Shown here one piece after another: positions 1 to 64,000 of a DNA stretch of 64,000 nt. Under the pieces are notes generated by a model. It worked only from the letters and a program-made list of their open reading frames with translations, ran no database searches and was not told the origin of the DNA. Position numbers and translations under genes: made by a program. Origin of the DNA: Paenibacillus polysaccharolyticus (GTDB lineage Bacteria > Bacillota > Bacilli > Paenibacillales > Paenibacillaceae); the NCBI RefSeq assembly GCF_900102085.1, contig NZ_FMVM01000016.1:124001-188000 (forward strand), read 5' to 3'. Every line of letters starts with the position of its first letter. Within the stretch, counting starts at the first letter, position 1.

Positions 1-400
1 ACCGTCCTTTCAGCATAACAAGCTGCTGCGGCTTTACTTCCATATCAATGCCTTTGAGCACATGAATGATACGACTGCCTGTCTGAAAACTACGATGAAC
101 GTTGCGTACCTCCAACACGGGTCCATCATACGGAGGCAACAGTTCCTTTCTCGGCTTCGCTTTGGTCTTCTGCGGTTTTTCCTCTATGGCTATAGCCGTT
201 GCTGACTCCTCCATAGCAGATACCTCATCTGACGTGAGCGCTTCCGCGCTTAGAGGCTCGGGCTCCGTTATGTACGAAGGTTCTTCCGATGCAGCCCTTT
301 TCTCCAGCTTAGGTTGTTCCTGTTCGCGTTTATCACCCGATTGACTCTTGGCAGTTCTTTTCCTTGAAAATAACTTTTTCATGCCAGCAATCACGCTCAT
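1..400 (-). CDS. ABC transporter ATP-binding protein, N-terminal part (runs off the left edge)
   Basis: Only the first ~133 codons are present. Residues from about 95 (PVLEVRNVHRSF, then VLKGIDMEV and QLVMLKGR) match the start of a LolD/MacB-type ATPase just before its Walker A motif, which lies outside the window. Such proteins power export or cell-envelope ABC transporters. Before this lies an unusual hydrophilic extension of roughly 95 residues, rich in Lys, Arg, Glu and Ser. Three starts are possible: ATG at 400, GTG at 394 (best spaced from AGAGG) and ATG at 382. A TATAAT-like -10 lies at 470-475, with a poor -35. Family is well supported; the transported substrate cannot be told. Confidence 0.75.
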   Translation of the reverse strand, partial: MSVIAGMKKLFSRKRTAKSQSGDKREQEQPKLEKRAASEEPSYITEPEPLSAEALTSDEVSAMEESATAIAIEEKPQKTKAKPRKELLPPYDGPVLEVRNVHRSFQTGSRIIHVLKGIDMEVKPQQLVMLKGR

Positions 401-552
401 CCTCTCTTGTTATGCCGCGCATTTCCTTCATGCGCCCTAAATCTAGAAATCTGTTCCATGCTACACTGAATTATAAACGACTGCTCTCCACTAAAAGTTA
501 CAAGCTTTTTACAACGTCAGTGTGAAAAAGTTAATATTTTGATGAACATAAC

Positions 553-582
553 AAAAAAGCACCCCAAGTTACGGGATGCCTC
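553..582 (-). terminator. Rho-independent terminator of the pyr operon
   Basis: On the minus strand AGGCATCCC pairs with GGGGTGCTT (nine pairs, two G-U) across a short loop and is followed by six T. It lies about 90 bases beyond the pyrE stop and ends the pyrimidine operon. Confidence 0.85.
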
Positions 583-673
583 TTGATTATTCGATAGTTT
601 TGCCGTCATTACGGGAATCATTACAATTTTGATACCGTTTGCTGAGCAACAGTTTATTGTTGATGGGATGATA

Positions 674-1315
674 TTATTTACCAAATGAAGAAGGATCTTC
701 ACGCCACGATTGAAGCAGTGCAAAATCGCTCTCTTGAATGGTTCCTTGAGCCAACGCAACATCCATCAGCGCTGTATAATTGGACAGCGTTTGTAGAGGT
801 ATGCCGGCTTCCTCGAACGCTTTCACACCTTTATCCAGCTGATAGCTGAAAATCGCAAGAACTGCGAGTGGTGTTGCTCCTGCTACGCGTACAGCTTCTG
901 CCGCTTTAATCGAACTTCCTCCGGTTGAAATCAAATCCTCGATCACGACTACTTTCTGTCCTTCGCTGATTAAACCTTCAATCAGATTTTCCTTGCCGTG
1001 ACCTTTCGCTTTATCTCGAATATAGGCCATCGGCAGATTCAGCTTCTGAGCTACCCATGCAGCGTGTGGAATGCCCGCGGTCGCTGTACCTGCGATCACT
1101 TCAGCATCTGGATATTGATCACGAATGATTGCGGCAAAAGCTTCGGCAATATCGTTACGAATCTCAGGATAAGACATCGTCAGACGATTATCACAATAAA
1201 TTGGTGATTTGATGCCGGATGTCCATGTGAATGGTTGCTGTGGACGCAGTGCCACCGCCTTTATTTTTAGCAACTGAGAAGCGATATGGTTTGGAATTTG
1301 GCTAAGTTCGATCAT
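674..1315 (-). CDS. pyrE: Orotate phosphoribosyltransferase
   Basis: Makes orotidine 5'-monophosphate from orotate and PRPP, the fifth step of UMP synthesis, in the cytosol. The 213-residue length is normal for the family. The PRPP-binding signature [14 protein letters not shown] lies near residue 120 and the catalytic-loop region around [15 protein letters not shown] near residue 100. It is the last gene of the operon: its ATG overlaps the pyrF stop by four bases (ATGA), which suggests translational coupling. A strong terminator follows. Confidence 0.96.
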
Positions 1316-2052
1316 ACGTTCAACATCTCCTTCAAAATGGTCTCTGCCGCTTCACGCGGGTTTGGTGCACCGGTAATGGGTCTGCCCACAACGATGTAAT
1401 GACTGCCTCTGCTAATAGCTTCACCTGGTGTCAGGACACGTGTCTGGTCGCCAAGACCACTGCCTGCAGGACGAATACCGGGGGTTACCGTGCGGAAATC
1501 ACTGCCACATGCTACCCGGATTGCTGGCACTTCGAGCGGAGAAGCCACCACACCATCCAGTCCGGCCTCCTGAGCCAGCCCGGCATAACGAACTACCGCT
1601 TGCTCTACACTCCCAGGGATACCGATCTCGTTATTCATCGTTTTCAGACTGGTGCTGGTCAATTGTGTCACAGCAATAATCTCAGGTCTTCTCAGCGAAG
1701 GATCTGCAGCAAGGGCAGCTTCCGCGCCTTCACGTGCTGCACGCATCATGCTGGCCCCACCCGCCGCATGTACATTAAACATGTCCACTCCAAGACGTGT
1801 GATGCTTTCGGCTCCGCCACGCACGGTGTTTGGAATATCATGCATTTTCACGTCAAGAAACACGGAGTACCCTCTCGCTTTCAATTCCCGAATAAAGTCC
1901 GGACCCGCTGCATAGAAAAGCTGCATGCCAACCTTGAGATAACAAGGAATACCCTCAAGAGCCTGTACCAGTTTCTGTGCCTCATCTGCCCCCGGATAAT
2001 CGAGTGCAACCATCAGACGTCCAGCCATTTCATTGAAATTCGGGTGATTCAT
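1312..2052 (-). CDS. pyrF: Orotidine 5'-phosphate decarboxylase
   Basis: Decarboxylates OMP to UMP, the last step of de novo pyrimidine synthesis. The catalytic DxKxxD motif is present in [13 protein letters not shown] near residues 59-71, and the phosphate-binding end is visible in [13 protein letters not shown] prefer the ATG at 2052 (246 aa) over an in-frame ATG at 2079 because AAGGGG lies nine bases before 2052, whereas 2079 has no convincing ribosome binding site. It directly follows carB; in B. subtilis pyrK and pyrD lie between these two genes. Confidence 0.95.
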
Positions 2053-2102
2053 ATCCCAGCGCCCCTTCCGCGTGCTCATTTTTTCCGTTTTTGCCCGATA
2101 TA

Positions 2103-2141
2103 AAGGACATCCCGCCAGCCCGCAGGCTGACTGATGTCCTT
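2103..2141. repeat. Two-tier hairpin between carB and pyrF
   Basis: A perfect 9-bp outer stem (AAGGACATC with GATGTCCTT) encloses an inner 5-bp stem (CAGCC with GGCTG, loop CGCA). No real T-run follows on the minus strand, so it looks more like an mRNA processing or stability element, or a weak attenuator, than a terminator. It sits where pyrK-pyrD lie in B. subtilis. Confidence 0.6.
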
Positions 2142-2158
2142 CATCAAGTGACTATTCA

Positions 2159-5100
2159 TTATACAAAGGCTGGCATAGCCTCCGAGGAGAAGTTGATCGT
2201 TTGTAGCATAATCAGCAACGCACGAATGGTATCCAGGGAAGTCATACATACCACACCATTCTCAACCGCTTCACGGCGGATACGGAATCCGTCACGTTGT
2301 GGCGTTTTACCTTTAGTCAAGGTATTGAACACAAAGTTCGCTTCACCACTGCGGATCATATCGAGAATGTTAGGTGAGCCTTCGCTCAATTTGTTCACAA
2401 CGGTTACTGGAATGTTAGCCGCTTGAAGCGCAGCTGCCGTTCCGCCAGTTGCCATGATTTTGTATCCCAGTCTGTAGAAACCTTCGAGCAAAGGTACTGC
2501 TTCGTCCTTGTCTTTGTCTGCGACAGTGACCACAATGGCTCCAGTTGCTGGAATTTTCATTCCCGCACCGATCAGACCTTTAAACAGAGCTTTTGCATAG
2601 TTCGGGTCACGTCCCATAACCTCACCTGTTGATTTCATCTCAGGTCCGAGAGTCGGTTCAACACGGCGCAACTTCGCGAAGGAGAACACAGGTACTTTTA
2701 CCGATACGTGATCCGCTTCCGGCCACAGACCATCTACATAACCCAGGTCTTTCAGTTTCACACCCAAGATCGCTTGTGTTGCCAGGTTCGCCATTGGAAT
2801 GTTGGTTACTTTACTCAGGAAAGGAACCGTCCGGGAAGAACGCGGGTTAACCTCGATAACATAAACCTGACCCTCGTGGATAACAAACTGAATGTTAACC
2901 AGACCGATGGTTTTCAGTTCCTTGGCAATTTTGATCGTGATCTCTACAATTTTTTCTTTCAGATCTGCCGACAGATGCTGCGGTGGATATACCGCAATCG
3001 AGTCACCGGAGTGTACCCCTGCGCGTTCGATATGCTCCATGATGCCTGGAACCAGTACCGTTTCACCGTCACAGATGGCGTCTACTTCCACCTCTTTACC
3101 CAGCATGTAACGGTCGATCAGAACCGGATGCTCTGGATTGATTTTTACCGCTTGCTCCATGTAAGTCAAGAGTTCCGCATCGGAGTATACAATCTCCATC
3201 GCACGACCGCCCAGGACATACGAAGGACGAACGAGTACAGGATATCCAAGTGATTGAGCTGTTTCCACAGCATCGTCTACGGAAGTGACCGTTTTACCTT
3301 TTGGCTGTGCAATCTCCAGACGGGAGAGCAGGCGTTCGAACTTCTTGCGATCCTCTGCTTCATCAATGCTTTCCAGATCTGTTCCAAGGATCGTTACTCC
3401 TGCATTGCGCAGCGGTGCTGCCAGGTTGATTGCCGTTTGGCCACCGAACTGCACGATAACGCCTACCGGTTGCTCTTGTTCAATGACGTTCATGACATCC
3501 TCGAAGAACAGCGGTTCGAAGTACAAGCGGTCAGAAGTGTTAAAGTCTGTGGATACAGTCTCCGGGTTATTATTGATAATAACCGCCTCGTATCCGGCTT
3601 TCTGCAAAGCCCATACCGCATGTACTGTCGAGTAGTCGAACTCGATCCCTTGACCGATGCGGATTGGACCCGATCCAAGCACCACCACTTTTTTCTTGTC
3701 CGAAGGCAATACTTCATTTTCTGTCTCATATGTCGAGTAGTAATAAGGTGTTGTTGCTTCGAACTCAGCCGCACAGGTATCTACCATTTTGTAAACCGGA
3801 CGAAGGTTCTGCTCTTCACGACGTGCTCTGACTTCTGATTCGGTCGTCAATGTACCTCCAGGTTGACCTTCGGCACGCAGTTCAGCGATAGCACGGTCCG
3901 TAAAACCAAGACGTTTCGCTTGATAAAGCGTTTCGGAAGTCAATTCGGATTCTGCGCGAACGCGGTCTTCGAACTTAATGAGCCCTTCGATTTTATCCAG
4001 GAACCACCAGTCAATCTTGGTCAGATCCTGCAGTTGCTGCAACGTATACCCTCTACGGAATGCTTCCGCGATCAGGAACATGCGCTCATCGTCCGCTTTC
4101 ATCAGACGTTCGTTCAGGGTCGTTTCATCCAGTGTTTCTGCACCTTTCAGGTACAGACGGTGTACACCGATCTCCAGGGAACGAACGGCTTTGTGAATGG
4201 ACTCTTCAAACGTACGTCCAATCGCCATCACTTCGCCTGTTGCTTTCATCTGTGTACCCAGTTTCCGGTTCGCCGATGTGAACTTGTCGAACGGCCAGCG
4301 TGGAATTTTACTTACGATATAGTCAAGTGTTGGCTCAAAGCAAGCGTAGGTTTGGCCTGTAACCGGGTTAACGATCTCATCCAGTGTGTAACCCATCGCG
4401 ATTTTGGCAGCCATTTTCGCAATCGGATAACCTGTTGCTTTGGAAGCCAGCGCCGATGAACGGCTTACACGCGGGTTAACCTCGATTACGTAATATTGGA
4501 AGCTGTGCGGATCGAGCGCGAACTGAACGTTACATCCTCCCTCAATATTCAGGGCACGGATGATTTTCAGGGAAGCGGAACGCAGCATTTGGTATTCACG
4601 GTCAGACAACGTTTGGCTTGGAGCCACAACGATACTGTCACCTGTATGAACGCCTACCGGGTCAAAGTTTTCCATGTTGCAGACTACGATGCAGTTATCG
4701 TTTTTGTCACGCATAACCTCGTACTCGACTTCTTTCATACCGGCGATGCTCTTCTCTACCAGACATTGACCAATCGGGCTGTAACGAATTCCGGCTGCCA
4801 CGGTTTCGCGCAGTTCTTCTTCGTTCGCACAGATTCCGCCGCCTGTTCCGCCAAGGGTATAGGCCGGACGTACGATGATTGGATAACCGATCTCACCAGC
4901 AAACTCCAGCGATTCTTCCAGCGTTGTAACGATGACACTTTCTGGTACAGGTTGTTCCAGCTCACGCATCAGGTCACGGAACAGATCGCGGTCTTCCGCT
5001 TTTTCGATGGACGTCAGTTGTGTTCCGAGCAATTTCACGTTTTCACGTTCAAGCACACCCGCACGTGCGAGTTCAACAGCCATGTTCAGACCTGTCTGGC

Positions 5101-5374
5101 CGCCCAGTGTTGGCAACAAGCCGTCCGGACGTTCCTGACGAATGATTTGGGTTACAAAATCCAGCGTAATTGGCTCAATGTACACTTTGTCAGCCATATT
5201 GGTGTCCGTCATGATTGTTGCAGGGTTACTGTTAATGAGTACAACTTCCACGCCTTCTTCTTTCAGAGCCTGGCAAGCTTGCGTACCGGCATAGTCGAAC
5301 TCGGCTGCTTGACCGATGACGATTGGACCGGAACCAATCACCAGGATTTTTTTGAGATCTTTGTTAATCGGCAT
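2159..5374 (-). CDS. carB: Carbamoyl-phosphate synthase, large subunit
   Basis: Uses ammonia delivered by CarA, bicarbonate and two ATP to make carbamoyl phosphate, feeding PyrB. The 1071-residue length is typical. Two homologous halves can be seen: the first begins [19 protein letters not shown] near residue 12 and the second [18 protein letters not shown] near residue 557, each with an ATP-grasp module ([12 protein letters not shown] and [14 protein letters not shown]). The last ~140 residues form the MGS-like regulatory domain ([12 protein letters not shown], then [11 protein letters not shown]). The start has AAAGGAG nine bases upstream and lies one base after the carA stop (TAA-C-ATG). 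Being in a PyrR-controlled operon, it is probably the pyrimidine-specific enzyme. Confidence 0.97.
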
Positions 5375-5375
5375 G

Positions 5376-6518
5376 TTATTGCGCTCCTTTCACTGCGGCT
5401 GCCAATACGGCTTGACGCGGCTTTTGCGGGTTAGTGATCTTGTGCTCACGAATCATCTCGATGAAACGATCAAACAGGTAGCTGTTATCATAAGGTCCTG
5501 GCGCTGCCTCCGGGTGATATTGTACGGAGAAGGCAGGATATTTTTTATGTTTCAGACCTTCGATGGTCTTGTCATTATTGTTGATATGTGTAACTTCAAG
5601 ATCTGTGCTCTTCACAGACTCTTCGTTTACCGTGTAACCATGGTTTTGGGATGTGATGAAGCAACGTCCACTCTCCAGTTCCTTAACCGGGTGATTGCCT
5701 CCGCGGTGTCCAAACTTGAGTTTTTCCGTGTCTGCGCCTGCTGCCAGGGCGAACAACTGGTGACCCAAGCAGATACCGAAGATCGGATATTCACCGAGCA
5801 ACTCGCTGATCATGTTCACGGCATGAGGTACGTCTTTCGGGTCCCCAGGGCCGTTGGACAATTGAATGCCATCCGGGTTCAGGCGACGAATCTCGTCAGC
5901 AGTTACGTCATGAGGCACGACGACAACGTCACAGTTACGTTTGCTGAGTTCACGCAAAATCCCTGTTTTTGCGCCGTAGTCGACCAGTACGATACGTTCT
6001 GCTGTTCCCGGGCTATTGTACACATGCTCTGTTGATGTCATAGGCACCTGGTTACGCAATTGCTCAATCGTAGTGTCCCCCATCATCTCCAGCAGTTCTT
6101 CGACAGGTTTCGATCCTGTTGTGAGAATTCCCTTCATTGTACCGTGGTGACGAATCCGGCGAGTCAACATCCGTGTATCAATCTCGCTGATCCCTACGAT
6201 GCCGTATTCTTTCAGCAGATTATCCACGCTGTACTCTGCACGCCAGTTGCTCGGCGTTGGCTCATGACGTCGTACCACGAAACCGTGCACGTATGGACGA
6301 ATCGACTCAAAGTCATCCCGGGTAATTCCGTAGTTACCGATCAATGGATACGTCATCGTTACGATCTGGCCACAGTATGAAGGATCTGAAAGTACCTCTT
6401 GATAGCCTGTAATTCCCGTATTAAAAACGACCTCTCCTGTCGTTTCACCTTCCGCACCAAATGCTTTTCCGGTGAACAGCGTGCCGTCTTCCAACAATAA
6501 TCTTGCCTGTCCCTGCAT
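5376..6518 (-). CDS. carA: Carbamoyl-phosphate synthase, small (glutaminase) subunit
   Basis: Hydrolyses glutamine and channels ammonia to CarB. 380 residues, as usual. The class I glutamine amidotransferase triad is visible: the nucleophile Cys in GICLGHQLF, the His in [11 protein letters not shown] and the following Glu. The N-terminal domain begins [26 protein letters not shown] lies about nine bases before the ATG. A 395-base untranslated stretch separates it from pyrC upstream, unusually long for genes inside an operon. Confidence 0.97.
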
Positions 6519-6913
6519 CCCATTTCACTCCCTCTGTGTTTATCCAAGTTGAATTCTTGGAGTTGAACATAAGTGATGTACGTTAGCTGTAGCTTCATGG
6601 TCAGAAAACCCTGCGATCGCTGTTATCCCCGAATTACTTTAATTCCATTTTTCAAATGGAGTAATTCGTTGATAAAGGCGAGCGCTTCGCTTCTTCGGGT
6701 TCTTTCTGCCCACTCCGCAGTTACGTCCCGCGTCTATGTTCAAAAGCAGGATTCAACTTTTCTTTGTTGCGTCTATTTTGACTCAAGGCTTGACTTGCCT
6801 TGAGTTTGTTCATAAAAAGTGTTTACTGATCAAGCTTTTAGTTCGTTAAAAAATAGTTGTTATGAGTGCCATTGTATCTTTTTAACGATGTGTTACGTCA
6901 GCATATTGCTGTT
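6519..6913. other. Structured intergenic stretch between pyrC and carA
   Basis: No gene is seen here. It holds several inverted repeats: GAATTAC...GTAATTC at 6631-6667 enclosing TCCATTT...AAATGGA, a palindromic GC-rich core around 6674-6690, and a perfect 9-bp stem ACTCAAGGC/GCCTTGAGT at 6781-6805. None has a clear T-run on the minus strand. The central part (about 6601-6760) looks like an intergenic repeat element rather than a leader; this is an impression and was not checked against other genomes. The carA ribosome binding site lies at the left end. Confidence 0.5.
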
Positions 6914-8218
6914 TTATTGCTCTAACGTGTTATTCCATACACTTTTGCCATCCACCCATGTTTGTACCGGCCAGCCTTTCAGCTTCCAGCCTGTGAACGG
7001 TGTGTTTCTGCCTTTTGTTGCGAACGTTGCCGGGTCAACCGCCTTCTCCTGATTCAGATCAATCATCGTCAGGTCGGCAGGTGCTCCTGCTTCCAGCTTG
7101 CCCGTATCCAGTCTAAATACGCGAGCCGGATCAGCCGTCATACGTTTTACCAGGAAGTCTAAAGTCCATAATCCTGTTTGAACAAACTTCGTGTAGAGTA
7201 ACGGGAAGGCCGTTTCGAATCCAACGATACCAAATGGTGCAAGCTCCATGCCCTTTGCTTTCTCTTCTTCACTATGCGGTGCATGGTCGGTCACGATCAT
7301 ATCGAGGGTTCCATCCTGCAAACCTTCGATACAAGCCTGCACATCACGTGGCGAGCGTAGCGGTGGGTTCATTTTCCAATTGGCATCCATGCCTGGGATG
7401 TCTTCATCAGATAGAACGAGGTGGTGCGGACATACCTCTGCAGTCACCTTGATGCCGATCGATTTCGCAAGACGAATCAGACGAACCGATTGTTCTGTAC
7501 TGACATGGCACACATGGTAGTGTACCCCTGTTGCTTCTGCTAGCAGAATGTCGCGGCCTACGTGAATGGCTTCGGACTCGTTCGGGATGCCTTTGATGCC
7601 ATGGCGTTTGGAGAATTCACCTTCGGTGACATACCCGCCAACTACCAGAGAATCATCCTCACAATGGGCAATCACGGGCATATCCATGCTGGCTGCGAGG
7701 CTCATAGCATCCTTCATCATTTGCGCATTCTGCACACCTACGCCGTCGTCCGTGAAGCCAATCGCACCCGCTTCTTTTAATGCGGCAAAGTCGGTCAATT
7801 CACGGCCTAGTTCGTTTTTGGTAATCGCCGCATAGGGCAACACTTTAACCAGATCTGCTTCCTTAGCTTTGTTCAGTACCAGTTCTACAACCTCAGGTGT
7901 GTCGGTTACCGGTCTTGTATTTGGCATGCAGGCAATGGTTGTAAACCCGCCTTGTGCAGCGGAGAGAGCTCCTGTTTCGATCGTCTCTTTATGTTCGAAT
8001 CCAGGCTCGCGTAGATGCACGTGCATATCGATTAATCCAGGAATCACCAGCTTGCCTGATGCATCCGTTACCTGCTCTGCTGACTTCTCGGCGTTCCGTA
8101 CGATTTCATCTTCCGGGCCAGCGATCGTTTTAATTTTACCTTCTTCTATAAGAATGGTTTTCCGTTCAAGTTCCCCTTGTTGATTCAAGACGTTTGCGTT
8201 TTTTATCACCTGTACCAT
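6914..8218 (-). CDS. pyrC: Dihydroorotase
   Basis: Cyclises carbamoyl-aspartate to dihydroorotate. It is a class I (Bacillus-type) zinc enzyme of 434 residues. Metal ligands can be seen in order: the HxH in DMHVHLREPGFEHKET near residue 64, His in IAHCEDDSL, His residues in GVHYHVCHVSTEQS, and the catalytic Asp in VTDHAPHSEEEK near residue 310. GGAGG lies six bases before the ATG. It follows pyrB after 127 bases with no obvious structure. Confidence 0.97.
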   Translation of the reverse strand: MVQVIKNANVLNQQGELERKTILIEEGKIKTIAGPEDEIVRNAEKSAEQVTDASGKLVIPGLIDMHVHLREPGFEHKETIETGALSAAQGGFTTIACMPNTRPVTDTPEVVELVLNKAKEADLVKVLPYAAITKNELGRELTDFAALKEAGAIGFTDDGVGVQNAQMMKDAMSLAASMDMPVIAHCEDDSLVVGGYVTEGEFSKRHGIKGIPNESEAIHVGRDILLAEATGVHYHVCHVSTEQSVRLIRLAKSIGIKVTAEVCPHHLVLSDEDIPGMDANWKMNPPLRSPRDVQACIEGLQDGTLDMIVTDHAPHSEEEKAKGMELAPFGIVGFETAFPLLYTKFVQTGLWTLDFLVKRMTADPARVFRLDTGKLEAGAPADLTMIDLNQEKAVDPATFATKGRNTPFTGWKLKGWPVQTWVDGKSVWNNTLEQ

Positions 8219-8345
8219 AATTGCCCTCCGCTTCGGTTCTGTCCAGCAGGGTAGATCCGCTAGATGAATGTTTTATCGTCTACTCTCTCTTCATTGGTGT
8301 GCAAGAACATCGTCTCGCCAGCCTATGACTCTATGCTAGGCCCTG

Positions 8346-9958
<1,613 letters not shown>

Positions 9959-10002
9959 TCATTATATCTGCCGCAGCAAATAAATGATGAATCGTTCACG
10001 TT

Positions 10003-10035
10003 ACCTTGCCAGTCTCACGGGACTGATTTAAAGGT
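10003..10035 (-). promoter_or_regulatory. PyrR-binding loop (anti-antiterminator)
   Basis: The minus-strand RNA contains AGTCCCGTGAGACT, which fits the PyrR recognition consensus ARUCCNGNGAGRYU, held in a hairpin (CAGTC/GACTG upper stem, ACCTT/AAGGT lower stem). Closing this hairpin hides GGCAAGG, the segment that would otherwise pair with and disarm the terminator. UMP-loaded PyrR binding should therefore lower pyr transcription. Confidence 0.88.
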
Positions 10036-10103
10036 GCTATTCATGTCGTGCATATGAGGAACCTCACAGAGTTCTATCTCAATATGCCCGTTTGTCTTCA
10101 TGA

Positions 10104-10132
10104 ATTATGACAGAAAGACAACCCTCTGTCAA
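10104..10132 (-). promoter_or_regulatory. pyrR: Sigma-A promoter of the pyr operon
   Basis: TTGACA at 10127-10132, a 17-base spacer and CATAAT at 10104-10109 on the minus strand give a near-consensus vegetative promoter. It lies about 70 bases upstream of the PyrR-binding loop. Confidence 0.85.
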
Positions 10133-10506
10133 CACCTCACCATCGCAGGTGCAAATCCTCTGCTTCGTCTTATTAGAATCAGCATTTAGGCGACAAAACA
10201 TCCATGTCACATCACATGTCATTCGTCATTTATAATTATACAACAAACCTGCATATTTATCCATAGACAATTACAACCTGTTTCTAATCCAAATAACACC
10301 ACCTGTCCCCTATTTTCAAACACTTCTCCTGAATCTATGAAGTCGATGAATCAGTCTCCTTTCAATTGGGGAAGTTTATACACACGTTCATTTATTAAAT
10401 CCGCCTTTTTTCCGATATACATATAGCTTAGGGAGTAACAACGTAAGGAAGGTGACCTTATCCCTCCACTGTTATAGCTCCCTTCATTATTTTGAAGGAG
10501 GACACC
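10133..10506. other. Divergent intergenic region between the pyr operon and the YhgE-type gene
   Basis: Apart from the pyr promoter at its left end, this AT-rich stretch shows no gene, no strong repeat and no clear promoter for the plus-strand gene. GATATACATATA near 10414-10425 is the nearest candidate -10 region. The ribosome binding site AGGAGG lies just before 10507. Confidence 0.5.
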
Positions 10507-13182
10507 ATGCGTCACATATGGCAAATTTACAAGACAGACTGGCTACATATTTTCAAAGTACCCACAGGTATATTTCTGATCGTCGCAATCATATTACTGC
10601 CAGGTGTATACGACTGGGTAAATGTCAAATCCGTTTGGGACCCGTACAGTAATACACAAGGCATCAAAATCGCCGTAACTAGTGAAGACAAGGGTGCCAC
10701 AGTTACGGGTACTGCCATTAATATTGGCGATGAGTTAATGAATAGTTTAAGTCACAACCACAAGCTGGGATGGACATTTGTGAATCAAGCCGAGGCTAAC
10801 CGAGGTGTTCAGACCGGTGAGTATTATGCCAGCCTGCTCATTCCTGCTGATTTTTCATCACGGATCACGGGCATTGTGGATGGAAAACTGGATCGGCCGG
10901 AAGTCATATACACAGTCAATGAAAAGGTCAATGCCATCGCTCCCAAAATAACCGGTTCGGGCGTATCCGCCATTACAACGCAGATTAATGAGAATTTTAC
11001 TGAAGCCGTCAGTGAAGCAGTGCTTACCAAGCTGAAGGAAGCTGGCGTAGAGATTAATGCACAGTTGCCAACGCTACGCAAAATGGAAAGTGGCATCTTT
11101 TTGCTGGAGAAAAATCTGCCTGAAATCCAGACAGCTGGTCAGAAAGTGCTCGAAGTTGACCAAGCCATGCCGGAGATTGTAAAACAGGCTCATAAAATTG
11201 TTGAATTAGAGAAAAGACTGCCTGAAATTAATGAAGCTGCTGGATATGTACTAAAAGTACAGCAATATTGGCCTCAGATTAAAGCGGCTGCTTCAGAGGT
11301 GGTAGCCTTACAAGATCGAATACCGGAAATAGAGCAAGCCGTCGCCCGCATTCAAGAGGTTGATGCCAACTTCGGACAAGTTTCTGGAGTGATTCAAACC
11401 GCCCTGGATAAGACCAATCAAGCTCTTGCTATCGTTTCTGATGCTGAGCAGGATTTGGATAAGGTGTCCGAAATTTCTGATAACGCAGTGCAGTTTGCTA
11501 ATGGATTAAATCAATTTGCAAGTTCCAGTCAGGAAGCTTTCCAATCGATTACGCCAACGATTCGGCAAAATCTGATGTTCGTGCAACAAATAACAAACGT
11601 AGCTGGCGATATGTTCGAACAATTAAAAGGAACCGATTGGAGTAAGTTGCCAAGCGCTGATGACATCGACCGTCTTACTTCTCGTCTAGGCACTGCAGTA
11701 AAAATCATGGATAGTATGTCTGATCTGTTAGGCAAAATCGATGCTCTATTGCCCTCTCATCCACTGGCAACAAGGATACAGCAATTACAAACGATATCCG
11801 AACAACTTCAGCAACAAATAAAACTGGCCGGAATCATCAGTACAGCCTTGCGCGAGAATACAATCCCTCCCGCAGATGTTGTTGCCCGATTAAATGAAAT
11901 GAATAGAAACATTAACACCGGGATCGATCGCTTCCTAAGCACCTTTGATAGCCAGATTGTTCCTGCGCTTACGGATGCAACCGATCAGCTAAAGTCTGTT
12001 CTCTCTACGTCAGCTAATACGTTGCAAGCAGCAAAGGAGCGTCTTCCCGACATTGCAGCAATTCTCGCTACAGCGAAGGAGGGCATTCAATTTGGTCAAA
12101 CGGAGCTGGAAAAAATTCAGGGTGATCTACCCGACATTCAGGCTAAGGTACATGAGATTTCACAAACCGTTGGCACTAAGAGTGAATCCTTTATCCGTGC
12201 TTGGCATGTGGTGTCTTCCCTTATTCAACGTGATATGCCCAAGCTGGAGGATAAATTAAATGCGGCTGCCGATTTTGTTCGTAATGATCTGCCTCAGGCT
12301 GAGAAGCAAATTAGCAAAGCGTCCAGCTTTGTGCAGCATCAACTGCCCGATGTGCAACAAGGAGTACATCGCGTAGCTACTCTTGTTCGTAAGGACTTGC
12401 CAGAGCTGGAAAGTGCAATCCGCAAGGCTGCCGAGAAATTAAGAGAAGTCGAGGGCAATAATCAATTTGCCGAGCTCGCCAAATTGTTGCGGGGGGATAT
12501 TGAAGAGGAAAGTGCATTCCTCGCGAGTCCAGTACAGATTAAGGAACAACACCTGTATTCCATTCCGAATTACGGTTCAGCGATGTCACCATTCTATGCC
12601 GTATTATCACTATGGGTAGGTTCAACATTGTTAATATCCCTGTTGCGTGCGGAAGCAGAAAACCCGGAGGGCGCATACCGCGGATATGAACTGTATCTCG
12701 GTCGCCTAGCTACTTTCCTAACCGTTGGTTTATTGCAGGCGATATGCGTTACAGCGGGAGACATCTGGATTCTGGGAACATATGTCGCAGATCAATGGTT
12801 GTTTATTGTATTTGCCATGCTAGTGAGTGCAGTGTTTGTCACGATCACATATACGCTTTTATCTGTATTCGGTAATATTGGCAAAGGCATCGCTATCATC
12901 TTCATGGTGTTTCAGTTCTCCAGTTCGGGTGGTACTTTCCCGATCAGCATGACTTCGCCCTTTTTTCAAGCGTTAAATCCGTTCATGCCGTTCACTTATG
13001 CTATCAGTCTGCTACGTGAAGCTGTCGGTGGTATTCTATGGTCAACAGCCATAAAGGACATCCTGTGGTTATGTCTGTTCATAGCGCTTAGTCTTATTCT
13101 TGCTCTCTTGTTAAAACGACCATTAAGCAGCTTAACGAAACGTTCTGCTGAAAATGCGAAAAAAACGAAAATCATTGCTTGA
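10507..13182 (+). CDS. YhgE/Pip-type membrane protein with long helical-repeat ectodomain
   Basis: An 891-residue protein of the YhgE/Pip (phage infection protein) family. It has an N-terminal transmembrane helix (about residues 18-35), a very large extracytoplasmic region and about six C-terminal helices of ABC-2 permease type (from about residue 692, ending in NPFMPFTYAISLLREAVGGI). The ectodomain holds two blocks of regular repeats starting with a Pro-marked LPE/LPD: five of 17 residues (about 204-288) and four of 18 (about 577-648), probably a helical rod across the wall. The ATG follows AGGAGG by five bases. Its role is unknown; family members include phage receptors and type VII secretion components (EsaA/YueB). 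It is the only plus-strand gene in the first 20 kb. Confidence 0.85.
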   Translation: MRHIWQIYKTDWLHIFKVPTGIFLIVAIILLPGVYDWVNVKSVWDPYSNTQGIKIAVTSEDKGATVTGTAINIGDELMNSLSHNHKLGWTFVNQAEANRGVQTGEYYASLLIPADFSSRITGIVDGKLDRPEVIYTVNEKVNAIAPKITGSGVSAITTQINENFTEAVSEAVLTKLKEAGVEINAQLPTLRKMESGIFLLEKNLPEIQTAGQKVLEVDQAMPEIVKQAHKIVELEKRLPEINEAAGYVLKVQQYWPQIKAAASEVVALQDRIPEIEQAVARIQEVDANFGQVSGVIQTALDKTNQALAIVSDAEQDLDKVSEISDNAVQFANGLNQFASSSQEAFQSITPTIRQNLMFVQQITNVAGDMFEQLKGTDWSKLPSADDIDRLTSRLGTAVKIMDSMSDLLGKIDALLPSHPLATRIQQLQTISEQLQQQIKLAGIISTALRENTIPPADVVARLNEMNRNINTGIDRFLSTFDSQIVPALTDATDQLKSVLSTSANTLQAAKERLPDIAAILATAKEGIQFGQTELEKIQGDLPDIQAKVHEISQTVGTKSESFIRAWHVVSSLIQRDMPKLEDKLNAAADFVRNDLPQAEKQISKASSFVQHQLPDVQQGVHRVATLVRKDLPELESAIRKAAEKLREVEGNNQFAELAKLLRGDIEEESAFLASPVQIKEQHLYSIPNYGSAMSPFYAVLSLWVGSTLLISLLRAEAENPEGAYRGYELYLGRLATFLTVGLLQAICVTAGDIWILGTYVADQWLFIVFAMLVSAVFVTITYTLLSVFGNIGKGIAIIFMVFQFSSSGGTFPISMTSPFFQALNPFMPFTYAISLLREAVGGILWSTAIKDILWLCLFIALSLILALLLKRPLSSLTKRSAENAKKTKIIA

Positions 13183-13212
13183 TTTGTGTATTTAGCAGTA
13201 CCTGAGTTTCGC

Positions 13213-13255
13213 AAAAAAGGCCTCTTGAACGTAAGTTCAAGAAGCCTTTTTCTTT
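13213..13255. terminator. Bidirectional terminator between convergent genes
   Basis: AAGGC(c)TCTTGAAC and GTTCAAGA(a)GCCTT form a 13-bp stem with one mismatch and a GTAA loop. T-rich sequence follows on the plus strand, and six A precede it, giving T on the minus strand. It serves the YhgE-type gene and the convergent membrane protein gene. Confidence 0.88.
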
Positions 13256-13323
13256 TTGTATTACTACACAGGATATCATCATGTGCTGTGCCACGCTGTT
13301 CTTTCAATTCTTTCCCGATCTGC

Positions 13324-14631
13324 TCATCGCTGTGCTGAACGTTGCTCTTCCAGCTGTTCATAAGATTGTTTAATCGTCGACAGGGTTTCAAAATGACGAT
13401 AGATGTTGTTGCCAACCGTGACGAGCAAGGATGCTACGAGCAGTCCAATCAGTACTTTTTTACCCAACCCGGAGCGCAGACTGCTGATAAACATACCACC
13501 AAGCAGATAAAAAGCAAACAAATAATGTCCGGCATACAGGTACATATCATACTGATACACAGCTAGCCCGAACCCTACAACAAGGTGAAGCAGGAAAGCA
13601 AATATAATGTACGGCATTAACGTCCACACACTGCGCTCGCGTATACCACGAATGAAACCTGCTAGCGCAAGGAACAAAAGAAATATACCCGTAATTTGAA
13701 CATAAAGCGGATTAGAGCGGGTAAGGTCTGTGACAAATGCGACCATACCCGGATCAAGCAAGTACACTTGGGGAGATAACATCGGATTGATGGTCAGCAA
13801 TACTAACGCTTTATAATGTGCCGCCCACTGGAAAGGTGTCGCATAACTCGTGCCCCCATTTTGAATACCTAACAACCAGTTGCTTATCCAGCTTCGGCCG
13901 CCAAATGCAACATACTGAATGGCTGTTAACACCACAATCATCAGTACGGCGAGTGACATAATGCCGATATATTTTTTCCAACCTGCCTTACTACGCCATG
14001 CCTGCATATTAAAGAAGACAGCTCCGGCAAACGGTACGATATTAGTCGAAGTTAATCCAAAGTTAATTGTCGCAAGTAGTGCATTCGGGACATAACGGAC
14101 GTCCTGCTGTGCACGCGAATACTGCAAGTATAGGACGGACAGAAGAATAACAAACTGCACATACGGATACGAGTCCGGGATAAAAGCTGTAAACATAAGG
14201 TACGAGCTGAACCCGAACAGCAACGCGAACAACAACGGTGTATGTGTAGATTTCTTTTCATTTTGGCTAAGAAAAATAAAAACCAGAACAACTGAACCTG
14301 CATTCACAAGGGATTGTAAAATCAGAAAAAACCAATTGCCCCCCAGCAGCTTGGAAATAGCTCCGAGCGTAACGGCCAAATAAGATATTAAAGGATGAAT
14401 AACCGAAGAACTGTTGTCTCCGTAATACATCGAAGGATCAAAATTAAACAGGTTAAGGGGAAATACTGCTGTATTAAACGGTGTATATTTTCCCAGCATC
14501 TCTGCGTTTTGACTGATATACATAATATAAGAACCATTCATCAAACCATAAAAAAGAGCAAAACCGGCGAACAAAACAAAAGCAGTCCAAGTCACTCTAC
14601 GGTCATAAAATATGTAATCTAGAAATTTCAT
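13324..14631 (-). CDS. Polytopic membrane protein, probable GT-C type glycosyltransferase
   Basis: A 435-residue, very hydrophobic protein with roughly ten predicted membrane segments. The first large loop after helix 1 is acidic and aromatic (NFDPSMYYGDNSSS near residues 63-77), the pattern of GT-C glycosyltransferases that use polyprenyl-phosphate sugars outside the membrane. I do not recognise a named family. It is the last gene of an operon with a UbiA-type phosphoribosyltransferase, a HAD phosphatase and two small flippase-like proteins. That context is the main reason to propose it transfers the resulting lipid-linked pentose to a wall polymer or protein. The acceptor is unknown. Confidence 0.6.
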   Translation of the reverse strand: MKFLDYIFYDRRVTWTAFVLFAGFALFYGLMNGSYIMYISQNAEMLGKYTPFNTAVFPLNLFNFDPSMYYGDNSSSVIHPLISYLAVTLGAISKLLGGNWFFLILQSLVNAGSVVLVFIFLSQNEKKSTHTPLLFALLFGFSSYLMFTAFIPDSYPYVQFVILLSVLYLQYSRAQQDVRYVPNALLATINFGLTSTNIVPFAGAVFFNMQAWRSKAGWKKYIGIMSLAVLMIVVLTAIQYVAFGGRSWISNWLLGIQNGGTSYATPFQWAAHYKALVLLTINPMLSPQVYLLDPGMVAFVTDLTRSNPLYVQITGIFLLFLALAGFIRGIRERSVWTLMPYIIFAFLLHLVVGFGLAVYQYDMYLYAGHYLFAFYLLGGMFISSLRSGLGKKVLIGLLVASLLVTVGNNIYRHFETLSTIKQSYEQLEEQRSAQR

Positions 14632-14681
14632 GCGTTCACATCCAATAGTTAATGATAAAGATTAGAAATATAAAATCCGGT

Positions 14682-15002
14682 CTAGAGTACCAGCAAGCAT
14701 AGCCCGCCCATTATACAGATAACGCCGATCCATCTCATTGGTCCTACCGTCTCCTTAAAAGCCCACCTTGCAATAATAAGGGTCCAGACGTAGGTTAAAG
14801 CGTTCGCAGGCAACACCACGGTTAAAGGTAGAAACTTCAGTAACACAATGTTAAGCAGTGCACCCGTTCCATAAAAACCAAGTCCGATCAGCACATGTAG
14901 TCGTTTACGACTCGTTGCGTAAAATTTCAACCCAGCCCCGCCCATCGCTCCGCATAGGGTCATCACGATTAACACAGCAATCATCCAACTATCGATCCAC
15001 AC
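14682..15002 (-). CDS. Small EamA/SMR-like membrane protein, probable lipid-linked sugar flippase subunit
   Basis: 106 residues with four predicted helices, ending IGVICIMGGLCLLVL. The size and the glycine-rich last helix resemble SMR/EamA half-transporters such as ArnE and ArnF, which act as pairs to flip undecaprenyl-phosphate-aminoarabinose. The GTG start lies 14 bases inside the end of the preceding paralogue, so the two are translationally coupled and probably form a heterodimer. A drug exporter of the SMR family is the alternative. The operon context favours flipping the product of the UbiA/HAD enzymes. Confidence 0.65.
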   Translation of the reverse strand: MWIDSWMIAVLIVMTLCGAMGGAGLKFYATSRKRLHVLIGLGFYGTGALLNIVLLKFLPLTVVLPANALTYVWTLIIARWAFKETVGPMRWIGVICIMGGLCLLVL

Positions 15003-15318
15003 TGGTTAACGTCACCCCGATTCCCAGGAGCACAACAGCCGCAAGCTTTTGTACCGTAATTTCTTCACCAAGCAAGAAATATCCATAGATTAAAGCAAAA
15101 ACATAACTGGCACACATGAGCGGATAGGCTACCGAGAGCTTTTCGCGCGCGAATGCCTTAATCATCAAAATGGCTCCCATGCCGTAACATAGAAAACCCA
15201 CACCCATGTAGATCCACTCCGTCAATCCCCACTTCCAGAACAATTGCCCTGTCGCCGTCAGGAAAGCAGAAGCCAGCATCAACCATTTGCCCGTGTGACG
15301 TGAACCTATTTCCCCCAC
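14989..15318 (-). CDS. Small EamA/SMR-like membrane protein, probable lipid-linked sugar flippase subunit
   Basis: 109 residues, four predicted helices. The stretch YPLMCASYVFALIYGYFLLG, followed by EE and a glycine-rich last helix, is typical of the C-terminal half of EamA/ArnE-type proteins. The GTG start has GGAGG seven bases upstream and overlaps the HAD phosphatase gene by 13 bases; its end overlaps the next small membrane protein by 14 bases. A paired arrangement of two unequal four-helix proteins is how ArnE/ArnF and heterodimeric SMR transporters are built. Confidence 0.65.
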   Translation of the reverse strand: MGEIGSRHTGKWLMLASAFLTATGQLFWKWGLTEWIYMGVGFLCYGMGAILMIKAFAREKLSVAYPLMCASYVFALIYGYFLLGEEITVQKLAAVVLLGIGVTLTSVDR

Positions 15319-15938
15319 GTCAACGCCTCCATCTCAGGAACACGTTTATTTACAAAATACCGCTGACGCACAAGCTGCATGACGGGAAGATCAGATAAAG
15401 AATCGGAGTAGGAGCAGGATTGCTCATAATCAATTTCCATGTTTTTCTCGGCCAAATAAGCTTGAATCCGGCGTACCTTTTCTTCTCCCTTACAATTGGC
15501 ACCTTCAATGATGCAGGTATAACCATTCTCATGTCGAACAAGTTCGGTTCCGATCACATGATCGACCCAAGGGAAATTTTTGAAATACTTCATATACGCA
15601 TGCGGAGAAGCCGTTACGAGCAACACGTGATATCCAGCTTCCTTCCGATGTTGCATCTCTACACTCGCCTCCGTAAATATGGAAGGTCGGAGGTGGGTAT
15701 CGAAAAAATGCTCCAGGTCTTTTTCAGACATACGTTTGATTTCTTGAAAATAGGAACGTTTAACTCGTTCAACCGTCATAATACCCGCTTTGAATAGGAA
15801 GGTATGAAATGCAATGACAGGCAGACGCCATACTTGCCAAGGATAACGTCGCACACTATAAAATACAAATTGAAACATGGAGTCACTGCGTATAATCGTT
15901 TTATCGATATCAAAGATGGCAACCTTCGTTCGTTTCAC
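15306..15938 (-). CDS. HAD-IB family phosphatase
   Basis: A 210-residue SerB-like HAD hydrolase. All four motifs can be seen: nucleophile and acid in IFDIDKTII (Asp10, Asp12), the Ser/Thr of motif II in LLVTASPHAY, the Lys of motif III in GANCKGEEKV, and the acidic motif IV in SDSLSDLPVM (about 178-187). Proteins of this type are found beside or fused to UbiA-type decaprenyl-phosphate phosphoribosyltransferases, where they are thought to remove the 5-phosphate from polyprenyl-phosphoryl-phosphoribose. That is the likely role here. GTG start with AGGGGG upstream, 33 bases after the UbiA gene. Confidence 0.82.
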   Translation of the reverse strand: MKRTKVAIFDIDKTIIRSDSMFQFVFYSVRRYPWQVWRLPVIAFHTFLFKAGIMTVERVKRSYFQEIKRMSEKDLEHFFDTHLRPSIFTEASVEMQHRKEAGYHVLLVTASPHAYMKYFKNFPWVDHVIGTELVRHENGYTCIIEGANCKGEEKVRRIQAYLAEKNMEIDYEQSCSYSDSLSDLPVMQLVRQRYFVNKRVPEMEALTWGK

Positions 15939-15971
15939 CCTGATCCCCCTCTATACTAAATCTCTCTATGA

Positions 15972-16883
15972 TCATTCGAAAATGGCAAAAATCGTAATCA
16001 CACTCACTACATACAAAATAACCGTAATCAGGATAGGCTTGTCCTCAAATAAAACCCGGTCCGGTGATCCGCCCTGATTTTTCATATGGATAAGATACAA
16101 ATACCGGAACATGCCATAAATCACCAGTGGAATGGTCCACATCAGATGAATAGTGCGATCTGACGTAAAGGTGAACAGTGAATAACTGATGATGGTTGCT
16201 GTCGTGACGATCGTGTTGAACTGATCCAGTAACGTTATCGAGTAATTATCCAGCACTTTACGATGTGATCCTGTGTTGCCTTCGAGCAATGTAAGTTCAT
16301 TTCTCCGTTTACCAATCGCAAGGAACAGCGATAACAACATCGTGCAAATCAGAAACCAAGGGGTGAACGGCACATGAATCAATACACCACCAGCAATTGC
16401 ACGAAGCACAAAACCTGCCGCAATAGTCATCATATCCAGAATAACGAGATGTTTCAGTACAAAAGAATAAGATACGTTCAGTAGGAAATACACAATGCAC
16501 AATACACCGAACAACGGATTCATCACAAAAGCAGCTCCCAAGGAAAACACAAGGAGAGCCATTCCGAATACTATTGCATGTGTAGGATTAACCTGCCCTG
16601 AAGCGATTGGACGGAATTTCTTAGTCGGATGTTGCCTATCCCGTTCCCGATCTACATAGTCGTTCAGTATATACACACATCCTGCAACAAGGCTAAATAA
16701 CAGAAAGCCAATCACTGTTGAAACAATGGTCTCCGTTCGGATTTCCTCAAATGAAAATAACAATGCTGCAAATAACAGCAAATTTTTTGTCCACTGTTTA
16801 GGCCTTAGCAATTTAAACAAACCAGAAACGGTTCCAGCATTACCTACAGCAGAAGATGCGGTATCTTGCCGTGATGAAAACAA
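15972..16883 (-). CDS. UbiA-family prenyltransferase resembling decaprenyl-phosphate phosphoribosyltransferase
   Basis: A 303-residue membrane enzyme with about eight helices. The first Asp-rich motif NDYVDRERDRQHP plus FRPIASG (residues 74-96) and the later YSFVLKHLVILDM and GFVLRAIAGG are close to mycobacterial DPPR synthase (Rv3806c), which moves phosphoribose from PRPP to a polyprenyl phosphate. They fit less well with quinone or heme prenyltransferases. I chose the TTG at 16883, nine bases after AAAGGAG; an in-frame TTG at 16889 is only three bases from it, and no ATG is near. First gene of a five-gene operon, with its own promoter and a terminator behind it on the upstream side. Confidence 0.82.
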   Translation of the reverse strand: MFSSRQDTASSAVGNAGTVSGLFKLLRPKQWTKNLLLFAALLFSFEEIRTETIVSTVIGFLLFSLVAGCVYILNDYVDRERDRQHPTKKFRPIASGQVNPTHAIVFGMALLVFSLGAAFVMNPLFGVLCIVYFLLNVSYSFVLKHLVILDMMTIAAGFVLRAIAGGVLIHVPFTPWFLICTMLLSLFLAIGKRRNELTLLEGNTGSHRKVLDNYSITLLDQFNTIVTTATIISYSLFTFTSDRTIHLMWTIPLVIYGMFRYLYLIHMKNQGGSPDRVLFEDKPILITVILYVVSVITIFAIFE

Positions 16884-16947
16884 TAGCAATAACTCCTTTC
16901 AACAACAATTCTAACGGATTAGTCTATACAAATAACGTAAAGACTTA

Positions 16948-16976
16948 ATCATAAGTTGCTTGGTTATTTTTGTAAA
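16948..16976 (-). promoter_or_regulatory. Probable sigma-A promoter of the UbiA-HAD-flippase-GT operon
   Basis: TTTACA at 16971-16976, a 17-base spacer and TATGAT at 16948-16953 on the minus strand. It lies between the dapL terminator and the UbiA-type gene, so the five genes can be transcribed independently of dapL. Confidence 0.65.
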
Positions 16977-17001
16977 GAGGATAAAGGATATATTTTGACA
17001 T

Positions 17002-17030
17002 AAAAAAGAGACCGTTTCCGGTCTCTTTTT
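17002..17030. terminator. Bidirectional terminator after dapL
   Basis: AAAAAGAGACCG and CGGTCTCTTTTT form a perfect 12-bp stem with a TTTC loop and T-runs on both strands. It separates dapL from the downstream five-gene operon. Confidence 0.9.
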
Positions 17031-17063
17031 ACTCTTTATAGTCTATATTAGCGCATGTTTGAA

Positions 17064-18317
17064 TTAAAATTCAAACTCTACGTCACTCAGACGACGTTTG
17101 ATTTCAGCAATAACACGTTTCTCTTCTTCTTCGCCACTCGCAATGAATGTAACGGAGAAACGAACAAAGTTACCTGCATCATCCCAAGGCACGGATGAAA
17201 TCAGCTTCTCACGAATCAGGAATTGGGAGAAGTCTTCTCCTGACTCGAAGCGACGTCCACCGACCACACCTTTTGGTGCTTCAACATAAAGGAAGAAAGA
17301 ACCTTTTGGTTTCTCTGCTTGGAAGCCCAGCTCGTTGAGTGCTGCAACCAGCATATCGTGACGGCGGGAATACTTTTCTGCAATTTTCTCCGTAATTTCA
17401 GGATGATTCAATCCGTAAGCCGCTGCCTTCTGAATCGCGATGAATTGACCGGAATCGTTGTTGTCCTTCACATCACTGAATGCTTTGACAACGAGAGGAT
17501 TACCGGCTACGAAGCCAATTCTCCAACCTGTCATGTTGTAAGATTTGGAGAGAGAGTGCAGTTCTACACCTACATCTTTGGCTCCCGGTACAGAAAGGAA
17601 ACTGAAAGGCTTTTTGCCATCATACGTCAATGCTGCATATGGAGCATCGTGCACAACAACGACATTGTATTTTTTCGCCCATTCAACGACCTCTGTAAAG
17701 AACTCCACTGTTGCACTTGCACCAGTCGGGTTATTTGGATAGTTCAGATAAAGCAATTTTGCACGTTTAGCGATATCTTCAGGAATAGCTGTCAGATCAG
17801 GCAAGAAGTTGTTCTCTTTGGTCAATTGAATATTGAATACTTCTCCACCCAAATATTTCGTGTGTGTGCCCATTACAGGATAACCAGGCACAGTCATAAT
17901 CGTTACATCACCTGGATTAATGAAGCAAGAAGGTAACATTGCCAAAGCCGGTTTGGAACCGATGGAATGTACGATTTCTGTATCCGCATCAATACCATCC
18001 ACGTTAAATACGTTTTTCAGGTAAGCAGCTGCTGCTGTCTTGAATTCAGGAATACCATTATCGGCATACCCGCGGTTCTCTGGTTTAGCTGCTTCTGCAG
18101 CAAGTGCAGCAACGATGCCTGCGTCAGCCATCTCGTCGGGTTCACCAACCCCAAGGTCAATCAGTTCGACATCGGGAAAGTCTTTTTTGGCCGAAGCTTT
18201 CGCACGTTTGATTTTTTCGAATTTATAGATGTTCGTGTCTTTACCATAGTTGGAGCCGCCGATACGGTCGGCAAAATTAGTTTGGATATACGTTTCCTGA
18301 TATTTATCGATACTCAT
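17064..18317 (-). CDS. dapL: LL-diaminopimelate aminotransferase-type PLP enzyme
   Basis: A 417-residue class I aminotransferase. The N-terminus (YIQTNFADRIGGSNYG) and the PLP-lysine region (ELHSLSKSYNMTGWRIGF, Lys near residue 255) fit the DapL family. DapL converts tetrahydrodipicolinate directly to LL-diaminopimelate with glutamate as amino donor, bypassing the acylated intermediates used in Bacillus. The product feeds meso-DAP for peptidoglycan (see murE) and lysine. LYLNYPNNPTGA holds the conserved Asn/Pro loop. The ATG follows GAGGAG. It is a single-gene unit with its own terminator. Related aminotransferases could show similar features, so the exact substrate is inferred. Confidence 0.87.
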   Translation of the reverse strand: MSIDKYQETYIQTNFADRIGGSNYGKDTNIYKFEKIKRAKASAKKDFPDVELIDLGVGEPDEMADAGIVAALAAEAAKPENRGYADNGIPEFKTAAAAYLKNVFNVDGIDADTEIVHSIGSKPALAMLPSCFINPGDVTIMTVPGYPVMGTHTKYLGGEVFNIQLTKENNFLPDLTAIPEDIAKRAKLLYLNYPNNPTGASATVEFFTEVVEWAKKYNVVVVHDAPYAALTYDGKKPFSFLSVPGAKDVGVELHSLSKSYNMTGWRIGFVAGNPLVVKAFSDVKDNNDSGQFIAIQKAAAYGLNHPEITEKIAEKYSRRHDMLVAALNELGFQAEKPKGSFFLYVEAPKGVVGGRRFESGEDFSQFLIREKLISSVPWDDAGNFVRFSVTFIASGEEEEKRVIAEIKRRLSDVEFEF

Positions 18318-18427
18318 AATGTGTTCATCTCCTCATTTTGACGCAAATTTCTCATGTTTTAATATGAAGCATTTGAGCATTCAACACCATGGACAAAATA
18401 TCCGAACATTTGTACTTTCTTCAAAGG

Positions 18428-19390
18428 TTAGCGGCTTCTCAGCGAAGCGAGTACATCTTCCATATCCTGCGGAATCGGTGCACTGAATTCCATGTATTCT
18501 CCTGTGGAAGGATGCACAAAACCAAGTGTTGCCGCATGCAGAGCCTGTCCATTCATTTTGATACCTTTGTTCCGCCCGTACGTCGGATCACCAACAAGAG
18601 GATGACCTATAAATTTCATATGCACCCGGATCTGATGGGTACGCCCTGTTTCGAGCTTTAATTCGAGCAAGGTATAATCGTTGATGCGCTCCGTCACTGT
18701 AAAATGAGTCACTGCATGTTTACTGTTACGTTCGGTGACTGTGTACATTTTACGATCATTCGTGTCCCGTCCGATCGGTGCATCGATGGTACCTTGATCA
18801 TGACTAAGATGCCCATGAACGAGTGCAATATAACGTCTGTTCACACTGTGTTCCTTCAACTGGGCAGCTAGTGAAGCATGCGCCCGATCGTTTTTGGCCG
18901 CCATAATCAAGCCTGACGTGTCCTTGTCAATCCGATGTACGATCCCTGGACGCAGTTCTCCGTTAATACCGGAAAGATCCTTGCAATGGTACATTAGAGC
19001 GTTCACAAGTGTTCCTGATGTATGCCCCGGTGCAGGATGTACGACCAGTCCACGTTGTTTGTTAATGACAATCAGATCACTGTCTTCATAAACCACTTCA
19101 AGCGGGATATCTTCCGCAATAATCTCCACCGCAGCAGGCTCGGGAATCTGTAATACGATCTGATCTCCTTCTGACAGCTTCGCATTGGACTTCACTAGAG
19201 AACCATTGACTGTAACTGCACCATCTGCAATCCATAGTTGCACTTGCGAGCGAGACACGTTATCTACAGCATCTGTAATATATTTATCCACACGTTCCTT
19301 CTTATGTTCAGCGGCAACGATCCATTCCATACGTTCCTCGCCATTAAATTGCTCATCGTTATTGCGTTGTTCCTCATTCAAATTACTCAT
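18428..19390 (-). CDS. RluD/RluA-family 23S rRNA pseudouridine synthase
   Basis: A 320-residue enzyme that isomerises uridines in rRNA. It has an N-terminal S4 domain (KERVDKYITDAVDNVSRSQV, then LWIADGAVTVNG) and the catalytic motif RPGIVHRIDKDTSGLIM, whose Asp is the nucleophile. The position next to lspA matches ylyB of B. subtilis. I chose ATG 19390, which overlaps the lspA stop (ATGAGTAA) and has AAGGG ten bases upstream; longer versions would run far into lspA. Confidence 0.93.
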   Translation of the reverse strand: MSNLNEEQRNNDEQFNGEERMEWIVAAEHKKERVDKYITDAVDNVSRSQVQLWIADGAVTVNGSLVKSNAKLSEGDQIVLQIPEPAAVEIIAEDIPLEVVYEDSDLIVINKQRGLVVHPAPGHTSGTLVNALMYHCKDLSGINGELRPGIVHRIDKDTSGLIMAAKNDRAHASLAAQLKEHSVNRRYIALVHGHLSHDQGTIDAPIGRDTNDRKMYTVTERNSKHAVTHFTVTERINDYTLLELKLETGRTHQIRVHMKFIGHPLVGDPTYGRNKGIKMNGQALHAATLGFVHPSTGEYMEFSAPIPQDMEDVLASLRSR

Positions 19391-19922
19391 GATGCTCATT
19401 CCCTTCAATCTTCGCGGCCGCTTTTTCACGACGTCCTTCCAATAATGTCTCCACAATAATCAAAGCTACCCCGATACAGATGGCCGAGTCAGCAATGTTG
19501 AAAATCGGAAACGTGTAACTCCCAAAATTAAGCTGCACAAAGTCTACAACTTCCCCCGTCAACGCACGGTCAAGGAAGTTACCAATCGCTCCTCCAAGCA
19601 CTAGGCTAAGCGCTACTGGTAGCAATTTGTGCGGGGTATCTTTTACTTTTTGCAAATACCAAATCAAGGCGACAACCACAATAATGGTCACCACAATAAA
19701 GAACCAGCGTTGATCCTGCAGGATACCAAACGCTGCACCTGAATTTCGATGGGAAGTGATGACAAAAAAATTACCAATGACCGGAATTTCTTCTCTAAGC
19801 TCCATTCGGGTAGCAATCAGATACTTTGTTCCCTGATCCACTAGAAATACGATAAAAGCAAGGATATAATACACCACGTTTGTTGTCACTCCGTTCTTGT
19901 CTTTTCCAGCGATACCAAGCAT
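19383..19922 (-). CDS. lspA: Lipoprotein signal peptidase (signal peptidase II)
   Basis: Cleaves the signal peptide of diacylated prolipoproteins, such as the OppA-type protein in this window. 179 residues with four membrane helices. The two catalytic aspartates lie in GGAIGNFLDRALTGEVVDFV and FNIADSAICIG, and NSGAAFGIL is also conserved. A hydrophilic stretch of about 12 residues precedes the first helix; the ribosome binding site before ATG 19922 is weak, so a start a little downstream is possible. Its end overlaps the pseudouridine synthase gene by eight bases. Confidence 0.95.
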   Translation of the reverse strand: MLGIAGKDKNGVTTNVVYYILAFIVFLVDQGTKYLIATRMELREEIPVIGNFFVITSHRNSGAAFGILQDQRWFFIVVTIIVVVALIWYLQKVKDTPHKLLPVALSLVLGGAIGNFLDRALTGEVVDFVQLNFGSYTFPIFNIADSAICIGVALIIVETLLEGRREKAAAKIEGNEHHE

Positions 19923-20110
19923 TCGCCAGACTTATTTATTGTAGCACAGCTATTCAGAGATCGTCCATGACGTGGCAACCTTGCGAAGCAATATTGGCTT
20001 AGGCGGATTGGAAAAACCGATAACATTTGCCTTCTGTAATCCTGCTCCAAAAGGCACATCCTAGAACGGAGAAAAAACCGGATTCCAAATGGAATAGAAA
20101 GGGGAAAGCC

Positions 20111-20848
20111 ATGTCACATTTTACAACCGAGCAAATGCAATCATTGCGTTCCCAGCTCTTGTCAGATAAACGGGATATCGAACACCGGTTGTCAGAGAAC
20201 GAACACTACGGCCTTGGAGACTCATTAAAACTACAAACAGGTGAACTGTCACCGATTGATAATCATCCTGGTGATCTTGCCACAGAGGTATATGAACGAG
20301 AAAAAGACATCTCCTTGCTGGAGCATGATGAATTTCAACTCGAACGTATTGATTCCGCCCTGCACTCGATTGAAGAAGGTCATTACGGTACATGCGCTGT
20401 CTGCCAGCAACCGATCCCTTATGAGCGTATGGAGGCCGTTCCATACACAAAGTACTGTAAAAAGCATCAACCGGAAACCATCGTTTCCGAAAATCGGCCT
20501 GTGGAAGAAGAGTTCCTCGCCCCATCATTTGGACGTACCAGTCTGGACGAGCGGGATGATCAGAATGGTTTTGACGGCGAAGACGCTTGGCAGATCGTGG
20601 AGAGTTGGGGTAGCTCGAATTCCCCGGCAATGGCTGAAAGCGGTGATATCGACAGCTACGATGTGATGGCTATTGAAGCTACGGAAGAGCTGGACGGTTT
20701 TGTTGAAGCTTACGAAAGCTTTGTCGCAACGGATATTTACGGTCACGATGTTTCCATTGTACGTAATCGCCAATACCGACAGTACCTGGAGAAGGGTGAG
20801 GGCTTAGGATTACTTGAACCAAACTCAGATGACGATGACACGTATTGA
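20111..20848 (+). CDS. TraR/DksA C4-type zinc finger protein, YteA/YlyA family
   Basis: A 245-residue protein. A helical N-terminal half (LRSQLLSDKRDIEHRLSEN, then DLATEVYEREKDISLLEHDE) is followed by a zinc-finger-like C-x2-C-x17-C-x2-H (CAVCQQP...YCKKH) near residues 98-122 and a long acidic tail. The fourth ligand is His, not Cys. Relatives bind RNA polymerase or act in sporulation. The place between ileS and lspA is that of ylyA in B. subtilis, a forespore-expressed gene. ATG 20111 follows GAAAGGGG. It is transcribed opposite to its neighbours. Confidence 0.87.
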   Translation: MSHFTTEQMQSLRSQLLSDKRDIEHRLSENEHYGLGDSLKLQTGELSPIDNHPGDLATEVYEREKDISLLEHDEFQLERIDSALHSIEEGHYGTCAVCQQPIPYERMEAVPYTKYCKKHQPETIVSENRPVEEEFLAPSFGRTSLDERDDQNGFDGEDAWQIVESWGSSNSPAMAESGDIDSYDVMAIEATEELDGFVEAYESFVATDIYGHDVSIVRNRQYRQYLEKGEGLGLLEPNSDDDDTY

Positions 20849-20892
20849 GTTTACAGGTGAGCCATCTAAAGGCCTTATTTTTCAATACGTGT
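20838..20892. repeat. Inverted repeat formed by the 3' ends of two convergent genes
   Basis: ACACGTATTGA at 20838-20848 and TCAATACGTGT at 20882-20892 are perfect 11-bp inverted copies with a 33-base loop. Each copy contains the last codons and the stop of one of the two convergent genes, both ending Thr-Tyr-stop. It may fold at the 3' end of both mRNAs. Confidence 0.7.
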
Positions 20893-21247
20893 TCATATCA
20901 AGCTGCCTTTGTACGATTCGTACAATATCAGCAATATAATCTCCTACGATGGGTAGATTTAATGCACCAAGAACCTGTAACACATAGATAATGGTGGCCG
21001 CGAAAAAAGTAAATCCGATGGCAATTCCTACACCTCTGGCTGCACCGGACAAGAGATTCAGCCCAATTAGCTTCCACGGCCGATTTAGCAATTCCGTATA
21101 TTGGGCAATACGTGAACGCTCCAGCTCACTCGCAAGACGGTTGGTTAACGTATGTAATTCTTCAATTTTATCATGCGGTGTGTCCACCTTAGCTATTTCC
21201 GCTGTTTCTGTTGCACTGGACTCAGCTGACTTATCCTGTTTGCTCAT
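20882..21247 (-). CDS. DUF5665 family membrane protein
   Basis: A 121-residue protein. It has a charged N-terminal third with a predicted coiled coil (HDKIEELHTLTNRLASELER), the family-typical stretch YTELLNRPWKLIGLNLLSGA near residues 57-77, and two hydrophobic helices around residues 70-110. The function of the family is unknown; it is common in Bacilli. I chose ATG 21247, with GGAG six bases upstream, over a start eight codons earlier. It follows the ileS region convergently with the TraR/DksA-type gene. Confidence 0.8.
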   Translation of the reverse strand: MSKQDKSAESSATETAEIAKVDTPHDKIEELHTLTNRLASELERSRIAQYTELLNRPWKLIGLNLLSGAARGVGIAIGFTFFAATIIYVLQVLGALNLPIVGDYIADIVRIVQRQLDMNTY

Positions 21248-21348
21248 GTTTCGCTCCAATCCTTGCATCAATATAGATCAAACGAACGTGTTACTTTTTT
21301 AAAAAGAACCGCACAATTTAATCATTGCCCGATCTGTGGAAAAACAAA

Positions 21349-21400
21349 CAAAAACAAATGAGCCCAGCTTCAGGAATTGCCCCTTAGCTGTGGCTCATTT
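21349..21400 (-). terminator. Terminator of ileS
   Basis: On the minus strand AAATGAGCC(a)CAGCT pairs with AGCTGGGCTCATTT (14 bp, one bulged A), followed by TGTTTTTG. It lies about 30 bases after the ileS stop. Confidence 0.88.
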
Positions 21401-21426
21401 ATTTTAATCTTACTTATTCTTGTTCA

Positions 21427-24400
21427 CTACGCTTCAATAAAGATTCCGATGCCTTTGCCTCCGGCTTCTACTTGCTCCATGCCATCCACCTTACCAAATG
21501 TCACGTCAGTCACCAGTACATTTTCACGCAGAACATCGTCAAATGCTTCAATAGCTGCTTGAAGATCGGCATCCACATCCAGCGTCAGGCGCACTCTTTT
21601 CTCGATTGGCAGATCCAGACGTTTACGAGTATCCTGTACCGCACGAACCACTTCACGAACCCAGCCTTCTTGCTCCAGCGCCGTTGTGATCTCTGTGTTG
21701 AGGGCTACCGTCAAACCATAACCGGATGCAGAAGCAAAGCCCGATTTAGCCTGTTTCTCAACCAGCAACTCCTCATCCGTCACCTGTAGTTCCTCGCCTT
21801 CTGGAGAAACGACGTTAAATGCACCTTCCGCTACCACTTTACGGGTCTCATCCGCCGTCATGCCTTTGAACAAGTTTTGCAGGAAACCTACGTTTTTGCC
21901 GTATTTTTTACCCGCGACTTTAAGGTTCAGCTTGAGTGTAAAATCAACAAACTCGGCATCGTTATGCTCTGTACGAATTCCTTTGACGTTGATCTCTTCC
22001 TTGATGATCTCTTCATAACTTGCCAGATCAAAGCCTTTGTCAAGGGATACGATCAACTCGGACAATGGCTGACGCGTTTTGATACCAGTCTCGTTACGAA
22101 CGTTACGAGCAAGCTCAACAACGCGGCGAGCTGTTTCCATATCTTGCTCCAAAGCCGCATCGATTAATGCTTCATTCGCTACAGGATAGTCATCCATATG
22201 CACACTTTCGCCCGTTGTCAGGTTGAGGTAAATATCCTCAGCCAGCATTGGAGTGAATGGCGCAACCAGCTTCGCTGTAGTCACGAGCACTTCGGTAAGG
22301 GTACGATACGCATCCAGTTTATCCTCTGTCAAACCACTTCCCCAGAAGCGATCACGGGAACGGCGGATATACCAGTTACTGAGCTCATCTACAAAGGCTT
22401 CGATCGCTTTGGAAGAGTTCAGGTAGTCGTTCACGGACAATGCTTTTTCTACCACAAGGATCAGGCTGTTCAATCTGGACAGAATCCAGCGATCTAATTT
22501 GTGAGCAGACACTTGGAATGGATGTTCCTGTGGATCGAATCCATCGATCGTTGCGTACAGCGTCAGGAATGCATGAGTGTTCACCAGCGTATCCACCATT
22601 TTGGACTTCGCTTCTCCTACGATGCCTTTGGAGAAACGTTTGCTGTTCCACGGTGCACTGTCAGACAACAACGCCCAGCGGAATGCGTCCGTACCGTACT
22701 CCTCGATAACTTCCCAAGGATCGATAACATTACCTTTGGATTTGGACATCTTTTGGCCATTTTCGTCCAGTACGTGTCCTGTTGCCATAACAGCTTTATA
22801 AGGCGCTTTGCCTGTCAAAAGTGTAGATACCGCGAGCAGGCTGTAGAACCAGCCGCGCGTTTGGTCAATCCCTTCACAGATCATATCTGCAGGATATTGC
22901 TGCTCAAACACTTCTTGATTTTCAAAAGGATAATGTTGCTGCGCAAACGGCATGGAGCCGCTGTCGAACCATACATCGATGACTTCAGGTGTACGCTTCA
23001 TTTCGTATTTGCCGCAAGAGCTGAGCACCTTCACTTCATCTACATACGGCTTATGCAACTCGAGGTTTTCCGGCACATCGCCTACCGCACGCGCACGTAA
23101 CTCAGCAATGCTATGAGGAGCAAACTGTTCGCCTGTCTCTTCACACACCCAGATGTTAAGCGGTGTTCCCCAGTAACGGTCACGGCTGATATTCCAGTCC
23201 ACGAGATCCTCAAGGAACTTCCCAAATCGTCCTTCACGCACATGACCCGGATACCATTCCACTTCACTATTGTTTGCAATCAACTGATCCTTGATTGCTG
23301 TTGTTTGGATAAACCAGCTGTCCATAGCGTAATAGAGAAGTGGAGTATCACACCGCCAGCAGAACGGGTAGCTGTGCTCATATTTCTCTTTGCTGAACAG
23401 ACGGCCATGCTCAGACAAGTATCTCACAATGTCGATGTCGCAGTCCTTCACGAAACGACCTGCAAAATCAGTAACTTGTGCTACAAACTTGCCTTCCAGG
23501 TCAACCATGTTCACAAAACTGATGCCATTCTCACGGCAGACACGGTAGTCATCTTCACCATGTGCAGGAGCCATGTGAACAATACCCGTACCACTTGCGT
23601 CTGTTACAAATCCTGCCCCCAGAATGATGTTGGTTTTCTCGGCCTCTACGTAGTTAAATGGCGGGCTGTACGTTTTACCTACCAAGTCTGCACCTTTCAG
23701 TGCACCAATGATCTCATAATCGCCTTTGCTATCTTTCATAACTTTCTCCACCAAGTTCGTCGCCATGATATACACTTCATCATTTTGACGTACACGAGAG
23801 TAGTCCATTGCCGGGTTTACAGCAAGTGCAACGTGAGAAGGCAATGTCCAAGGGGTCGTCGTCCAGGCCAGTACGAATTCTCCGCTGTCATCCAGCTTGA
23901 ATTTTGCCGTCGCACTCAAATCTTTAACGTCCTTGTATCCTTGTGCAACTTCATGCGAACTCAATGTTGTTTGGCAAGAAGGGCAGTATGGACTTACGCG
24001 GTGACCGCGGTACAACAAACCTTTCTCATGGATCGTCGCTAGGATGTTCCACACACTCTCGATGTAGTTGTTGTCGAGGGTGATGTACGGATTATTCATA
24101 TCCGTCCAGTATCCGATCCCTTCCGTCAAATCACGCCATTGCTGCTCGTATTCAAAAACACTTGCTTTACATTCGTTGATAAACTTTTCCACGCCATAAT
24201 CTTCAATTTCCCACTTGTGGGAGATACCCAATTTTTTCTGAACTCCAAGCTCTACAGGTAAGCCGTGTGTATCCCATCCCGCTTTACGCACAACGCGGTA
24301 ACCCTTCATCGTATTGTAACGTCCAACAAAGTCTTTAATTACACGACCAAGCACGTGACCGATATGTGGTTTACCATTGGCTGTAGGTGGGCCTTCATAA

Positions 24401-24525
24401 AATACGAAGTTCGGCTTGCCTTCCCGGTTCTCAATGGAGCGTTTAAACGTATTCTCCGTTTTCCATTTATCTAACACACGCAGTTCTCTTGCACGTGCTT
24501 TTTCTTTGACATCAACTCGTTGCAT
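21427..24525 (-). CDS. ileS: Isoleucyl-tRNA synthetase, long (IleRS2-like) type
   Basis: Charges tRNA-Ile. 1032 residues, longer than the ~920 of the usual Bacillus IleRS1. HIGH motif in PPTANGKPHIGHVLGR (about residue 45), KMSKSKGN in the C-terminal half of the catalytic core, and an editing domain in between. The C-terminus (ending GKGIGIFIEA) lacks the Cys-rich zinc finger of IleRS1. With NNYIESVWNIL and LSSHEVAQGYKDV, this points to the eukaryote-like IleRS2 group, often poorly inhibited by mupirocin. ATG 24525 follows GGAAGG; the upstream in-frame codons are leader. Controlled by a T-box. Confidence 0.95.
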   Translation of the reverse strand: MQRVDVKEKARARELRVLDKWKTENTFKRSIENREGKPNFVFYEGPPTANGKPHIGHVLGRVIKDFVGRYNTMKGYRVVRKAGWDTHGLPVELGVQKKLGISHKWEIEDYGVEKFINECKASVFEYEQQWRDLTEGIGYWTDMNNPYITLDNNYIESVWNILATIHEKGLLYRGHRVSPYCPSCQTTLSSHEVAQGYKDVKDLSATAKFKLDDSGEFVLAWTTTPWTLPSHVALAVNPAMDYSRVRQNDEVYIMATNLVEKVMKDSKGDYEIIGALKGADLVGKTYSPPFNYVEAEKTNIILGAGFVTDASGTGIVHMAPAHGEDDYRVCRENGISFVNMVDLEGKFVAQVTDFAGRFVKDCDIDIVRYLSEHGRLFSKEKYEHSYPFCWRCDTPLLYYAMDSWFIQTTAIKDQLIANNSEVEWYPGHVREGRFGKFLEDLVDWNISRDRYWGTPLNIWVCEETGEQFAPHSIAELRARAVGDVPENLELHKPYVDEVKVLSSCGKYEMKRTPEVIDVWFDSGSMPFAQQHYPFENQEVFEQQYPADMICEGIDQTRGWFYSLLAVSTLLTGKAPYKAVMATGHVLDENGQKMSKSKGNVIDPWEVIEEYGTDAFRWALLSDSAPWNSKRFSKGIVGEAKSKMVDTLVNTHAFLTLYATIDGFDPQEHPFQVSAHKLDRWILSRLNSLILVVEKALSVNDYLNSSKAIEAFVDELSNWYIRRSRDRFWGSGLTEDKLDAYRTLTEVLVTTAKLVAPFTPMLAEDIYLNLTTGESVHMDDYPVANEALIDAALEQDMETARRVVELARNVRNETGIKTRQPLSELIVSLDKGFDLASYEEIIKEEINVKGIRTEHNDAEFVDFTLKLNLKVAGKKYGKNVGFLQNLFKGMTADETRKVVAEGAFNVVSPEGEELQVTDEELLVEKQAKSGFASASGYGLTVALNTEITTALEQEGWVREVVRAVQDTRKRLDLPIEKRVRLTLDVDADLQAAIEAFDDVLRENVLVTDVTFGKVDGMEQVEAGGKGIGIFIEA

Positions 24526-24623
24526 GCTGTTCAACTTCCTTCCTTTTGTTAAGATGAATCGATTGTAAAACATTAAACATACACCATCGTAGCTCATAGA
24601 TTCCGCTCACCGTTTTAGAACAC

Positions 24624-24945
24624 AAAAAACCTCATCCCTGGAAAGGGACGAGGTTCATCTCGCGTTACCACCCTAATTCTGTTCATCACAAACCACATTC
24701 AGGTTACCCCGAGTATGCTCTGTCATCAACAGCGCTTAAGCCCCGCTAAACTACTGCAGGGTACCGTTATAACGTACGGCTTACGGTTCAGCTTACACAC
24801 GGCAATGCATTCACCGCTTCAGCGTCACTTCTCCGGGAGGATATTCGGCTATAACTCATCCGTTGGTTTGCACCAGACACCAACTCTCTGAGGGATGAGA
24901 TCATAACGTACTGAGCCCGTCATGGAATCACTATTCAATATGAAT
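24624..24945 (-). promoter_or_regulatory. ileS: T-box leader of ileS (tRNA-Ile sensing)
   Basis: The minus strand carries the T-box sequence AGGGTGGTAACGCG (24661-24674), whose 3' neighbour is a terminator: CCTCGTCCCT with AGGGATGAGG (arms 24644-24653 and 24630-24639) and six T. Upstream stem I holds the AGAGAG/GGTG distal elements, and then GAATATCCTCCCGGAG, where ATC (24840-24842) is the likely isoleucine specifier codon. Uncharged tRNA-Ile should stabilise the antiterminator and turn ileS on. Confidence 0.93.
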
Positions 24946-24948
24946 ATA

Positions 24949-24977
24949 GTTATAGCTTCTTTACCCGCAAAAGTCAA
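24949..24977 (-). promoter_or_regulatory. ileS: Sigma-A promoter of the ileS T-box transcript
   Basis: TTGACT at 24972-24977, a 17-base spacer and TATAAC at 24949-24954 on the minus strand. It starts just after the divIVA stop and directly before stem I of the T-box. Confidence 0.78.
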
Positions 24978-24989
24978 CCGGGCGGCAGA

Positions 24990-25499
24990 CTAATAAATCT
25001 CTTTCATCTCCCGCTCACGGTCACGCACTTCCTGCTCACGGCTCTCCAGTGCTTCCCAGCCATCCTGTGTCAGCAATTCAAGCTGAGCTTCAACGAGCGT
25101 ACGGAAACGCGCACGATAGATGGATGCCTGCTTCTTCAGTTCTTCCACTTCCAAAGCAATCTTACGGGACTTGCCAAGCGCTTCGTTAACGATTCGGTCT
25201 GCATTTTTCTCTGCTTCCTTCACAATTAACTGAGCTTCCTTCTTTGCGTTATTCTTCACATCGTCAGCAGCTTCCTGCGCAATGATGATCGTTTTGCTAA
25301 GAGTCTCCTCGATGGTAGCAAAATGATCCAGCTTCTCCTGAACGGACAGCAACTGATTGCTCAGCTCCTTGTTCTCGCGAATGACGCCTTCGTAATCTTT
25401 GATGACTTGATCCAGGAATTCATTGACTTCATCCTCGTCATACCCACGCAAGCGTCGGGAGAATTCCTTGTTATGTATGTCCAGCGGCGTTAATGGCAT
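24990..25499 (-). CDS. divIVA: Division site/cell pole protein DivIVA
   Basis: A 169-residue coiled-coil protein that binds negatively curved membrane at poles and septa. The membrane-binding N-terminus (LTPLDIHNKEFSRRLRGYDE plus DEVNEFLDQVIKDYE) is near-identical to the family pattern, followed by long heptad regions (residues ~30-150). ATG 25499 has AGGAGG eight bases upstream; an in-frame GTG three codons earlier overlaps that site. It closes the ylm gene group, as in B. subtilis. The 230 bases upstream show no clear promoter. Confidence 0.96.
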   Translation of the reverse strand: MPLTPLDIHNKEFSRRLRGYDEDEVNEFLDQVIKDYEGVIRENKELSNQLLSVQEKLDHFATIEETLSKTIIIAQEAADDVKNNAKKEAQLIVKEAEKNADRIVNEALGKSRKIALEVEELKKQASIYRARFRTLVEAQLELLTQDGWEALESREQEVRDREREMKEIY

Positions 25500-25739
25500 G
25501 CTGTCCACCTCCTGTAAAAATTCCTTCTCACTATAGAGAAGGTTTGCAGCATATGGGTTCCACCCAAGGGGCCGTAAGAAAGAAACCTGAACTGGTAACT
25601 TTTTACGGAATAGCAGAATCTGCTCTCACGATCTGCAGAGATCCACATCTTGTACTTTAATGTATATCGGAAACACCGGATATTTTTTTACCTTTACGTT
25701 TAACATTTCGACAAGAATTCGGATTATCCTGCAATAACA

Positions 25740-26522
25740 TCAAGCAAATTTACCGATCTTTACCCGGCAACGTCCCTTTTTGGTCATTCCTTCCTGTTCA
25801 AGCACCTTAAAACGACCAAATCCTTGAATGGATACCACATCTCCTGCCTTAAGCGGCTTTGAGGGGTCTTCCACCACTTTCCAGTTCACTTTACAGCGTC
25901 CTGCTTTAATTGGAATCAGTATTTTGCTACGGCTTAATCGGTGCACATCTGCACAGATACCATCCAGTCGCATCGAGGCAACGGTAATATCTATAGTGTC
26001 CAATTTCGTCGCAGACCATTTCATCTGATTCAATGGCAGTAGTTCTGTAAATACGTGCAACCGATGCACCTGATTCAATTGAAGCGATAAAAAAGCGCCG
26101 GTCTCTGCTGCCACTACAGTATGGCAGCCATCCTCCAGCACTTGAATATCTCCAATCTTGCCTCGTTTCATCCCGAGACCGAGCAGGGAACCCATATAGT
26201 CCCCATGCTCCAGTTCCGAGATTTTCTGATCGTCAGACGTAATGCTGAGGACCTGCATCCCCATATCTTCCTCATCCAGATAACGATAATCAGGAGCAAT
26301 CAATGCACGCTTACGTTCAGCAGCTTCATATCCGCCATCGAAACGAACCTGAACGTCTTGGCTACGATTGACCAAGGATTGCAGAATAAACACCTGTCTT
26401 GGATCAAGGAAATCGGTGAGTTTCATATCATGAACCTTGCTCGCCCGTTCAACCCAATCGGTGGCTTTATCTACAAAGTCCCACTCATCATGGCTAAAAT
26501 GTTCGTACATATCACCGCTCAT
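25740..26522 (-). CDS. ylmH: YlmH, S4-domain RNA-binding protein (RqcP-like)
   Basis: A 260-residue protein with an N-terminal alpha/beta region and a C-terminal S4 domain (ASMRLDGICADVHRLSRSKI, then KAGRCKVNWKVVEDPSKPLKAGDVVSIQGFGRF, about residues 182-245). YlmH binds stalled 50S subunits and can replace RqcP in tagging nascent chains with alanine tails. The start is uncertain between ATG 26522 and ATG 26510. Part of the ylmC-ylmH string, 15 bases after ylmG. Confidence 0.92.
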   Translation of the reverse strand: MSGDMYEHFSHDEWDFVDKATDWVERASKVHDMKLTDFLDPRQVFILQSLVNRSQDVQVRFDGGYEAAERKRALIAPDYRYLDEEDMGMQVLSITSDDQKISELEHGDYMGSLLGLGMKRGKIGDIQVLEDGCHTVVAAETGAFLSLQLNQVHRLHVFTELLPLNQMKWSATKLDTIDITVASMRLDGICADVHRLSRSKILIPIKAGRCKVNWKVVEDPSKPLKAGDVVSIQGFGRFKVLEQEGMTKKGRCRVKIGKFA

Positions 26523-26537
26523 CTATGTCACCCTAAC

Positions 26538-26810
26538 TTAAAATGTCAAATACTGAACTATAGAGAGTAACCCAACCAGCGCCAGTCGAAGAACAAGCAA
26601 CGCGACAATCGGGGAAATATCCAGCACACCGAACAGAGGCGGAATAAACCGGCGGAAAGGACTTAAGTAAGGCTCTACAAATTTGCCTAACAATTCACCG
26701 ATGAAGCTCTCCCGTGCATTGGGAAGCCATGACATCAATATGTAGACAATAACCATGTAAAAATAAATCTGGTATAGCGTACCCAATATACCTTCAATCA
26801 TCTGATACAA
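26538..26810 (-). CDS. ylmG: YggT family membrane protein (YlmG)
   Basis: A 90-residue protein with two membrane helices (IYFYMVIVYILMSWLPNARE near the N-terminus and DISPIVALLVLRLALVGLL near the C-terminus) around the conserved PYLSPFRRFIPPLFG. YggT/YlmG proteins affect division and osmotic tolerance; the mechanism is unclear. The likely start is TTG 26810, seven bases after GAGGTGA; the ATG three codons later is poorly spaced. Lies eight bases after sepF. Confidence 0.9.
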   Translation of the reverse strand: MYQMIEGILGTLYQIYFYMVIVYILMSWLPNARESFIGELLGKFVEPYLSPFRRFIPPLFGVLDISPIVALLVLRLALVGLLSIVQYLTF

Positions 26811-26817
26811 AAAAGGC

Positions 26818-27285
26818 TCACCTCATTCTGTTATAATCTTGCTCGCTGTCAGCCAGTATCTCCGTAATGGTTCCCTGAATTTCAACCGTATCTGGCGTAC
26901 AGAGAAAAATGTTGCCGCCAATTTTAGATATACCGCCGCCTAATGCATATACCGTACCGCTTAGAAAATCAATAACACGTAAAGCCTGATCCTGACGGAT
27001 TCGTTGCAGATTCACAACAACGGTACGATGCGAGCGCAGATGGTCGGCAATCTCCTGTGCTTCGTCATAAGAACGAGGCTCATAAAGGACAACTTTTACA
27101 TTTTTCTGGGAATGAATGCTAACCACATTATTACCCCTTTGGTTTCTACGTTTATCAAGTGCAGAGGTTTCATTTTCCTGCTGTTCAGGCTCGTGTTCTT
27201 CCTGTGCAGCAAGACGCTCCCGCTCTACAATCTCTTCCTCTTCCTGAAGTCCCAGGAAATTCATAAATTTATTCATTACGCCCAT
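26818..27285 (-). CDS. sepF: Cell division protein SepF
   Basis: A 155-residue FtsZ-binding protein that forms rings and anchors FtsZ to the membrane. It has an N-terminal amphipathic helix (MGVMNKFMNFLGL), an acidic linker (about residues 15-55) and the C-terminal SepF core (VVLYEPRSYDEAQEIADHLR, then VVVNLQRIRQDQALRVIDFL, GGGISKIGGNIFL). GAGGAGG lies seven bases before the ATG. It overlaps the end of ylmE by ten bases. Confidence 0.96.
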   Translation of the reverse strand: MGVMNKFMNFLGLQEEEEIVERERLAAQEEHEPEQQENETSALDKRRNQRGNNVVSIHSQKNVKVVLYEPRSYDEAQEIADHLRSHRTVVVNLQRIRQDQALRVIDFLSGTVYALGGGISKIGGNIFLCTPDTVEIQGTITEILADSEQDYNRMR

Positions 27286-27977
27286 CGTGTTCCCTCCTCT
27301 TTTCCTACGAGAATTGATCCAAGCCGCACCCAGGTTGCTCCTTCTTCAATGGCCACTTCGAAATCGTTGGACATGCCCATAGACAACTCTGTAATGGGCT
27401 CAGCTGTCAATGCTTGTCCATTCAAATCATCTCTCAGCTCACGCAAACCTCGAAATACAGGACGCGTCAACTCTGGATCTTCCTCATGAGGCGCCATTGT
27501 CATCAGACCAATGACCTTAAGGTTGTTGAACGATTGAATATCCTTCAGAAAAGAACTTGCCTGTTCAGGTTGCAGACCATACTTGCTCTCTTCACCTGAA
27601 ATGTTCACCTGCATAAACGCGTTCACCTTAATTCCAAGTGAAGCAGCTTTTTTATCCAGCTCTTTGGCAAGTGACAAACGATCCAGTGAATGGATGTACG
27701 CAAACTTGCCGATGACGTCTTTCACCTTGTTCGTCTGCAAATGACCAATAAAATGCCACGTGCCTTTCTGACCAAAGGCTTCCCATTTCGCCTGTGCATC
27801 CTGCCAGCGATTTTCTCCAATATGCTCAAGACCATGATCCAGCACAGCACCCGTCGTTTGCAATGAGACATATTTCGTGACCGCAATCACATTCACATCC
27901 TCAAAAGGGCGGTTACTGCGCTTACACGCATCTTCAATCTTCTGATTCACTTGTTGTATACGCTCCTCCAATGACAC
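27276..27977 (-). CDS. ylmE: YggS-family pyridoxal phosphate homeostasis protein
   Basis: A 233-residue PLP-binding protein of the PLPBP/YggS family, a fold-type III barrel with no known catalysis that balances vitamin B6 and amino-acid pools. The PLP lysine lies in VIAVTKYVSL (about residue 35); HFIGHLQTNKVKDV and the phosphate-binding ELSMGMSNDFEVAIEEGATW near the C-terminus are also conserved. GTG start with GAGGTGA six bases upstream. It sits between pgeF/ylmD and sepF. Confidence 0.94.
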   Translation of the reverse strand: MSLEERIQQVNQKIEDACKRSNRPFEDVNVIAVTKYVSLQTTGAVLDHGLEHIGENRWQDAQAKWEAFGQKGTWHFIGHLQTNKVKDVIGKFAYIHSLDRLSLAKELDKKAASLGIKVNAFMQVNISGEESKYGLQPEQASSFLKDIQSFNNLKVIGLMTMAPHEEDPELTRPVFRGLRELRDDLNGQALTAEPITELSMGMSNDFEVAIEEGATWVRLGSILVGKEEGTRWA

Positions 27978-27983
27978 AGAGGG

Positions 27984-28883
27984 TCACCTCTCTTCCAGCC
28001 CAATCCAGCTTGCCATTCTCCCCGTTACCCCATTTTCCTTACGATAGGAAAAAAATAGTTCGGGATGACAACTTGTACACCATGTTGTACATTCGATATG
28101 ATCCGGCAATATTCCTGCTTTCATCATAATGTGTCGATTACATTCTTTCAAGTTTAACATCGTTTTTCCGTTCGCAACAGGTGTATATATGCGCTTTGAA
28201 GCAGAATGCTTGTATTCATCATTACCCTGAGGTTCATCCAGCCAAACCCGAACATGCCGCATAACAGCCTCATCTACTTCATAACAGCAATCCCCAATGG
28301 AGGGACCAATAGCCGCACGAATGTCCTCTCTCCGGCTTCCATACTCCCGCTCCATCGTTTCCACCATAGAGACGGCAATACCCGCCACAGTCCCTTTCCA
28401 TCCTGCATGAGCAAGACCTACAGCCTGATTCACCGGATCATAGAAATATAAGGGAACGCAGTCAGCATAAAACGAAGTCAGCAGTATACCAGGCACATTG
28501 GTAACCAGTCCGTCCGTATCCTGCAATGCCGATTGACGATCCAGCAGTCCTCTGCCTCTGTCTTTGGCTGTAATGACAGCCACCGCTTTACCATGCACCT
28601 GTTCTCCACAAGTCCATGCTTCCAGAGGAAAAGCAAGCTTATCCGTCAGCAGACGGCGATTACGGAGCACTGCCTCCGCATCATCCCCAACGTGATACGC
28701 ACAATTAAGGGTAGCGTAGGGTTCTTGACCAACGCCGCCGTGTCTGGTTGTAAATCCGACCGTTAACCGCTCAAACAACCGTTTCCAAGGTTCAATATAT
28801 AATAACAGCGGATCTTGATCACCATGATACGTTTTCTCTTCTATATCCTTCATGACATTTTTGTTCAATACAAAGGGTTCCAT
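27984..28883 (-). CDS. ylmD: Multicopper-fold purine nucleoside phosphorylase/adenosine deaminase (YlmD, PgeF/LACC1 family)
   Basis: A 299-residue protein formerly called a laccase. The zinc ligands of the family are visible: His in TCGEQVHGKAV, Cys in FYADCVPLYFYD and His in LAHAGWKGT. Family members phosphorolyse or deaminate adenosine and inosine, and some edit peptidoglycan precursors in E. coli. ATG 28883 follows GAGGTGATGAAGG. Second gene of the ylmC-divIVA string. Confidence 0.92.
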   Translation of the reverse strand: MEPFVLNKNVMKDIEEKTYHGDQDPLLLYIEPWKRLFERLTVGFTTRHGGVGQEPYATLNCAYHVGDDAEAVLRNRRLLTDKLAFPLEAWTCGEQVHGKAVAVITAKDRGRGLLDRQSALQDTDGLVTNVPGILLTSFYADCVPLYFYDPVNQAVGLAHAGWKGTVAGIAVSMVETMEREYGSRREDIRAAIGPSIGDCCYEVDEAVMRHVRVWLDEPQGNDEYKHSASKRIYTPVANGKTMLNLKECNRHIMMKAGILPDHIECTTWCTSCHPELFFSYRKENGVTGRMASWIGLEER

Positions 28884-28937
28884 CCTTCATCACCTCACAA
28901 CTTCCAGTTTACCAAATGCGGGTGCATTCTGTCTCAT

Positions 28938-29294
28938 TTATATCGTTCTCCGTTGACTCCGATCCAGCCGTTCCAATCGTTCGGTGCGCTCCGTGCGGCC
29001 CTGTTGCTGCTCATCATATAACCTTGCTTCTCGCTCACGCTCATCATAAGCTTGTTCTTTCACCTCATCCATTTTAACCAAAATGACATCCGAGCCGATC
29101 TTTACGATATTTCTCCAAGGTATAATCAGATCTGTCCCTCCTCCAAACAACCCCATAAAACGGCTATATCCTGGAACAACAATGGCTTCGATTCGCCCCT
29201 GTTTAAGATCCAGTTCCAGGTCACTGATCTGGCCAAGACGTTTGCCATCCGTAATATTTATGACATCCTTTGTTTGAAAATCGGAGATTTTCAT
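28938..29294 (-). CDS. ylmC: YlmC/YmxH family PRC-barrel protein
   Basis: About 118 residues. The PRC-barrel (KISDFQTKDVINITDGKRLG, then SDLELDLKQGRIEAIVVPG and DLIIPWRNIVKIGSDVILVK) fills residues 1-78, followed by a very charged Arg/Glu tail. The family is linked to sporulation genes but has no settled function. The start is uncertain: ATG 29294 fits relatives best but its GAGG is too close, while ATG 29330 would add 12 residues and has a GGGGGCGGG upstream. First gene after sigG, with a terminator between. Confidence 0.82.
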   Translation of the reverse strand: MKISDFQTKDVINITDGKRLGQISDLELDLKQGRIEAIVVPGYSRFMGLFGGGTDLIIPWRNIVKIGSDVILVKMDEVKEQAYDEREREARLYDEQQQGRTERTERLERLDRSQRRTI

Positions 29295-29487
29295 ACCTCG
29301 TGACGTTGCCTCATTTGTGTTCACTCTCATTCTACCCGCCCCCTGTTTACAGCTCATCTGTCCGTTCAGCATGCCTCTATACCAATATATGTTCTGTAGG
29401 CGAAAAATGTCCTGTTTTTCGCTTGTTTGTTACAACAGCCAACTCGGGCAAGATTACACTGGACTAGGGGGCTTCCCTTCCTTTTAC

Positions 29488-29532
29488 GTAAAAAAGACGA
29501 TCAATGGAATGGTTCTCCGACTGATCGCCTTT
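29488..29532 (-). terminator. Terminator after sigG
   Basis: On the minus strand AGGCGATCA pairs with TGATCGTCT (one G-U) across an 18-base loop, followed by six T. It lies between sigG and ylmC. Confidence 0.75.
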
Positions 29533-29548
29533 CTTGTCTAATGTCATC

Positions 29549-30331
29549 TTACGACTTTACATGTTTCTGCATCTGCTGTATAGCTGATTTCTCCAGACGT
29601 GAAACCTGAGCCTGAGATATCCCGATTTCATCTGCAACTTCCATCTGGGTTTTCCCTTCGAAAAAGCGCATCGACAAAATCATCTTTTCCCGTTGACCGA
29701 GACGGTGCATCGCTTCCCGCAATGCAATCTCCTCAATCCAGGACACATCCTTGTTTTTTTCATCACTGATCTGATCCATCACGTAGATCGGGTCTCCCCC
29801 ATCGTGATAAATCGGCTCAAACAGCGATACCGGATCTTGAATGGCATCCAGTGCAAAAACAACATCTTCCTTCGGCACATTCAGTGCCTCCGAAATTTCA
29901 AATATCGTCGGTTCGCGTGAATTTTTATTCGTCAAGCTGTCACGAACCTGAAGCGCCTTATAGGCAATATCCCGTAGGGAACGGGATACCCGAATCGGAT
30001 TATTGTCACGCAGATACCTGCGAATCTCACCGATAATCATCGGTACTGCATAGGTCGAAAATTTGACATTCTGGGATAAATCAAAATTATCAATGGCTTT
30101 CATCAGGCCGATACATCCAACCTGGAACAGATCATCGACAAACTCCCCCCGATTGTTAAAACGCTGAATGACACTGAGTACCAGACGCAGATTGCCATTC
30201 ACCAATTTCTCTCTTGCTGAGCGATCATGGTGCTGCTGAAGGGAATGAAATAATTCCCGCATTTCAATATTGGTGAGAACAGGCAACTTTGCGGTGTCCA
30301 CGCCACAAATCTCGACTTTGTTTCGGGTCAT
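29549..30331 (-). CDS. sigG: RNA polymerase sporulation sigma factor SigG
   Basis: The late forespore sigma factor, 260 residues. Region 2 (DLFQVGCIGLMKAIDNFDLS, then VKFSTYAVPMIIGEIRRYLR) and region 4 (GQREKMILSMRFFEGKTQME, then ISQAQVSRLEKSAIQQM) are complete. The N-terminus MTRNKVEICGVDTAKLPVL is typical of SigG. GGGAGG lies before ATG. It follows sigE by 111 bases, and a forespore-type promoter can be seen in that gap. Confidence 0.97.
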   Translation of the reverse strand: MTRNKVEICGVDTAKLPVLTNIEMRELFHSLQQHHDRSAREKLVNGNLRLVLSVIQRFNNRGEFVDDLFQVGCIGLMKAIDNFDLSQNVKFSTYAVPMIIGEIRRYLRDNNPIRVSRSLRDIAYKALQVRDSLTNKNSREPTIFEISEALNVPKEDVVFALDAIQDPVSLFEPIYHDGGDPIYVMDQISDEKNKDVSWIEEIALREAMHRLGQREKMILSMRFFEGKTQMEVADEIGISQAQVSRLEKSAIQQMQKHVKS

Positions 30332-30365
30332 CGTGATTTACCTCCCAAGGAGAAACATTAATGTA

Positions 30366-30394
30366 CATTATCTCCGGGGCAGGCTTTTTTATTC
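30366..30394 (-). promoter_or_regulatory. sigG: Candidate sigma-F/sigma-G promoter of sigG
   Basis: On the minus strand GAATA (30390-30394), a 14-base spacer and GGAGATAATG (30366-30375). The latter fits the forespore -10 pattern GGNNANANTR exactly. It lies 35 bases before the sigG start, where B. subtilis has its forespore promoter. Confidence 0.55.
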
Positions 30395-30442
30395 GTCGTT
30401 GGCACCCTTGCCAGTAATACCCATTCTTCTTCTCCCACTGGA

Positions 30443-31165
30443 TCAGACCATTTTGTTGAACTCTTTTCGCAGCCTCTTAATGATTCTTTTTTCAAGTCTG
30501 GAGATATAAGATTGGGAGATTCCAAGCAGATCTGCCACATCTTTCTGCGTCTTTTCCTCACCATCCGTCAAGCCAAAACGAAGCTCCATAATCATTCGCT
30601 CGCGATCGGTCAGTTTTTCCAGCGCCTTATGCAGTAACTTTCGATCTACTTGTTCCTCAATATTTCGATAGATTGTATCGTTTTCTGTACCGAGTACATC
30701 GGATAATAAAAGCTCATTTCCATCCCAGTCAATGTTCAGTGGTTCATCAAAAGAAACTTCAGTACGAATTTTACTGTTACGCCGCAGATACATCAAAATT
30801 TCATTTTCGATACAGCGCGAAGCGTAAGTTGCGAGCTTTATTTTCTTTTCCGGATCAAAGGTATTTACAGCTTTGATTAGTCCAATTGCACCTATAGATA
30901 CCAGATCCTCGATGTTAATACCTGTGTTCTCAAACTTACGTGCAATGTATACTACCAAACGCAGGTTACGCTCAATTAACATGGCTCGGATCGCTGAATC
31001 CCCTGAAGATAATTTCTGTAGCAAGTACTCCTCTTCTTCCCGTGTCAATGGAGGTGGAAGTGCCTCACTTCCACCAATGTAATAGATCTCTTCACTTTTC
31101 AGCCCAAACAGGAATAACAGACGATAATATTGTAGCTGGGCAACCAATTTCCATTTCACAAGCAT
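30443..31165 (-). CDS. sigE: RNA polymerase sporulation sigma factor SigE (pro-form)
   Basis: The early mother-cell sigma factor, 240 residues. The first ~28 residues (basic then hydrophobic, [20 protein letters not shown]) are the pro-sequence that holds it at the membrane until SpoIIGA removes it; [13 protein letters not shown] follows the cleavage region. Region 2 ([20 protein letters not shown]) and region 4 ([14 protein letters not shown], then [20 protein letters not shown]) are complete. AGGAGG precedes the ATG. Twelve bases after spoIIGA, with which it is co-transcribed. Confidence 0.98.
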
Positions 31166-31176
31166 GTAGGTTCCTC

Positions 31177-32157
31177 CTATACCACATTCAGCGGCTTTTC
31201 TGTGGGTTCTGCGGATTGAGCCTTAGACTGCGCAGAAGCAGCTTCTTGCACCAGTTCAGGATGAATCACGGCCTGATATTTCCCATCCGAGGACAAAACG
31301 CCCCCATCCAGTCCAATCAGAACTTTTGTCGTCACATAATCTGTTCCGTCCATTGTCACCTTAACCCGATCGGGCTTGACCGCCATCATAAATGCTGTTC
31401 CTTTATTAATCCCCCGATAAGGAACCAATCGCAGACGATCCTGCCAGCAAAAATGTTTCTGATCCAGTTCCATGATGAGATTTTCCGGTGATTCGTGTTT
31501 CAGTCTACTGGTCCATGAATCAGGCAGCATCGTTTGCCACAATGAAACCTCCATAACCATCACCGGCATCCGTGATAAAGGGTCTGTGAGCTGATTCCCT
31601 GTATCCAAAAGGCCTGTACAAGACACAACAACCTCATCGATGCAAACCTCTACTTGACCAAGGTAAGTGGTCATGCGATCTGATTTACGTTTGGCTCCTT
31701 GCACAATTTTGAATAAAATGAGCACCGCGAAGAATACAATGAAAGTGAACCAGAATGCAATCTTCAGATCAAACGACATACCCCCAGATGCTGTGAACCA
31801 GATGCCATTGAACAGTTCTCCTGAATTCTGAAGCATATAATGCACACCCAGGATGCCTCCAGCCGCCACAAAATTAATAACGTAAAATGTACCCAGCGTC
31901 CTCAGAAAAGCTTGCAGTCCCTTATATCCAAACGCGATACTCAACATCACAAGAGAAAAACCAAACTTGATCAAAAACGTGAACAGGAAATCAAACTGTG
32001 GTACAAACATCATCACGACGTATAACGCCCCAACGATAGCCGATAGCAGCCATCTCCACCAGACCAGCTTCGTTTGGCGCATCCAGGCCGTCAGTCCAAT
32101 GAGCGCTCCATCCATGCATAGATTTGTTAGAAAGATCAGATCGACATACACAACCAC
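31177..32157 (-). CDS. spoIIGA: Sigma-E processing aspartic peptidase SpoIIGA
   Basis: A membrane protease that cleaves pro-SigE when signalled by SpoIIR from the forespore. About 326 residues: five N-terminal membrane helices ([20 protein letters not shown] onwards, to about residue 195), then a cytoplasmic aspartic protease domain whose DTG is in [20 protein letters not shown] prefer the GTG at 32157, spaced correctly after AGGTGA; the GTG three codons earlier (32166) overlaps that site. Its long leader holds a 24-bp tandem repeat. Confidence 0.93.
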
Positions 32158-32214
32158 GCTCTTCACCTGCCTGCTTCCAACCTATCGAAACGAAAGGTTA
32201 CAACGAATCTCACA

Positions 32215-32296
32215 TGCTTTTAGATTGAATCGCCCTGAACGCTTCAGATTGAATCAACCTAAATGCTTCGGATTGAATAAACCTAAATGCTTCATC
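32215..32296. repeat. Three tandem copies of a 24-bp repeat in the spoIIGA leader
   Basis: Three consecutive units share the pattern YGCTTCRGATTGAAT followed by NAACCTRAA (the first is 25 bp and more diverged), and a fourth partial TGCTTC follows. The period of 24 leaves the minus-strand frame open with an 8-residue repeat (EAFRxIQS), but there is no start codon in that frame. The repeat lies between the likely spoIIGA promoter and its start. Confidence 0.8.
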
Positions 32297-32323
32297 GTCT
32301 CGATATTCATGAGCATATTCCCA

Positions 32324-32390
32324 AGTATACGTAGCCTCCTGTTCAAAGTCTGTCTAAATGTGGGAGCTTGTCTTCAACTATTTTTGTCGG
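32324..32390 (-). promoter_or_regulatory. spoIIGA: Candidate Spo0A-activated spoIIG promoter with long spacer
   Basis: On the minus strand TAGACA (32351-32356), a 21-base spacer and TATACT (32324-32329) resemble the B. subtilis spoIIG promoter, whose -35 and -10 are also spaced about 22 bases apart. Three TGTC-centred motifs on the plus strand (32351, 32369, 32385; the last in TTTTTGTCGGAA) are approximate 0A boxes, the first overlapping the -35 region. The rest of the 355-base gap from ftsZ to spoIIGA holds the repeat and the ftsZ terminator. Confidence 0.45.
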
Positions 32391-32455
32391 AATGACGCAG
32401 CCGAGTTGTTCAGAATTTGTTCATTCCTGTATGTTAAACTATATAAAAAAACAGC

Positions 32456-32491
32456 AAAAAACCCGGCAACTGCAAAAGCAGCACCGGGTTT
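32456..32491 (-). terminator. Terminator of the dcw cluster after ftsZ
   Basis: On the minus strand ACCCGG...CCGGGT encloses a second stem CTGC/GCAG with a TTTT loop, followed by six T. It lies about 20 bases after the ftsZ stop. Confidence 0.9.
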
Positions 32492-32512
32492 TCCAAGTAT
32501 AATACTACCTAA

Positions 32513-33622
32513 TTATTCGTTGTTATTGTTGCGGGAACGATTACGTAAAAATGTCGGAATGTCCAACTGATCATTACTTGGCTGATTTCCGAAGGGACGA
32601 AGATTCGGTGAACGTGTCTCTGCCGGCTCTGATGCTGTAGCAGGTTTACGTACTGGCGGAGCAGAAGGTTTATCCTCAAATCCAGTGGCGATGACCGTAA
32701 CCTTGATCTCCTCTTTCAGATCTTCATCAATAATCGCACCAAAGATCATATTCACTTCCGGATCGGAAGCCGACGTTACGATCTCTGCAGCTTCGTTCAC
32801 TTCATACAGGGACAGATTCACGCCACCTGTGATGTTCATGATTACGCCGCGTGCGCCTTCAATGGAAGTTTCAAGCAAGGGACTCATGATGGCTTTGCGT
32901 GCCGCTTCGGCTGCACGGTTCTCTCCAGTCGCTTCACCGATCCCCATAAGCGCAGATCCACGCTCGTGCATGATCGTTTTGACATCTGCAAAGTCAAGGT
33001 TGATCAAACCAGGTACTGCGATCAGATCGGAGATACCCTGTACCGCTTGACGCAATACGTTATCTGCTTGGCGGAATGCTTCCAGCATCGGCGTCTTTTT
33101 ATCTACGATCTCAAGCAAACGGTCATTCGGGATGACGATCAGTGTATCCACTTTTTCCTTAAGTGCTTCAATGCCTTGTTCTGCATGGCTGGAACGCTTG
33201 CGGCCTTCAAAAGTGAAGGGACGTGTCACCACACCTACAGTAAGGGCGCCACACTCTTTGGCAATTTCAGCGATCACAGGAGCTGCGCCTGTACCTGTAC
33301 CACCGCCCATACCGGCTGTAACAAAGACCATGTCTGCACCTTTCAACGTGTTCATGATCAGGTCGCGGGACTCTTCCGCTGCTTTTTTACCTACATCCGG
33401 ATTGGCACCTGCACCAAGACCACGAGTTAATTTATCACCGATTTGCAATTTATGCTCGGATTTTGCCAGGTGTAATGCCTGAGCATCCGTGTTCACCGTA
33501 ATAAATTCAACACCTTGTACACCATTTTCAATCATTCGGTTTACAGCGTTGCTTCCGCCGCCGCCTACCCCGATGACTTTAATCTGAGCCAAGCTCTCCA
33601 TCTCAAAATCAAATTCCAACAT
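32513..33622 (-). CDS. ftsZ: Cell division protein FtsZ
   Basis: The tubulin-like GTPase that forms the division ring. 369 residues. Nucleotide-binding core begins [19 protein letters not shown]; the tubulin signature [12 protein letters not shown] is near residue 105 and the T7 loop [11 protein letters not shown] near residue 205. After a short variable linker (about 315-350), the conserved C-terminal peptide [12 protein letters not shown] binds FtsA and SepF. I chose ATG 33622 ([18 protein letters not shown]), which matches relatives. It lies 150 bases after ftsA. Confidence 0.98.
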
Positions 33623-33772
33623 ATTATTCCATCTCCCCCTCAATGTGCATGGATGGCCCGTCCAATTTTTGATTTGAACCGAATCAATTTCATATATCGA
33701 CGAACGAAAGCGTTTATTTTAGTACCAGCGCATTCAGACGGCTTCAAGAATGTATGAAATGGATCCAACCTG

Positions 33773-35047
33773 TTATATAAATTCACTGAACATATTCTTC
33801 AGTCGTTCGAACAGACCGGGTTTTTGCTCCGATTCCTGTGCCGTATTTGGCTTCGGACGGTTCGTCGGTTTCTTGCTGTTAGTGTTGTTGTTACCGCCAT
33901 TGCTGCTCGAGGGCCTGATACGCAAACTGCGAATAACATTGTGTAAAATACCAACGCCGCTTGTATATCCAGGGTCACGCACACCAATGTAATCCGGAAC
34001 GGCGACACGCACCGAAGCAGCAAGTTCATGCTGTGCCACTTGCAGAACACCAGGCATAGAGACCGTACCTCCCGTTAGTATATAACCGCCAGGAAGCTCG
34101 TTGTAACCAAGGCGTTTGACCTCTGTGCCGATCATCTGGAATATCTCCTGAACCCTAGGCTCAATAATAGCCGCCAGATCTTCCTGGGAAAACTCCTTGT
34201 CCACGTTGCTGCCGATGCGCGTCACTTTGAACATCACATCTGCGGCAGCATCATCAAGCCAGGCACAGCCATATTTCAGCTTAACTTTCTCCGCTTGATC
34301 GGTCAAAGTACGCAAACCATAAGCAATATCATTGGTTACAAATTCCCCGCCGATTGGCAGTGTTGAAGTCGCAACCAGGCTATCCTCTTCAAAGATAGCA
34401 ATGGTTGTTGCTCCTGCTCCGATATCCACGAGCACAGAACCCATCGTTTTCTCATCCTTGGACAGGGCGAGTTGACCTGCTCCGAGTGACATGAGGACCA
34501 GGTCGCTCACTTTTAATCCCGCTTTTTCCACGCAGCGCAACAGATTATGTATCGCGGTTTTAGCACCCGTAATGATGGTTGCTTCAACTTCCAGGCGAAC
34601 ACCAATCATACCACGCGGGTCTTGTATGCCTTCCAAGCCGTCTACAACATATTGCTTGGCGACAACATCAATAATTTCCCGTTCGGGCGGAACCGCAATG
34701 ACTTCGGCTGCTTTCAACACCCGCTCCATGTCTTCTTCTCCGATCTCACGATCTTCGTTCGATACTGCCACCACACCGTGACTGCTCATCAGTCCGATGT
34801 GATTGCCTGAGATTCCAACATATACTTCGGATATTTGAATACCTACCATACGTTCTGCATGATCGACTGCATTGCGAATCGACTGCACCGTCTGATCGAT
34901 ATCTACGATTACACCTTTGCGAATTCCTTCCGAGTCGGCAGATCCAACTCCAATAATATTAAAGGTTCCATTATTAATTTCCCCAATAATAGCGCGAATT
35001 TTGGATGTACCGATGTCCAAACTAACAATGATGTCATTGTTGCTCAA
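33773..35047 (-). CDS. ftsA: Cell division protein FtsA
   Basis: An actin-like ATPase tethering FtsZ to the membrane. About 424 residues: N-terminal IIVSLDIGTSKIRAIIGEI, phosphate loops VLVDIGAGATTIAIF and GYILTGGTVSMPGVL, an Asn/Lys/Pro-rich linker (about 375-410) and the C-terminal amphipathic membrane helix LFERLKNMFSEFI. The most likely start is TTG 35047, correctly spaced from AGGAGG; in-frame codons further upstream would bury that site. A sigma-H-like promoter lies about 60 bases upstream. Confidence 0.96.
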   Translation of the reverse strand: MSNNDIIVSLDIGTSKIRAIIGEINNGTFNIIGVGSADSEGIRKGVIVDIDQTVQSIRNAVDHAERMVGIQISEVYVGISGNHIGLMSSHGVVAVSNEDREIGEEDMERVLKAAEVIAVPPEREIIDVVAKQYVVDGLEGIQDPRGMIGVRLEVEATIITGAKTAIHNLLRCVEKAGLKVSDLVLMSLGAGQLALSKDEKTMGSVLVDIGAGATTIAIFEEDSLVATSTLPIGGEFVTNDIAYGLRTLTDQAEKVKLKYGCAWLDDAAADVMFKVTRIGSNVDKEFSQEDLAAIIEPRVQEIFQMIGTEVKRLGYNELPGGYILTGGTVSMPGVLQVAQHELAASVRVAVPDYIGVRDPGYTSGVGILHNVIRSLRIRPSSSNGGNNNTNSKKPTNRPKPNTAQESEQKPGLFERLKNMFSEFI

Positions 35048-35108
35048 GTCTGTGGCACCTCCTGACTCCAATAGTAAAATACGTTCGGGTTTAAACACAC
35101 ATTAAAAC

Positions 35109-35137
35109 ATATTCAACACAGCTTAGGCTTTCCCTCT
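35109..35137 (-). promoter_or_regulatory. ftsA: Candidate sigma-H promoter of ftsA-ftsZ
   Basis: On the minus strand AGAGGGAAA (35129-35137, one mismatch to RNAGGAWWW), an 11-base spacer and GTTGAATAT (35109-35117, fits RNNGAATWW). B. subtilis ftsAZ has a sigma-H promoter in the same place. The remainder of the 295-base gap between divIB and ftsA shows no gene; ylxW, ylxX and sbp of B. subtilis are missing. Confidence 0.5.
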
Positions 35138-35342
35138 TTTTTCTACAATTTTTTTGGGTGCCAAGTTCTGGATGTGAAACATAAAACTTTGAAGAAAAAA
35201 GAAGGAGGCAACTCATGTGCCGTAAGTTCAAGTGTACCATTTTTTCTTCATCTCAGAAAGAACAAGTTTCACACATCAACCGGTGCTAAAGCCCGATCCT
35301 GTCTACACTTTTACGCAATAAACCGCCAATCAGCAACATGCA

Positions 35343-36110
35343 TCATTGCCCTGCTCCCGGCTCAGCGTCATCCTCAGGATTATCCGGTACAAACGGGACA
35401 TACGTATCCGCCTCAAGCATCGTAATTTTACCAGGTCGTTCGGTCTCGATCACCTGATTCAAATACTCCACTTTATCCGTTAACAGCGATATCGTTGTAA
35501 TCACTTCAAACTGTGATTTGGTGTACATGCGAATCTGATCCGGAAAAGAGGGTGTCGGATTCGGAATAATTTCGGATATGTCCGTTGTCAGTTCATTTGG
35601 AATTTGAGCCAGCGCCTCACTCAGCTTTGCCTTGAGCGGATCATTCGGTTTCCATTGTGTCAGAATCGGCTTCTCTACAGCAACACCGATCGTTGGCGGA
35701 ACATTCAGGCTTGTCCCATTAGACAATATGGCTTTAAGCGCCCCGGTTGTGTCCAGTTCATAAGCGACTGTAGGAAACTCCTGAACCTTGATATGAATCG
35801 TACCCGGAAATTGCTTGTCCACAGTAACTGTTGAGACAGCTTTAATCGTTTTAAGACGTTCTATGATTTCAGTAGCACTTGTTCCAAAAAACTGATCGCC
35901 TTCCCTCAAACCACTCTTTTCAAGTAAATCCGCAGTGGCCGTGTATACATTACCCGTAATTTCGATCGCTGATATGCGACTTACCGAAGAACGAAAGAAT
36001 AATACAGCCAGCAATGCAATAAATAATAATAATAGGATAATTACAATCTTACGGCTTGTGTTTCCTTTTGGGCGATTCTCCTTGAGAACCGGAATTTGAC
36101 TTTTAGGCAT
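35343..36110 (-). CDS. divIB: Cell division protein DivIB/FtsQ
   Basis: A bitopic divisome protein that stabilises FtsL-DivIC. 255 residues: a short basic cytoplasmic tail, one membrane helix (about residues 22-42, IVIILLLLFIALLAVLFF), then the POTRA domain (ISAIEITGNVYTATADLLEK) and beta domain, ending in an acidic Gly-rich tail. ATG 36110 has GGAG seven bases upstream. In B. subtilis murB precedes it; here murA does. Confidence 0.93.
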   Translation of the reverse strand: MPKSQIPVLKENRPKGNTSRKIVIILLLLFIALLAVLFFRSSVSRISAIEITGNVYTATADLLEKSGLREGDQFFGTSATEIIERLKTIKAVSTVTVDKQFPGTIHIKVQEFPTVAYELDTTGALKAILSNGTSLNVPPTIGVAVEKPILTQWKPNDPLKAKLSEALAQIPNELTTDISEIIPNPTPSFPDQIRMYTKSQFEVITTISLLTDKVEYLNQVIETERPGKITMLEADTYVPFVPDNPEDDAEPGAGQ

Positions 36111-36169
36111 AATAACGCTCCACAAAGCCTCAGGCCCCCTCCTCTTCCAAGAAGGGGACGCCAAGGACG

Positions 36170-37453
36170 TTAATTGGCAAAATCCAACTGTTTCGAAACA
36201 GTCGACTGTCTCTCCACTGAGGCTCCAAGACTCTGGAATAACTTTTCGATCTGATCATATCCCCTGTCAATGTGATGCACTTGCTCCACAATGGTTTTAC
36301 CTTGAGCCGCCAGACCTGCAATAACTAAAGCTGCACCCGCACGAAGATCTGTCGCCTCTACAGTAGCCCCATATAGTCTTGGAACTCCACGGATAAAAGC
36401 TGCATTCAGGTCAACCGAAATATCCGCTCCCATGACATTCAGTTCATCCACATGTTTAAATCTTCCTTCGAACACGGTTTCCTTCATCACGCTGAATCCA
36501 TCTGCCAAACTGAGTAGAACCATGATCTGTGATTGAAGATCTGTTGGAAACGATGGATACGGGGAAGTCACAATACGATCCACTGATTTTGGGCGGGTCA
36601 TACAACTCACAGTCATTATATCATTGCATACTGTGATTTGAACACCAGTGCGCTTTAACACATGTATAAGCGAAGTAAGATGTGCAGGATTGCAGTGTGT
36701 AAGCGTAACATTGCCTCGGGTTGCAGCAGCAGCAATCATAACGGTTCCAGCGACAATCCGGTCAGGTATGATTTCATAGGTGCAAGGTTGCAACTTCTCA
36801 ACACCATTTATCGTGATTGTATCCGTGCCGGCACCCATAATTCGTGCCCCCATCGCATTCAGAAAATGCTGCAAATCCTGAATTTCAGGCTCTCTCGCTG
36901 CGTTGAAAATTGTCGTTGTGCCTTCTGCAAGCACAGCAGCCATCATGATGTTTTCAGTGGCTCCAACACTCGGAAAATCCAGATGAATATCCGCACCTGT
37001 CAGATTAGCTCCATGACAGATAATTTGCTGATCTTGCTCTTCAATCTGTGCTCCGAGTGCTTCCAGCCCCCGGAGGTGAAGATCAATTTTACGTTCTCCG
37101 ATCGCACAGCCACCCGGCTGATATACAGATACTCTCCCAAACCTCGCAAGCAATGGCCCCATCAGAAAAATGGAAGACCGCATTTGCTTCATAAGATCCT
37201 CTGGCACATCATGTGACCGGACAAGCGACGTATTGATCGTCACTGTTCCCTGCTCATGCCGACATGTGCATCCAAGTCGTTCCAGGATATACAGCATTAC
37301 TTCGATGTCCAGCAAGTGTGGAACGTTGTGCAGCGTAATTTCTCCGTCTGCGAGCAAACTTGCGGCCATAATCGGTAAAGCGGCATTTTTTGCTCCATGG
37401 ATGCGTATGGATCCTGATAGGGGTCTCCCACCTTCAATCACCAATTTGTCCAA
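36170..37453 (-). CDS. murA: UDP-N-acetylglucosamine 1-carboxyvinyltransferase
   Basis: Transfers enolpyruvate from PEP to UDP-GlcNAc, the first committed step of peptidoglycan synthesis. 427 residues. N-terminus LDKLVIEGGRPLSGSIRIHG with the conserved KNAALPI after it; the catalytic, fosfomycin-sensitive Cys lies in VYQPGGCAIGERKIDLHL (about residue 116). The start is TTG 37453, seven bases after GGAGG. Upstream in-frame codons belong to a relic of murB. That relic's stop overlaps the murA ribosome binding site, suggesting an ancestral murB-murA pair. Bacilli often have a second MurA elsewhere. Confidence 0.95.
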   Translation of the reverse strand: MDKLVIEGGRPLSGSIRIHGAKNAALPIMAASLLADGEITLHNVPHLLDIEVMLYILERLGCTCRHEQGTVTINTSLVRSHDVPEDLMKQMRSSIFLMGPLLARFGRVSVYQPGGCAIGERKIDLHLRGLEALGAQIEEQDQQIICHGANLTGADIHLDFPSVGATENIMMAAVLAEGTTTIFNAAREPEIQDLQHFLNAMGARIMGAGTDTITINGVEKLQPCTYEIIPDRIVAGTVMIAAAATRGNVTLTHCNPAHLTSLIHVLKRTGVQITVCNDIMTVSCMTRPKSVDRIVTSPYPSFPTDLQSQIMVLLSLADGFSVMKETVFEGRFKHVDELNVMGADISVDLNAAFIRGVPRLYGATVEATDLRAGAALVIAGLAAQGKTIVEQVHHIDRGYDQIEKLFQSLGASVERQSTVSKQLDFAN

Positions 37454-37457
37454 TGTA

Positions 37458-37714
37458 TCACCTCCGGGGTTTACGCTCACCCACTGCGATAACATACGGT
37501 ACCCGGTGGATACCGCCATGAGATGATATAGTGCTCTGAATAGACTGTATAAGGGTGATGACGTCCTCTGCTGTCGCTTGGCCTGATTGAACAATAAAAT
37601 GGATATCCATTGTTCCCAGTCAATCTCAGCGAATTGAATTATCCGTGACACATCCGATCCATGAGGCTCCGCAATCCATCCCTCGGTTCGACCAGTCATT
37701 TCCAGCAATACCAT
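37458..37714 (-). pseudogene. murB: Relic of murB (C-terminal end only, frameshifted)
   Basis: Two pieces in different frames resemble the last ~90 residues of UDP-N-acetylenolpyruvoylglucosamine reductase. From 37610 to 37458 the frame reads DIHFIVQSGQATAEDVITLI and ends VPYVIAVGE plus RKPRR, matching the conserved MurB end (HANFIVN-x-G-x-ATA-x-DV...IIGE). Just upstream, in another frame, EPHGSDVSRIIQFAEI matches the RNP...AGxLIExAGL segment. The two are separated by a frameshift and a loss of a few residues. The N-terminal two thirds (FAD-binding) is gone. B. subtilis has murB at this place. The rest of the 412-base gap after murG shows nothing. Confidence 0.65.
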
Positions 37715-37865
37715 GTCGGGAATTCACGGTCTTCACCCTAGTTGCACCTTTGCCGATATGATGCTGTACTGCGGTATCATGGAACGATTGTCACGATTTA
37801 TACCGTATCTTATGTCAGTCCCGTCTGGTGTGTGACAATCGCCCATAAATGCGTCCAAACACCTA

Positions 37866-38975
37866 TTATCGTTTTGCAACAAGACGCTTAATTTCGTTTA
37901 CAAGCAATTTGGCCGCATCTGGTTTCCCTAATTTTCGAGAAGCCTCTGCCATCTGCTTACGTCCTGATTCGTCATTCATAATGCCTGCAATTGCTTCATA
38001 CAGGCCTTTGCCTGTAAGCTCTCTCTCCAGCATTGTGAGTGAGGCTCCTCCTTTTTCAAGGGTACGCGCGTTAGCCTCCTGATGATTGTTGGTTACGTTT
38101 GGTGATGGAATCAGAATCGACGGAATACCAAGAGATGTAATCTCCGCAAGGAACGAAGCTCCTGCACGGTTTACAATCAAAGAGGTACAAGCGAGTACTT
38201 CGGGCATGTTATGTACATAAGGAAGTACATGCAGATGATTAGGCATCGTTCCCAAAGAACTACGGATCGCTTCACGGGTTTCATCAAAATAGGTCTCGCC
38301 TGTAACGTAAACAACATGTACATCATCCAGCTGTTCCAGCATCGGTGCCATTTCAATCATCGCCTGATTAATCGCTTTAGCCCCCCGGCTACCCCCAACG
38401 ACTAGCACAACACGGCTGTCCATCGGAACACCTAATGTGGCGAATCCACGATCCCGACTGGCCTGGGCTACTGTTGTTGCCCGCGGGTTTCCAGTATAGA
38501 TAACCTTTTTTGCACCAGAGAATGATTTTTCAGAACCTTCAAAACTGACGGCAACTGTATCTACATAACGCATGAGAAACTTGTTCGTCAGACCTGGAAT
38601 CGCATTCTGTTCATGAATCACGCTTGGAATTCCCAGCTTTGCCGCCGCATATACAACGGGACCACAGACATATCCCCCCGTACCGATGACAACGTCCGGC
38701 TTGAATTCCTTCAGCATTTTTTTAGATCTCCTTACCCCTTGAACGAATCGCATGATCGTTTTCACATTTTCAAAGGATAACTTACGCCGAAAACCGGTAA
38801 TGTCAATCGATTTAAAAGGTATATCTTCCTGAGGAACCAGCTTACTTTCAAGTCCTCGTGTACCGCCAATGTATAAAAACGTCGAGTCGGCATTTTCCGC
38901 CTCACATTGTCTTGCTATGGCTACGGCCGGATAGATATGCCCACCCGTGCCGCCGCCACTAAGAACGACTCGCAT
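37866..38975 (-). CDS. murG: UDP-N-acetylglucosamine--undecaprenyl-pyrophosphoryl-MurNAc-pentapeptide transferase
   Basis: Adds GlcNAc to lipid I to make lipid II on the inner membrane face. 369 residues. N-terminal glycine loop VVLSGGGTGGHIYPAVAIA, second domain loop VVLVVGGSRGAKAINQAM and the UDP-GlcNAc site region NRAGASFLAEITSLGIPSIL are all present. ATG 38975 follows GAGGTGA by eight bases; the GTG four codons earlier overlaps that site. Nine bases after spoVE. Confidence 0.97.
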   Translation of the reverse strand: MRVVLSGGGTGGHIYPAVAIARQCEAENADSTFLYIGGTRGLESKLVPQEDIPFKSIDITGFRRKLSFENVKTIMRFVQGVRRSKKMLKEFKPDVVIGTGGYVCGPVVYAAAKLGIPSVIHEQNAIPGLTNKFLMRYVDTVAVSFEGSEKSFSGAKKVIYTGNPRATTVAQASRDRGFATLGVPMDSRVVLVVGGSRGAKAINQAMIEMAPMLEQLDDVHVVYVTGETYFDETREAIRSSLGTMPNHLHVLPYVHNMPEVLACTSLIVNRAGASFLAEITSLGIPSILIPSPNVTNNHQEANARTLEKGGASLTMLERELTGKGLYEAIAGIMNDESGRKQMAEASRKLGKPDAAKLLVNEIKRLVAKR

Positions 38976-38983
38976 CGTATAAG

Positions 38984-40081
38984 TCACCTCGCATAACGGG
39001 ATAAATTCAATAATATGCCCAGTGCGGTGAGCATGAGTGTCAGTGATGAACCTCCATAACTGATCAGCGGCAGTGTAATCCCTGTGACAGGCATAAGTCC
39101 AATCACCACGCCGATATTAATAATGACCTGCACAGCAACCATACCGATAATCCCCACAGCTAGCAGGCTGCCAAAGGAATCCGGAACCGTCATCGCTACA
39201 CGCATTCCTCTCCACACCAGCACCAGAAACAATAATAATACAATCATTCCACCAATGAAACCGAGTTCTTCCGCCAAAATACTAAATATAAAGTCCGTCT
39301 GCGGTTCAGGCACGTAACTGTACTTCTGTCTACTCATCCCCAGCCCGAGACCAGCCAGTCCACCTGGACCAATCGCATAGAGCGATTGAATGATCTGATA
39401 ACCTGCACCAAGCGGATCTGACCATGGATCCAGAAAAGCTGTAATTCGTTGCAACCGATAAGGTGCCGCTGCAACAAGTGCCGCGAATCCTGCAACTCCA
39501 CCCAGAGCAAGCAGAGCGAGATGTTTCATTCGTGCTCCGGTTGTGAAAATGATAAGCATGGATGCCCCCATCATCACGGTGCCTGTACCTAAATCGGGCT
39601 GTAACATAATTATGCCAAAAGCAAGCCCCATTAGCCCAAGCGGAGGCAACAGCCCTGTTGTAAAAGTTTTAATTTTACCAGGATTTTTGCTCAGCCAATG
39701 AGCCAAAAACAAGATCATGCCCAGTTTCATGAATTCGGAGGGCTGGATACCGAAAGAGCCAATCCCCAGCCAGCTACGTGCACCGCCGCGAACGACTCCG
39801 ATTCCCGGAATTAATACGGCAATGAGCATAATAAAACAGATAATTAAAATCGGCTTGGCATACTTTCGCCATACCCTATAATCCACATTCGCTGTCACAA
39901 ACATGGCTACCAGCCCAAGCACGGCGAATAAAATCTGCCTTTTCACAAAATAAAATGAGTCGCCATAGTTTCGGAACGCAAGTACTGAGCCTGCGCTGTA
40001 CACCATAATGATGCCGATGGCAAGCAGAGCCAAAATACAAATCAGGAGCCAAATATCCGGCGCCGGTCGCGTCTGTTTCAT
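38984..40081 (-). CDS. spoVE: SEDS-family peptidoglycan glycosyltransferase SpoVE/FtsW
   Basis: A 365-residue, ten-helix SEDS polymerase that works with a class B PBP. Conserved features include the acidic residue in VVRGGARSWLGIGSFGIQPS, LQPDLGTG, YQIIQSLYAIGPGGLAGLGL and the C-terminal TGITLPLISYGGSSLTLML. Position between murD and murG is that of spoVE in B. subtilis, where it pairs with SpoVD for spore cortex. A second FtsW may lie outside the window; if not, this one may serve division too. Confidence 0.9.
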   Translation of the reverse strand: MKQTRPAPDIWLLICILALLAIGIIMVYSAGSVLAFRNYGDSFYFVKRQILFAVLGLVAMFVTANVDYRVWRKYAKPILIICFIMLIAVLIPGIGVVRGGARSWLGIGSFGIQPSEFMKLGMILFLAHWLSKNPGKIKTFTTGLLPPLGLMGLAFGIIMLQPDLGTGTVMMGASMLIIFTTGARMKHLALLALGGVAGFAALVAAAPYRLQRITAFLDPWSDPLGAGYQIIQSLYAIGPGGLAGLGLGMSRQKYSYVPEPQTDFIFSILAEELGFIGGMIVLLLFLVLVWRGMRVAMTVPDSFGSLLAVGIIGMVAVQVIINIGVVIGLMPVTGITLPLISYGGSSLTLMLTALGILLNLSRYAR

Positions 40082-40129
40082 CAGGAGGCCACCCCTTGCA
40101 TGGAAGTAGGGGCTTTTCCACCCCCCTAC

Positions 40130-41551
40130 TTACAAGTTATGCGCCGCCTCTTTAAAAATGCGTCCCCGTTCTTCATAGGAGGCAAACATGTCCCAGCTTG
40201 CACACGCAGGGGATAACAAAACAACATCCCCTGGTTCGGCAAGACTTGCTGCTTCCTGAACAGCAACCGTCAACGTACGGGCAGCGTCCTCCTCATTATC
40301 GACGACCTTAATATGCTTTAGTCCCGCCAGTTCTGCGACTTTAGCAATTTTAGCACGGTTTTCACCAAGAACCACCAACGCTTTGACACGTTCCTCCAAT
40401 ACCGGCAACAGCTCCATCATATCTGAACCGCGGTCTAGTCCGCCTGCAATCAATACAACAGGTTCCTTAAAGGAATTCAGTGCCATGACCGTTGCTTTTG
40501 AATTGGTAGCTTTCGAATTGTTGTAATAAACTGAGCCATTATGCTTGAGCACATACTCCAGTCGATGTTCAACACCTCTGAAATCAGCTAGCGGAGCAGC
40601 CAGCTGTGACGGATCAGCACCCGCTGCGATTGCAATAGCTACTGCAGCAAGCGCATTGCCTACATTAAAACGTCCAGGTATGCCAATGTCCTGCACATCG
40701 ATAATCACTGCTCGATTGCCTGCACCATCCGCATAGATCACCTGACGTTTCACATCATCCTCTTCTCCGTCGACATAAGGCGGATCTGCATACACGCCTG
40801 TTTCCAGGTTTTCCGTCAGTGAGAAAGGAATCACCCTCGCCTTGATGTAAGGAATGAGTTCACGACATACCGCATCATCCCAATTGAGAACAGCGACGTC
40901 ATCTGATTTCTGATTGGCAAACAGCTTTGCTTTGGAAGCCACGTAATCTTCCATGCCGCCATGATAATCCAGATGGGTCTCTGCCACGTTAAGAAGCGCA
41001 GCAATACGCGGACGAAACTCTACCGTGCCTTTGAGCTGGAAGCTACTCAGTTCGACGACCATCCAGTTATCAGCGGTAGCCTGCTCTGCAGCTTCACAGA
41101 GAGGGGTTCCAATGTTACCAGCAACAATGGGATTCAAGCCCGCTTGTTCCAGCATATTTCCTACCCAAGTTGTGGTCGTTGTTTTTCCGTTAGAACCGGT
41201 GATACCGATCATAGGTGCCCCGCAAAGGTGATATGCAACCTCCACCTCGGTTACCACCTCAATACCTAATTCAAGAGCTTGCTGCACAGGAGCAGCCTGA
41301 TAAGGAATGCCGGGGTTTTTGACGACCAGCTTCACATCACTATGAATGAGATCATCCGGATGGCCCCCGCATACAACAGAAATTCCCAAAGCCTCCAATT
41401 CGGAAGCTTCGGGACACTGTTCCCTGTCTTTTTTATCATTTACGATAACGTTAGCCCCGGCACGATACAGCACCTTGGCAACTTGTACGCCGCTCTTCGC
41501 AAGCCCAAGCACGACGACTTGTTGTCCGTGATATGTTTCTGGATGATTCAT
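40130..41551 (-). CDS. murD: UDP-N-acetylmuramoylalanine--D-glutamate ligase
   Basis: Adds D-Glu to UDP-MurNAc-L-Ala. 473 residues in three domains: a Rossmann-like N-terminus (QQVVVLGLAKSGVQVAKVL), the ATP-binding GITGSNGKTTTTTWVGNML (about residue 115), and a C-terminal ligase domain with the carbamylated Lys region further upstream and LLSPACASWDMFASYEERG near the end. AAGGGG-type ribosome binding site before the ATG. Three bases after mraY. Confidence 0.97.
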   Translation of the reverse strand: MNHPETYHGQQVVVLGLAKSGVQVAKVLYRAGANVIVNDKKDREQCPEASELEALGISVVCGGHPDDLIHSDVKLVVKNPGIPYQAAPVQQALELGIEVVTEVEVAYHLCGAPMIGITGSNGKTTTTTWVGNMLEQAGLNPIVAGNIGTPLCEAAEQATADNWMVVELSSFQLKGTVEFRPRIAALLNVAETHLDYHGGMEDYVASKAKLFANQKSDDVAVLNWDDAVCRELIPYIKARVIPFSLTENLETGVYADPPYVDGEEDDVKRQVIYADGAGNRAVIIDVQDIGIPGRFNVGNALAAVAIAIAAGADPSQLAAPLADFRGVEHRLEYVLKHNGSVYYNNSKATNSKATVMALNSFKEPVVLIAGGLDRGSDMMELLPVLEERVKALVVLGENRAKIAKVAELAGLKHIKVVDNEEDAARTLTVAVQEAASLAEPGDVVLLSPACASWDMFASYEERGRIFKEAAHNL

Positions 41552-41554
41552 AAT

Positions 41555-42523
41555 TTACAACCCCTTGTTGAGATAAAGTCCAAGAGCGGCCAAAATAGCA
41601 CCTACCGCCCAAAAGGTAATGACAACCCGCCATTCTGACCAGCCACTAAGCTCGAAGTGATGGTGGATCGGGCTCATTTTAAATACACGTTTACCGCGGG
41701 TTTTGAAGGATACAACTTGGATCACAACGGAAAGGACCTCAATTACGAAAATACCGCCGATGACCAGAAACAGGAGTTCTGTCTTCGTAACGATTGCAAT
41801 CGCGCCGATTGCACCGCCGATTCCGAGCGAACCCGTATCGCCCATAAACACCTTGGCTGGATGTGCATTGTAAACCAGGAATCCGAGAACAGCCCCAATC
41901 ATGGCAGCTGCACACACCGCCGCCGGCATCGACGTTGCCTGCATGGCCACAATAGCAAACGCGCCAAAAGCAATCGCACTGACACCGGAGAGAAGGCCAT
42001 CCAAACCATCCGTAAAGTTAACCGCATTGGTAATGGCCAGCATCATAAAGACAACAAACGGATAATAAAACCATCCTGTCCAGTCAAACGAAACCGAAGT
42101 TCCTGGGATAGAAATCGCGGTGCTGTGCCCATTTTGAATAAGTAAATAACACATGAGGGCACTGAAGAACAGCTGCCCCAGCATTTTTTGTCTGGCTGTC
42201 AATCCAAGCGAACGCTTGAATACAATTTTGATATAGTCATCCAAAAAACCAATGAGACCAAATCCAAGCGTAGCGACAAGCAACACATAAAAGTCTGTGT
42301 TTTTGACCGCTGAGAATTTAAGAAACGCCAGCGTGAACGCAAGTAAAATAACAACTCCGCCCATCGTTGGTGTTCCGCTTTTTTTCAAATGGCTCTGAGG
42401 CCCGTCTTCCCTGACCTGCTGTCCGAACTTCATCCGCCGCAGAAGCGGAATAAGTAGCGGTGCGGCAATCACCGCCAAAATAAATGAAACGCCGATTGTT
42501 AACAGTAATACCTGAAAATCCAT
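41555..42523 (-). CDS. mraY: Phospho-N-acetylmuramoyl-pentapeptide transferase
   Basis: Makes lipid I from UDP-MurNAc-pentapeptide and undecaprenyl phosphate. 322 residues, ten membrane helices. Catalytic Asp pair in LIGFLDDYIKIV, NFTDGLDGLLSG and VFMGDTGSLGIGGAIG, and the HHH motif SPIHHHFELSGWSEWRVV near the C-terminus are all visible. Good AGGGGTGAACCC site before ATG. Between murF and murD. Confidence 0.97.
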   Translation of the reverse strand: MDFQVLLLTIGVSFILAVIAAPLLIPLLRRMKFGQQVREDGPQSHLKKSGTPTMGGVVILLAFTLAFLKFSAVKNTDFYVLLVATLGFGLIGFLDDYIKIVFKRSLGLTARQKMLGQLFFSALMCYLLIQNGHSTAISIPGTSVSFDWTGWFYYPFVVFMMLAITNAVNFTDGLDGLLSGVSAIAFGAFAIVAMQATSMPAAVCAAAMIGAVLGFLVYNAHPAKVFMGDTGSLGIGGAIGAIAIVTKTELLFLVIGGIFVIEVLSVVIQVVSFKTRGKRVFKMSPIHHHFELSGWSEWRVVITFWAVGAILAALGLYLNKGL

Positions 42524-42535
42524 GGGTTCACCCCT

Positions 42536-43951
42536 CTAGTCTACTCGATTCTGTAATGGTGCCGTCTGCAGTGTTTGAACTACATCCTCCAGTTTCATGC
42601 CTCGCGAGGCTTTAAACAAAACTGCATCTTTCGGATGAAGATTCTCCAGCAGATAACGGGTCAATTCTTCTTTATTATCAAAAGCATGCACAGCTTCAGC
42701 TACCATATGCTTTTTTGCTCCCTCAGCAATATGCACGGATAATGGACCGTATACCAGCACTTTATCCAATTTATCAGGAGTAATATACATCCCGATCTCA
42801 TGATGAAGCTGCTGCTCCTCCGAACCTAACTCCAGCATATCTCCCAGTACAGCCACTTTCATCCGATATCCTTTTAACCCTTCCAACACATCTATAGCAG
42901 CCTTCATGGAAGTCGGGCTTGCATTATATGCATCATTGAGAAGAGTAAGTCCGCTGACCGCCTGAGTGACCTCAATACGCATCCCTGTCAATTTTAGCTG
43001 TGACAAGCCTGTTGCCATATTTTCCTCAGTCACTCCAAAATGACGTGCTACGGCCAAGGCAGCCAGGCAGTTAATTACATTGTGCGTACCCAGCAAGGGA
43101 AGGTTATAAGCTTTGTCGCCAGACTGCTTGGTTGTAAACACCATCCCGTGCTGTGCATTCATCAGCCCCGTTGGATAATCGTCATTATCCCTTTGTAATC
43201 CAAACCTAAACCGCTGCATGCCTTCAGGTTGCTTCGTTGCAGACTCTTCAAGCACCTGCGCGATTAAAGGCTCGTCTCCGTTGTATATGAGTAACCCGCC
43301 AGGTTTCATACCAGCAGCAATTTCAGCCTTGGCTCTGGCAATTTCAAGTCTTGAGCCAAGCTGAAGCAAATGGGATTCGCCAATATTCGTGATGATTGCT
43401 ACATCCGGCTGAGCAATGACAGAAAGGTCATAGATTTCACCGCGACCGCTCATGCCCATCTCCAAAATAATGATCTCCGTATCCGGTGTCATACTCAATA
43501 CCGTTAGTGGCAGACCGATATGATTGTTGAAATTCCCCTGCGTTTTATGCACCTTGAATGTGGTAGAGAGAAGCGCGTTTACAATATCCTTGGTTGTTGT
43601 TTTCCCGTTACTGCCTGTAATGCCAACAACAGATGCCTTGTTCTCACGAAGATAAGCCGATGCAAGTGCCTGTAATGCAGTCAGGGTATCGTCCACCAAA
43701 ATAACAGCTCCCTGCGGCGGAGCACCATGATTTTTTTGCCACAACGCCCCCGCAGCATCTTGCTCCAGACAAGCCTGCACAAACTCATGCCCATCAAAAC
43801 GTTCACCTACCAAAGGGATAAACAAACTGCCTGCCACCGGTTTACGTGAATCGGTAAATACCCCTTCGGCGATAACTTCACTATAAACTGCGGCATCACT
43901 TAGTGTGCCACCACACATGTCGGCGATTTGCGCCAATGTTCGTTTTATCAA
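42536..43951 (-). CDS. murF: UDP-N-acetylmuramoyl-tripeptide--D-alanyl-D-alanine ligase
   Basis: Adds D-Ala-D-Ala to the UDP-MurNAc-tripeptide. 471 residues: N-terminal MurF domain, ATP site VVGITGSNGKTTTKDIVNAL (about residue 110), and C-terminal domain with LLNDAYNASPTSMKAAIDVL. The start is a TTG overlapping the murE stop (TTGA), with AAGGGG nine bases upstream. In B. subtilis murF lies elsewhere (next to ddl); its inclusion in the dcw cluster here follows the E. coli-like order. Confidence 0.96.
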   Translation of the reverse strand: MIKRTLAQIADMCGGTLSDAAVYSEVIAEGVFTDSRKPVAGSLFIPLVGERFDGHEFVQACLEQDAAGALWQKNHGAPPQGAVILVDDTLTALQALASAYLRENKASVVGITGSNGKTTTKDIVNALLSTTFKVHKTQGNFNNHIGLPLTVLSMTPDTEIIILEMGMSGRGEIYDLSVIAQPDVAIITNIGESHLLQLGSRLEIARAKAEIAAGMKPGGLLIYNGDEPLIAQVLEESATKQPEGMQRFRFGLQRDNDDYPTGLMNAQHGMVFTTKQSGDKAYNLPLLGTHNVINCLAALAVARHFGVTEENMATGLSQLKLTGMRIEVTQAVSGLTLLNDAYNASPTSMKAAIDVLEGLKGYRMKVAVLGDMLELGSEEQQLHHEIGMYITPDKLDKVLVYGPLSVHIAEGAKKHMVAEAVHAFDNKEELTRYLLENLHPKDAVLFKASRGMKLEDVVQTLQTAPLQNRVD

Positions 43952-45435
43952 TTGGATTTGCCCCTTATCGCTTCTTTGGCTATGATCCGGTCATCGAAAT
44001 CGGTCTTGGTTGTTCCGATAATTTGATAAGTCTCGTGACCCTTGCCCGCAATCAATACTACATCGGCCGGGCTTGCCATTTCAATAGCTTCATGAATGGC
44101 CTGACGCCGGTCCACGATCATTGTGTAACGCTCAGACGGAACGGACTCTTCCAGCAAACCTTGCTCAATGTCTTTTAGAATCAGATCGGGATCTTCCGTC
44201 CGCGGGTTGTCAGAAGTCACTAATACAAAGTCACTGTACTTCGCAGCAATTTTACCCATCAATGGGCGTTTTGTGCGATCCCGGTCACCGCCGCACCCAA
44301 ATACGCAAATGACACGGCCCTCCGCAAACTCATTAACTGTGCGCAGTACATTCTCAAGTCCATCAGGTGTATGGGCATAATCAACGATGACCGCGAATGC
44401 CTGGCCTTCATTGACAGCTTCCACCCTGCCATCCACACCCGGTACGGTCTCCAGACTACGCTTGATCTCTTCCAGTGGCACACCTTCCACCAGCGTTGCC
44501 GAGATGGCCGCCATTGCATTGTACACGTTGAACTTGCCTACCATACGCAGTTCAATGTCTGTGCTACCCGCAAAGGTATCTACATGGAAGGTCGTCCCCT
44601 GAGCTGTGATTGAAATTGCAGATGCACGAACATCCGCCTGTTCTCCCATGCCGTATGTAATAACCTCAGCAGCCGTTACAGAGATATAATAATCCGCAGC
44701 CGGATCATCCGCATTGATCACTGCATACTTCCGCTCGGAAGCATCTTCTGCATAACCGTTACCCAGGCGAGCAAAAAACAACCCCTTAGCTCCGCGATAT
44801 TCCTCCATGGAATGATGGTAATCGAGATGATCCTGCGACAGGTTTGTAAATACTGCTGTACGGAAATCCGTGCCTTTAACCCGCCCTTGCTCCAATGCAT
44901 GAGAAGAAACTTCCATCACACAGCATTCCGTACCAGCCTGAACCATATCATGCAAACTACGTTGCAAATCCAGAGCTTCAGGTGTTGTTCCCGACATCGG
45001 GTAAGTGCGTCCATCATAACGCATCTGGATGGTTCCGATCAGCCCGGTTTTCTGACCGTAGTCGCTCATAATTTTTTCAATCAAATAAGTCGTTGTTGTT
45101 TTGCCGTTCGTTCCCGTTACTCCGATCATTTTCATCTTGTGACTCGGTGATTCGAAAAAGAAGTCCGACAAAACAGCCATAGCAAAGCGACTGTCTCTTA
45201 CAATCAATTGTGGTACAGGCAAGTCAAGCTGCCGCTCCACAACGAGAGCAGACGCTCCGGCCTGCACTGCTTTATCTGCATAATCATGTCCATCGACCGT
45301 ATGTCCCGGAAGACAGATAAACAGATCACCCGGTTTGACTTGCCGGGAATCTGTCTGAAGGTTGTGACATTCTGTATGGGGGTCGCCCACGAGACGGGCG
45401 GTAATCAACTTGGATTCAAACTGTTTTAAAAGCAC
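43948..45435 (-). CDS. murE: UDP-N-acetylmuramoyl-L-alanyl-D-glutamate--2,6-diaminopimelate ligase
   Basis: Adds meso-diaminopimelate to UDP-MurNAc-L-Ala-D-Glu. 495 residues. ATP site MIGVTGTNGKTTTTYLIEKI (about residue 110); the specificity motif DNPRTEDP near residue 410 is the DAP-type DNPR, not the lysine-type. This agrees with dapL in the same window. GTG start with GAGGT seven bases upstream. A 173-base gap with a possible promoter separates it from spoVD. Confidence 0.97.
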   Translation of the reverse strand: MLLKQFESKLITARLVGDPHTECHNLQTDSRQVKPGDLFICLPGHTVDGHDYADKAVQAGASALVVERQLDLPVPQLIVRDSRFAMAVLSDFFFESPSHKMKMIGVTGTNGKTTTTYLIEKIMSDYGQKTGLIGTIQMRYDGRTYPMSGTTPEALDLQRSLHDMVQAGTECCVMEVSSHALEQGRVKGTDFRTAVFTNLSQDHLDYHHSMEEYRGAKGLFFARLGNGYAEDASERKYAVINADDPAADYYISVTAAEVITYGMGEQADVRASAISITAQGTTFHVDTFAGSTDIELRMVGKFNVYNAMAAISATLVEGVPLEEIKRSLETVPGVDGRVEAVNEGQAFAVIVDYAHTPDGLENVLRTVNEFAEGRVICVFGCGGDRDRTKRPLMGKIAAKYSDFVLVTSDNPRTEDPDLILKDIEQGLLEESVPSERYTMIVDRRQAIHEAIEMASPADVVLIAGKGHETYQIIGTTKTDFDDRIIAKEAIRGKSN

Positions 45436-45483
45436 ATGAATAACCTCACTTTTCCAAATATACTTCTGTATCCACAGATTCCT

Positions 45484-45511
45484 ATAGTATTAATATCGAC
45501 CAGACCACCAA
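45484..45511 (-). promoter_or_regulatory. murE: Possible internal promoter before murE
   Basis: TTGGTG (45506-45511), a 16-base spacer and TACTAT (45484-45489) on the minus strand. It would let murE and the essential genes below it be transcribed in vegetative cells independently of spoVD. The -35 has two mismatches. Confidence 0.4.
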
Positions 45512-45608
45512 ATAATGAAACGCGATCCCCTGCATTTTGTTGCGGTCGGAGTAGGAAACTCCGCTTAAGCCTACATTGCATCCTTACTTAAAGCTCCATT
45601 TGAGAACT

Positions 45609-47564
45609 TTATTCGTGCTTCGAATGATCATGCCCATCATCTTTCAGGACGTTACCCATGTAGATACGTATCGTTGAGCCCTGCTCTACTCTTGCTCCTG
45701 GTTTAGGGGCCTGATTAATTACGTATTTGCCACTGCCCGACTTCGCGAGCATAAAATTCATGTTGAGATCCTCGTACAAATCTTCCACTGTAGCCCCAGT
45801 AAGATCAGGAACCGTCACAATTTTGGTTTCACCATATTTGTACTCTTTCGCGAGCTGGTCCTTACGCACAGGCACTTTCATATAATGCAGCGAATCTTCC
45901 AGAATGTTTTGTACGATTGGGGCTGCAACAACACCGCCAAACTGAATCCCCTTCGGATTGTCTACAGCGGTGTACACCACGATCTGCGGATCATCAGCCG
46001 GAGCAAATCCAATAAACGAAACGATGTGTTCACTCGACGAATAACGACCATTAATAACCTTCTGGGCTGTACCTGTTTTGCCTCCAACCCGGTAGCCATC
46101 GATAAAAGCTGGACGCCCTGTTCCTTTGGCCACGACACTTTCTAGTGCTTCTCGTACTTGTTTGGACGTATCCTCCGAGATGACTTGACGAACGAGTTCA
46201 GGCTTTACTTCTTCCAGCACCTCTCCGGTTTCTGGATGTACCCAGGCTTTCGTAACGTAAGGTTTATAGAGCTTCCCACCATTGATGGCAGCCGACACCG
46301 CTGCTACTTGTTGAATAGGGGTTACGGATACCCCCTGCCCAAAGGCAGTCGTTGCAAGTTCAACAGGACCTACGTTTGCTAATTTGAAAAGAATACCACT
46401 TGCTTCTCCGCTAAGATCAATCCCGGTTTTGGCACCAAAACCGAAATTTTTAATGTAGGAGAACAACGATTCCTTACCAAGCTTCTGCCCCAAAGCAACA
46501 AATCCGGGGTTGCAAGAGTTCTCCACCACCTGAAGGAAAGTCTGGCTTCCATGTCCGCCTTTCTTCCAACAGCGCAAGCGTGCTCCGCCGACTTCTACAA
46601 ATCCGGGATCAAAAAATTGATCCTGTTGCAGATTTACCTTTTTTTCTTGCAACGCAGCAGCCAGTGTAATAATTTTGAAAGTTGAACCTGGTTCATACGT
46701 CATCCAGATGGGCAAGTTCCGGTTATAAATTTCTGAAGGATATTGCTGATAATCTGCCGGCTCGTAGCCCGGTCTGCTAGACATCCCTAGAATTTCGCCT
46801 GTTTTGGGATTCATTGCAATAGCCAAAGCGGAATTAGCCTGAAACTTAACCATCGCCTGATCCAATTCCCGTTCCATAATCGATTGAATGGATTTATCAA
46901 TGGTCAGCTTGAGGTTGAGCCCGTCCTTCGGTTCCACATACTTCTCAGATGAGCCCGGCATGAGCCTTCCGGCCGCATCGGACAAGTAGGATACACTGCC
47001 ATTTAAACCATTCAGCTTGTCGTCATATCTTTTTTCAACACCAGTCAGTCCCTGATTATCAATCCCTGTAAATCCGAGAATATGAGCAGCCAGATCATCA
47101 TATGGATAGAAACGTTTGTTATCCTCGGCAACAACGATACCCGGGAGCTTCAAATCACGGATGCGCTGAGCTTTCTCCATCGTAATTTTGCGGCCACCGG
47201 GTTGTAGTCTTACAATCAATTCTCGTTTCTTGATGGTTGCCAGTACTTTCTCTTCTGTCATACCTAGTAGCGGTGCCAGCGCCCTGGCTGTGGTCTCCGC
47301 TTCTTTAACTTGAGCCGGGATCGCCATGATTGTTGGGGTTGTCACATTGTAGGCTAAAGATGTCCCGTTTCGATCCAGAATCTCTCCCCTTTTAGCTGTG
47401 TACGGAATATTACGACGCCAGGATTCTTCCGCTTTGGCCGATAGTTCCGGCCCTTTCCCCAACTGAACATAAGCAAGCCTGATGACCAAGGCCGAAAATA
47501 ACATAACCAAAATTAACAAACTCCACAGCAACCTGCGGCGCAGATTCACACTTGTTCCCTTCAC
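45609..47564 (-). CDS. spoVD: Stage V sporulation protein D, class B penicillin-binding protein
   Basis: A transpeptidase for spore cortex peptidoglycan, partner of SpoVE. 651 residues: N-terminal membrane anchor (LLWSLLILVMLFSALVIRLA), dimerisation domain, transpeptidase domain with the active Ser in EPGSTFKIITL (about residue 293), SCN in VVENSCNPGF and KTG in VGGKTGTAQKV, then one PASTA domain (VPDLTGATVEDLYEDLNMNF). It lies directly after pbpB, its vegetative paralogue, as in B. subtilis. Confidence 0.95.
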   Translation of the reverse strand: MKGTSVNLRRRLLWSLLILVMLFSALVIRLAYVQLGKGPELSAKAEESWRRNIPYTAKRGEILDRNGTSLAYNVTTPTIMAIPAQVKEAETTARALAPLLGMTEEKVLATIKKRELIVRLQPGGRKITMEKAQRIRDLKLPGIVVAEDNKRFYPYDDLAAHILGFTGIDNQGLTGVEKRYDDKLNGLNGSVSYLSDAAGRLMPGSSEKYVEPKDGLNLKLTIDKSIQSIMERELDQAMVKFQANSALAIAMNPKTGEILGMSSRPGYEPADYQQYPSEIYNRNLPIWMTYEPGSTFKIITLAAALQEKKVNLQQDQFFDPGFVEVGGARLRCWKKGGHGSQTFLQVVENSCNPGFVALGQKLGKESLFSYIKNFGFGAKTGIDLSGEASGILFKLANVGPVELATTAFGQGVSVTPIQQVAAVSAAINGGKLYKPYVTKAWVHPETGEVLEEVKPELVRQVISEDTSKQVREALESVVAKGTGRPAFIDGYRVGGKTGTAQKVINGRYSSSEHIVSFIGFAPADDPQIVVYTAVDNPKGIQFGGVVAAPIVQNILEDSLHYMKVPVRKDQLAKEYKYGETKIVTVPDLTGATVEDLYEDLNMNFMLAKSGSGKYVINQAPKPGARVEQGSTIRIYMGNVLKDDGHDHSKHE

Positions 47565-47656
47565 GAAAAGATCCCCCCACTCGTCCCAAAATCATGAACT
47601 GTCTCATTCATGAATATTCAGGACAACCGGGGGTTAGAACAAGCTGTCTATACAGT

Positions 47657-50005
47657 CTATGGCAGGGAAGCCCCTTCAGTGGCTGGTTTACCAGATGTTT
47701 CGTCTTGACCCTTTTGCTTGTCAGACTGACTCTGATTTGAGGCACTTCCCGGCGGATCATCCCCATCCGTTTTACCCTCATCAGCTGTTTTCGTATTGTT
47801 GTCCTGGTTTTTCGCATTCGGATCAGAAGAATCTGGAGCTTCATCAGCTATACCGGTTACCGCTGCCTTCGCTGTCTGTAAGGTTAACTGCACCGTTCGT
47901 TGCTCACCCGATACCTGCTCCTTCTGTTTCACGACGTATCCCTCACCCTTGACTGTTACGCCTACCTTCATCAGTGAGAGAACCTCCAACGCATCACGAA
48001 GCGATTCACCCGTCAGATCTGGAATCTTCATTTTACTGCTCTCTTCCGTCAGTAGGTAGACTCGTTGGCCTGGATTCATCGAAGCACCTGCTTGTGGATA
48101 CTGGCGAATCACATTTTCACCCTGACCAAGCGTGACATAAGCAATTCCGGAGTTGAGAAGCTGGCTTCTGGCCTGTTTGGCCGTTTTACCACTCAAGTCT
48201 GGAGCCTTAGCCTGTACAACAGGAGCTTCTTTTGACTTTTTGTCTGTCGTTTTGGCTGTATCTTTCGGTATACCCATATATTGCAACGTCTGGCTTACAA
48301 CCTTCTTGAACACTGGAGCCGCTGCAGTTCCTCCGCCAATGTTTGTGCCGTCTGGCTGGTCAATCACAATCAACATCGCAATCTTCGGATTGTTGACTGG
48401 TGCAAATCCAATAAATGAAACGACGTCTTTGTTTTTGCTATATTGACCGTTGATAACTTTTCGCGCTGTCCCTGTCTTGCCTGCAACCCGGTATCCTTCA
48501 ATATAAGCATTACGTCCTGTACCGATCGTCTGATCTGCTACGACCTGCTCCAGATACCCGCCAACAAGCTTGGCCGATTCTTTAGAGATGACCTGTCGAA
48601 TCACTTTCGGCTTGATTGCTTCCGTTGTGCCATCATTCGGATTAATGATCTCCTTTACGAGATGAGGCTGGAGCAACTTACCGCCGTTTGCAATGGCCGA
48701 GATGGCTGATAACTGCTGGATCGGCGTCACTTGTACGAGACCGTGACCATATGCAGCGGTAGCAATCTCTGATTTGTATACCAAGGGTTTGATTGGCGAA
48801 GCCGCTTCACTTGGCAGGTCAATGCCCGTCTTTTTACCAAAACCGAATTGATCGATATAGTGACGCAGCCGCTCTCCCCCGAGCATGTTGTACCCCAGAT
48901 TAACAAAAGCGATGTTACTGGAGCGTTTGACACCTTCAAGGTAAGAGATTCTTCCGTACGTATGTCCGTTATCACTAATCGGAAAACCACCGATGTATAT
49001 GCGCTTGGATTCAAACGTTGCATTCGGATCAAACAGTTTTTCCTCCACGGCTCCCGCAAGTGTCACAATTTTGAACGTAGAACCTGGTTCATAGATCGAC
49101 TGCGTTGCATGGTTGATAAAATTTTTCTGATCCGGTGTGCTCGCATACGTATTCGGATTAAAGGTCGGCCAGTTGGCCATCCCCAGAATCTCCATCGTGT
49201 TTGGATCAGCCGCAATGACGGTCATACTCAGCGGGTTATATTTCGCAATTGTCTCTTTCATTGCACTTTCAATGTAAAACTGGATCGTATCATCAATCGT
49301 CAGTTTCAGGTTTTTACCGTTTTTCGGAGGCAAATAATTATCCTGTGAATCCGGAAGTTTGATGCCTTTCGCATCCTTCTGGTAATTCAGGAAACCATCT
49401 GTGCCTGTCAGCACGTCATCATACGAGACTTCAAGCCCATTGACAGCTTTACCGTCACGACTCATATAACCTAGCACATGAGAGGCCAGCGACTCTTCCG
49501 GATAAAAACGTTTGGACTCCTGCGTCATGACGATCGCATTTTTTGCCTTGTGTTGCTCCTGAAGCTCTTCGCGCAACTCATTGACCTTTTCAGCAAGTGC
49601 AGGACTAATTTTGTATCCTTCACTGCGTACTTCGCGTTGTTGAAAAAACTTCCCGTCTTTATTTTTTGCTGTAACAAGAGCTCGCATCTCACTCTCGTTT
49701 TTCTTGAGCAGTGCCGATAGCTTCTTCGTCACTTCGTCCTCAATACCTAGTTGATTAATCAAAAGCGGGTTAACCGAAACCGTGTAAGCCGGCGAATCCG
49801 TAGCAAGCACATTCCCGTTTCGATCCGTAATCGTTCCGCGAGCAGCCTTGATCGTCTGTTCCCTTTCGATAAGACCCGCCGCACGCTCCTGCCATTTGTC
49901 ACCATTAACCACCTGAATGAAAAATATACGGGTTACGAGTACAAGAAAAAAGAGGGTAATGAATCCCCCTATTAACAACGTGCGCATTTTTATTCTTTTT
50001 ACCAT
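47657..50005 (-). CDS. pbpB: Penicillin-binding protein 2B (FtsI-type division transpeptidase)
   Basis: The class B PBP that cross-links septal peptidoglycan. 782 residues: membrane anchor (TLLIGGFITLFFLVLVTRIF), transpeptidase motifs S-x-x-K in EPGSTFKIVTL, SSN in VKRSSNIAFVNLG and KTG in AGKTGTARKV, and two PASTA domains (KAPDLSGKTAKQARSQLL and KIPDLTGESLRDALEVLS). The last ~60 residues form an acidic, Gln/Ser/Asp-rich tail that makes it longer than the ~716 residues of B. subtilis PBP2B. Confidence 0.95.
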   Translation of the reverse strand: MVKRIKMRTLLIGGFITLFFLVLVTRIFFIQVVNGDKWQERAAGLIEREQTIKAARGTITDRNGNVLATDSPAYTVSVNPLLINQLGIEDEVTKKLSALLKKNESEMRALVTAKNKDGKFFQQREVRSEGYKISPALAEKVNELREELQEQHKAKNAIVMTQESKRFYPEESLASHVLGYMSRDGKAVNGLEVSYDDVLTGTDGFLNYQKDAKGIKLPDSQDNYLPPKNGKNLKLTIDDTIQFYIESAMKETIAKYNPLSMTVIAADPNTMEILGMANWPTFNPNTYASTPDQKNFINHATQSIYEPGSTFKIVTLAGAVEEKLFDPNATFESKRIYIGGFPISDNGHTYGRISYLEGVKRSSNIAFVNLGYNMLGGERLRHYIDQFGFGKKTGIDLPSEAASPIKPLVYKSEIATAAYGHGLVQVTPIQQLSAISAIANGGKLLQPHLVKEIINPNDGTTEAIKPKVIRQVISKESAKLVGGYLEQVVADQTIGTGRNAYIEGYRVAGKTGTARKVINGQYSKNKDVVSFIGFAPVNNPKIAMLIVIDQPDGTNIGGGTAAAPVFKKVVSQTLQYMGIPKDTAKTTDKKSKEAPVVQAKAPDLSGKTAKQARSQLLNSGIAYVTLGQGENVIRQYPQAGASMNPGQRVYLLTEESSKMKIPDLTGESLRDALEVLSLMKVGVTVKGEGYVVKQKEQVSGEQRTVQLTLQTAKAAVTGIADEAPDSSDPNAKNQDNNTKTADEGKTDGDDPPGSASNQSQSDKQKGQDETSGKPATEGASLP

Positions 50006-50017
50006 CGAAACACCTCT

Positions 50018-50443
50018 TTACTTGCCACTGGATGCATTCGAGGATGATTCAGTACCTGTCGATGTATTCGTTGTTGAGCGTGGTACAAAAATAACATCCT
50101 TATCGGAAGCTTCCACGTAACCCAGTCTTTTTGCATTCTCGACAACCTGATTATTCAATGTTTCTCTCTCCACCTGTAAGTCGGCAATGGTCTTCTCAGC
50201 CTCTTTAATTTTTACAATGGTCGACTGAGCCTGCTTGTTCAGCTCATAAATATGAGCGTAACGAGACATCAGGGCACCGCCCACAATAATGACGGCTAAG
50301 AGTGTGATCAGGTATAAAAACTTTTCGCGGCCTGGCAGACCTGTGCGACGTGTCACAACTTTAGTAGTTTCCTTGTACCTTTGCTGCGTTACACGTTCCT
50401 GGGCTTTTTCTTTGACCGCTAGATTGCCACGTGTATATGCCAT
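50018..50443 (-). CDS. ftsL: Cell division protein FtsL
   Basis: A 141-residue bitopic protein: basic cytoplasmic tail (about 1-45), one membrane helix (FLYLITLLAVIIVGGALMSR) and a coiled-coil ectodomain (LNKQAQSTIVKIKEAEKTIA, DLQVERETLNNQVV) ending in a Ser/Thr-rich tail. FtsL with DivIC and DivIB activates septal synthesis. Sequence identity in this family is low; the call rests on topology and on its place between rsmH and pbpB. AGGAGG precedes the ATG. Confidence 0.92.
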   Translation of the reverse strand: MAYTRGNLAVKEKAQERVTQQRYKETTKVVTRRTGLPGREKFLYLITLLAVIIVGGALMSRYAHIYELNKQAQSTIVKIKEAEKTIADLQVERETLNNQVVENAKRLGYVEASDKDVIFVPRSTTNTSTGTESSSNASSGK

Positions 50444-50469
50444 TTGAAGGCTCCTCCTCCTCTTTTGTT

Positions 50470-51420
50470 CTACAATTTCTCAGCTACACGCAGCTTGGCT
50501 GATCGCGCACGAGAGTTCTCGGTCAGTTCCGCTTCTGATGGAATCAACGGTTTTCGGTTGACGAGACGTAAAGTCCCTTTACCACCGCATACACATAACG
50601 GAAAGTCAGGTGGACATGTACATTTTTCAAGATAGCTGCTGAAGATCTGTTTACATATCCGGTCCTCAAGGGAGTGGAAGGTGATAACAGATACGCGCCC
50701 CCCTGGCGCTAAACAACGAACAGCCTGATGCAGTCCTTCTTCAAAAGCCCCCAGTTCATCATTCACAGCAATACGCAGCGCCTGAAAACTTCGCTTCGCA
50801 GGATGTCCACCTGTACGGCGGGCTGCTGCAGGAATACCTTCTTTGATCAATTCCACAAGTTCACCTGTCGTTTCGATCTCAGACTGACTACGTTGATTCA
50901 CAATAACACGAGCAATCCGTTTGGAAAATTTCTCTTCACCATAGCGATACAGAATTCGCGCAATCTCTTCTTCCGGCCATTCGTTCACTATCTCTTTGGC
51001 TGTCAGAAGTGCATCCTGGTCCATACGCATATCAAGCGGTGCATCGTGATTGTAACTGAATCCGCGTTCTCCTTCGTCAAACTGTGGTGACGACACCCCA
51101 AGGTCATACAGAATTCCGTCGACCTGTGGTACACCATCCTTCATAGGAACATCAAGGTCTTTGAGAACCTGCTCCAAATCTCTAAAATTGGTTTTCACCA
51201 ATGTAACCTGGTTTTCATAAGCAGCGAGCTTCTCGCGTGCATTGTCCAAAGCCCAGTCATCCTGATCAAGTGCGATCAGACGTCCCCCCGGACCTAGCTT
51301 GGATGCAATCACGGAACTGTGTCCCGCCCCTCCTAAAGTGCAGTCCACGTATATACCGTCCTGCTTGATGTTTAATCCCTCGGTTGCCTCTTCTTTGAGT
51401 ACGGTTATATGGTGAAACAA
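50470..51420 (-). CDS. rsmH: 16S rRNA (cytosine1402-N4)-methyltransferase
   Basis: The N4-methyltransferase for C1402 in the ribosomal P site (MraW). 316 residues. SAM-binding [20 protein letters not shown] near residue 26; [19 protein letters not shown] and [19 protein letters not shown] are family signatures, with a Cys-rich loop [13 protein letters not shown] near the C-terminus. The start is TTG 51420, after AAGGAGGGG. Eighteen bases after mraZ. Confidence 0.97.
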
Positions 51421-51438
51421 CCTGCACCCCTCCTTACT

Positions 51439-51876
51439 TTATAAGTCAAAATTGAAATCGACCAGCTTTTCGGCAATGTCGTTGAATGCTTCTTCGGATT
51501 GATTAAAATAACTTTCCCATATGCCTTTGCTCCAAATCTCCGCCCGATTCGACACACCAAGAACAACGCAATCCTTGTCCAATTTGGCATACTCTCTCAG
51601 GTTACCCGGCAGATTTACCCTGCCCTGTTTATCCAGTTCACATTCAGTGGCACCTGAGAAAAAAAACCGGGTAAACGCACGTGCGTCGGATTTCATCAGC
51701 GGCAGTGCTTTCAGTTTCTGTTCCATGACCCCCCACTCCTCCATGGGGTACACGAAAAGACACTGGTCCAAACCTCGTGTGACAACGAAAGTGGATCCGA
51801 GAGATTCGCGGAATTTAGCCGGAATAATGACCCGACCTTTATCATCAATGCTATGTTGAAACTCGCCCATAAACAT
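51439..51876 (-). CDS. mraZ: Transcriptional regulator MraZ
   Basis: A 145-residue DNA-binding protein with two tandem AbrB/SpoVT-like domains ([20 protein letters not shown] and the later [20 protein letters not shown]). MraZ forms a ring and represses the dcw operon by binding direct repeats before its own gene. Such repeats are present at 51890-51929. ATG 51876 (MFMGEFQHS) matches relatives; longer in-frame versions would run through the operator. First gene of the dcw cluster. Confidence 0.96.
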
Positions 51877-51889
51877 TGCCGCACTCACT

Positions 51890-51929
51890 CCCCCACCCAT
51901 TTCCCCCACTTTGCCCCACTTTCCACCAC
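51890..51929 (-). promoter_or_regulatory. mraZ: MraZ operator: four 10-bp direct repeats
   Basis: Reading the minus strand, the four consecutive decamers are GTGGTGGAAA, GTGGGGCAAA, GTGGGGGAAA and TGGGTGGGGG. They have the TGGG-type core with 10-bp spacing that MraZ binds in E. coli and Mollicutes. They start about 14 bases before the mraZ ATG and reach to the -10 region, so bound MraZ should block transcription start or early elongation. Confidence 0.85.
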
Positions 51930-51932
51930 CTA

Positions 51933-51961
51933 AGCATAATAGATTCGGTTAAAAAAATCAA
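51933..51961 (-). promoter_or_regulatory. mraZ: Sigma-A promoter of the dcw cluster
   Basis: TTGATT (51956-51961), a 17-base spacer and TATGCT (51933-51938) on the minus strand. It abuts the MraZ repeats, which would cover the transcription start. Confidence 0.72.
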
Positions 51962-52002
51962 AACCCTTCTTGACTTTTCTGTTTTTTTATTTGATTTCAC
52001 CG

Positions 52003-52044
52003 AAAAAAACGCCTTCGATCCTGTCATTCAGGACCAAAGACGTT
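52003..52044 (-). terminator. Terminator after ahcY
   Basis: On the minus strand AACGTCTT...GGTCCTG pairs with CAGGAT...AAGGCGTT (imperfect, with an internal loop) and is followed by seven T. It lies about 110 bases after the ahcY stop and before the dcw promoter. Confidence 0.75.
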
Positions 52045-52152
52045 TCCCGGTTACGGGCGATCGCATGTGCACCCGTACATGAGCCATATCGTCAATACAC
52101 CATTCTACTACTTTTGAAACAGTTTATCCGTTTGTAATTATTGGATAACCCT

Positions 52153-53418
52153 TTAAAATTTCCAACTATCGAGGTACTTTTCTTGCTCAGCGGACAAAGA
52201 ATCAATGGCAATGTTCAGGCTCTCCAGCTTGTAACTTGCCACTTGCTGGTCAATTTCGTAAGGAACGTTCACTACGTTTTTACCAAGAGATTCATAGTTT
52301 TCGCTCACATAACGCAAACCTAATGCCTGCAGTGCAAACGTAGTGTCCATGATCTCGGCCGGATGTCCGTCAGCAGCTCCCAGATTTACCAAGCGTCCCT
52401 CCGCGAGCAGATACATTTTACGACCATCTTTGAAACGGTACTCCTCAATGTTGCGACGAACGGTACGAATAGACTCAGAACGTTTGGCAAGCTCCGGTTT
52501 GTTAACCTCAACATCGAAGTGACCTGCATTACTCAGAATAGCTCCGTCTTTCATAACATCGTAATGTTCACCTGTAATAACGTCCTTGTTGCCTGTCACA
52601 GCAATAAAGAAATCACCCAACTTTGCTGCTTCCAGCATCGTCATAACCCGGAAACCATCCATATGTGCTTCCACGGCTTTGATCGGGTCGATTTCAGTTA
52701 CAATGACATTGGCACCCAAACCTTTTGCACGCATAGCCACACCTTTACCACACCAGCCATACCCAGCTACGACAACATTTTTACCTGCAACCACCAGGTT
52801 CGTTGTCCGAATAATACCGTCAAAAGCGGATTGCCCAGTGCCATAGCGGTTATCAAACAAATACTTGCAATATGCGTCATTTACCGCAACCATCGGGAAT
52901 TTCAGTTGTCCTTCTTTCGCCAGTGCCTTCAAACGGATAATGCCTGTTGTCGTTTCTTCTGCGCCCCCGCGAATCGTAGCCGCAAGATCAGGACGTTCGG
53001 AAGCAATAATGGTTGCAAAATCCCCACCATCATCAATAATGAGATCAGGCTTCACTTCAAGAGCACGGAGTTGCAGTGCTTTGAACTCAGCTGGTTCAGG
53101 GTTATATTTCGCATAAACAGTCACACCGTCTTCTACCAAAGCCGCACATACATCATCTTGAGTAGACAACGGGTTACTATGTGTGATCGTCACTTCAGCA
53201 CCACCAGCCTGAATGACTTTTGCCAGATATGCGGTTTTAGCTTCGAGGTGAAGGCAAATCGATACCTTTAGACCTTTAAAAGGCAGATCCTGTTCAAATT
53301 GACGACGAATCCGGTTTAAAACCGGCATATGCGCCTCAACCCAATCAATTTTCAAATGGCCCTCAGCAGCAAGTCCCATATCTTTGACGATGCTGTTTTG
53401 TAATGAAGATGTGGTCAC
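52153..53418 (-). CDS. ahcY: Adenosylhomocysteinase (S-adenosylhomocysteine hydrolase)
   Basis: Splits S-adenosylhomocysteine into adenosine and homocysteine, recycling the product of methylation. 421 residues. NAD-binding loop VVVAGYGWCGKGVAMRAKGL near residue 220; substrate region CLHLEAKTAYLAKVI and the catalytic DNRYGTGQS, plus SNAGHFDVEV and the C-terminal NLGAADGHPAEIMDTTFA. The DNRYGTGQS form is that of the shorter archaeal/Thermotoga-type enzymes. GTG start after GGAGGAG. Many Bacillota use Pfs and LuxS instead. It follows bshC by 61 bases. Confidence 0.94.
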   Translation of the reverse strand: MTTSSLQNSIVKDMGLAAEGHLKIDWVEAHMPVLNRIRRQFEQDLPFKGLKVSICLHLEAKTAYLAKVIQAGGAEVTITHSNPLSTQDDVCAALVEDGVTVYAKYNPEPAEFKALQLRALEVKPDLIIDDGGDFATIIASERPDLAATIRGGAEETTTGIIRLKALAKEGQLKFPMVAVNDAYCKYLFDNRYGTGQSAFDGIIRTTNLVVAGKNVVVAGYGWCGKGVAMRAKGLGANVIVTEIDPIKAVEAHMDGFRVMTMLEAAKLGDFFIAVTGNKDVITGEHYDVMKDGAILSNAGHFDVEVNKPELAKRSESIRTVRRNIEEYRFKDGRKMYLLAEGRLVNLGAADGHPAEIMDTTFALQALGLRYVSENYESLGKNVVNVPYEIDQQVASYKLESLNIAIDSLSAEQEKYLDSWKF

Positions 53419-53479
53419 TTTATCTCCTCCTCAAATGTGTTTCTTCTATTATAAAGATCAATATAATCTGAATAGATAC

Positions 53480-55111
53480 TTACAAGGATATAACCTTGTG
53501 TTCGCCCCGGAATTCAGCAGATGCTTTAATCAATTCCTCAATCCAGTCCGTTCCATAACGATTCAGGTAAAAGAGTGCATTATGTACTCGTTCCTGGGGT
53601 TTGCCCATTGGGAACAGAGCATTCTGAATACCGTTCCAATGCCTCAAACTCACTTGATGTTTATCCTCAATTGCCTTGCGAACCTGACGCTCCAGATACT
53701 GAATCTGTTCATTCATTTTGGCTAAATTCGCTTCACCAATCCGGTTCAATCCGGGATGCACTTCTGCAACCTGATCCAATAGCGGACGATAGAGCGTCAT
53801 AAACTGCTCACGGATCTGCGTGAATTGTTCATCAACTTGGAAGGTTTCCTGCTGCGTTAGCCATTGTGCTTTCTTTTCTTCCAGTTGGTTCTGTACATCC
53901 TGGAAAGAAAGTCCGTATTGTTTCATATATTTGTGTTGCACTTCCTCCATAATCGTGAAGGATAGACGAGGCAATAATATCGGCATTTGTAGCCCAAAAG
54001 TACGAAACGCCTCACGTGTAAGACCCCAATATGCAATTTCTCCATGCCCTAAAATAACTGCAGCCACAGGCAACAATGAATCTTGCATCAAAGGACGGGT
54101 GAGTACGTTGTTACTAAAACGCTCAGGGTGATCTTCCAATTCTTGTAACAAACGTTCTTCTGTAAAGGAAACTAACCCCTTACGATCCTGATACAAGTTA
54201 TCTTTCAGCATCAAAAGCAAACGGGTGCCTTCATGAATATAAAAGAGATTGGCCCCATCTTCAGCCACTTCTGCTGATGTCGAATAACCCGCTTGTTCTA
54301 CAAGCGATGCCCCTTGTAAATAGGCTTCCCGCAACGAATCATTCTTCCGAATCAAACGCTCAAATATGGGCTTTTCTAACTTACGCAATTCAGGATCGGC
54401 AGCATCCATGAGTACCAGTCCAGTCTTTGCAAACAAGGCCGATATCATTCGAGCAAACGCATCACTTAGATTCGTACTCGACTGATGGATTTCTGTGATC
54501 AGCTTTATTAATCCAGGCTTATGCATGGTATCAGGCAATAATTGTTCCACTTGATTCAACACCGTTTCCCACTGATCCCACTTTACTTCCACATAACTTA
54601 CCGAGTCCTTACCTTTAAAATGCCCTTGCAGTTTAACTTTGTGAATTTGTCCTTGCTTATCAGGCAAATAGGTATGATTTACCTCATCCCAGTCATGGTC
54701 TTCTCCCGCAATCCAGAACACTGGAACTACAGGACGTTTCAATTGCTGTTCAGCTTCACGCGCAGCGGCGACCACACTGGCTGCTTTGTATATCACAAAC
54801 AATGGTCCGGTGAACAAGCCACTCTGTTGTCCACCTGTAACGACGAGTGCATCTTCTTCAACTAGGCGGGTAATCGAAGCATGAACCTTGTCATGATCAT
54901 TTACTCGCTTATTATATAAACGTAAATACGCCGCCAGTTCATGACGGTCAACACGTGTATGCTCCGATTGTTTCAGCCATTCAGCACGCGCGTGGAGGCC
55001 GTTTTCCCAGCGAATGTCATATTCATAAAGGCTTCGCGCAGCATCTGTCGTACAGAGATAATCTTCTGCAAGCTTTGATCCGCTGCGGAGCGCCTCGGTG
55101 ATCCCTTTCAT
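53480..55111 (-). CDS. bshC: Bacillithiol biosynthesis cysteine-adding enzyme BshC
   Basis: Adds cysteine to GlcN-malate in the last step of bacillithiol synthesis. 543 residues, as in B. subtilis YllA. VVTGGQQSGLFTGPLFVIYK near residue 98 and PVFWIAGEDHDWDEVNHTYL near residue 135 are the family signatures, with a long coiled coil near residues 390-470. The gene lies upstream of the mraZ operon, as yllA does in B. subtilis. ATG with AGGAGG upstream. Confidence 0.95.
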   Translation of the reverse strand: MKGITEALRSGSKLAEDYLCTTDAARSLYEYDIRWENGLHARAEWLKQSEHTRVDRHELAAYLRLYNKRVNDHDKVHASITRLVEEDALVVTGGQQSGLFTGPLFVIYKAASVVAAAREAEQQLKRPVVPVFWIAGEDHDWDEVNHTYLPDKQGQIHKVKLQGHFKGKDSVSYVEVKWDQWETVLNQVEQLLPDTMHKPGLIKLITEIHQSSTNLSDAFARMISALFAKTGLVLMDAADPELRKLEKPIFERLIRKNDSLREAYLQGASLVEQAGYSTSAEVAEDGANLFYIHEGTRLLLMLKDNLYQDRKGLVSFTEERLLQELEDHPERFSNNVLTRPLMQDSLLPVAAVILGHGEIAYWGLTREAFRTFGLQMPILLPRLSFTIMEEVQHKYMKQYGLSFQDVQNQLEEKKAQWLTQQETFQVDEQFTQIREQFMTLYRPLLDQVAEVHPGLNRIGEANLAKMNEQIQYLERQVRKAIEDKHQVSLRHWNGIQNALFPMGKPQERVHNALFYLNRYGTDWIEELIKASAEFRGEHKVISL

Positions 55112-55201
55112 GAGGTCTGCCTCCTATTCTGCTTCTAAAGAGCCTTCCTTGATTGTACCGAATTCAGTAGCTCTTCGTCAAAACAAAGTCACAAATATAT
55201 G

Positions 55202-55230
55202 AAAAAAACCGCCGATTTAAATCGGCGGTT
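55202..55230 (-). terminator. Terminator of the opp operon
   Basis: A perfect palindrome at 55207-55230 (half-site AACCGCCGATTT) followed by seven T on the minus strand. It lies about 40 bases after the end of the fused ATPase gene. Confidence 0.92.
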
Positions 55231-55267
55231 ATGATGTATATAATAGCATATTCGTTTTTCGAAACTA

Positions 55268-57037
55268 TTATACGTAAGGTTCTGAAACCCAGTGTCCTTT
55301 GGAAACCTCAATCAATTGAGCATTTTCCAAATTATACGGATCATTTTTAGGACCGCCCGAAGCATTCTGGATTGGTCCAGATTGTTCATCTGGCAATAAA
55401 ATGCGGCGTTTATTTGCTTCTACTTCCGGATCCGGAACAGGGATCGCAGAAAGCAATGTTTTGGTGTATGGGTGAATCGGATTCGAATACAGCTCTTCAC
55501 TCTCGGCCAATTCTACCACTTTACCCATATACATAACCGCAACACGGTCACTGATATGTTTCACCATGGACAAGTCATGGGCGATAAAGAGGTACGTCAA
55601 CCCAAGACGTTGCTGCAACTCCTCGAGCAATTTAACAACCTGAGCTTGAATGGATACATCCAGTGCAGAAAGCGGCTCATCACAGATGATAAATTTCGGA
55701 TCAACGGCAAGAGCACGAGCAATCCCGATCCGCTGTCTTTGTCCACCGGAAAATTCATGCGGATAACGCAAAGCATGACTTGGGTTAAGACCTACGAGGT
55801 CCAACAGCTCTTCTACACGTCTCTTACGTTCTTTAGAGCTTGTTGCCAGCCCGTGAATATCCAAAGACTCTCCGATAATATCCATAACGTTAAAACGCGG
55901 GTTCAGTGAAGCATATGGATCCTGGAAAATCATCTGCATGTCTTTACGCATTTCTTTCATCTTGCGTGGGGACAATTTGTAAATATCCGTACCATTGAAG
56001 TTCACACTTCCGCCAGTTGGCTCATAAAGGCGCAGAATGGTGCGTCCAGTCGTCGATTTCCCGCAACCTGACTCACCTACAACACCAAGGGTTTCCCCTT
56101 CAAAGATGTCGAAGCTCACATCATTTACAGCTTTAAGGATGTTACCTTTGCCAAGGTTAAAGTATTGTTTCAGATTTTTCACTTGAACCAAAGGTTTGTT
56201 ACTACCTTTGACAATACCTGCCGGAGTTGGCTTTTCTTTTTTCGGCTCGTCCAGACGCGGGAGAGCGTTCAACAATTTAATCGTATAAGGATGCTGTGGG
56301 TTACTGAAGATTTCAGCTGTTGTCCCTGTTTCTACAACTTCGCCTTCCTTCATGACAACCACACGATCACACATGCCCGCTACAACGCCAAGATCATGCG
56401 TAATCAGCATAATGGATGTTCCAAGCTTTTTCTGCATGTCTTTCATAACATCCAGAATTTGAGCCTGAATGGTAACGTCGAGTGCTGTTGTCGGCTCATC
56501 CGCAATCAGCAAAGATGGACGACAAGCAAGTGCAATTGCAATCATCGCACGTTGACGCATACCACCAGAGAATTGGTGCGGATAATGATTCATGCGAATC
56601 GCTGCATTTTTGATACCTACAAGTTCAAGCATCTCAAGAGCTGCTTTGTTCGCTGCCTGCTTGGACATGTTTTGGTGTTTACGCAATACTTCTGTAATCT
56701 GTTTACCAATTTTAATCGTAGGATTCAAGGAAGTCATTGGATCCTGGAATATCATACCGATATCTTTACCACGAATGGCTTCCATTTGTTTATCTGTCTT
56801 TTTCAGCAGATCCTGCCCGTGAAACGTAATATCTCCGCTCTTAACCTTCGAAGGCGGGGAAGGGATCAATTTCATGATCGTCTGGGCGGTAACACTCTTA
56901 CCACTACCGGATTCACCTACGATCCCTAGCGTTTCTCCTTTGCCAATTTCGAAACTCACATTTTTAACGGCATCAAATTCACCCGAGCGCGTCGAAAACG
57001 ATACACTTAAGTCTTTGACTGTTAAAATCGGCTCCAT
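55268..57037 (-). CDS. Oligopeptide ABC transporter, fused OppD-OppF ATPase
   Basis: One 589-residue chain with two complete ABC ATPase domains. The first has Walker [16 protein letters not shown] (about 40), signature [15 protein letters not shown] and Walker [13 protein letters not shown]; the second has [14 protein letters not shown] (about 325), [15 protein letters not shown] and [11 protein letters not shown]. The C-terminal half carries the oligopeptide-type extension ([17 protein letters not shown]). It energises import through the two permeases encoded upstream. Fusion of OppD and OppF in one gene is common in proteobacterial GsiA/YejF; in Bacilli they are usually two genes. Confidence 0.93.
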
Positions 57038-57054
57038 AATCCCACCTCCTCTTT

Positions 57055-57981
57055 CTATTTACGTAATTTCGGATCAAGTGCGTCACGCAGTCCATCACCG
57101 AGCAAATTAAATGCAAGCATTGTAATAACCATCAACCCAGCCGGGAACCACATCCGCCAAGGATACAGCGTCCAGCCTGTAAGCGCATCGTTGATCATTG
57201 ATCCAAGGGAAGATCTTGGTGCGGATACACCTAGACCCAGAAAGCTCAAGAATGCCTCAGCAAAAATCGCATTTGGAATAGACAATGTCAAAGTAACGAT
57301 AATCGGTCCTACTGCATTAGGCAACAAGTGGCGGAATAATTGACGTCCAGTACTTGCACCCATCGATCTTGCAGCAAGGATAAAGTCTCTATTTTTCAGT
57401 TGCATAATCTCACCACGTACAATCCAGGACATACTAATCCAGCCTGTAATGGTAAGGGCAATAATAATCGTTGTAAGACTTGGCTCCAAAACAACCAGCA
57501 ACAGGATAACAACCAGCATGTAAGGCAAAGAGTACAAAATCTCGGAGAACTTATTCATAACTCCGTCAACTCGTCCACCGTAGTAACCCATGATCGCACC
57601 GTAGATAACCCCGATCACAAGGTCAATCAGGGCCGCAGCAAGACCTACAGTCAAGGAAACACGTGCACCGACCCATGTTCTTACCCATACATCACGACCC
57701 AGATCATCCGTGCCGAACCAGTGTTCCGCACTGGGAGCAGCATTCGAATTAAGCAAGTCATTAGAATAATAATTGTACTTCGTAAACAAAGAAGTGGGTC
57801 CAAATATAGCAAACAGTACAACAAGCACCAGCACACTTAGGCTAATCATTGCAGCTTTATTCGTTGCCAGTCTGTACATTGCGTCTCTAAAAAGGGAAAT
57901 ACTTTCTTGCGGCTTCACCGCTGCCTGACTGTTCAGGTCAGTGTTCGCCGTTCCATTATTGTTATTATTCGTGCCAGACAA
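57055..57981 (-). CDS. oppC: Oligopeptide ABC transporter permease OppC
   Basis: A 308-residue BPD-type permease with six helices and the EAA loop (ILAARSMGASTGRQLFRHLL, then PNAVGPIIV). The N-terminal Asn/Thr/Gly-rich tail (MSGTNNNNNGTANTDLNSQ) is cytoplasmic. The likely start is TTG 57981 after GGGGG. It overlaps closely with oppB (two bases apart) and precedes the fused ATPase gene. Confidence 0.92.
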   Translation of the reverse strand: MSGTNNNNNGTANTDLNSQAAVKPQESISLFRDAMYRLATNKAAMISLSVLVLVVLFAIFGPTSLFTKYNYYSNDLLNSNAAPSAEHWFGTDDLGRDVWVRTWVGARVSLTVGLAAALIDLVIGVIYGAIMGYYGGRVDGVMNKFSEILYSLPYMLVVILLLVVLEPSLTTIIIALTITGWISMSWIVRGEIMQLKNRDFILAARSMGASTGRQLFRHLLPNAVGPIIVTLTLSIPNAIFAEAFLSFLGLGVSAPRSSLGSMINDALTGWTLYPWRMWFPAGLMVITMLAFNLLGDGLRDALDPKLRK

Positions 57982-57983
57982 CG

Positions 57984-58916
57984 TTATGCCCCCTTCCGGC
58001 TTTCCAGCTTAATTCTAGGATCTACCAATACGTAAGCGATATCTGTAAGGAAACGTGCAAACATCAAGAGAATACCATAGAAAATAGTAATCCCCATAAT
58101 CATGGTGTAGTCACGGTTTGTAATACTTTCTACAAACACTTTACCGATTCCGCCAATGTTAAAGATCTGCTCAATAACAACAGAACCTGTGATAATGTTA
58201 GCGGTCATTGGACCTACATACGTAACAACCGGCAAAATACCGTTCCGTACAACGTGCTTAAACATGATGGCAGGCCATTTCAAACCTTTAGCTTTAGCGG
58301 TTTTAATGTAGTCTGCATGTAGAACTTCCAGCATGCTTGAACGCGTTAGACGTGCGATAAAGGCAATTGGTGATGCAGACAGAGCTGCAACCGGAAGCAC
58401 ATAGTCAAGTGGACCATCAAAGCCCATAACGTTGAACCATCCGAGTTTGAAAGCAAACACATACTGTAATAAGGACGCTAGCAAGAAGCTTGGTACCGCA
58501 ATCCCGATGACGGCAAGAACCATCGTTACATCATCAATTAGTTTGCGATGATACACTGCTGCAAGCAATCCCAGCAGTACCCCCACAATAATAGAAATAA
58601 TGATCGCAAAAACACCAATTTTCAAGGATGCTGTAAATGTTTTCGTAATCATGTCTGTGACACCTTGGTTGAGATAGTTCATCGAAACCCCAAAGTCGCC
58701 TTGTACAATATCACCGATGTATTTGAAGTATTGCACATACATGGGCTTGTCCAGACCATATTTCTCTTCAAGAAGGGCCCGAATCTCAGGTGATACTCTT
58801 TTTTCCGATGTAAAAGGGTCACCAGGAATGGCTTTCATCAGGAAGAAAGTCATCGATGCGAGTATGAAAAGCGATAGCAGCATAAATAGCAGTTTTTTCA
58901 AAACGTACTTAACCAA
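57984..58916 (-). CDS. oppB: Oligopeptide ABC transporter permease OppB
   Basis: A 310-residue BPD-type permease (VKYVLKKLLFMLLSLFILAS, then FFLMKAIPGDPF) with EAA loop DYIKTAKAKGLKWPAIMFKH. I chose TTG 58916, ten bases after GGAGG, which gives the standard OppB length. A start at 59066 is possible in frame but would begin inside the hairpin terminator that lies between oppA and oppB and adds a non-homologous 50 residues. Confidence 0.92.
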   Translation of the reverse strand: MVKYVLKKLLFMLLSLFILASMTFFLMKAIPGDPFTSEKRVSPEIRALLEEKYGLDKPMYVQYFKYIGDIVQGDFGVSMNYLNQGVTDMITKTFTASLKIGVFAIIISIIVGVLLGLLAAVYHRKLIDDVTMVLAVIGIAVPSFLLASLLQYVFAFKLGWFNVMGFDGPLDYVLPVAALSASPIAFIARLTRSSMLEVLHADYIKTAKAKGLKWPAIMFKHVVRNGILPVVTYVGPMTANIITGSVVIEQIFNIGGIGKVFVESITNRDYTMIMGITIFYGILLMFARFLTDIAYVLVDPRIKLESRKGA

Positions 58917-59036
58917 CCCTTGCACACCTCCACAAACAATATTTTGTATACAAATCGATTGTAGAATCAGACCGCAATAAAGTCCAATCCATTTATCGGA
59001 AATTTCAAGAATTATAAGGAAAATCAGTTCACATAC

Positions 59037-59078
59037 AAAAAAATCGGGATATATATGGAATTCCACATATATATCCCG
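59037..59078 (-). terminator. Intercistronic terminator between oppA and oppB
   Basis: CGGGATATATATG (59045-59057) and CATATATATCCCG (59066-59078) form a perfect 13-bp stem with an eight-base loop, followed on the minus strand by T and seven more T. Partial read-through would give more OppA than permease, as is usual for binding-protein operons. Confidence 0.88.
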
Positions 59079-59107
59079 AAGTAATCATATTAGACTTCAG
59101 AACAAAC

Positions 59108-60808
59108 TTACTTCTCTTCCAGATATGCGCGAGTGAAGTCAATCGCTCCACTGAAATCAAGTTGTACACCTTTCAGGTAAGGCTTAGTCAAAGATACGTT
59201 AGTGTAGTAGTAAATTGGCATTACGCCCATTTCATCTTGAATCAGAACTTTTTCTGCGTCAGCAAAAGCAGCCATACGTTTAGCTACATCTGTTGTTTTT
59301 ACAGTATCTTCGAGGTCTTTATCATACTGTGCGTTGCTGAATTTAGAGTCGTTGTTTGTGTTTCCAGTTTTCCACATTTCCAAGAAGTTGAACGGATCGT
59401 TGTAGTCCGCAGACCAGCCCGCACGAGCGACTTGGAAGTTTTGTTTTTGACGGTTATCTAAGAAGACTTTCCACTCTTGGTTTTCTGTTTTCACATCAAC
59501 ACCAAGGTTCTTTTTCCACATATCAGCAATGGCCAAAGCGATTTTCGCGTGACCGTCACTTGTGTTGTAGATCAAAGTGATTGCAGGCAAAGTAGTGTAA
59601 CCCTCTTCTTGCATACCTTCAGCAAGCAACTTTTTAGCTTCATCTACATTTTCAGTGAAGTAATCATCTTTATGTTCTGTACGGAATTCTTCTTTTTCAC
59701 CACGGATACCAGGAGGTACAAAACCGAATGCTGGAATTTGTCCACCTTGTGTTACTTTATCAACAATCAATTGACGTTGAATGGACATTGCAAATGCTTT
59801 ACGGATTTTAGCGTTGTTGAACGGTGCTTCATTTACGTTAAACTGGTAGTAATACGTACTTGCAATACCAGTTGCTTTGAACTCGTTTGGCAGTTCAGCT
59901 TTCAAAGAAGGGATTTGGTCAGACGGGATCTCACCGTTAGGTGCACCTGTGTAGTCCAATTGTCCTGATTTGTAAGCTTGCAGTTCAGAAGCACTACTGT
60001 TTGTCAAAGACATATTAATTTCAGACAATTTAATGTCAGACGCTGCATGGTAACCATCGTTTTTCTTCACAACAATTTTTTGACCTTTAGCGTATTGATC
60101 CATTACAAATGGTCCGTTAACGATCATGTTTTTGTAGTCTGAGAAGAATTTATCATTTGTGTCAGCAGACTTGTGTACTGGATAATACGTATAGAATGCT
60201 GTAAGACCCAAGAAGTAAGGAGTTGGGTTTTCCAATGTTACTTCAAGTGTGTGCTCATCAGCAGCTTTTACACCCACTTGGGAGAAATCAGTGATTTTAG
60301 TACCTTTGAAATTTTTATCTTTGCTCATGTTGAAACCTTCAGCACCCTTGATGTAGTACAATTGGTATGCGTAAGGAGAAGCTGTTTCCGGTTTCAAAGC
60401 ACGTTCCCAAGAACGAACGAAATCTTCAGCTGTTACAGGATCACCATTGCTCCATTTTGCTTCTGGGTTCAAGGTGAACACATATTTCAAACCATCTTCA
60501 GAAATGTCCCACTTCGTAGCAACACCTGGAGCTTCTTTGCCGTCAGCATCGATGCGTACAAGGCCTTCATACAAGAATTTCAAAACTGTGTTAGTTTGGC
60601 TGTCTTTAGCTTGAGCCGGGTCAAACGTAGGAGGTTCAGCTGACAAGTTAATTTTAAGAACTTGATCTTTGGCAAGACCCTTTTCTCCGCTTGCAGAATT
60701 GTTATCTGGTGTGGTACCTGTGCCTTCATTTTTCGATCCGCACGCTGCAAGTACGGTACCGAACGCCAAGATCAGCGTCAAAAGGACTAATAGACTTTTC
60801 CTTTTCAT
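59108..60808 (-). CDS. oppA: Oligopeptide-binding lipoprotein (OppA-type)
   Basis: A 566-residue solute-binding protein of family 5, anchored as a lipoprotein: signal peptide KRKSLLVLLTLILAFGTVLA with lipobox LAAC (Cys22), processed by LspA. The family motif region LSAEPPTFDPAQAKDS and WSNGDPVTAEDFVRSWERAL are present, with DYNDPFNFLEMW near residue 460. It delivers peptides to OppB/OppC. It is expressed first in the operon, before an intercistronic terminator. Confidence 0.94.
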   Translation of the reverse strand: MKRKSLLVLLTLILAFGTVLAACGSKNEGTGTTPDNNSASGEKGLAKDQVLKINLSAEPPTFDPAQAKDSQTNTVLKFLYEGLVRIDADGKEAPGVATKWDISEDGLKYVFTLNPEAKWSNGDPVTAEDFVRSWERALKPETASPYAYQLYYIKGAEGFNMSKDKNFKGTKITDFSQVGVKAADEHTLEVTLENPTPYFLGLTAFYTYYPVHKSADTNDKFFSDYKNMIVNGPFVMDQYAKGQKIVVKKNDGYHAASDIKLSEINMSLTNSSASELQAYKSGQLDYTGAPNGEIPSDQIPSLKAELPNEFKATGIASTYYYQFNVNEAPFNNAKIRKAFAMSIQRQLIVDKVTQGGQIPAFGFVPPGIRGEKEEFRTEHKDDYFTENVDEAKKLLAEGMQEEGYTTLPAITLIYNTSDGHAKIALAIADMWKKNLGVDVKTENQEWKVFLDNRQKQNFQVARAGWSADYNDPFNFLEMWKTGNTNNDSKFSNAQYDKDLEDTVKTTDVAKRMAAFADAEKVLIQDEMGVMPIYYYTNVSLTKPYLKGVQLDFSGAIDFTRAYLEEK

Positions 60809-60876
60809 CTAACTTTTCCCCCTAAATTGATGTGGTTTATGTTTATAGATTATACAACCACCGGTCAAAAAAATCT

Positions 60877-60901
60877 ACATTACTTTTTCAGAAAGTAATG
60901 T
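60877..60901. repeat. 10-bp inverted repeat upstream of oppA
   Basis: ACATTACTTT and AAAGTAATGT with a five-base loop. T-runs flank it on both strands, so it may be the terminator of the upstream DUF3397 gene on the minus strand. A TATAAT box (60849-60854) follows on the minus strand toward oppA, so the repeat could also be an operator next to the oppA promoter. Confidence 0.55.
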
Positions 60902-60958
60902 TTTTTTCAGTTTTCGACAAAATCGCCACATCTTTTTGGGATTTTGCGTTATGTAACC

Positions 60959-61333
60959 TTACATCTGATTCATAATGTATCTAAATAATCCAAATAAAGT
61001 AAATAAAACATATCCAAAACTCATTATCACAAATGACATGCGCCATACGGCCCGGAACATTCTTCCCCCATCGACCTTTCCTTTTAGTCGATTTTGCGCA
61101 CCCCCGATAAAACCAAGCGCTATTAGTATGAGTATTAATGTCAGATAAAAACCAAAATTCGAATCAAATGTTAAGTTGAATAACGCAGAAACGGAGAAAA
61201 TAAGGAAAAATGTAGTGACATCCATAGCTGCTCGCAGTGCAATCGACTTATCTTTCTTCCATACCATCATGCCCCAATACACGAGTAAAAAAGGAAAAAA
61301 GGGCAATAGACTCAATACGATGAAAAATCCCAT
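60959..61333 (-). CDS. DUF3397 family membrane protein
   Basis: A 124-residue protein with four predicted helices (FFIVLSLLPFFPFLLVYWG, then VTTFFLIFSVSALF, FYLTLILILIALGFIGG and the C-terminal MSFVIMSFGYVLFTLFGLF). Function unknown. The family is usually found between panE-like genes and the dcw cluster in Bacilli; here it overlaps the panE stop by one base (TAATG). Confidence 0.82.
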   Translation of the reverse strand: MGFFIVLSLLPFFPFLLVYWGMMVWKKDKSIALRAAMDVTTFFLIFSVSALFNLTFDSNFGFYLTLILILIALGFIGGAQNRLKGKVDGGRMFRAVWRMSFVIMSFGYVLFTLFGLFRYIMNQM

Positions 61334-62304
61334 TAACTCACCCCTTCTGATTGCATACCTTGAATCAAATGAAAAAGCATTTCATGTGTAGGTACCTTCA
61401 GATTGAACTCCTTTGCCATTCTGATGATTGATCCGTTAATTGATTCAACCTCTGTTATGCGTTTATGTAGTACATCTGCCAGCATGGAGGACGTATTCGA
61501 AACAGTGTCGCGGCATACCGCCTGAATCTGATCCCACAAATCTCCTTCTAATTGCACGTTCATAGCTCCATACACGGTCATTGCCTCATCATACAACTGG
61601 TGCATAATGCTAACTCGTTCCTTCATGTGAAGCAATTCACCATTGGGGATTCTCCATATTGCCGTAAGCGGGTTGATAACCGCATTAATGAGCAGTTTTC
61701 TGTATATCAGCTTATCGATTTCATTCGACACTGTACAGTCAAATCCTGCCTGTTGCACAACCCTGGCTAAAGTAAATATTTGTTGTTCATCTATTATTCC
61801 CACGTTCATTTTCGCCAAACTCATACTCAGGCCCAAATGTGTTTTTCCGTAACCTGCCCGGTTCACCTCACCCTTGGTACGTTTAGCCCCTTCGGTTGTA
61901 ATCGCACTGCACAGCAATGCACTCGGCAAAGCAGCCTGTAGCTTCTCCAGATGACCAAGACCATTTTGATAACAAGCAATCTTGAATGGCTGCCGTATCT
62001 CTAACTTTAACGTTGCTGCCTGTTCAATAAAATCATTAATATGAGTTTGCTTCACAGTGAGCAGCATCCAGTCTCCAGGTGTCTTGTTCCAATGATTCGC
62101 CAGTTGGGATATCGGGTAAGCTTGAATCTCGTACGGCCTGATGTGAATTTCCGCATCCTTCTCGGTAATCCTAATTCCGTCTCGTTTAAGCTGATCGGCC
62201 TGCACTGATGTTCTAGTCCAAAAACGTACTCTTTCACCCGATGCTTGCAACTTCCCTCCATATAGAAGTCCTAGCGAACCTGCTCCTACTACATCTATAA
62301 TCAT
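61333..62304 (-). CDS. panE: 2-Dehydropantoate 2-reductase (ketopantoate reductase)
   Basis: Reduces ketopantoate to pantoate with NADPH for coenzyme A synthesis. 323 residues. NADPH-binding loop IDVVGAGSLGLLYGGKLQAS at the N-terminus; ACYQNGLGHLEKL and the catalytic Lys region EIDKLIYRKLLINAVINPLT near residue 195 are conserved. Place corresponds to ylbQ of B. subtilis. CAGGGGGGATCAG precedes the ATG. Confidence 0.93.
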   Translation of the reverse strand: MIIDVVGAGSLGLLYGGKLQASGERVRFWTRTSVQADQLKRDGIRITEKDAEIHIRPYEIQAYPISQLANHWNKTPGDWMLLTVKQTHINDFIEQAATLKLEIRQPFKIACYQNGLGHLEKLQAALPSALLCSAITTEGAKRTKGEVNRAGYGKTHLGLSMSLAKMNVGIIDEQQIFTLARVVQQAGFDCTVSNEIDKLIYRKLLINAVINPLTAIWRIPNGELLHMKERVSIMHQLYDEAMTVYGAMNVQLEGDLWDQIQAVCRDTVSNTSSMLADVLHKRITEVESINGSIIRMAKEFNLKVPTHEMLFHLIQGMQSEGVS

Positions 62305-62390
62305 CTGATCCCCCTGTTCTGGTCATTTCCTGTACCTTTTGAATCAAACCGAAAAATCTTCTTCTATAATAGTACAAAATGCACACAACT

Positions 62391-62438
62391 AAAAACCCGT
62401 CATACCAGCCGTATGATTACGGAGGTTTGGCGGGCAAA
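62391..62438 (-). terminator. Terminator after the RsfA-family gene
   Basis: On the minus strand AACCTCCGT...CATAC pairs with GTATG...ACGGGTT (imperfect, internal loop) and is followed by five T. About 30 bases after the gene's stop. Confidence 0.65.
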
Positions 62439-62469
62439 TATTACAAGGTTACTTTAATTTTGAATATCG

Positions 62470-63120
62470 CTACTCGATTCGTTCCAGATTTCCATTCGCA
62501 TCCATTTTGAACCTTGTCTTGAGTTCTTCTTCTTCTTCGGATAAAAAAGCAAGCCTGCGTGCACGATCCATAATCTGGATCAATGCTTTGTAATCATCGT
62601 TCACGACACGGTAATCGGTTTGAACCTCATTAACTTCTTTGGAAAGTCGGTCGTTCTCACAACGTAATTCAAGCAGTTCGTCTTCCTTCTCACGCAATTC
62701 CTTCTCAAGCATTTTAAGCTGACGATTGCTCTCCTGTGCAGTTCCTTTCCACTGCCTTAGGAAACGGATGACCGCATCCATAGATAGGGTTTCATCTGAC
62801 ACACCTTCCGTCTTAAAGAGACCTTCCTCGGCGTCTAATGTTGCCAGTGCAGCAACCTGTGGACCAAGCATTGCCGGCTGTTTTCTAAGATAGCTCCGCT
62901 TCTGCCTTTGTGCTTTAGCATTGCTGATCGCTGATTCATACTTCTTACGCACACAGCTGTTCCAACGGAACCCACAGGCGGCCGAAGTTCTGCCTATTTT
63001 TTCTCCCACTTCTTCAAAAGCGGCTAGCTGCGTACTGCCTTCCCGAATATGACGCAATGTAACCTCTGCCAAAATCAAATCATCCTCTGTGCTCCAAGCA
63101 TCCTGTCTCACTGCAGTCAT
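62470..63120 (-). CDS. RsfA-family prespore/mother-cell regulatory protein
   Basis: A 216-residue protein. An N-terminal Myb/SANT-like domain (DAWSTEDDLILAEVTLRHIR, then EEVGEKIGRTSAACGFRWNS) is followed by a linker and a long coiled coil (LKMLEKELREKEDELLELRC, then ENDRLSKEVNEV). This is the RsfA/GerR family of sporulation transcription factors. The panE neighbour suggests the ylbO (gerR) orthologue, a sigma-E-dependent gene. ATG 63120 follows AGGAGGG; in-frame codons eight residues upstream would bury that site. Confidence 0.88.
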   Translation of the reverse strand: MTAVRQDAWSTEDDLILAEVTLRHIREGSTQLAAFEEVGEKIGRTSAACGFRWNSCVRKKYESAISNAKAQRQKRSYLRKQPAMLGPQVAALATLDAEEGLFKTEGVSDETLSMDAVIRFLRQWKGTAQESNRQLKMLEKELREKEDELLELRCENDRLSKEVNEVQTDYRVVNDDYKALIQIMDRARRLAFLSEEEEELKTRFKMDANGNLERIE

Positions 63121-63358
63121 GCTATAATACCCTCCTAACACCATCCTGAAATAACCGTCCCCATAACCGGTAACCCGTTATGTGAATTAGGTATAAAAGT
63201 TGCTTTACTCAATCTTATGCCTCTCATAGAGTTCATAGAATTGATTTCATACTAAAATGTATTTCCACATTCAGGTTCCCTCATACGTGATCGGTATAAT
63301 TCTGAACACTTTAATCCTAAGCTGATAAAAAAAGAATTCGCTTTCATACCCAAATTTG

Positions 63359-63387
63359 TTTACACGTTTTTCCTTTGTCGGTATAAT
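63359..63387 (+). promoter_or_regulatory. Sigma-A promoter of the DUF2626 gene
   Basis: TTTACA (63359-63364), a 17-base spacer and TATAAT (63382-63387) on the plus strand. The rest of the 312-base divergent gap (63121-63433) shows no gene. A weak sigma-E-like pair upstream of the RsfA-family gene was not convincing. Confidence 0.82.
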
Positions 63388-63433
63388 ATTATGTAGACAA
63401 TCTATGAACGTACATAAGAGAGGAGGATTTACC

Positions 63434-63670
63434 GTGGCACGCATGTTTCGGGTACTCGGGTTCTTCACGCTTGCGATTGGCCTGATGGCTTTTGCAGGAG
63501 ACTTAGTCGAAATGGCTTTGCTTTTCTTCCTGCAGACTGCGTTTTTTGTCCTTTTGGGATACTTGAAGTTTACAGAACGTACGTATATATTGCTCTTTTG
63601 GGGTTATATGATCGTAACGTTCACAGGGTTCAGCTACTGGACTGTATTTCAAATGGGACTGCCGCTCTAA
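63434..63670 (+). CDS. DUF2626 family small membrane protein
   Basis: 78 residues, three predicted helices (FRVLGFFTLAIGLMAFAGDL, ALLFFLQTAFFVLLGYLKF, YILLFWGYMIVTFTGFSYW). Conserved in Bacilli, function unknown. GTG start at 63434 with AGGAGG seven bases upstream. A single-gene unit with its own promoter and terminator. Confidence 0.85.
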   Translation: MARMFRVLGFFTLAIGLMAFAGDLVEMALLFFLQTAFFVLLGYLKFTERTYILLFWGYMIVTFTGFSYWTVFQMGLPL

Positions 63671-63687
63671 TCCGCCAGCAGCATCAA

Positions 63688-63718
63688 AACAATCCGGCTC
63701 TTGTCGGATTGTTTTTTT
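63688..63718 (+). terminator. Terminator after the DUF2626 gene
   Basis: AACAATCCG and CGGATTGTT form a perfect 9-bp stem with an eight-base loop, followed by a T-run. Confidence 0.9.
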
Positions 63719-63848
63719 GTTGCCAGATTACATATGAAGATATAATGGTATGTAACCACTAAGGATATTTTTCGTATGGATTTCATATATTGTTTGGAAG
63801 AGTTCTCATCTGCATGATTTTACAAGGATGAAAGAAAGGAGAATGATT

Positions 63849-64000
63849 GTGAAGCATCGATATGGCCTAATCGCCATCTTGTTCATTATCATATTGTTTG
63901 TGCAATCCGCCTCATCATACGTTTATGGAGAGACTTCGCCCGAAGACACGCAAGCCATTCTTCAAAAAACATTATCTATTGTAGAGATTGATCATGAAAT
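63849..64000 (+). CDS. Putative exported or membrane protein, N-terminal part (runs off the right edge)
   Basis: Only ~50 codons are present: a hydrophobic signal or anchor (HRYGLIAILFIIILFVQSAS), then a hydrophilic region beginning ETSPEDTQAILQKTLSIVEI. GGAG lies seven bases before GTG 63849; an ATG two codons earlier is too close to it. I do not recognise the protein. Neighbours give no clue. Confidence 0.5.
   Translation, partial: MKHRYGLIAILFIIILFVQSASSYVYGETSPEDTQAILQKTLSIVEIDHE

Follow-up and report, generated by a model that had tools for sequence, protein, structure and literature searches.

The window analyzed here is a 64,000-nucleotide stretch of a Paenibacillus polysaccharolyticus contig (NZ_FMVM01000016.1). 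Five reading frames were confirmed on its minus strand between positions 13324 and 16889, where they form a single promoter-terminator unit with the following features, given from the upstream end:

17003-17030, unstranded: terminator-like 12-pair stem separating the aminotransferase gene from the operon
16948-16976, minus strand: promoter TTTACA-N17-TATGAT (pattern scan and upstream alignment)
16891-16901, minus strand: ribosome-binding site GAAAGGAGT (GAA and GGAG kept in the aligned upstream regions)
15972-16889, minus strand: predicted polyprenyl-phosphate phosphoribosyltransferase of the UbiA superfamily (PPPRS/DPPRS type), probably starting at 16883
15306-15938, minus strand: predicted HAD-IB phosphatase (PF12710, 118.6 bits; TIGR01490, 121.8 bits against a cut-off of 98.3)
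14989-15318, minus strand: SMRa, four-helix EamA/SMR protein (EamA, 33.9 bits), predicted N-in
14682-15002, minus strand: SMRb, four-helix EamA/SMR protein (EamA, 30.6 bits), predicted N-out
13324-14631, minus strand: predicted DUF6080 GT-C glycosyltransferase (PF19558, 51.7 bits against a cut-off of 27; structure model)
13223-13242, unstranded: terminator-like stem separating the operon from the convergent gene at 10492-13182 (pattern scan)

Organization and conservation of the operon

A first-pass annotation made from the sequence had described five tightly spaced genes behind one promoter, with terminators at both ends, and this layout held up. The gaps between successive genes in the window are 33, -13, -14 and 50 bp, and the corresponding medians in 38 five-gene loci are 32, -10, -11 and 47 bp. 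A promoter scan of the region returned five promoter-like sites against a shuffle mean of 11.8, which is no excess, and because shuffled sequences yield more sites the scan was rejected as evidence when taken alone. In an alignment of 18 upstream regions (the window and 17 close relatives), the CTTTACAAAA of the promoter is invariant, TAT-AT is kept, and the stem at 17003-17030 is largely conserved. Terminator-like sites numbered 11 in the region compared with 4.8 in shuffles. The scan listed the stems at both ends of the operon on the plus strand; since an A-tract and a T-tract flank each of them in the sequence, they may act in either direction. For the UbiA protein, the second TTG (16883) is the more likely start codon, because among the 23 closest loci (L031-L053) the match to the protein begins at residue 3 in 17, and because this codon is better spaced from the conserved GGAG.

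The first-pass annotation had also named the five genes lying apart in related genomes as an outcome that would speak against its reading. Instead, 39 of 80 loci on genome contigs carry the complete set in this order (in one of these, L070, the HAD and SMRa sequences share one frame), which indicates a grouping beyond chance. A survey of 148 Paenibacillaceae genomes found 34 with both the GT-C and the UbiA (PPPRS) gene, and the two are neighbours in all 34. A chance cluster was rejected on these two counts. Eight of the 42 Paenibacillaceae genomes with a PPPRS gene are without the GT-C gene. Of 49 loci with the GT-C gene, five are without the HAD gene and four without the HAD gene and both SMR genes, so the HAD and SMR parts appear to be dispensable or replaceable. 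Remnants in two genomes reflect loss of most of the operon, and empty sites were seen only there. The flanking aminotransferase gene is present in 18 of the 34 genomes.

A predicted phosphoribosyltransferase and its phosphatase partners

Sequence evidence makes it very probable that the UbiA protein acts as a polyprenyl-phosphate phosphoribosyltransferase. It scores above the cut-offs of two curated models for decaprenyl-phosphate phosphoribosyltransferase (NF008977, 289.2 bits against 234; NF008978, 239.4 against 207) and falls below that of a third model with the same name (NF008976, 197.8 against 474). Its top match in the PDB is the Mycobacterium tuberculosis enzyme (8j8j, E 1.8e-49). The nine residues of the PRPP/Mg site, R29, K35, Y73, N76, D80, K90, R93, Y141 and K146, are kept in 80 of 80 loci and correspond to R22, K28, Y70, N73, D77, K87, R90, Y138 and K143 of the solved M. 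tuberculosis enzyme. In that enzyme, the counterparts of R29, K35, Y73 and K90 make pyrophosphate and 5-phosphate contacts (PMC10994848). Two UbiA outgroups that are not PPPRS enzymes differ at exactly these four positions and agree at the other five. One substitution counts against the assignment: all 80 loci have Asn in place of Gln135, which contacts the ribose O3 in the M. tuberculosis enzyme (PMC10994848). All 80 also have F at the position of Y157 of that enzyme.

The UbiA superfamily is broad, and the protein has weak matches to heme o synthase and other models. An alternative, which we regard as very improbable, is that it belongs to the ordinary prenyltransferases acting on quinones, heme or lipids and that the operon is a mixed membrane cluster. 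The heme o synthase model TIGR01473 gave only 52 bits against a cut-off of 210, and the other quinone and heme models listed were far below their cut-offs; the PRPP-site residues are kept in all 80 loci. A quick tree also groups the protein with two actinobacterial enzymes and leaves a UbiA paralogue from the window's own genome outside that PPPRS group. The tree comprises 80 sequences: the window's own, those of 63 of the 80 loci (17 close relatives being omitted) and 16 more. Several branches are very long, and Burkholderia is represented by the final 300 residues of a long open frame; the tree therefore serves only to separate the PPPRS group from two other UbiA proteins. A quinone or heme enzyme was accordingly rejected, and the phosphoribosyltransferase assignment of the first-pass annotation, which had named grouping with quinone or heme prenyltransferases as the outcome that would speak against it, was retained. 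No report pairing the PPPRS enzyme name with Paenibacillus was found in the open-licence literature.

The second protein was correctly recognized at the outset as a HAD-IB phosphatase with its catalytic motifs. It scores above the TIGR01490 cut-off, and the motif residues D10, D12, S111, K150, K154, D179 and D183 are invariant in 40 aligned rows. The phosphatase found next to PPPRS is not always of this type: with one query each and a search range of about 6 kb, a HAD protein was found in 40 of the 80 loci, a divergent PAP2 protein in 27, both in none and neither in 13. PAP2-annotated neighbours were found in two actinobacteria. Kinship with the phosphoribose phosphatase (PRP) domain of Kelly et al. 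was probed with a Burkholderia HAD-UbiA fusion, with which only the first 38 residues of the HAD protein aligned (E 1e-4). The model NF006088 is matched below its cut-off by both the HAD protein (residues 5-45) and the UbiA protein.

The SMR pair and the DUF6080 protein

Both small membrane proteins score above the Pfam EamA gathering score of 28.2. ArnE/ArnF is the undecaprenyl-P-aminoarabinose flippase, and the pair had initially been called ArnE/ArnF-like. The overlapping pair of four-helix proteins stood as an EamA/SMR pair, but the resemblance to ArnE and ArnF proved weak (SMRb, 33.9 bits with the ArnE model, cut-off 92; SMRa, 23.2 bits with the ArnF model, cut-off 99), and membership in those families was rejected because the curated cut-offs were missed. 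What the two systems have in common is a pair of small four-helix proteins and, as predicted for the SMR pair, a polyprenyl-P pentose substrate. In all 44 pairs, the excess of K and R is N-terminal in SMRa and lies on the opposite side in SMRb. This opposed charge topology suggests that SMRa (N-in) and SMRb (N-out) form an antiparallel heterodimer, each being half of a predicted flippase.

The last gene encodes a member of DUF6080, a Pfam family of unknown function. The protein has a GT-C fold in a confident AlphaFold2 model (pLDDT 88.8), in agreement with its earlier description as a GT-C-like polytopic protein. By title, the 50 structural matches listed for the model are GT-C enzymes, GT-C-containing complexes or GPI transamidase, with Z-scores of 11.5-23.6. 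Of 50 sequences, 28 went into the alignment and structure model, and conservation was counted over all 50: D65 is kept in 49 rows, with a gap in the remaining one, and H79, D153 and D362 are kept in 50 of 50. D65 sits between model helices 11-41 and 83-95, that is, in the segment after helix 1, and would be the catalytic acidic residue of the GT-C fold. The protein is predicted to be a polyprenyl-P-pentofuranose-dependent glycosyltransferase. A sequence search of the PDB gave no usable match to it, and a search of plasmids gave none. The Pfam DUF6080 model found matches in eight of 398 Bacillota genomes, five of them over the cut-off, and in none of 14 control genomes; a few of the matches lie outside Paenibacillaceae. 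No report on DUF6080 or PF19558 was found in the open-licence literature.

A proposed pentosylation pathway: sugar, acceptor and known systems

We consider it highly probable that the operon is a self-contained machine that decorates a polymer outside the membrane with a pentofuranose, D-ribofuranose being the most likely. In the series of steps that we infer, the UbiA protein would load ribose from PRPP onto membrane polyprenyl phosphate, the HAD-IB phosphatase would strip the 5-phosphate off polyprenyl-P-ribose-5-P, the antiparallel SMRa/SMRb heterodimer would flip polyprenyl-P-ribose to the outer side, and the DUF6080 GT-C enzyme would pass the ribose to a surface acceptor.

Ribofuranose is the likely sugar because no DprE1 was found in the genome. 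The first-pass annotation, seeing no DprE1/DprE2 genes here, had suggested that the sugar may stay ribose, and DprE1 was likewise not found elsewhere in the genome: a profile search of the window's genome gave no PF04030 match (the same profile found matches in three of 14 control genomes, Corynebacterium glutamicum among them), and the best match to a DprE1-like probe lay in a frame of 457 residues and reached 30 bits with 26% identity. A DprE1 hidden elsewhere in the genome was rejected on these results. The same machine might nevertheless transfer another sugar if an unlinked epimerase converted polyprenyl-P-ribose to arabinose or xylose before flipping. DprE1- and DprE2-like genes do follow PPPRS in three loci (L071, L090 and L096), and a published system makes xylofuranose with an SDR epimerase (PMC11127046). 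Besides the missing DprE1 homologue, none of the five operon genes encodes an epimerase, and we judge this alternative improbable. 

The acceptor may be lipoteichoic acid (LTA). An LtaS-like (LTA-synthase-like) gene adjoins the operon in seven of the 34 genomes holding both GT-C and PPPRS. In six genomes of one genus it lies 77-108 bp downstream on the same strand, and in one genome of a different genus it is divergently adjacent; the link is confined to these two genera. In the window's genome, the LtaS-like genes sit on contigs other than that of the operon. The LtaS orthologue concerned is missing from seven of 35 GT-C genomes, all seven of which have other LtaS-family members. Because the link was noticed post hoc among the neighbours, it is a clue and does not constitute a test. 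There is about an even chance that the acceptor is instead another surface glycan, such as a secondary cell-wall polymer, an exopolysaccharide, or an S-layer or pilin glycan. Consistent with this alternative, the operon's surroundings are unrelated outside groups of close relatives (neighbour clustering of 25 of the 80 loci), a Lactococcus plasmid carries PPPRS, HAD-IB and GtrA genes amid polysaccharide genes, and the published prototypes work on O antigen (PMC11127046). Against it stand the adjoining LtaS-like genes and the three-component LTA glycosylation known in Gram-positives (PMC7389260).

CsbB is a component of LTA glycosylation of the CsbB-GtcA-YfhO type. Our fullest proposal, somewhat doubtful and offered tentatively, is that DUF6080 represents a new GT-C pentofuranosyltransferase family and that the operon ribosylates LTA by way of an antiparallel SMR polyprenyl-P-ribose flippase, making it a Gram-positive, PRPP-fed counterpart of that system. 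Were LTA the acceptor, the result would be a ribose decoration of teichoic acid, on which no report was found in the open-licence literature. The analysis gives DUF6080 a testable function and takes a pathway proven for an O antigen in a Gram-negative organism into a common soil genus, where the flippase would be of another kind and the phosphatase is separate. Exchangeable phosphatases and flippases around a conserved first enzyme would also allow pentose-decorated surfaces to be predicted simply from genomes.

Three known systems invite comparison. The mycobacterial decaprenyl-P-arabinose pathway has a homologous first enzyme (Rv3806c) with the PRPP site kept (PMC10994848), and its later steps use a phosphatase, a flippase of the small SMR type and GT-C transferases; its phosphatase, however, is unrelated to the HAD protein of the operon (PMC11127046). 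The mycobacterial GT-C enzymes resemble the DUF6080 protein in fold only, and since no DprE1 was found here, arabinose is not expected by the mycobacterial route. LTA glycosylation by CsbB-GtcA-YfhO or GtlA-GtcA-GtlB is alike in that a lipid-phosphate sugar is made inside and flipped in Gram-positives, and a polytopic enzyme transfers it outside. Such systems use galactose (from UDP-galactose) or GlcNAc (PMC7389260), whereas ribose from PRPP is proposed here.

The third is the three-component addition of pentofuranose to the O1 and O2 O antigens of Citrobacter youngae (Kelly et al. 2024, PMC11127046); Gram-positive candidates are mentioned there as well. The first-pass annotation had called such a pathway little described; its logic stands, but the same logic was thus already in print. 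Shared features are a UbiA-type PPPRS, dephosphorylation by a HAD enzyme, a flippase, and transfer outside the cytoplasm by a GT-C enzyme, as well as ribose as the product if no epimerase is present. In C. youngae, the HAD and PPPRS parts are fused, the flippase is of the MATE type, and the transferase (ORF12) belongs to GT136, has a carbohydrate-binding domain and acts on an LPS O antigen. In the window, by contrast, which comes from a Gram-positive host, the HAD protein is separate, an SMR pair would serve as the flippase, and the DUF6080 protein has no large extra domain. The principle is therefore already published, while the SMR pair as flippase, the separate HAD phosphatase, the role of DUF6080 and the clue to the acceptor look new.

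Layout of the operon and its first two enzymes

All five genes proposed in the first-pass annotation were confirmed on the minus strand (13324–16889): a UbiA-superfamily protein (very probably a polyprenyl-phosphate phosphoribosyltransferase, PPPRS), a HAD-IB phosphatase, the small membrane proteins SMRa and SMRb, and a GT-C protein. They are closely spaced with two overlaps, a layout preserved across 38 five-gene loci. The upstream promoter is credible because of conservation rather than scan score: when 18 upstream regions from close relatives are aligned, they share CTTTACAAAA and TAT-AT, the ribosome-binding site and the greater part of the terminator stem ahead of the promoter, while a promoter pattern scan found no excess of promoter-like sites. 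The earlier proposal that the operon builds, flips and transfers a polyprenyl-phosphate pentose stands in its main lines.

The UbiA protein is very probably of the phosphoribosyltransferase type, as had been suggested. It passed the NCBIfam equivalog NF008977 (decaprenyl-phosphate phosphoribosyltransferase; 289.2 bits, cut-off 234) and one of two other models that carry this name (239.4, cut-off 207), failing the second (197.8, cut-off 474). A quinone or heme enzyme was rejected, as the listed models for both scored far under their cut-offs. In a control with 14 well-known genomes (E up to 1e-40), NF008977 matched only Corynebacterium glutamicum, yet under cut-off. Among PDB structures, the M. 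tuberculosis enzyme (8j8j, E 1.8e-49) matches best, and nine of its PRPP- or Mg-contacting residues, mapped from PMC10994848, are kept unchanged by the window's protein and by 80/80 loci (best 80 of at least 574); Gln135 and Tyr157 of that enzyme are Asn and Phe, respectively, in all 80. Two UbiA proteins serving as outgroups, of which one is encoded elsewhere in the window's genome, share five of the nine contact residues but not R29, K35, Y73 and K90, and fall outside the PPPRS group in a quick-method tree with long branches. A PPPRS relative (34% identity) is also encoded by a phage from human faeces, in a short record (MT837543.1, 4880–5746), and in Pelosinus and relatives an iron-containing alcohol dehydrogenase gene immediately precedes PPPRS (L094, 4787–5932, and related loci).

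The HAD protein scores above the cut-offs of PF12710 and TIGR01490, and its catalytic motif residues do not vary across 40 aligned rows, in agreement with its annotation as a HAD-IB phosphatase. Among the best 80 of at least 574 loci, 40 carry HAD (one, L045, with a broken frame), 27 a divergent PAP2 protein, none both, and 13 neither, with some of the 13 lying on short contigs. Because the HAD and PAP2 labels cluster on the tree, they do not represent 67 independent events. The PAP2 protein (DUF212) lies near PPPRS at L072 (7249–7677) and 26 other loci where HAD is absent, and its likely role is that of polyprenyl-P-ribose-5-P phosphatase. On a Lactococcus plasmid, the stand-alone HAD-IB encoded next to PPPRS can be aligned with the window's HAD over 199 columns (25%). 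In a Burkholderia HAD-UbiA fusion, the HAD half resembles it over 38 residues only, which leaves the window's HAD a candidate member of the published phosphoribose phosphatase (PRP) group. The plasmid cluster (L128, 3374–6706), with genes for a hypothetical protein, PPPRS, HAD-IB and GtrA amid polysaccharide genes, is a mobilizable version of the same logic. On a haloarchaeal plasmid (L127, 4940–6615), the genes after PPPRS encode a PHP-domain protein and a membrane protein resembling lysylphosphatidylglycerol synthase, which may be yet another phosphatase and flippase.

Probable sugar, flippase and transferase

DprE1 and DprE2 belong to the mycobacterial pathway for the arabinose donor. PF04030 found no DprE1 match in the window's genome but matched 3/14 control genomes, including C. 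glutamicum, and a DprE1-like Tumebacillus probe (itself scoring 487.8 bits with the DprE1 model, slightly short of the cut-off of 500) gave only a 30-bit match there. DprE1- and DprE2-like genes do come after PPPRS in Tumebacillus, Lentibacillus and Ornithinibacillus (L071, L090, L096; the L071 DprE2-like protein scores 196.8, cut-off 250). Bacillota therefore seem to have arabinose versions too, these clusters being probable arabinofuranose donor pathways judging from their gene content; the window's version differs in that none of its five genes supplies such a step. A TIGR00374 flippase-like gene also follows PPPRS at these three loci.

SMRa and SMRb each pass Pfam EamA. With four helices placed by hydropathy in the window, 38 five-gene loci and five HAD-less loci, the Lys/Arg excess falls on the N-terminal side in 44/44 SMRa and on the opposite side in 44/44 SMRb, the pattern that would be expected for an antiparallel heterodimer. 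At L070, HAD and SMRa are joined in one reading frame of 317 codons.

The last protein belongs to DUF6080, and its annotation as GT-C-like agrees with a structural model built from a 28-relative alignment (mean pLDDT 88.8, pTM 0.91). With an E limit of 0.001, Foldseek returned five matches: PglB, an OST complex, Pmt4 and two chains of GPI transamidase, whose matched subunit is GT-C-like. A second comparison gave ALG12 (Z 23.6), PglB (19.3), AftD (18.7), ArnT (18.2) and AftB (16.7), superposed over 326–348 residues at rmsd 4.7–5.7. Judged by title, each of the 50 rows shown is a GT-C enzyme, a GT-C-containing complex (chain not specified) or GPI transamidase. His79, Asp153 and Asp362 occur in 50/50 aligned GT-C rows and Asp65, part of the stretch that follows helix 1, in 49/50; the exception is a gap, presumably in L092, whose GT-C gene is split. 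By analogy with the GT-C precedent in the portions of PMC11127046 consulted, Asp65 may be the catalytic base.

Conservation, loss and a possible acceptor

The five-gene order was expected to be kept in relatives, and it is in 39/80 loci (best 80 of at least 574), with HAD and SMRa fused in one; the others comprise one with a split HAD, five without HAD, four with UbiA and GT-C only, and 31 other contexts. Across 148 Paenibacillaceae genomes, GT-C was found in 35 and PPPRS in 42, with both in 34 and PPPRS without GT-C in eight. In 34/34 genomes with both, the two genes share contig and strand and lie within 4.3 kb, their order being reversed only in G457. Of 36 genomes examined from the window's genus, 20 (the window's included) have UbiA at 87–100% identity, one a 63% relative, one (G023) a remnant, and 14 weak matches only. 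In G023 the first 85 UbiA residues are joined directly to the GT-C end (L133, 5611–6058), next to the aminotransferase gene that also flanks the window's operon, and in G551, the single genome with GT-C alone, a fragment of the GT-C tail (L134, 6070–6243) is left at that place. These sequences are scars of operon loss. Together with the patchy presence, they indicate that these bacteria can do without the operon and can lose it largely as a unit. Beyond sets of closely related loci the flanking genes vary (neighbour clustering, 25 loci), and the operon behaves as a free-standing cassette.

The same clustering placed a 638–644-residue protein after the GT-C gene in 3/25 loci. This neighbor resembles the lipoteichoic acid (LTA) synthase LtaS, with a Sulfatase domain and 283–292 bits on the LTA synthase model, under the cut-off of 970; L074 is a fourth such locus, and L104 holds a more distant one. 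In six genomes, all of one genus, the LtaS-like orthologue follows the operon on its strand at a distance of 77–108 bp; in a single genome of another genus it lies 315 bp upstream and is divergent (7/34 genomes with both GT-C and PPPRS). Against an LTA link, the orthologue (E up to 1e-150) occurs in 103/148 genomes, most without the operon, and the LtaS-like genes of the window's genome are on contigs other than the operon's. Among the 35 GT-C genomes it is present in 28 and absent from seven, all of which have other LtaS-family proteins. We put the chance that LTA is the acceptor at somewhat under one half, a question open to direct test. In G536 and G517 (contigs C66 and C14), two tandem LtaS-family genes lie on the operon's contig at ∼23 kb and 44 kb from it, a placement that may be coincidental.

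Comparison with the Citrobacter system

The pathway had been called little described. Its principle is already known: in the sections of Kelly et al. 2024 (PMC11127046) consulted, PPPRS, the HAD step and GT-C transfer are shown biochemically in Citrobacter, a MATE protein is the presumed flippase, and Gram-positive candidates are said to exist, although "Paenibacillus" is absent from the main text. The parts list, on the other hand, is new. We found no report naming DUF6080 or PF19558 in the open-licence literature, and this family without known function gains a clear, if predicted, role. With its separate HAD, SMR pair and DUF6080 transferase, the window's operon differs from the Citrobacter system as described in those sections and is thus a variant of that type.
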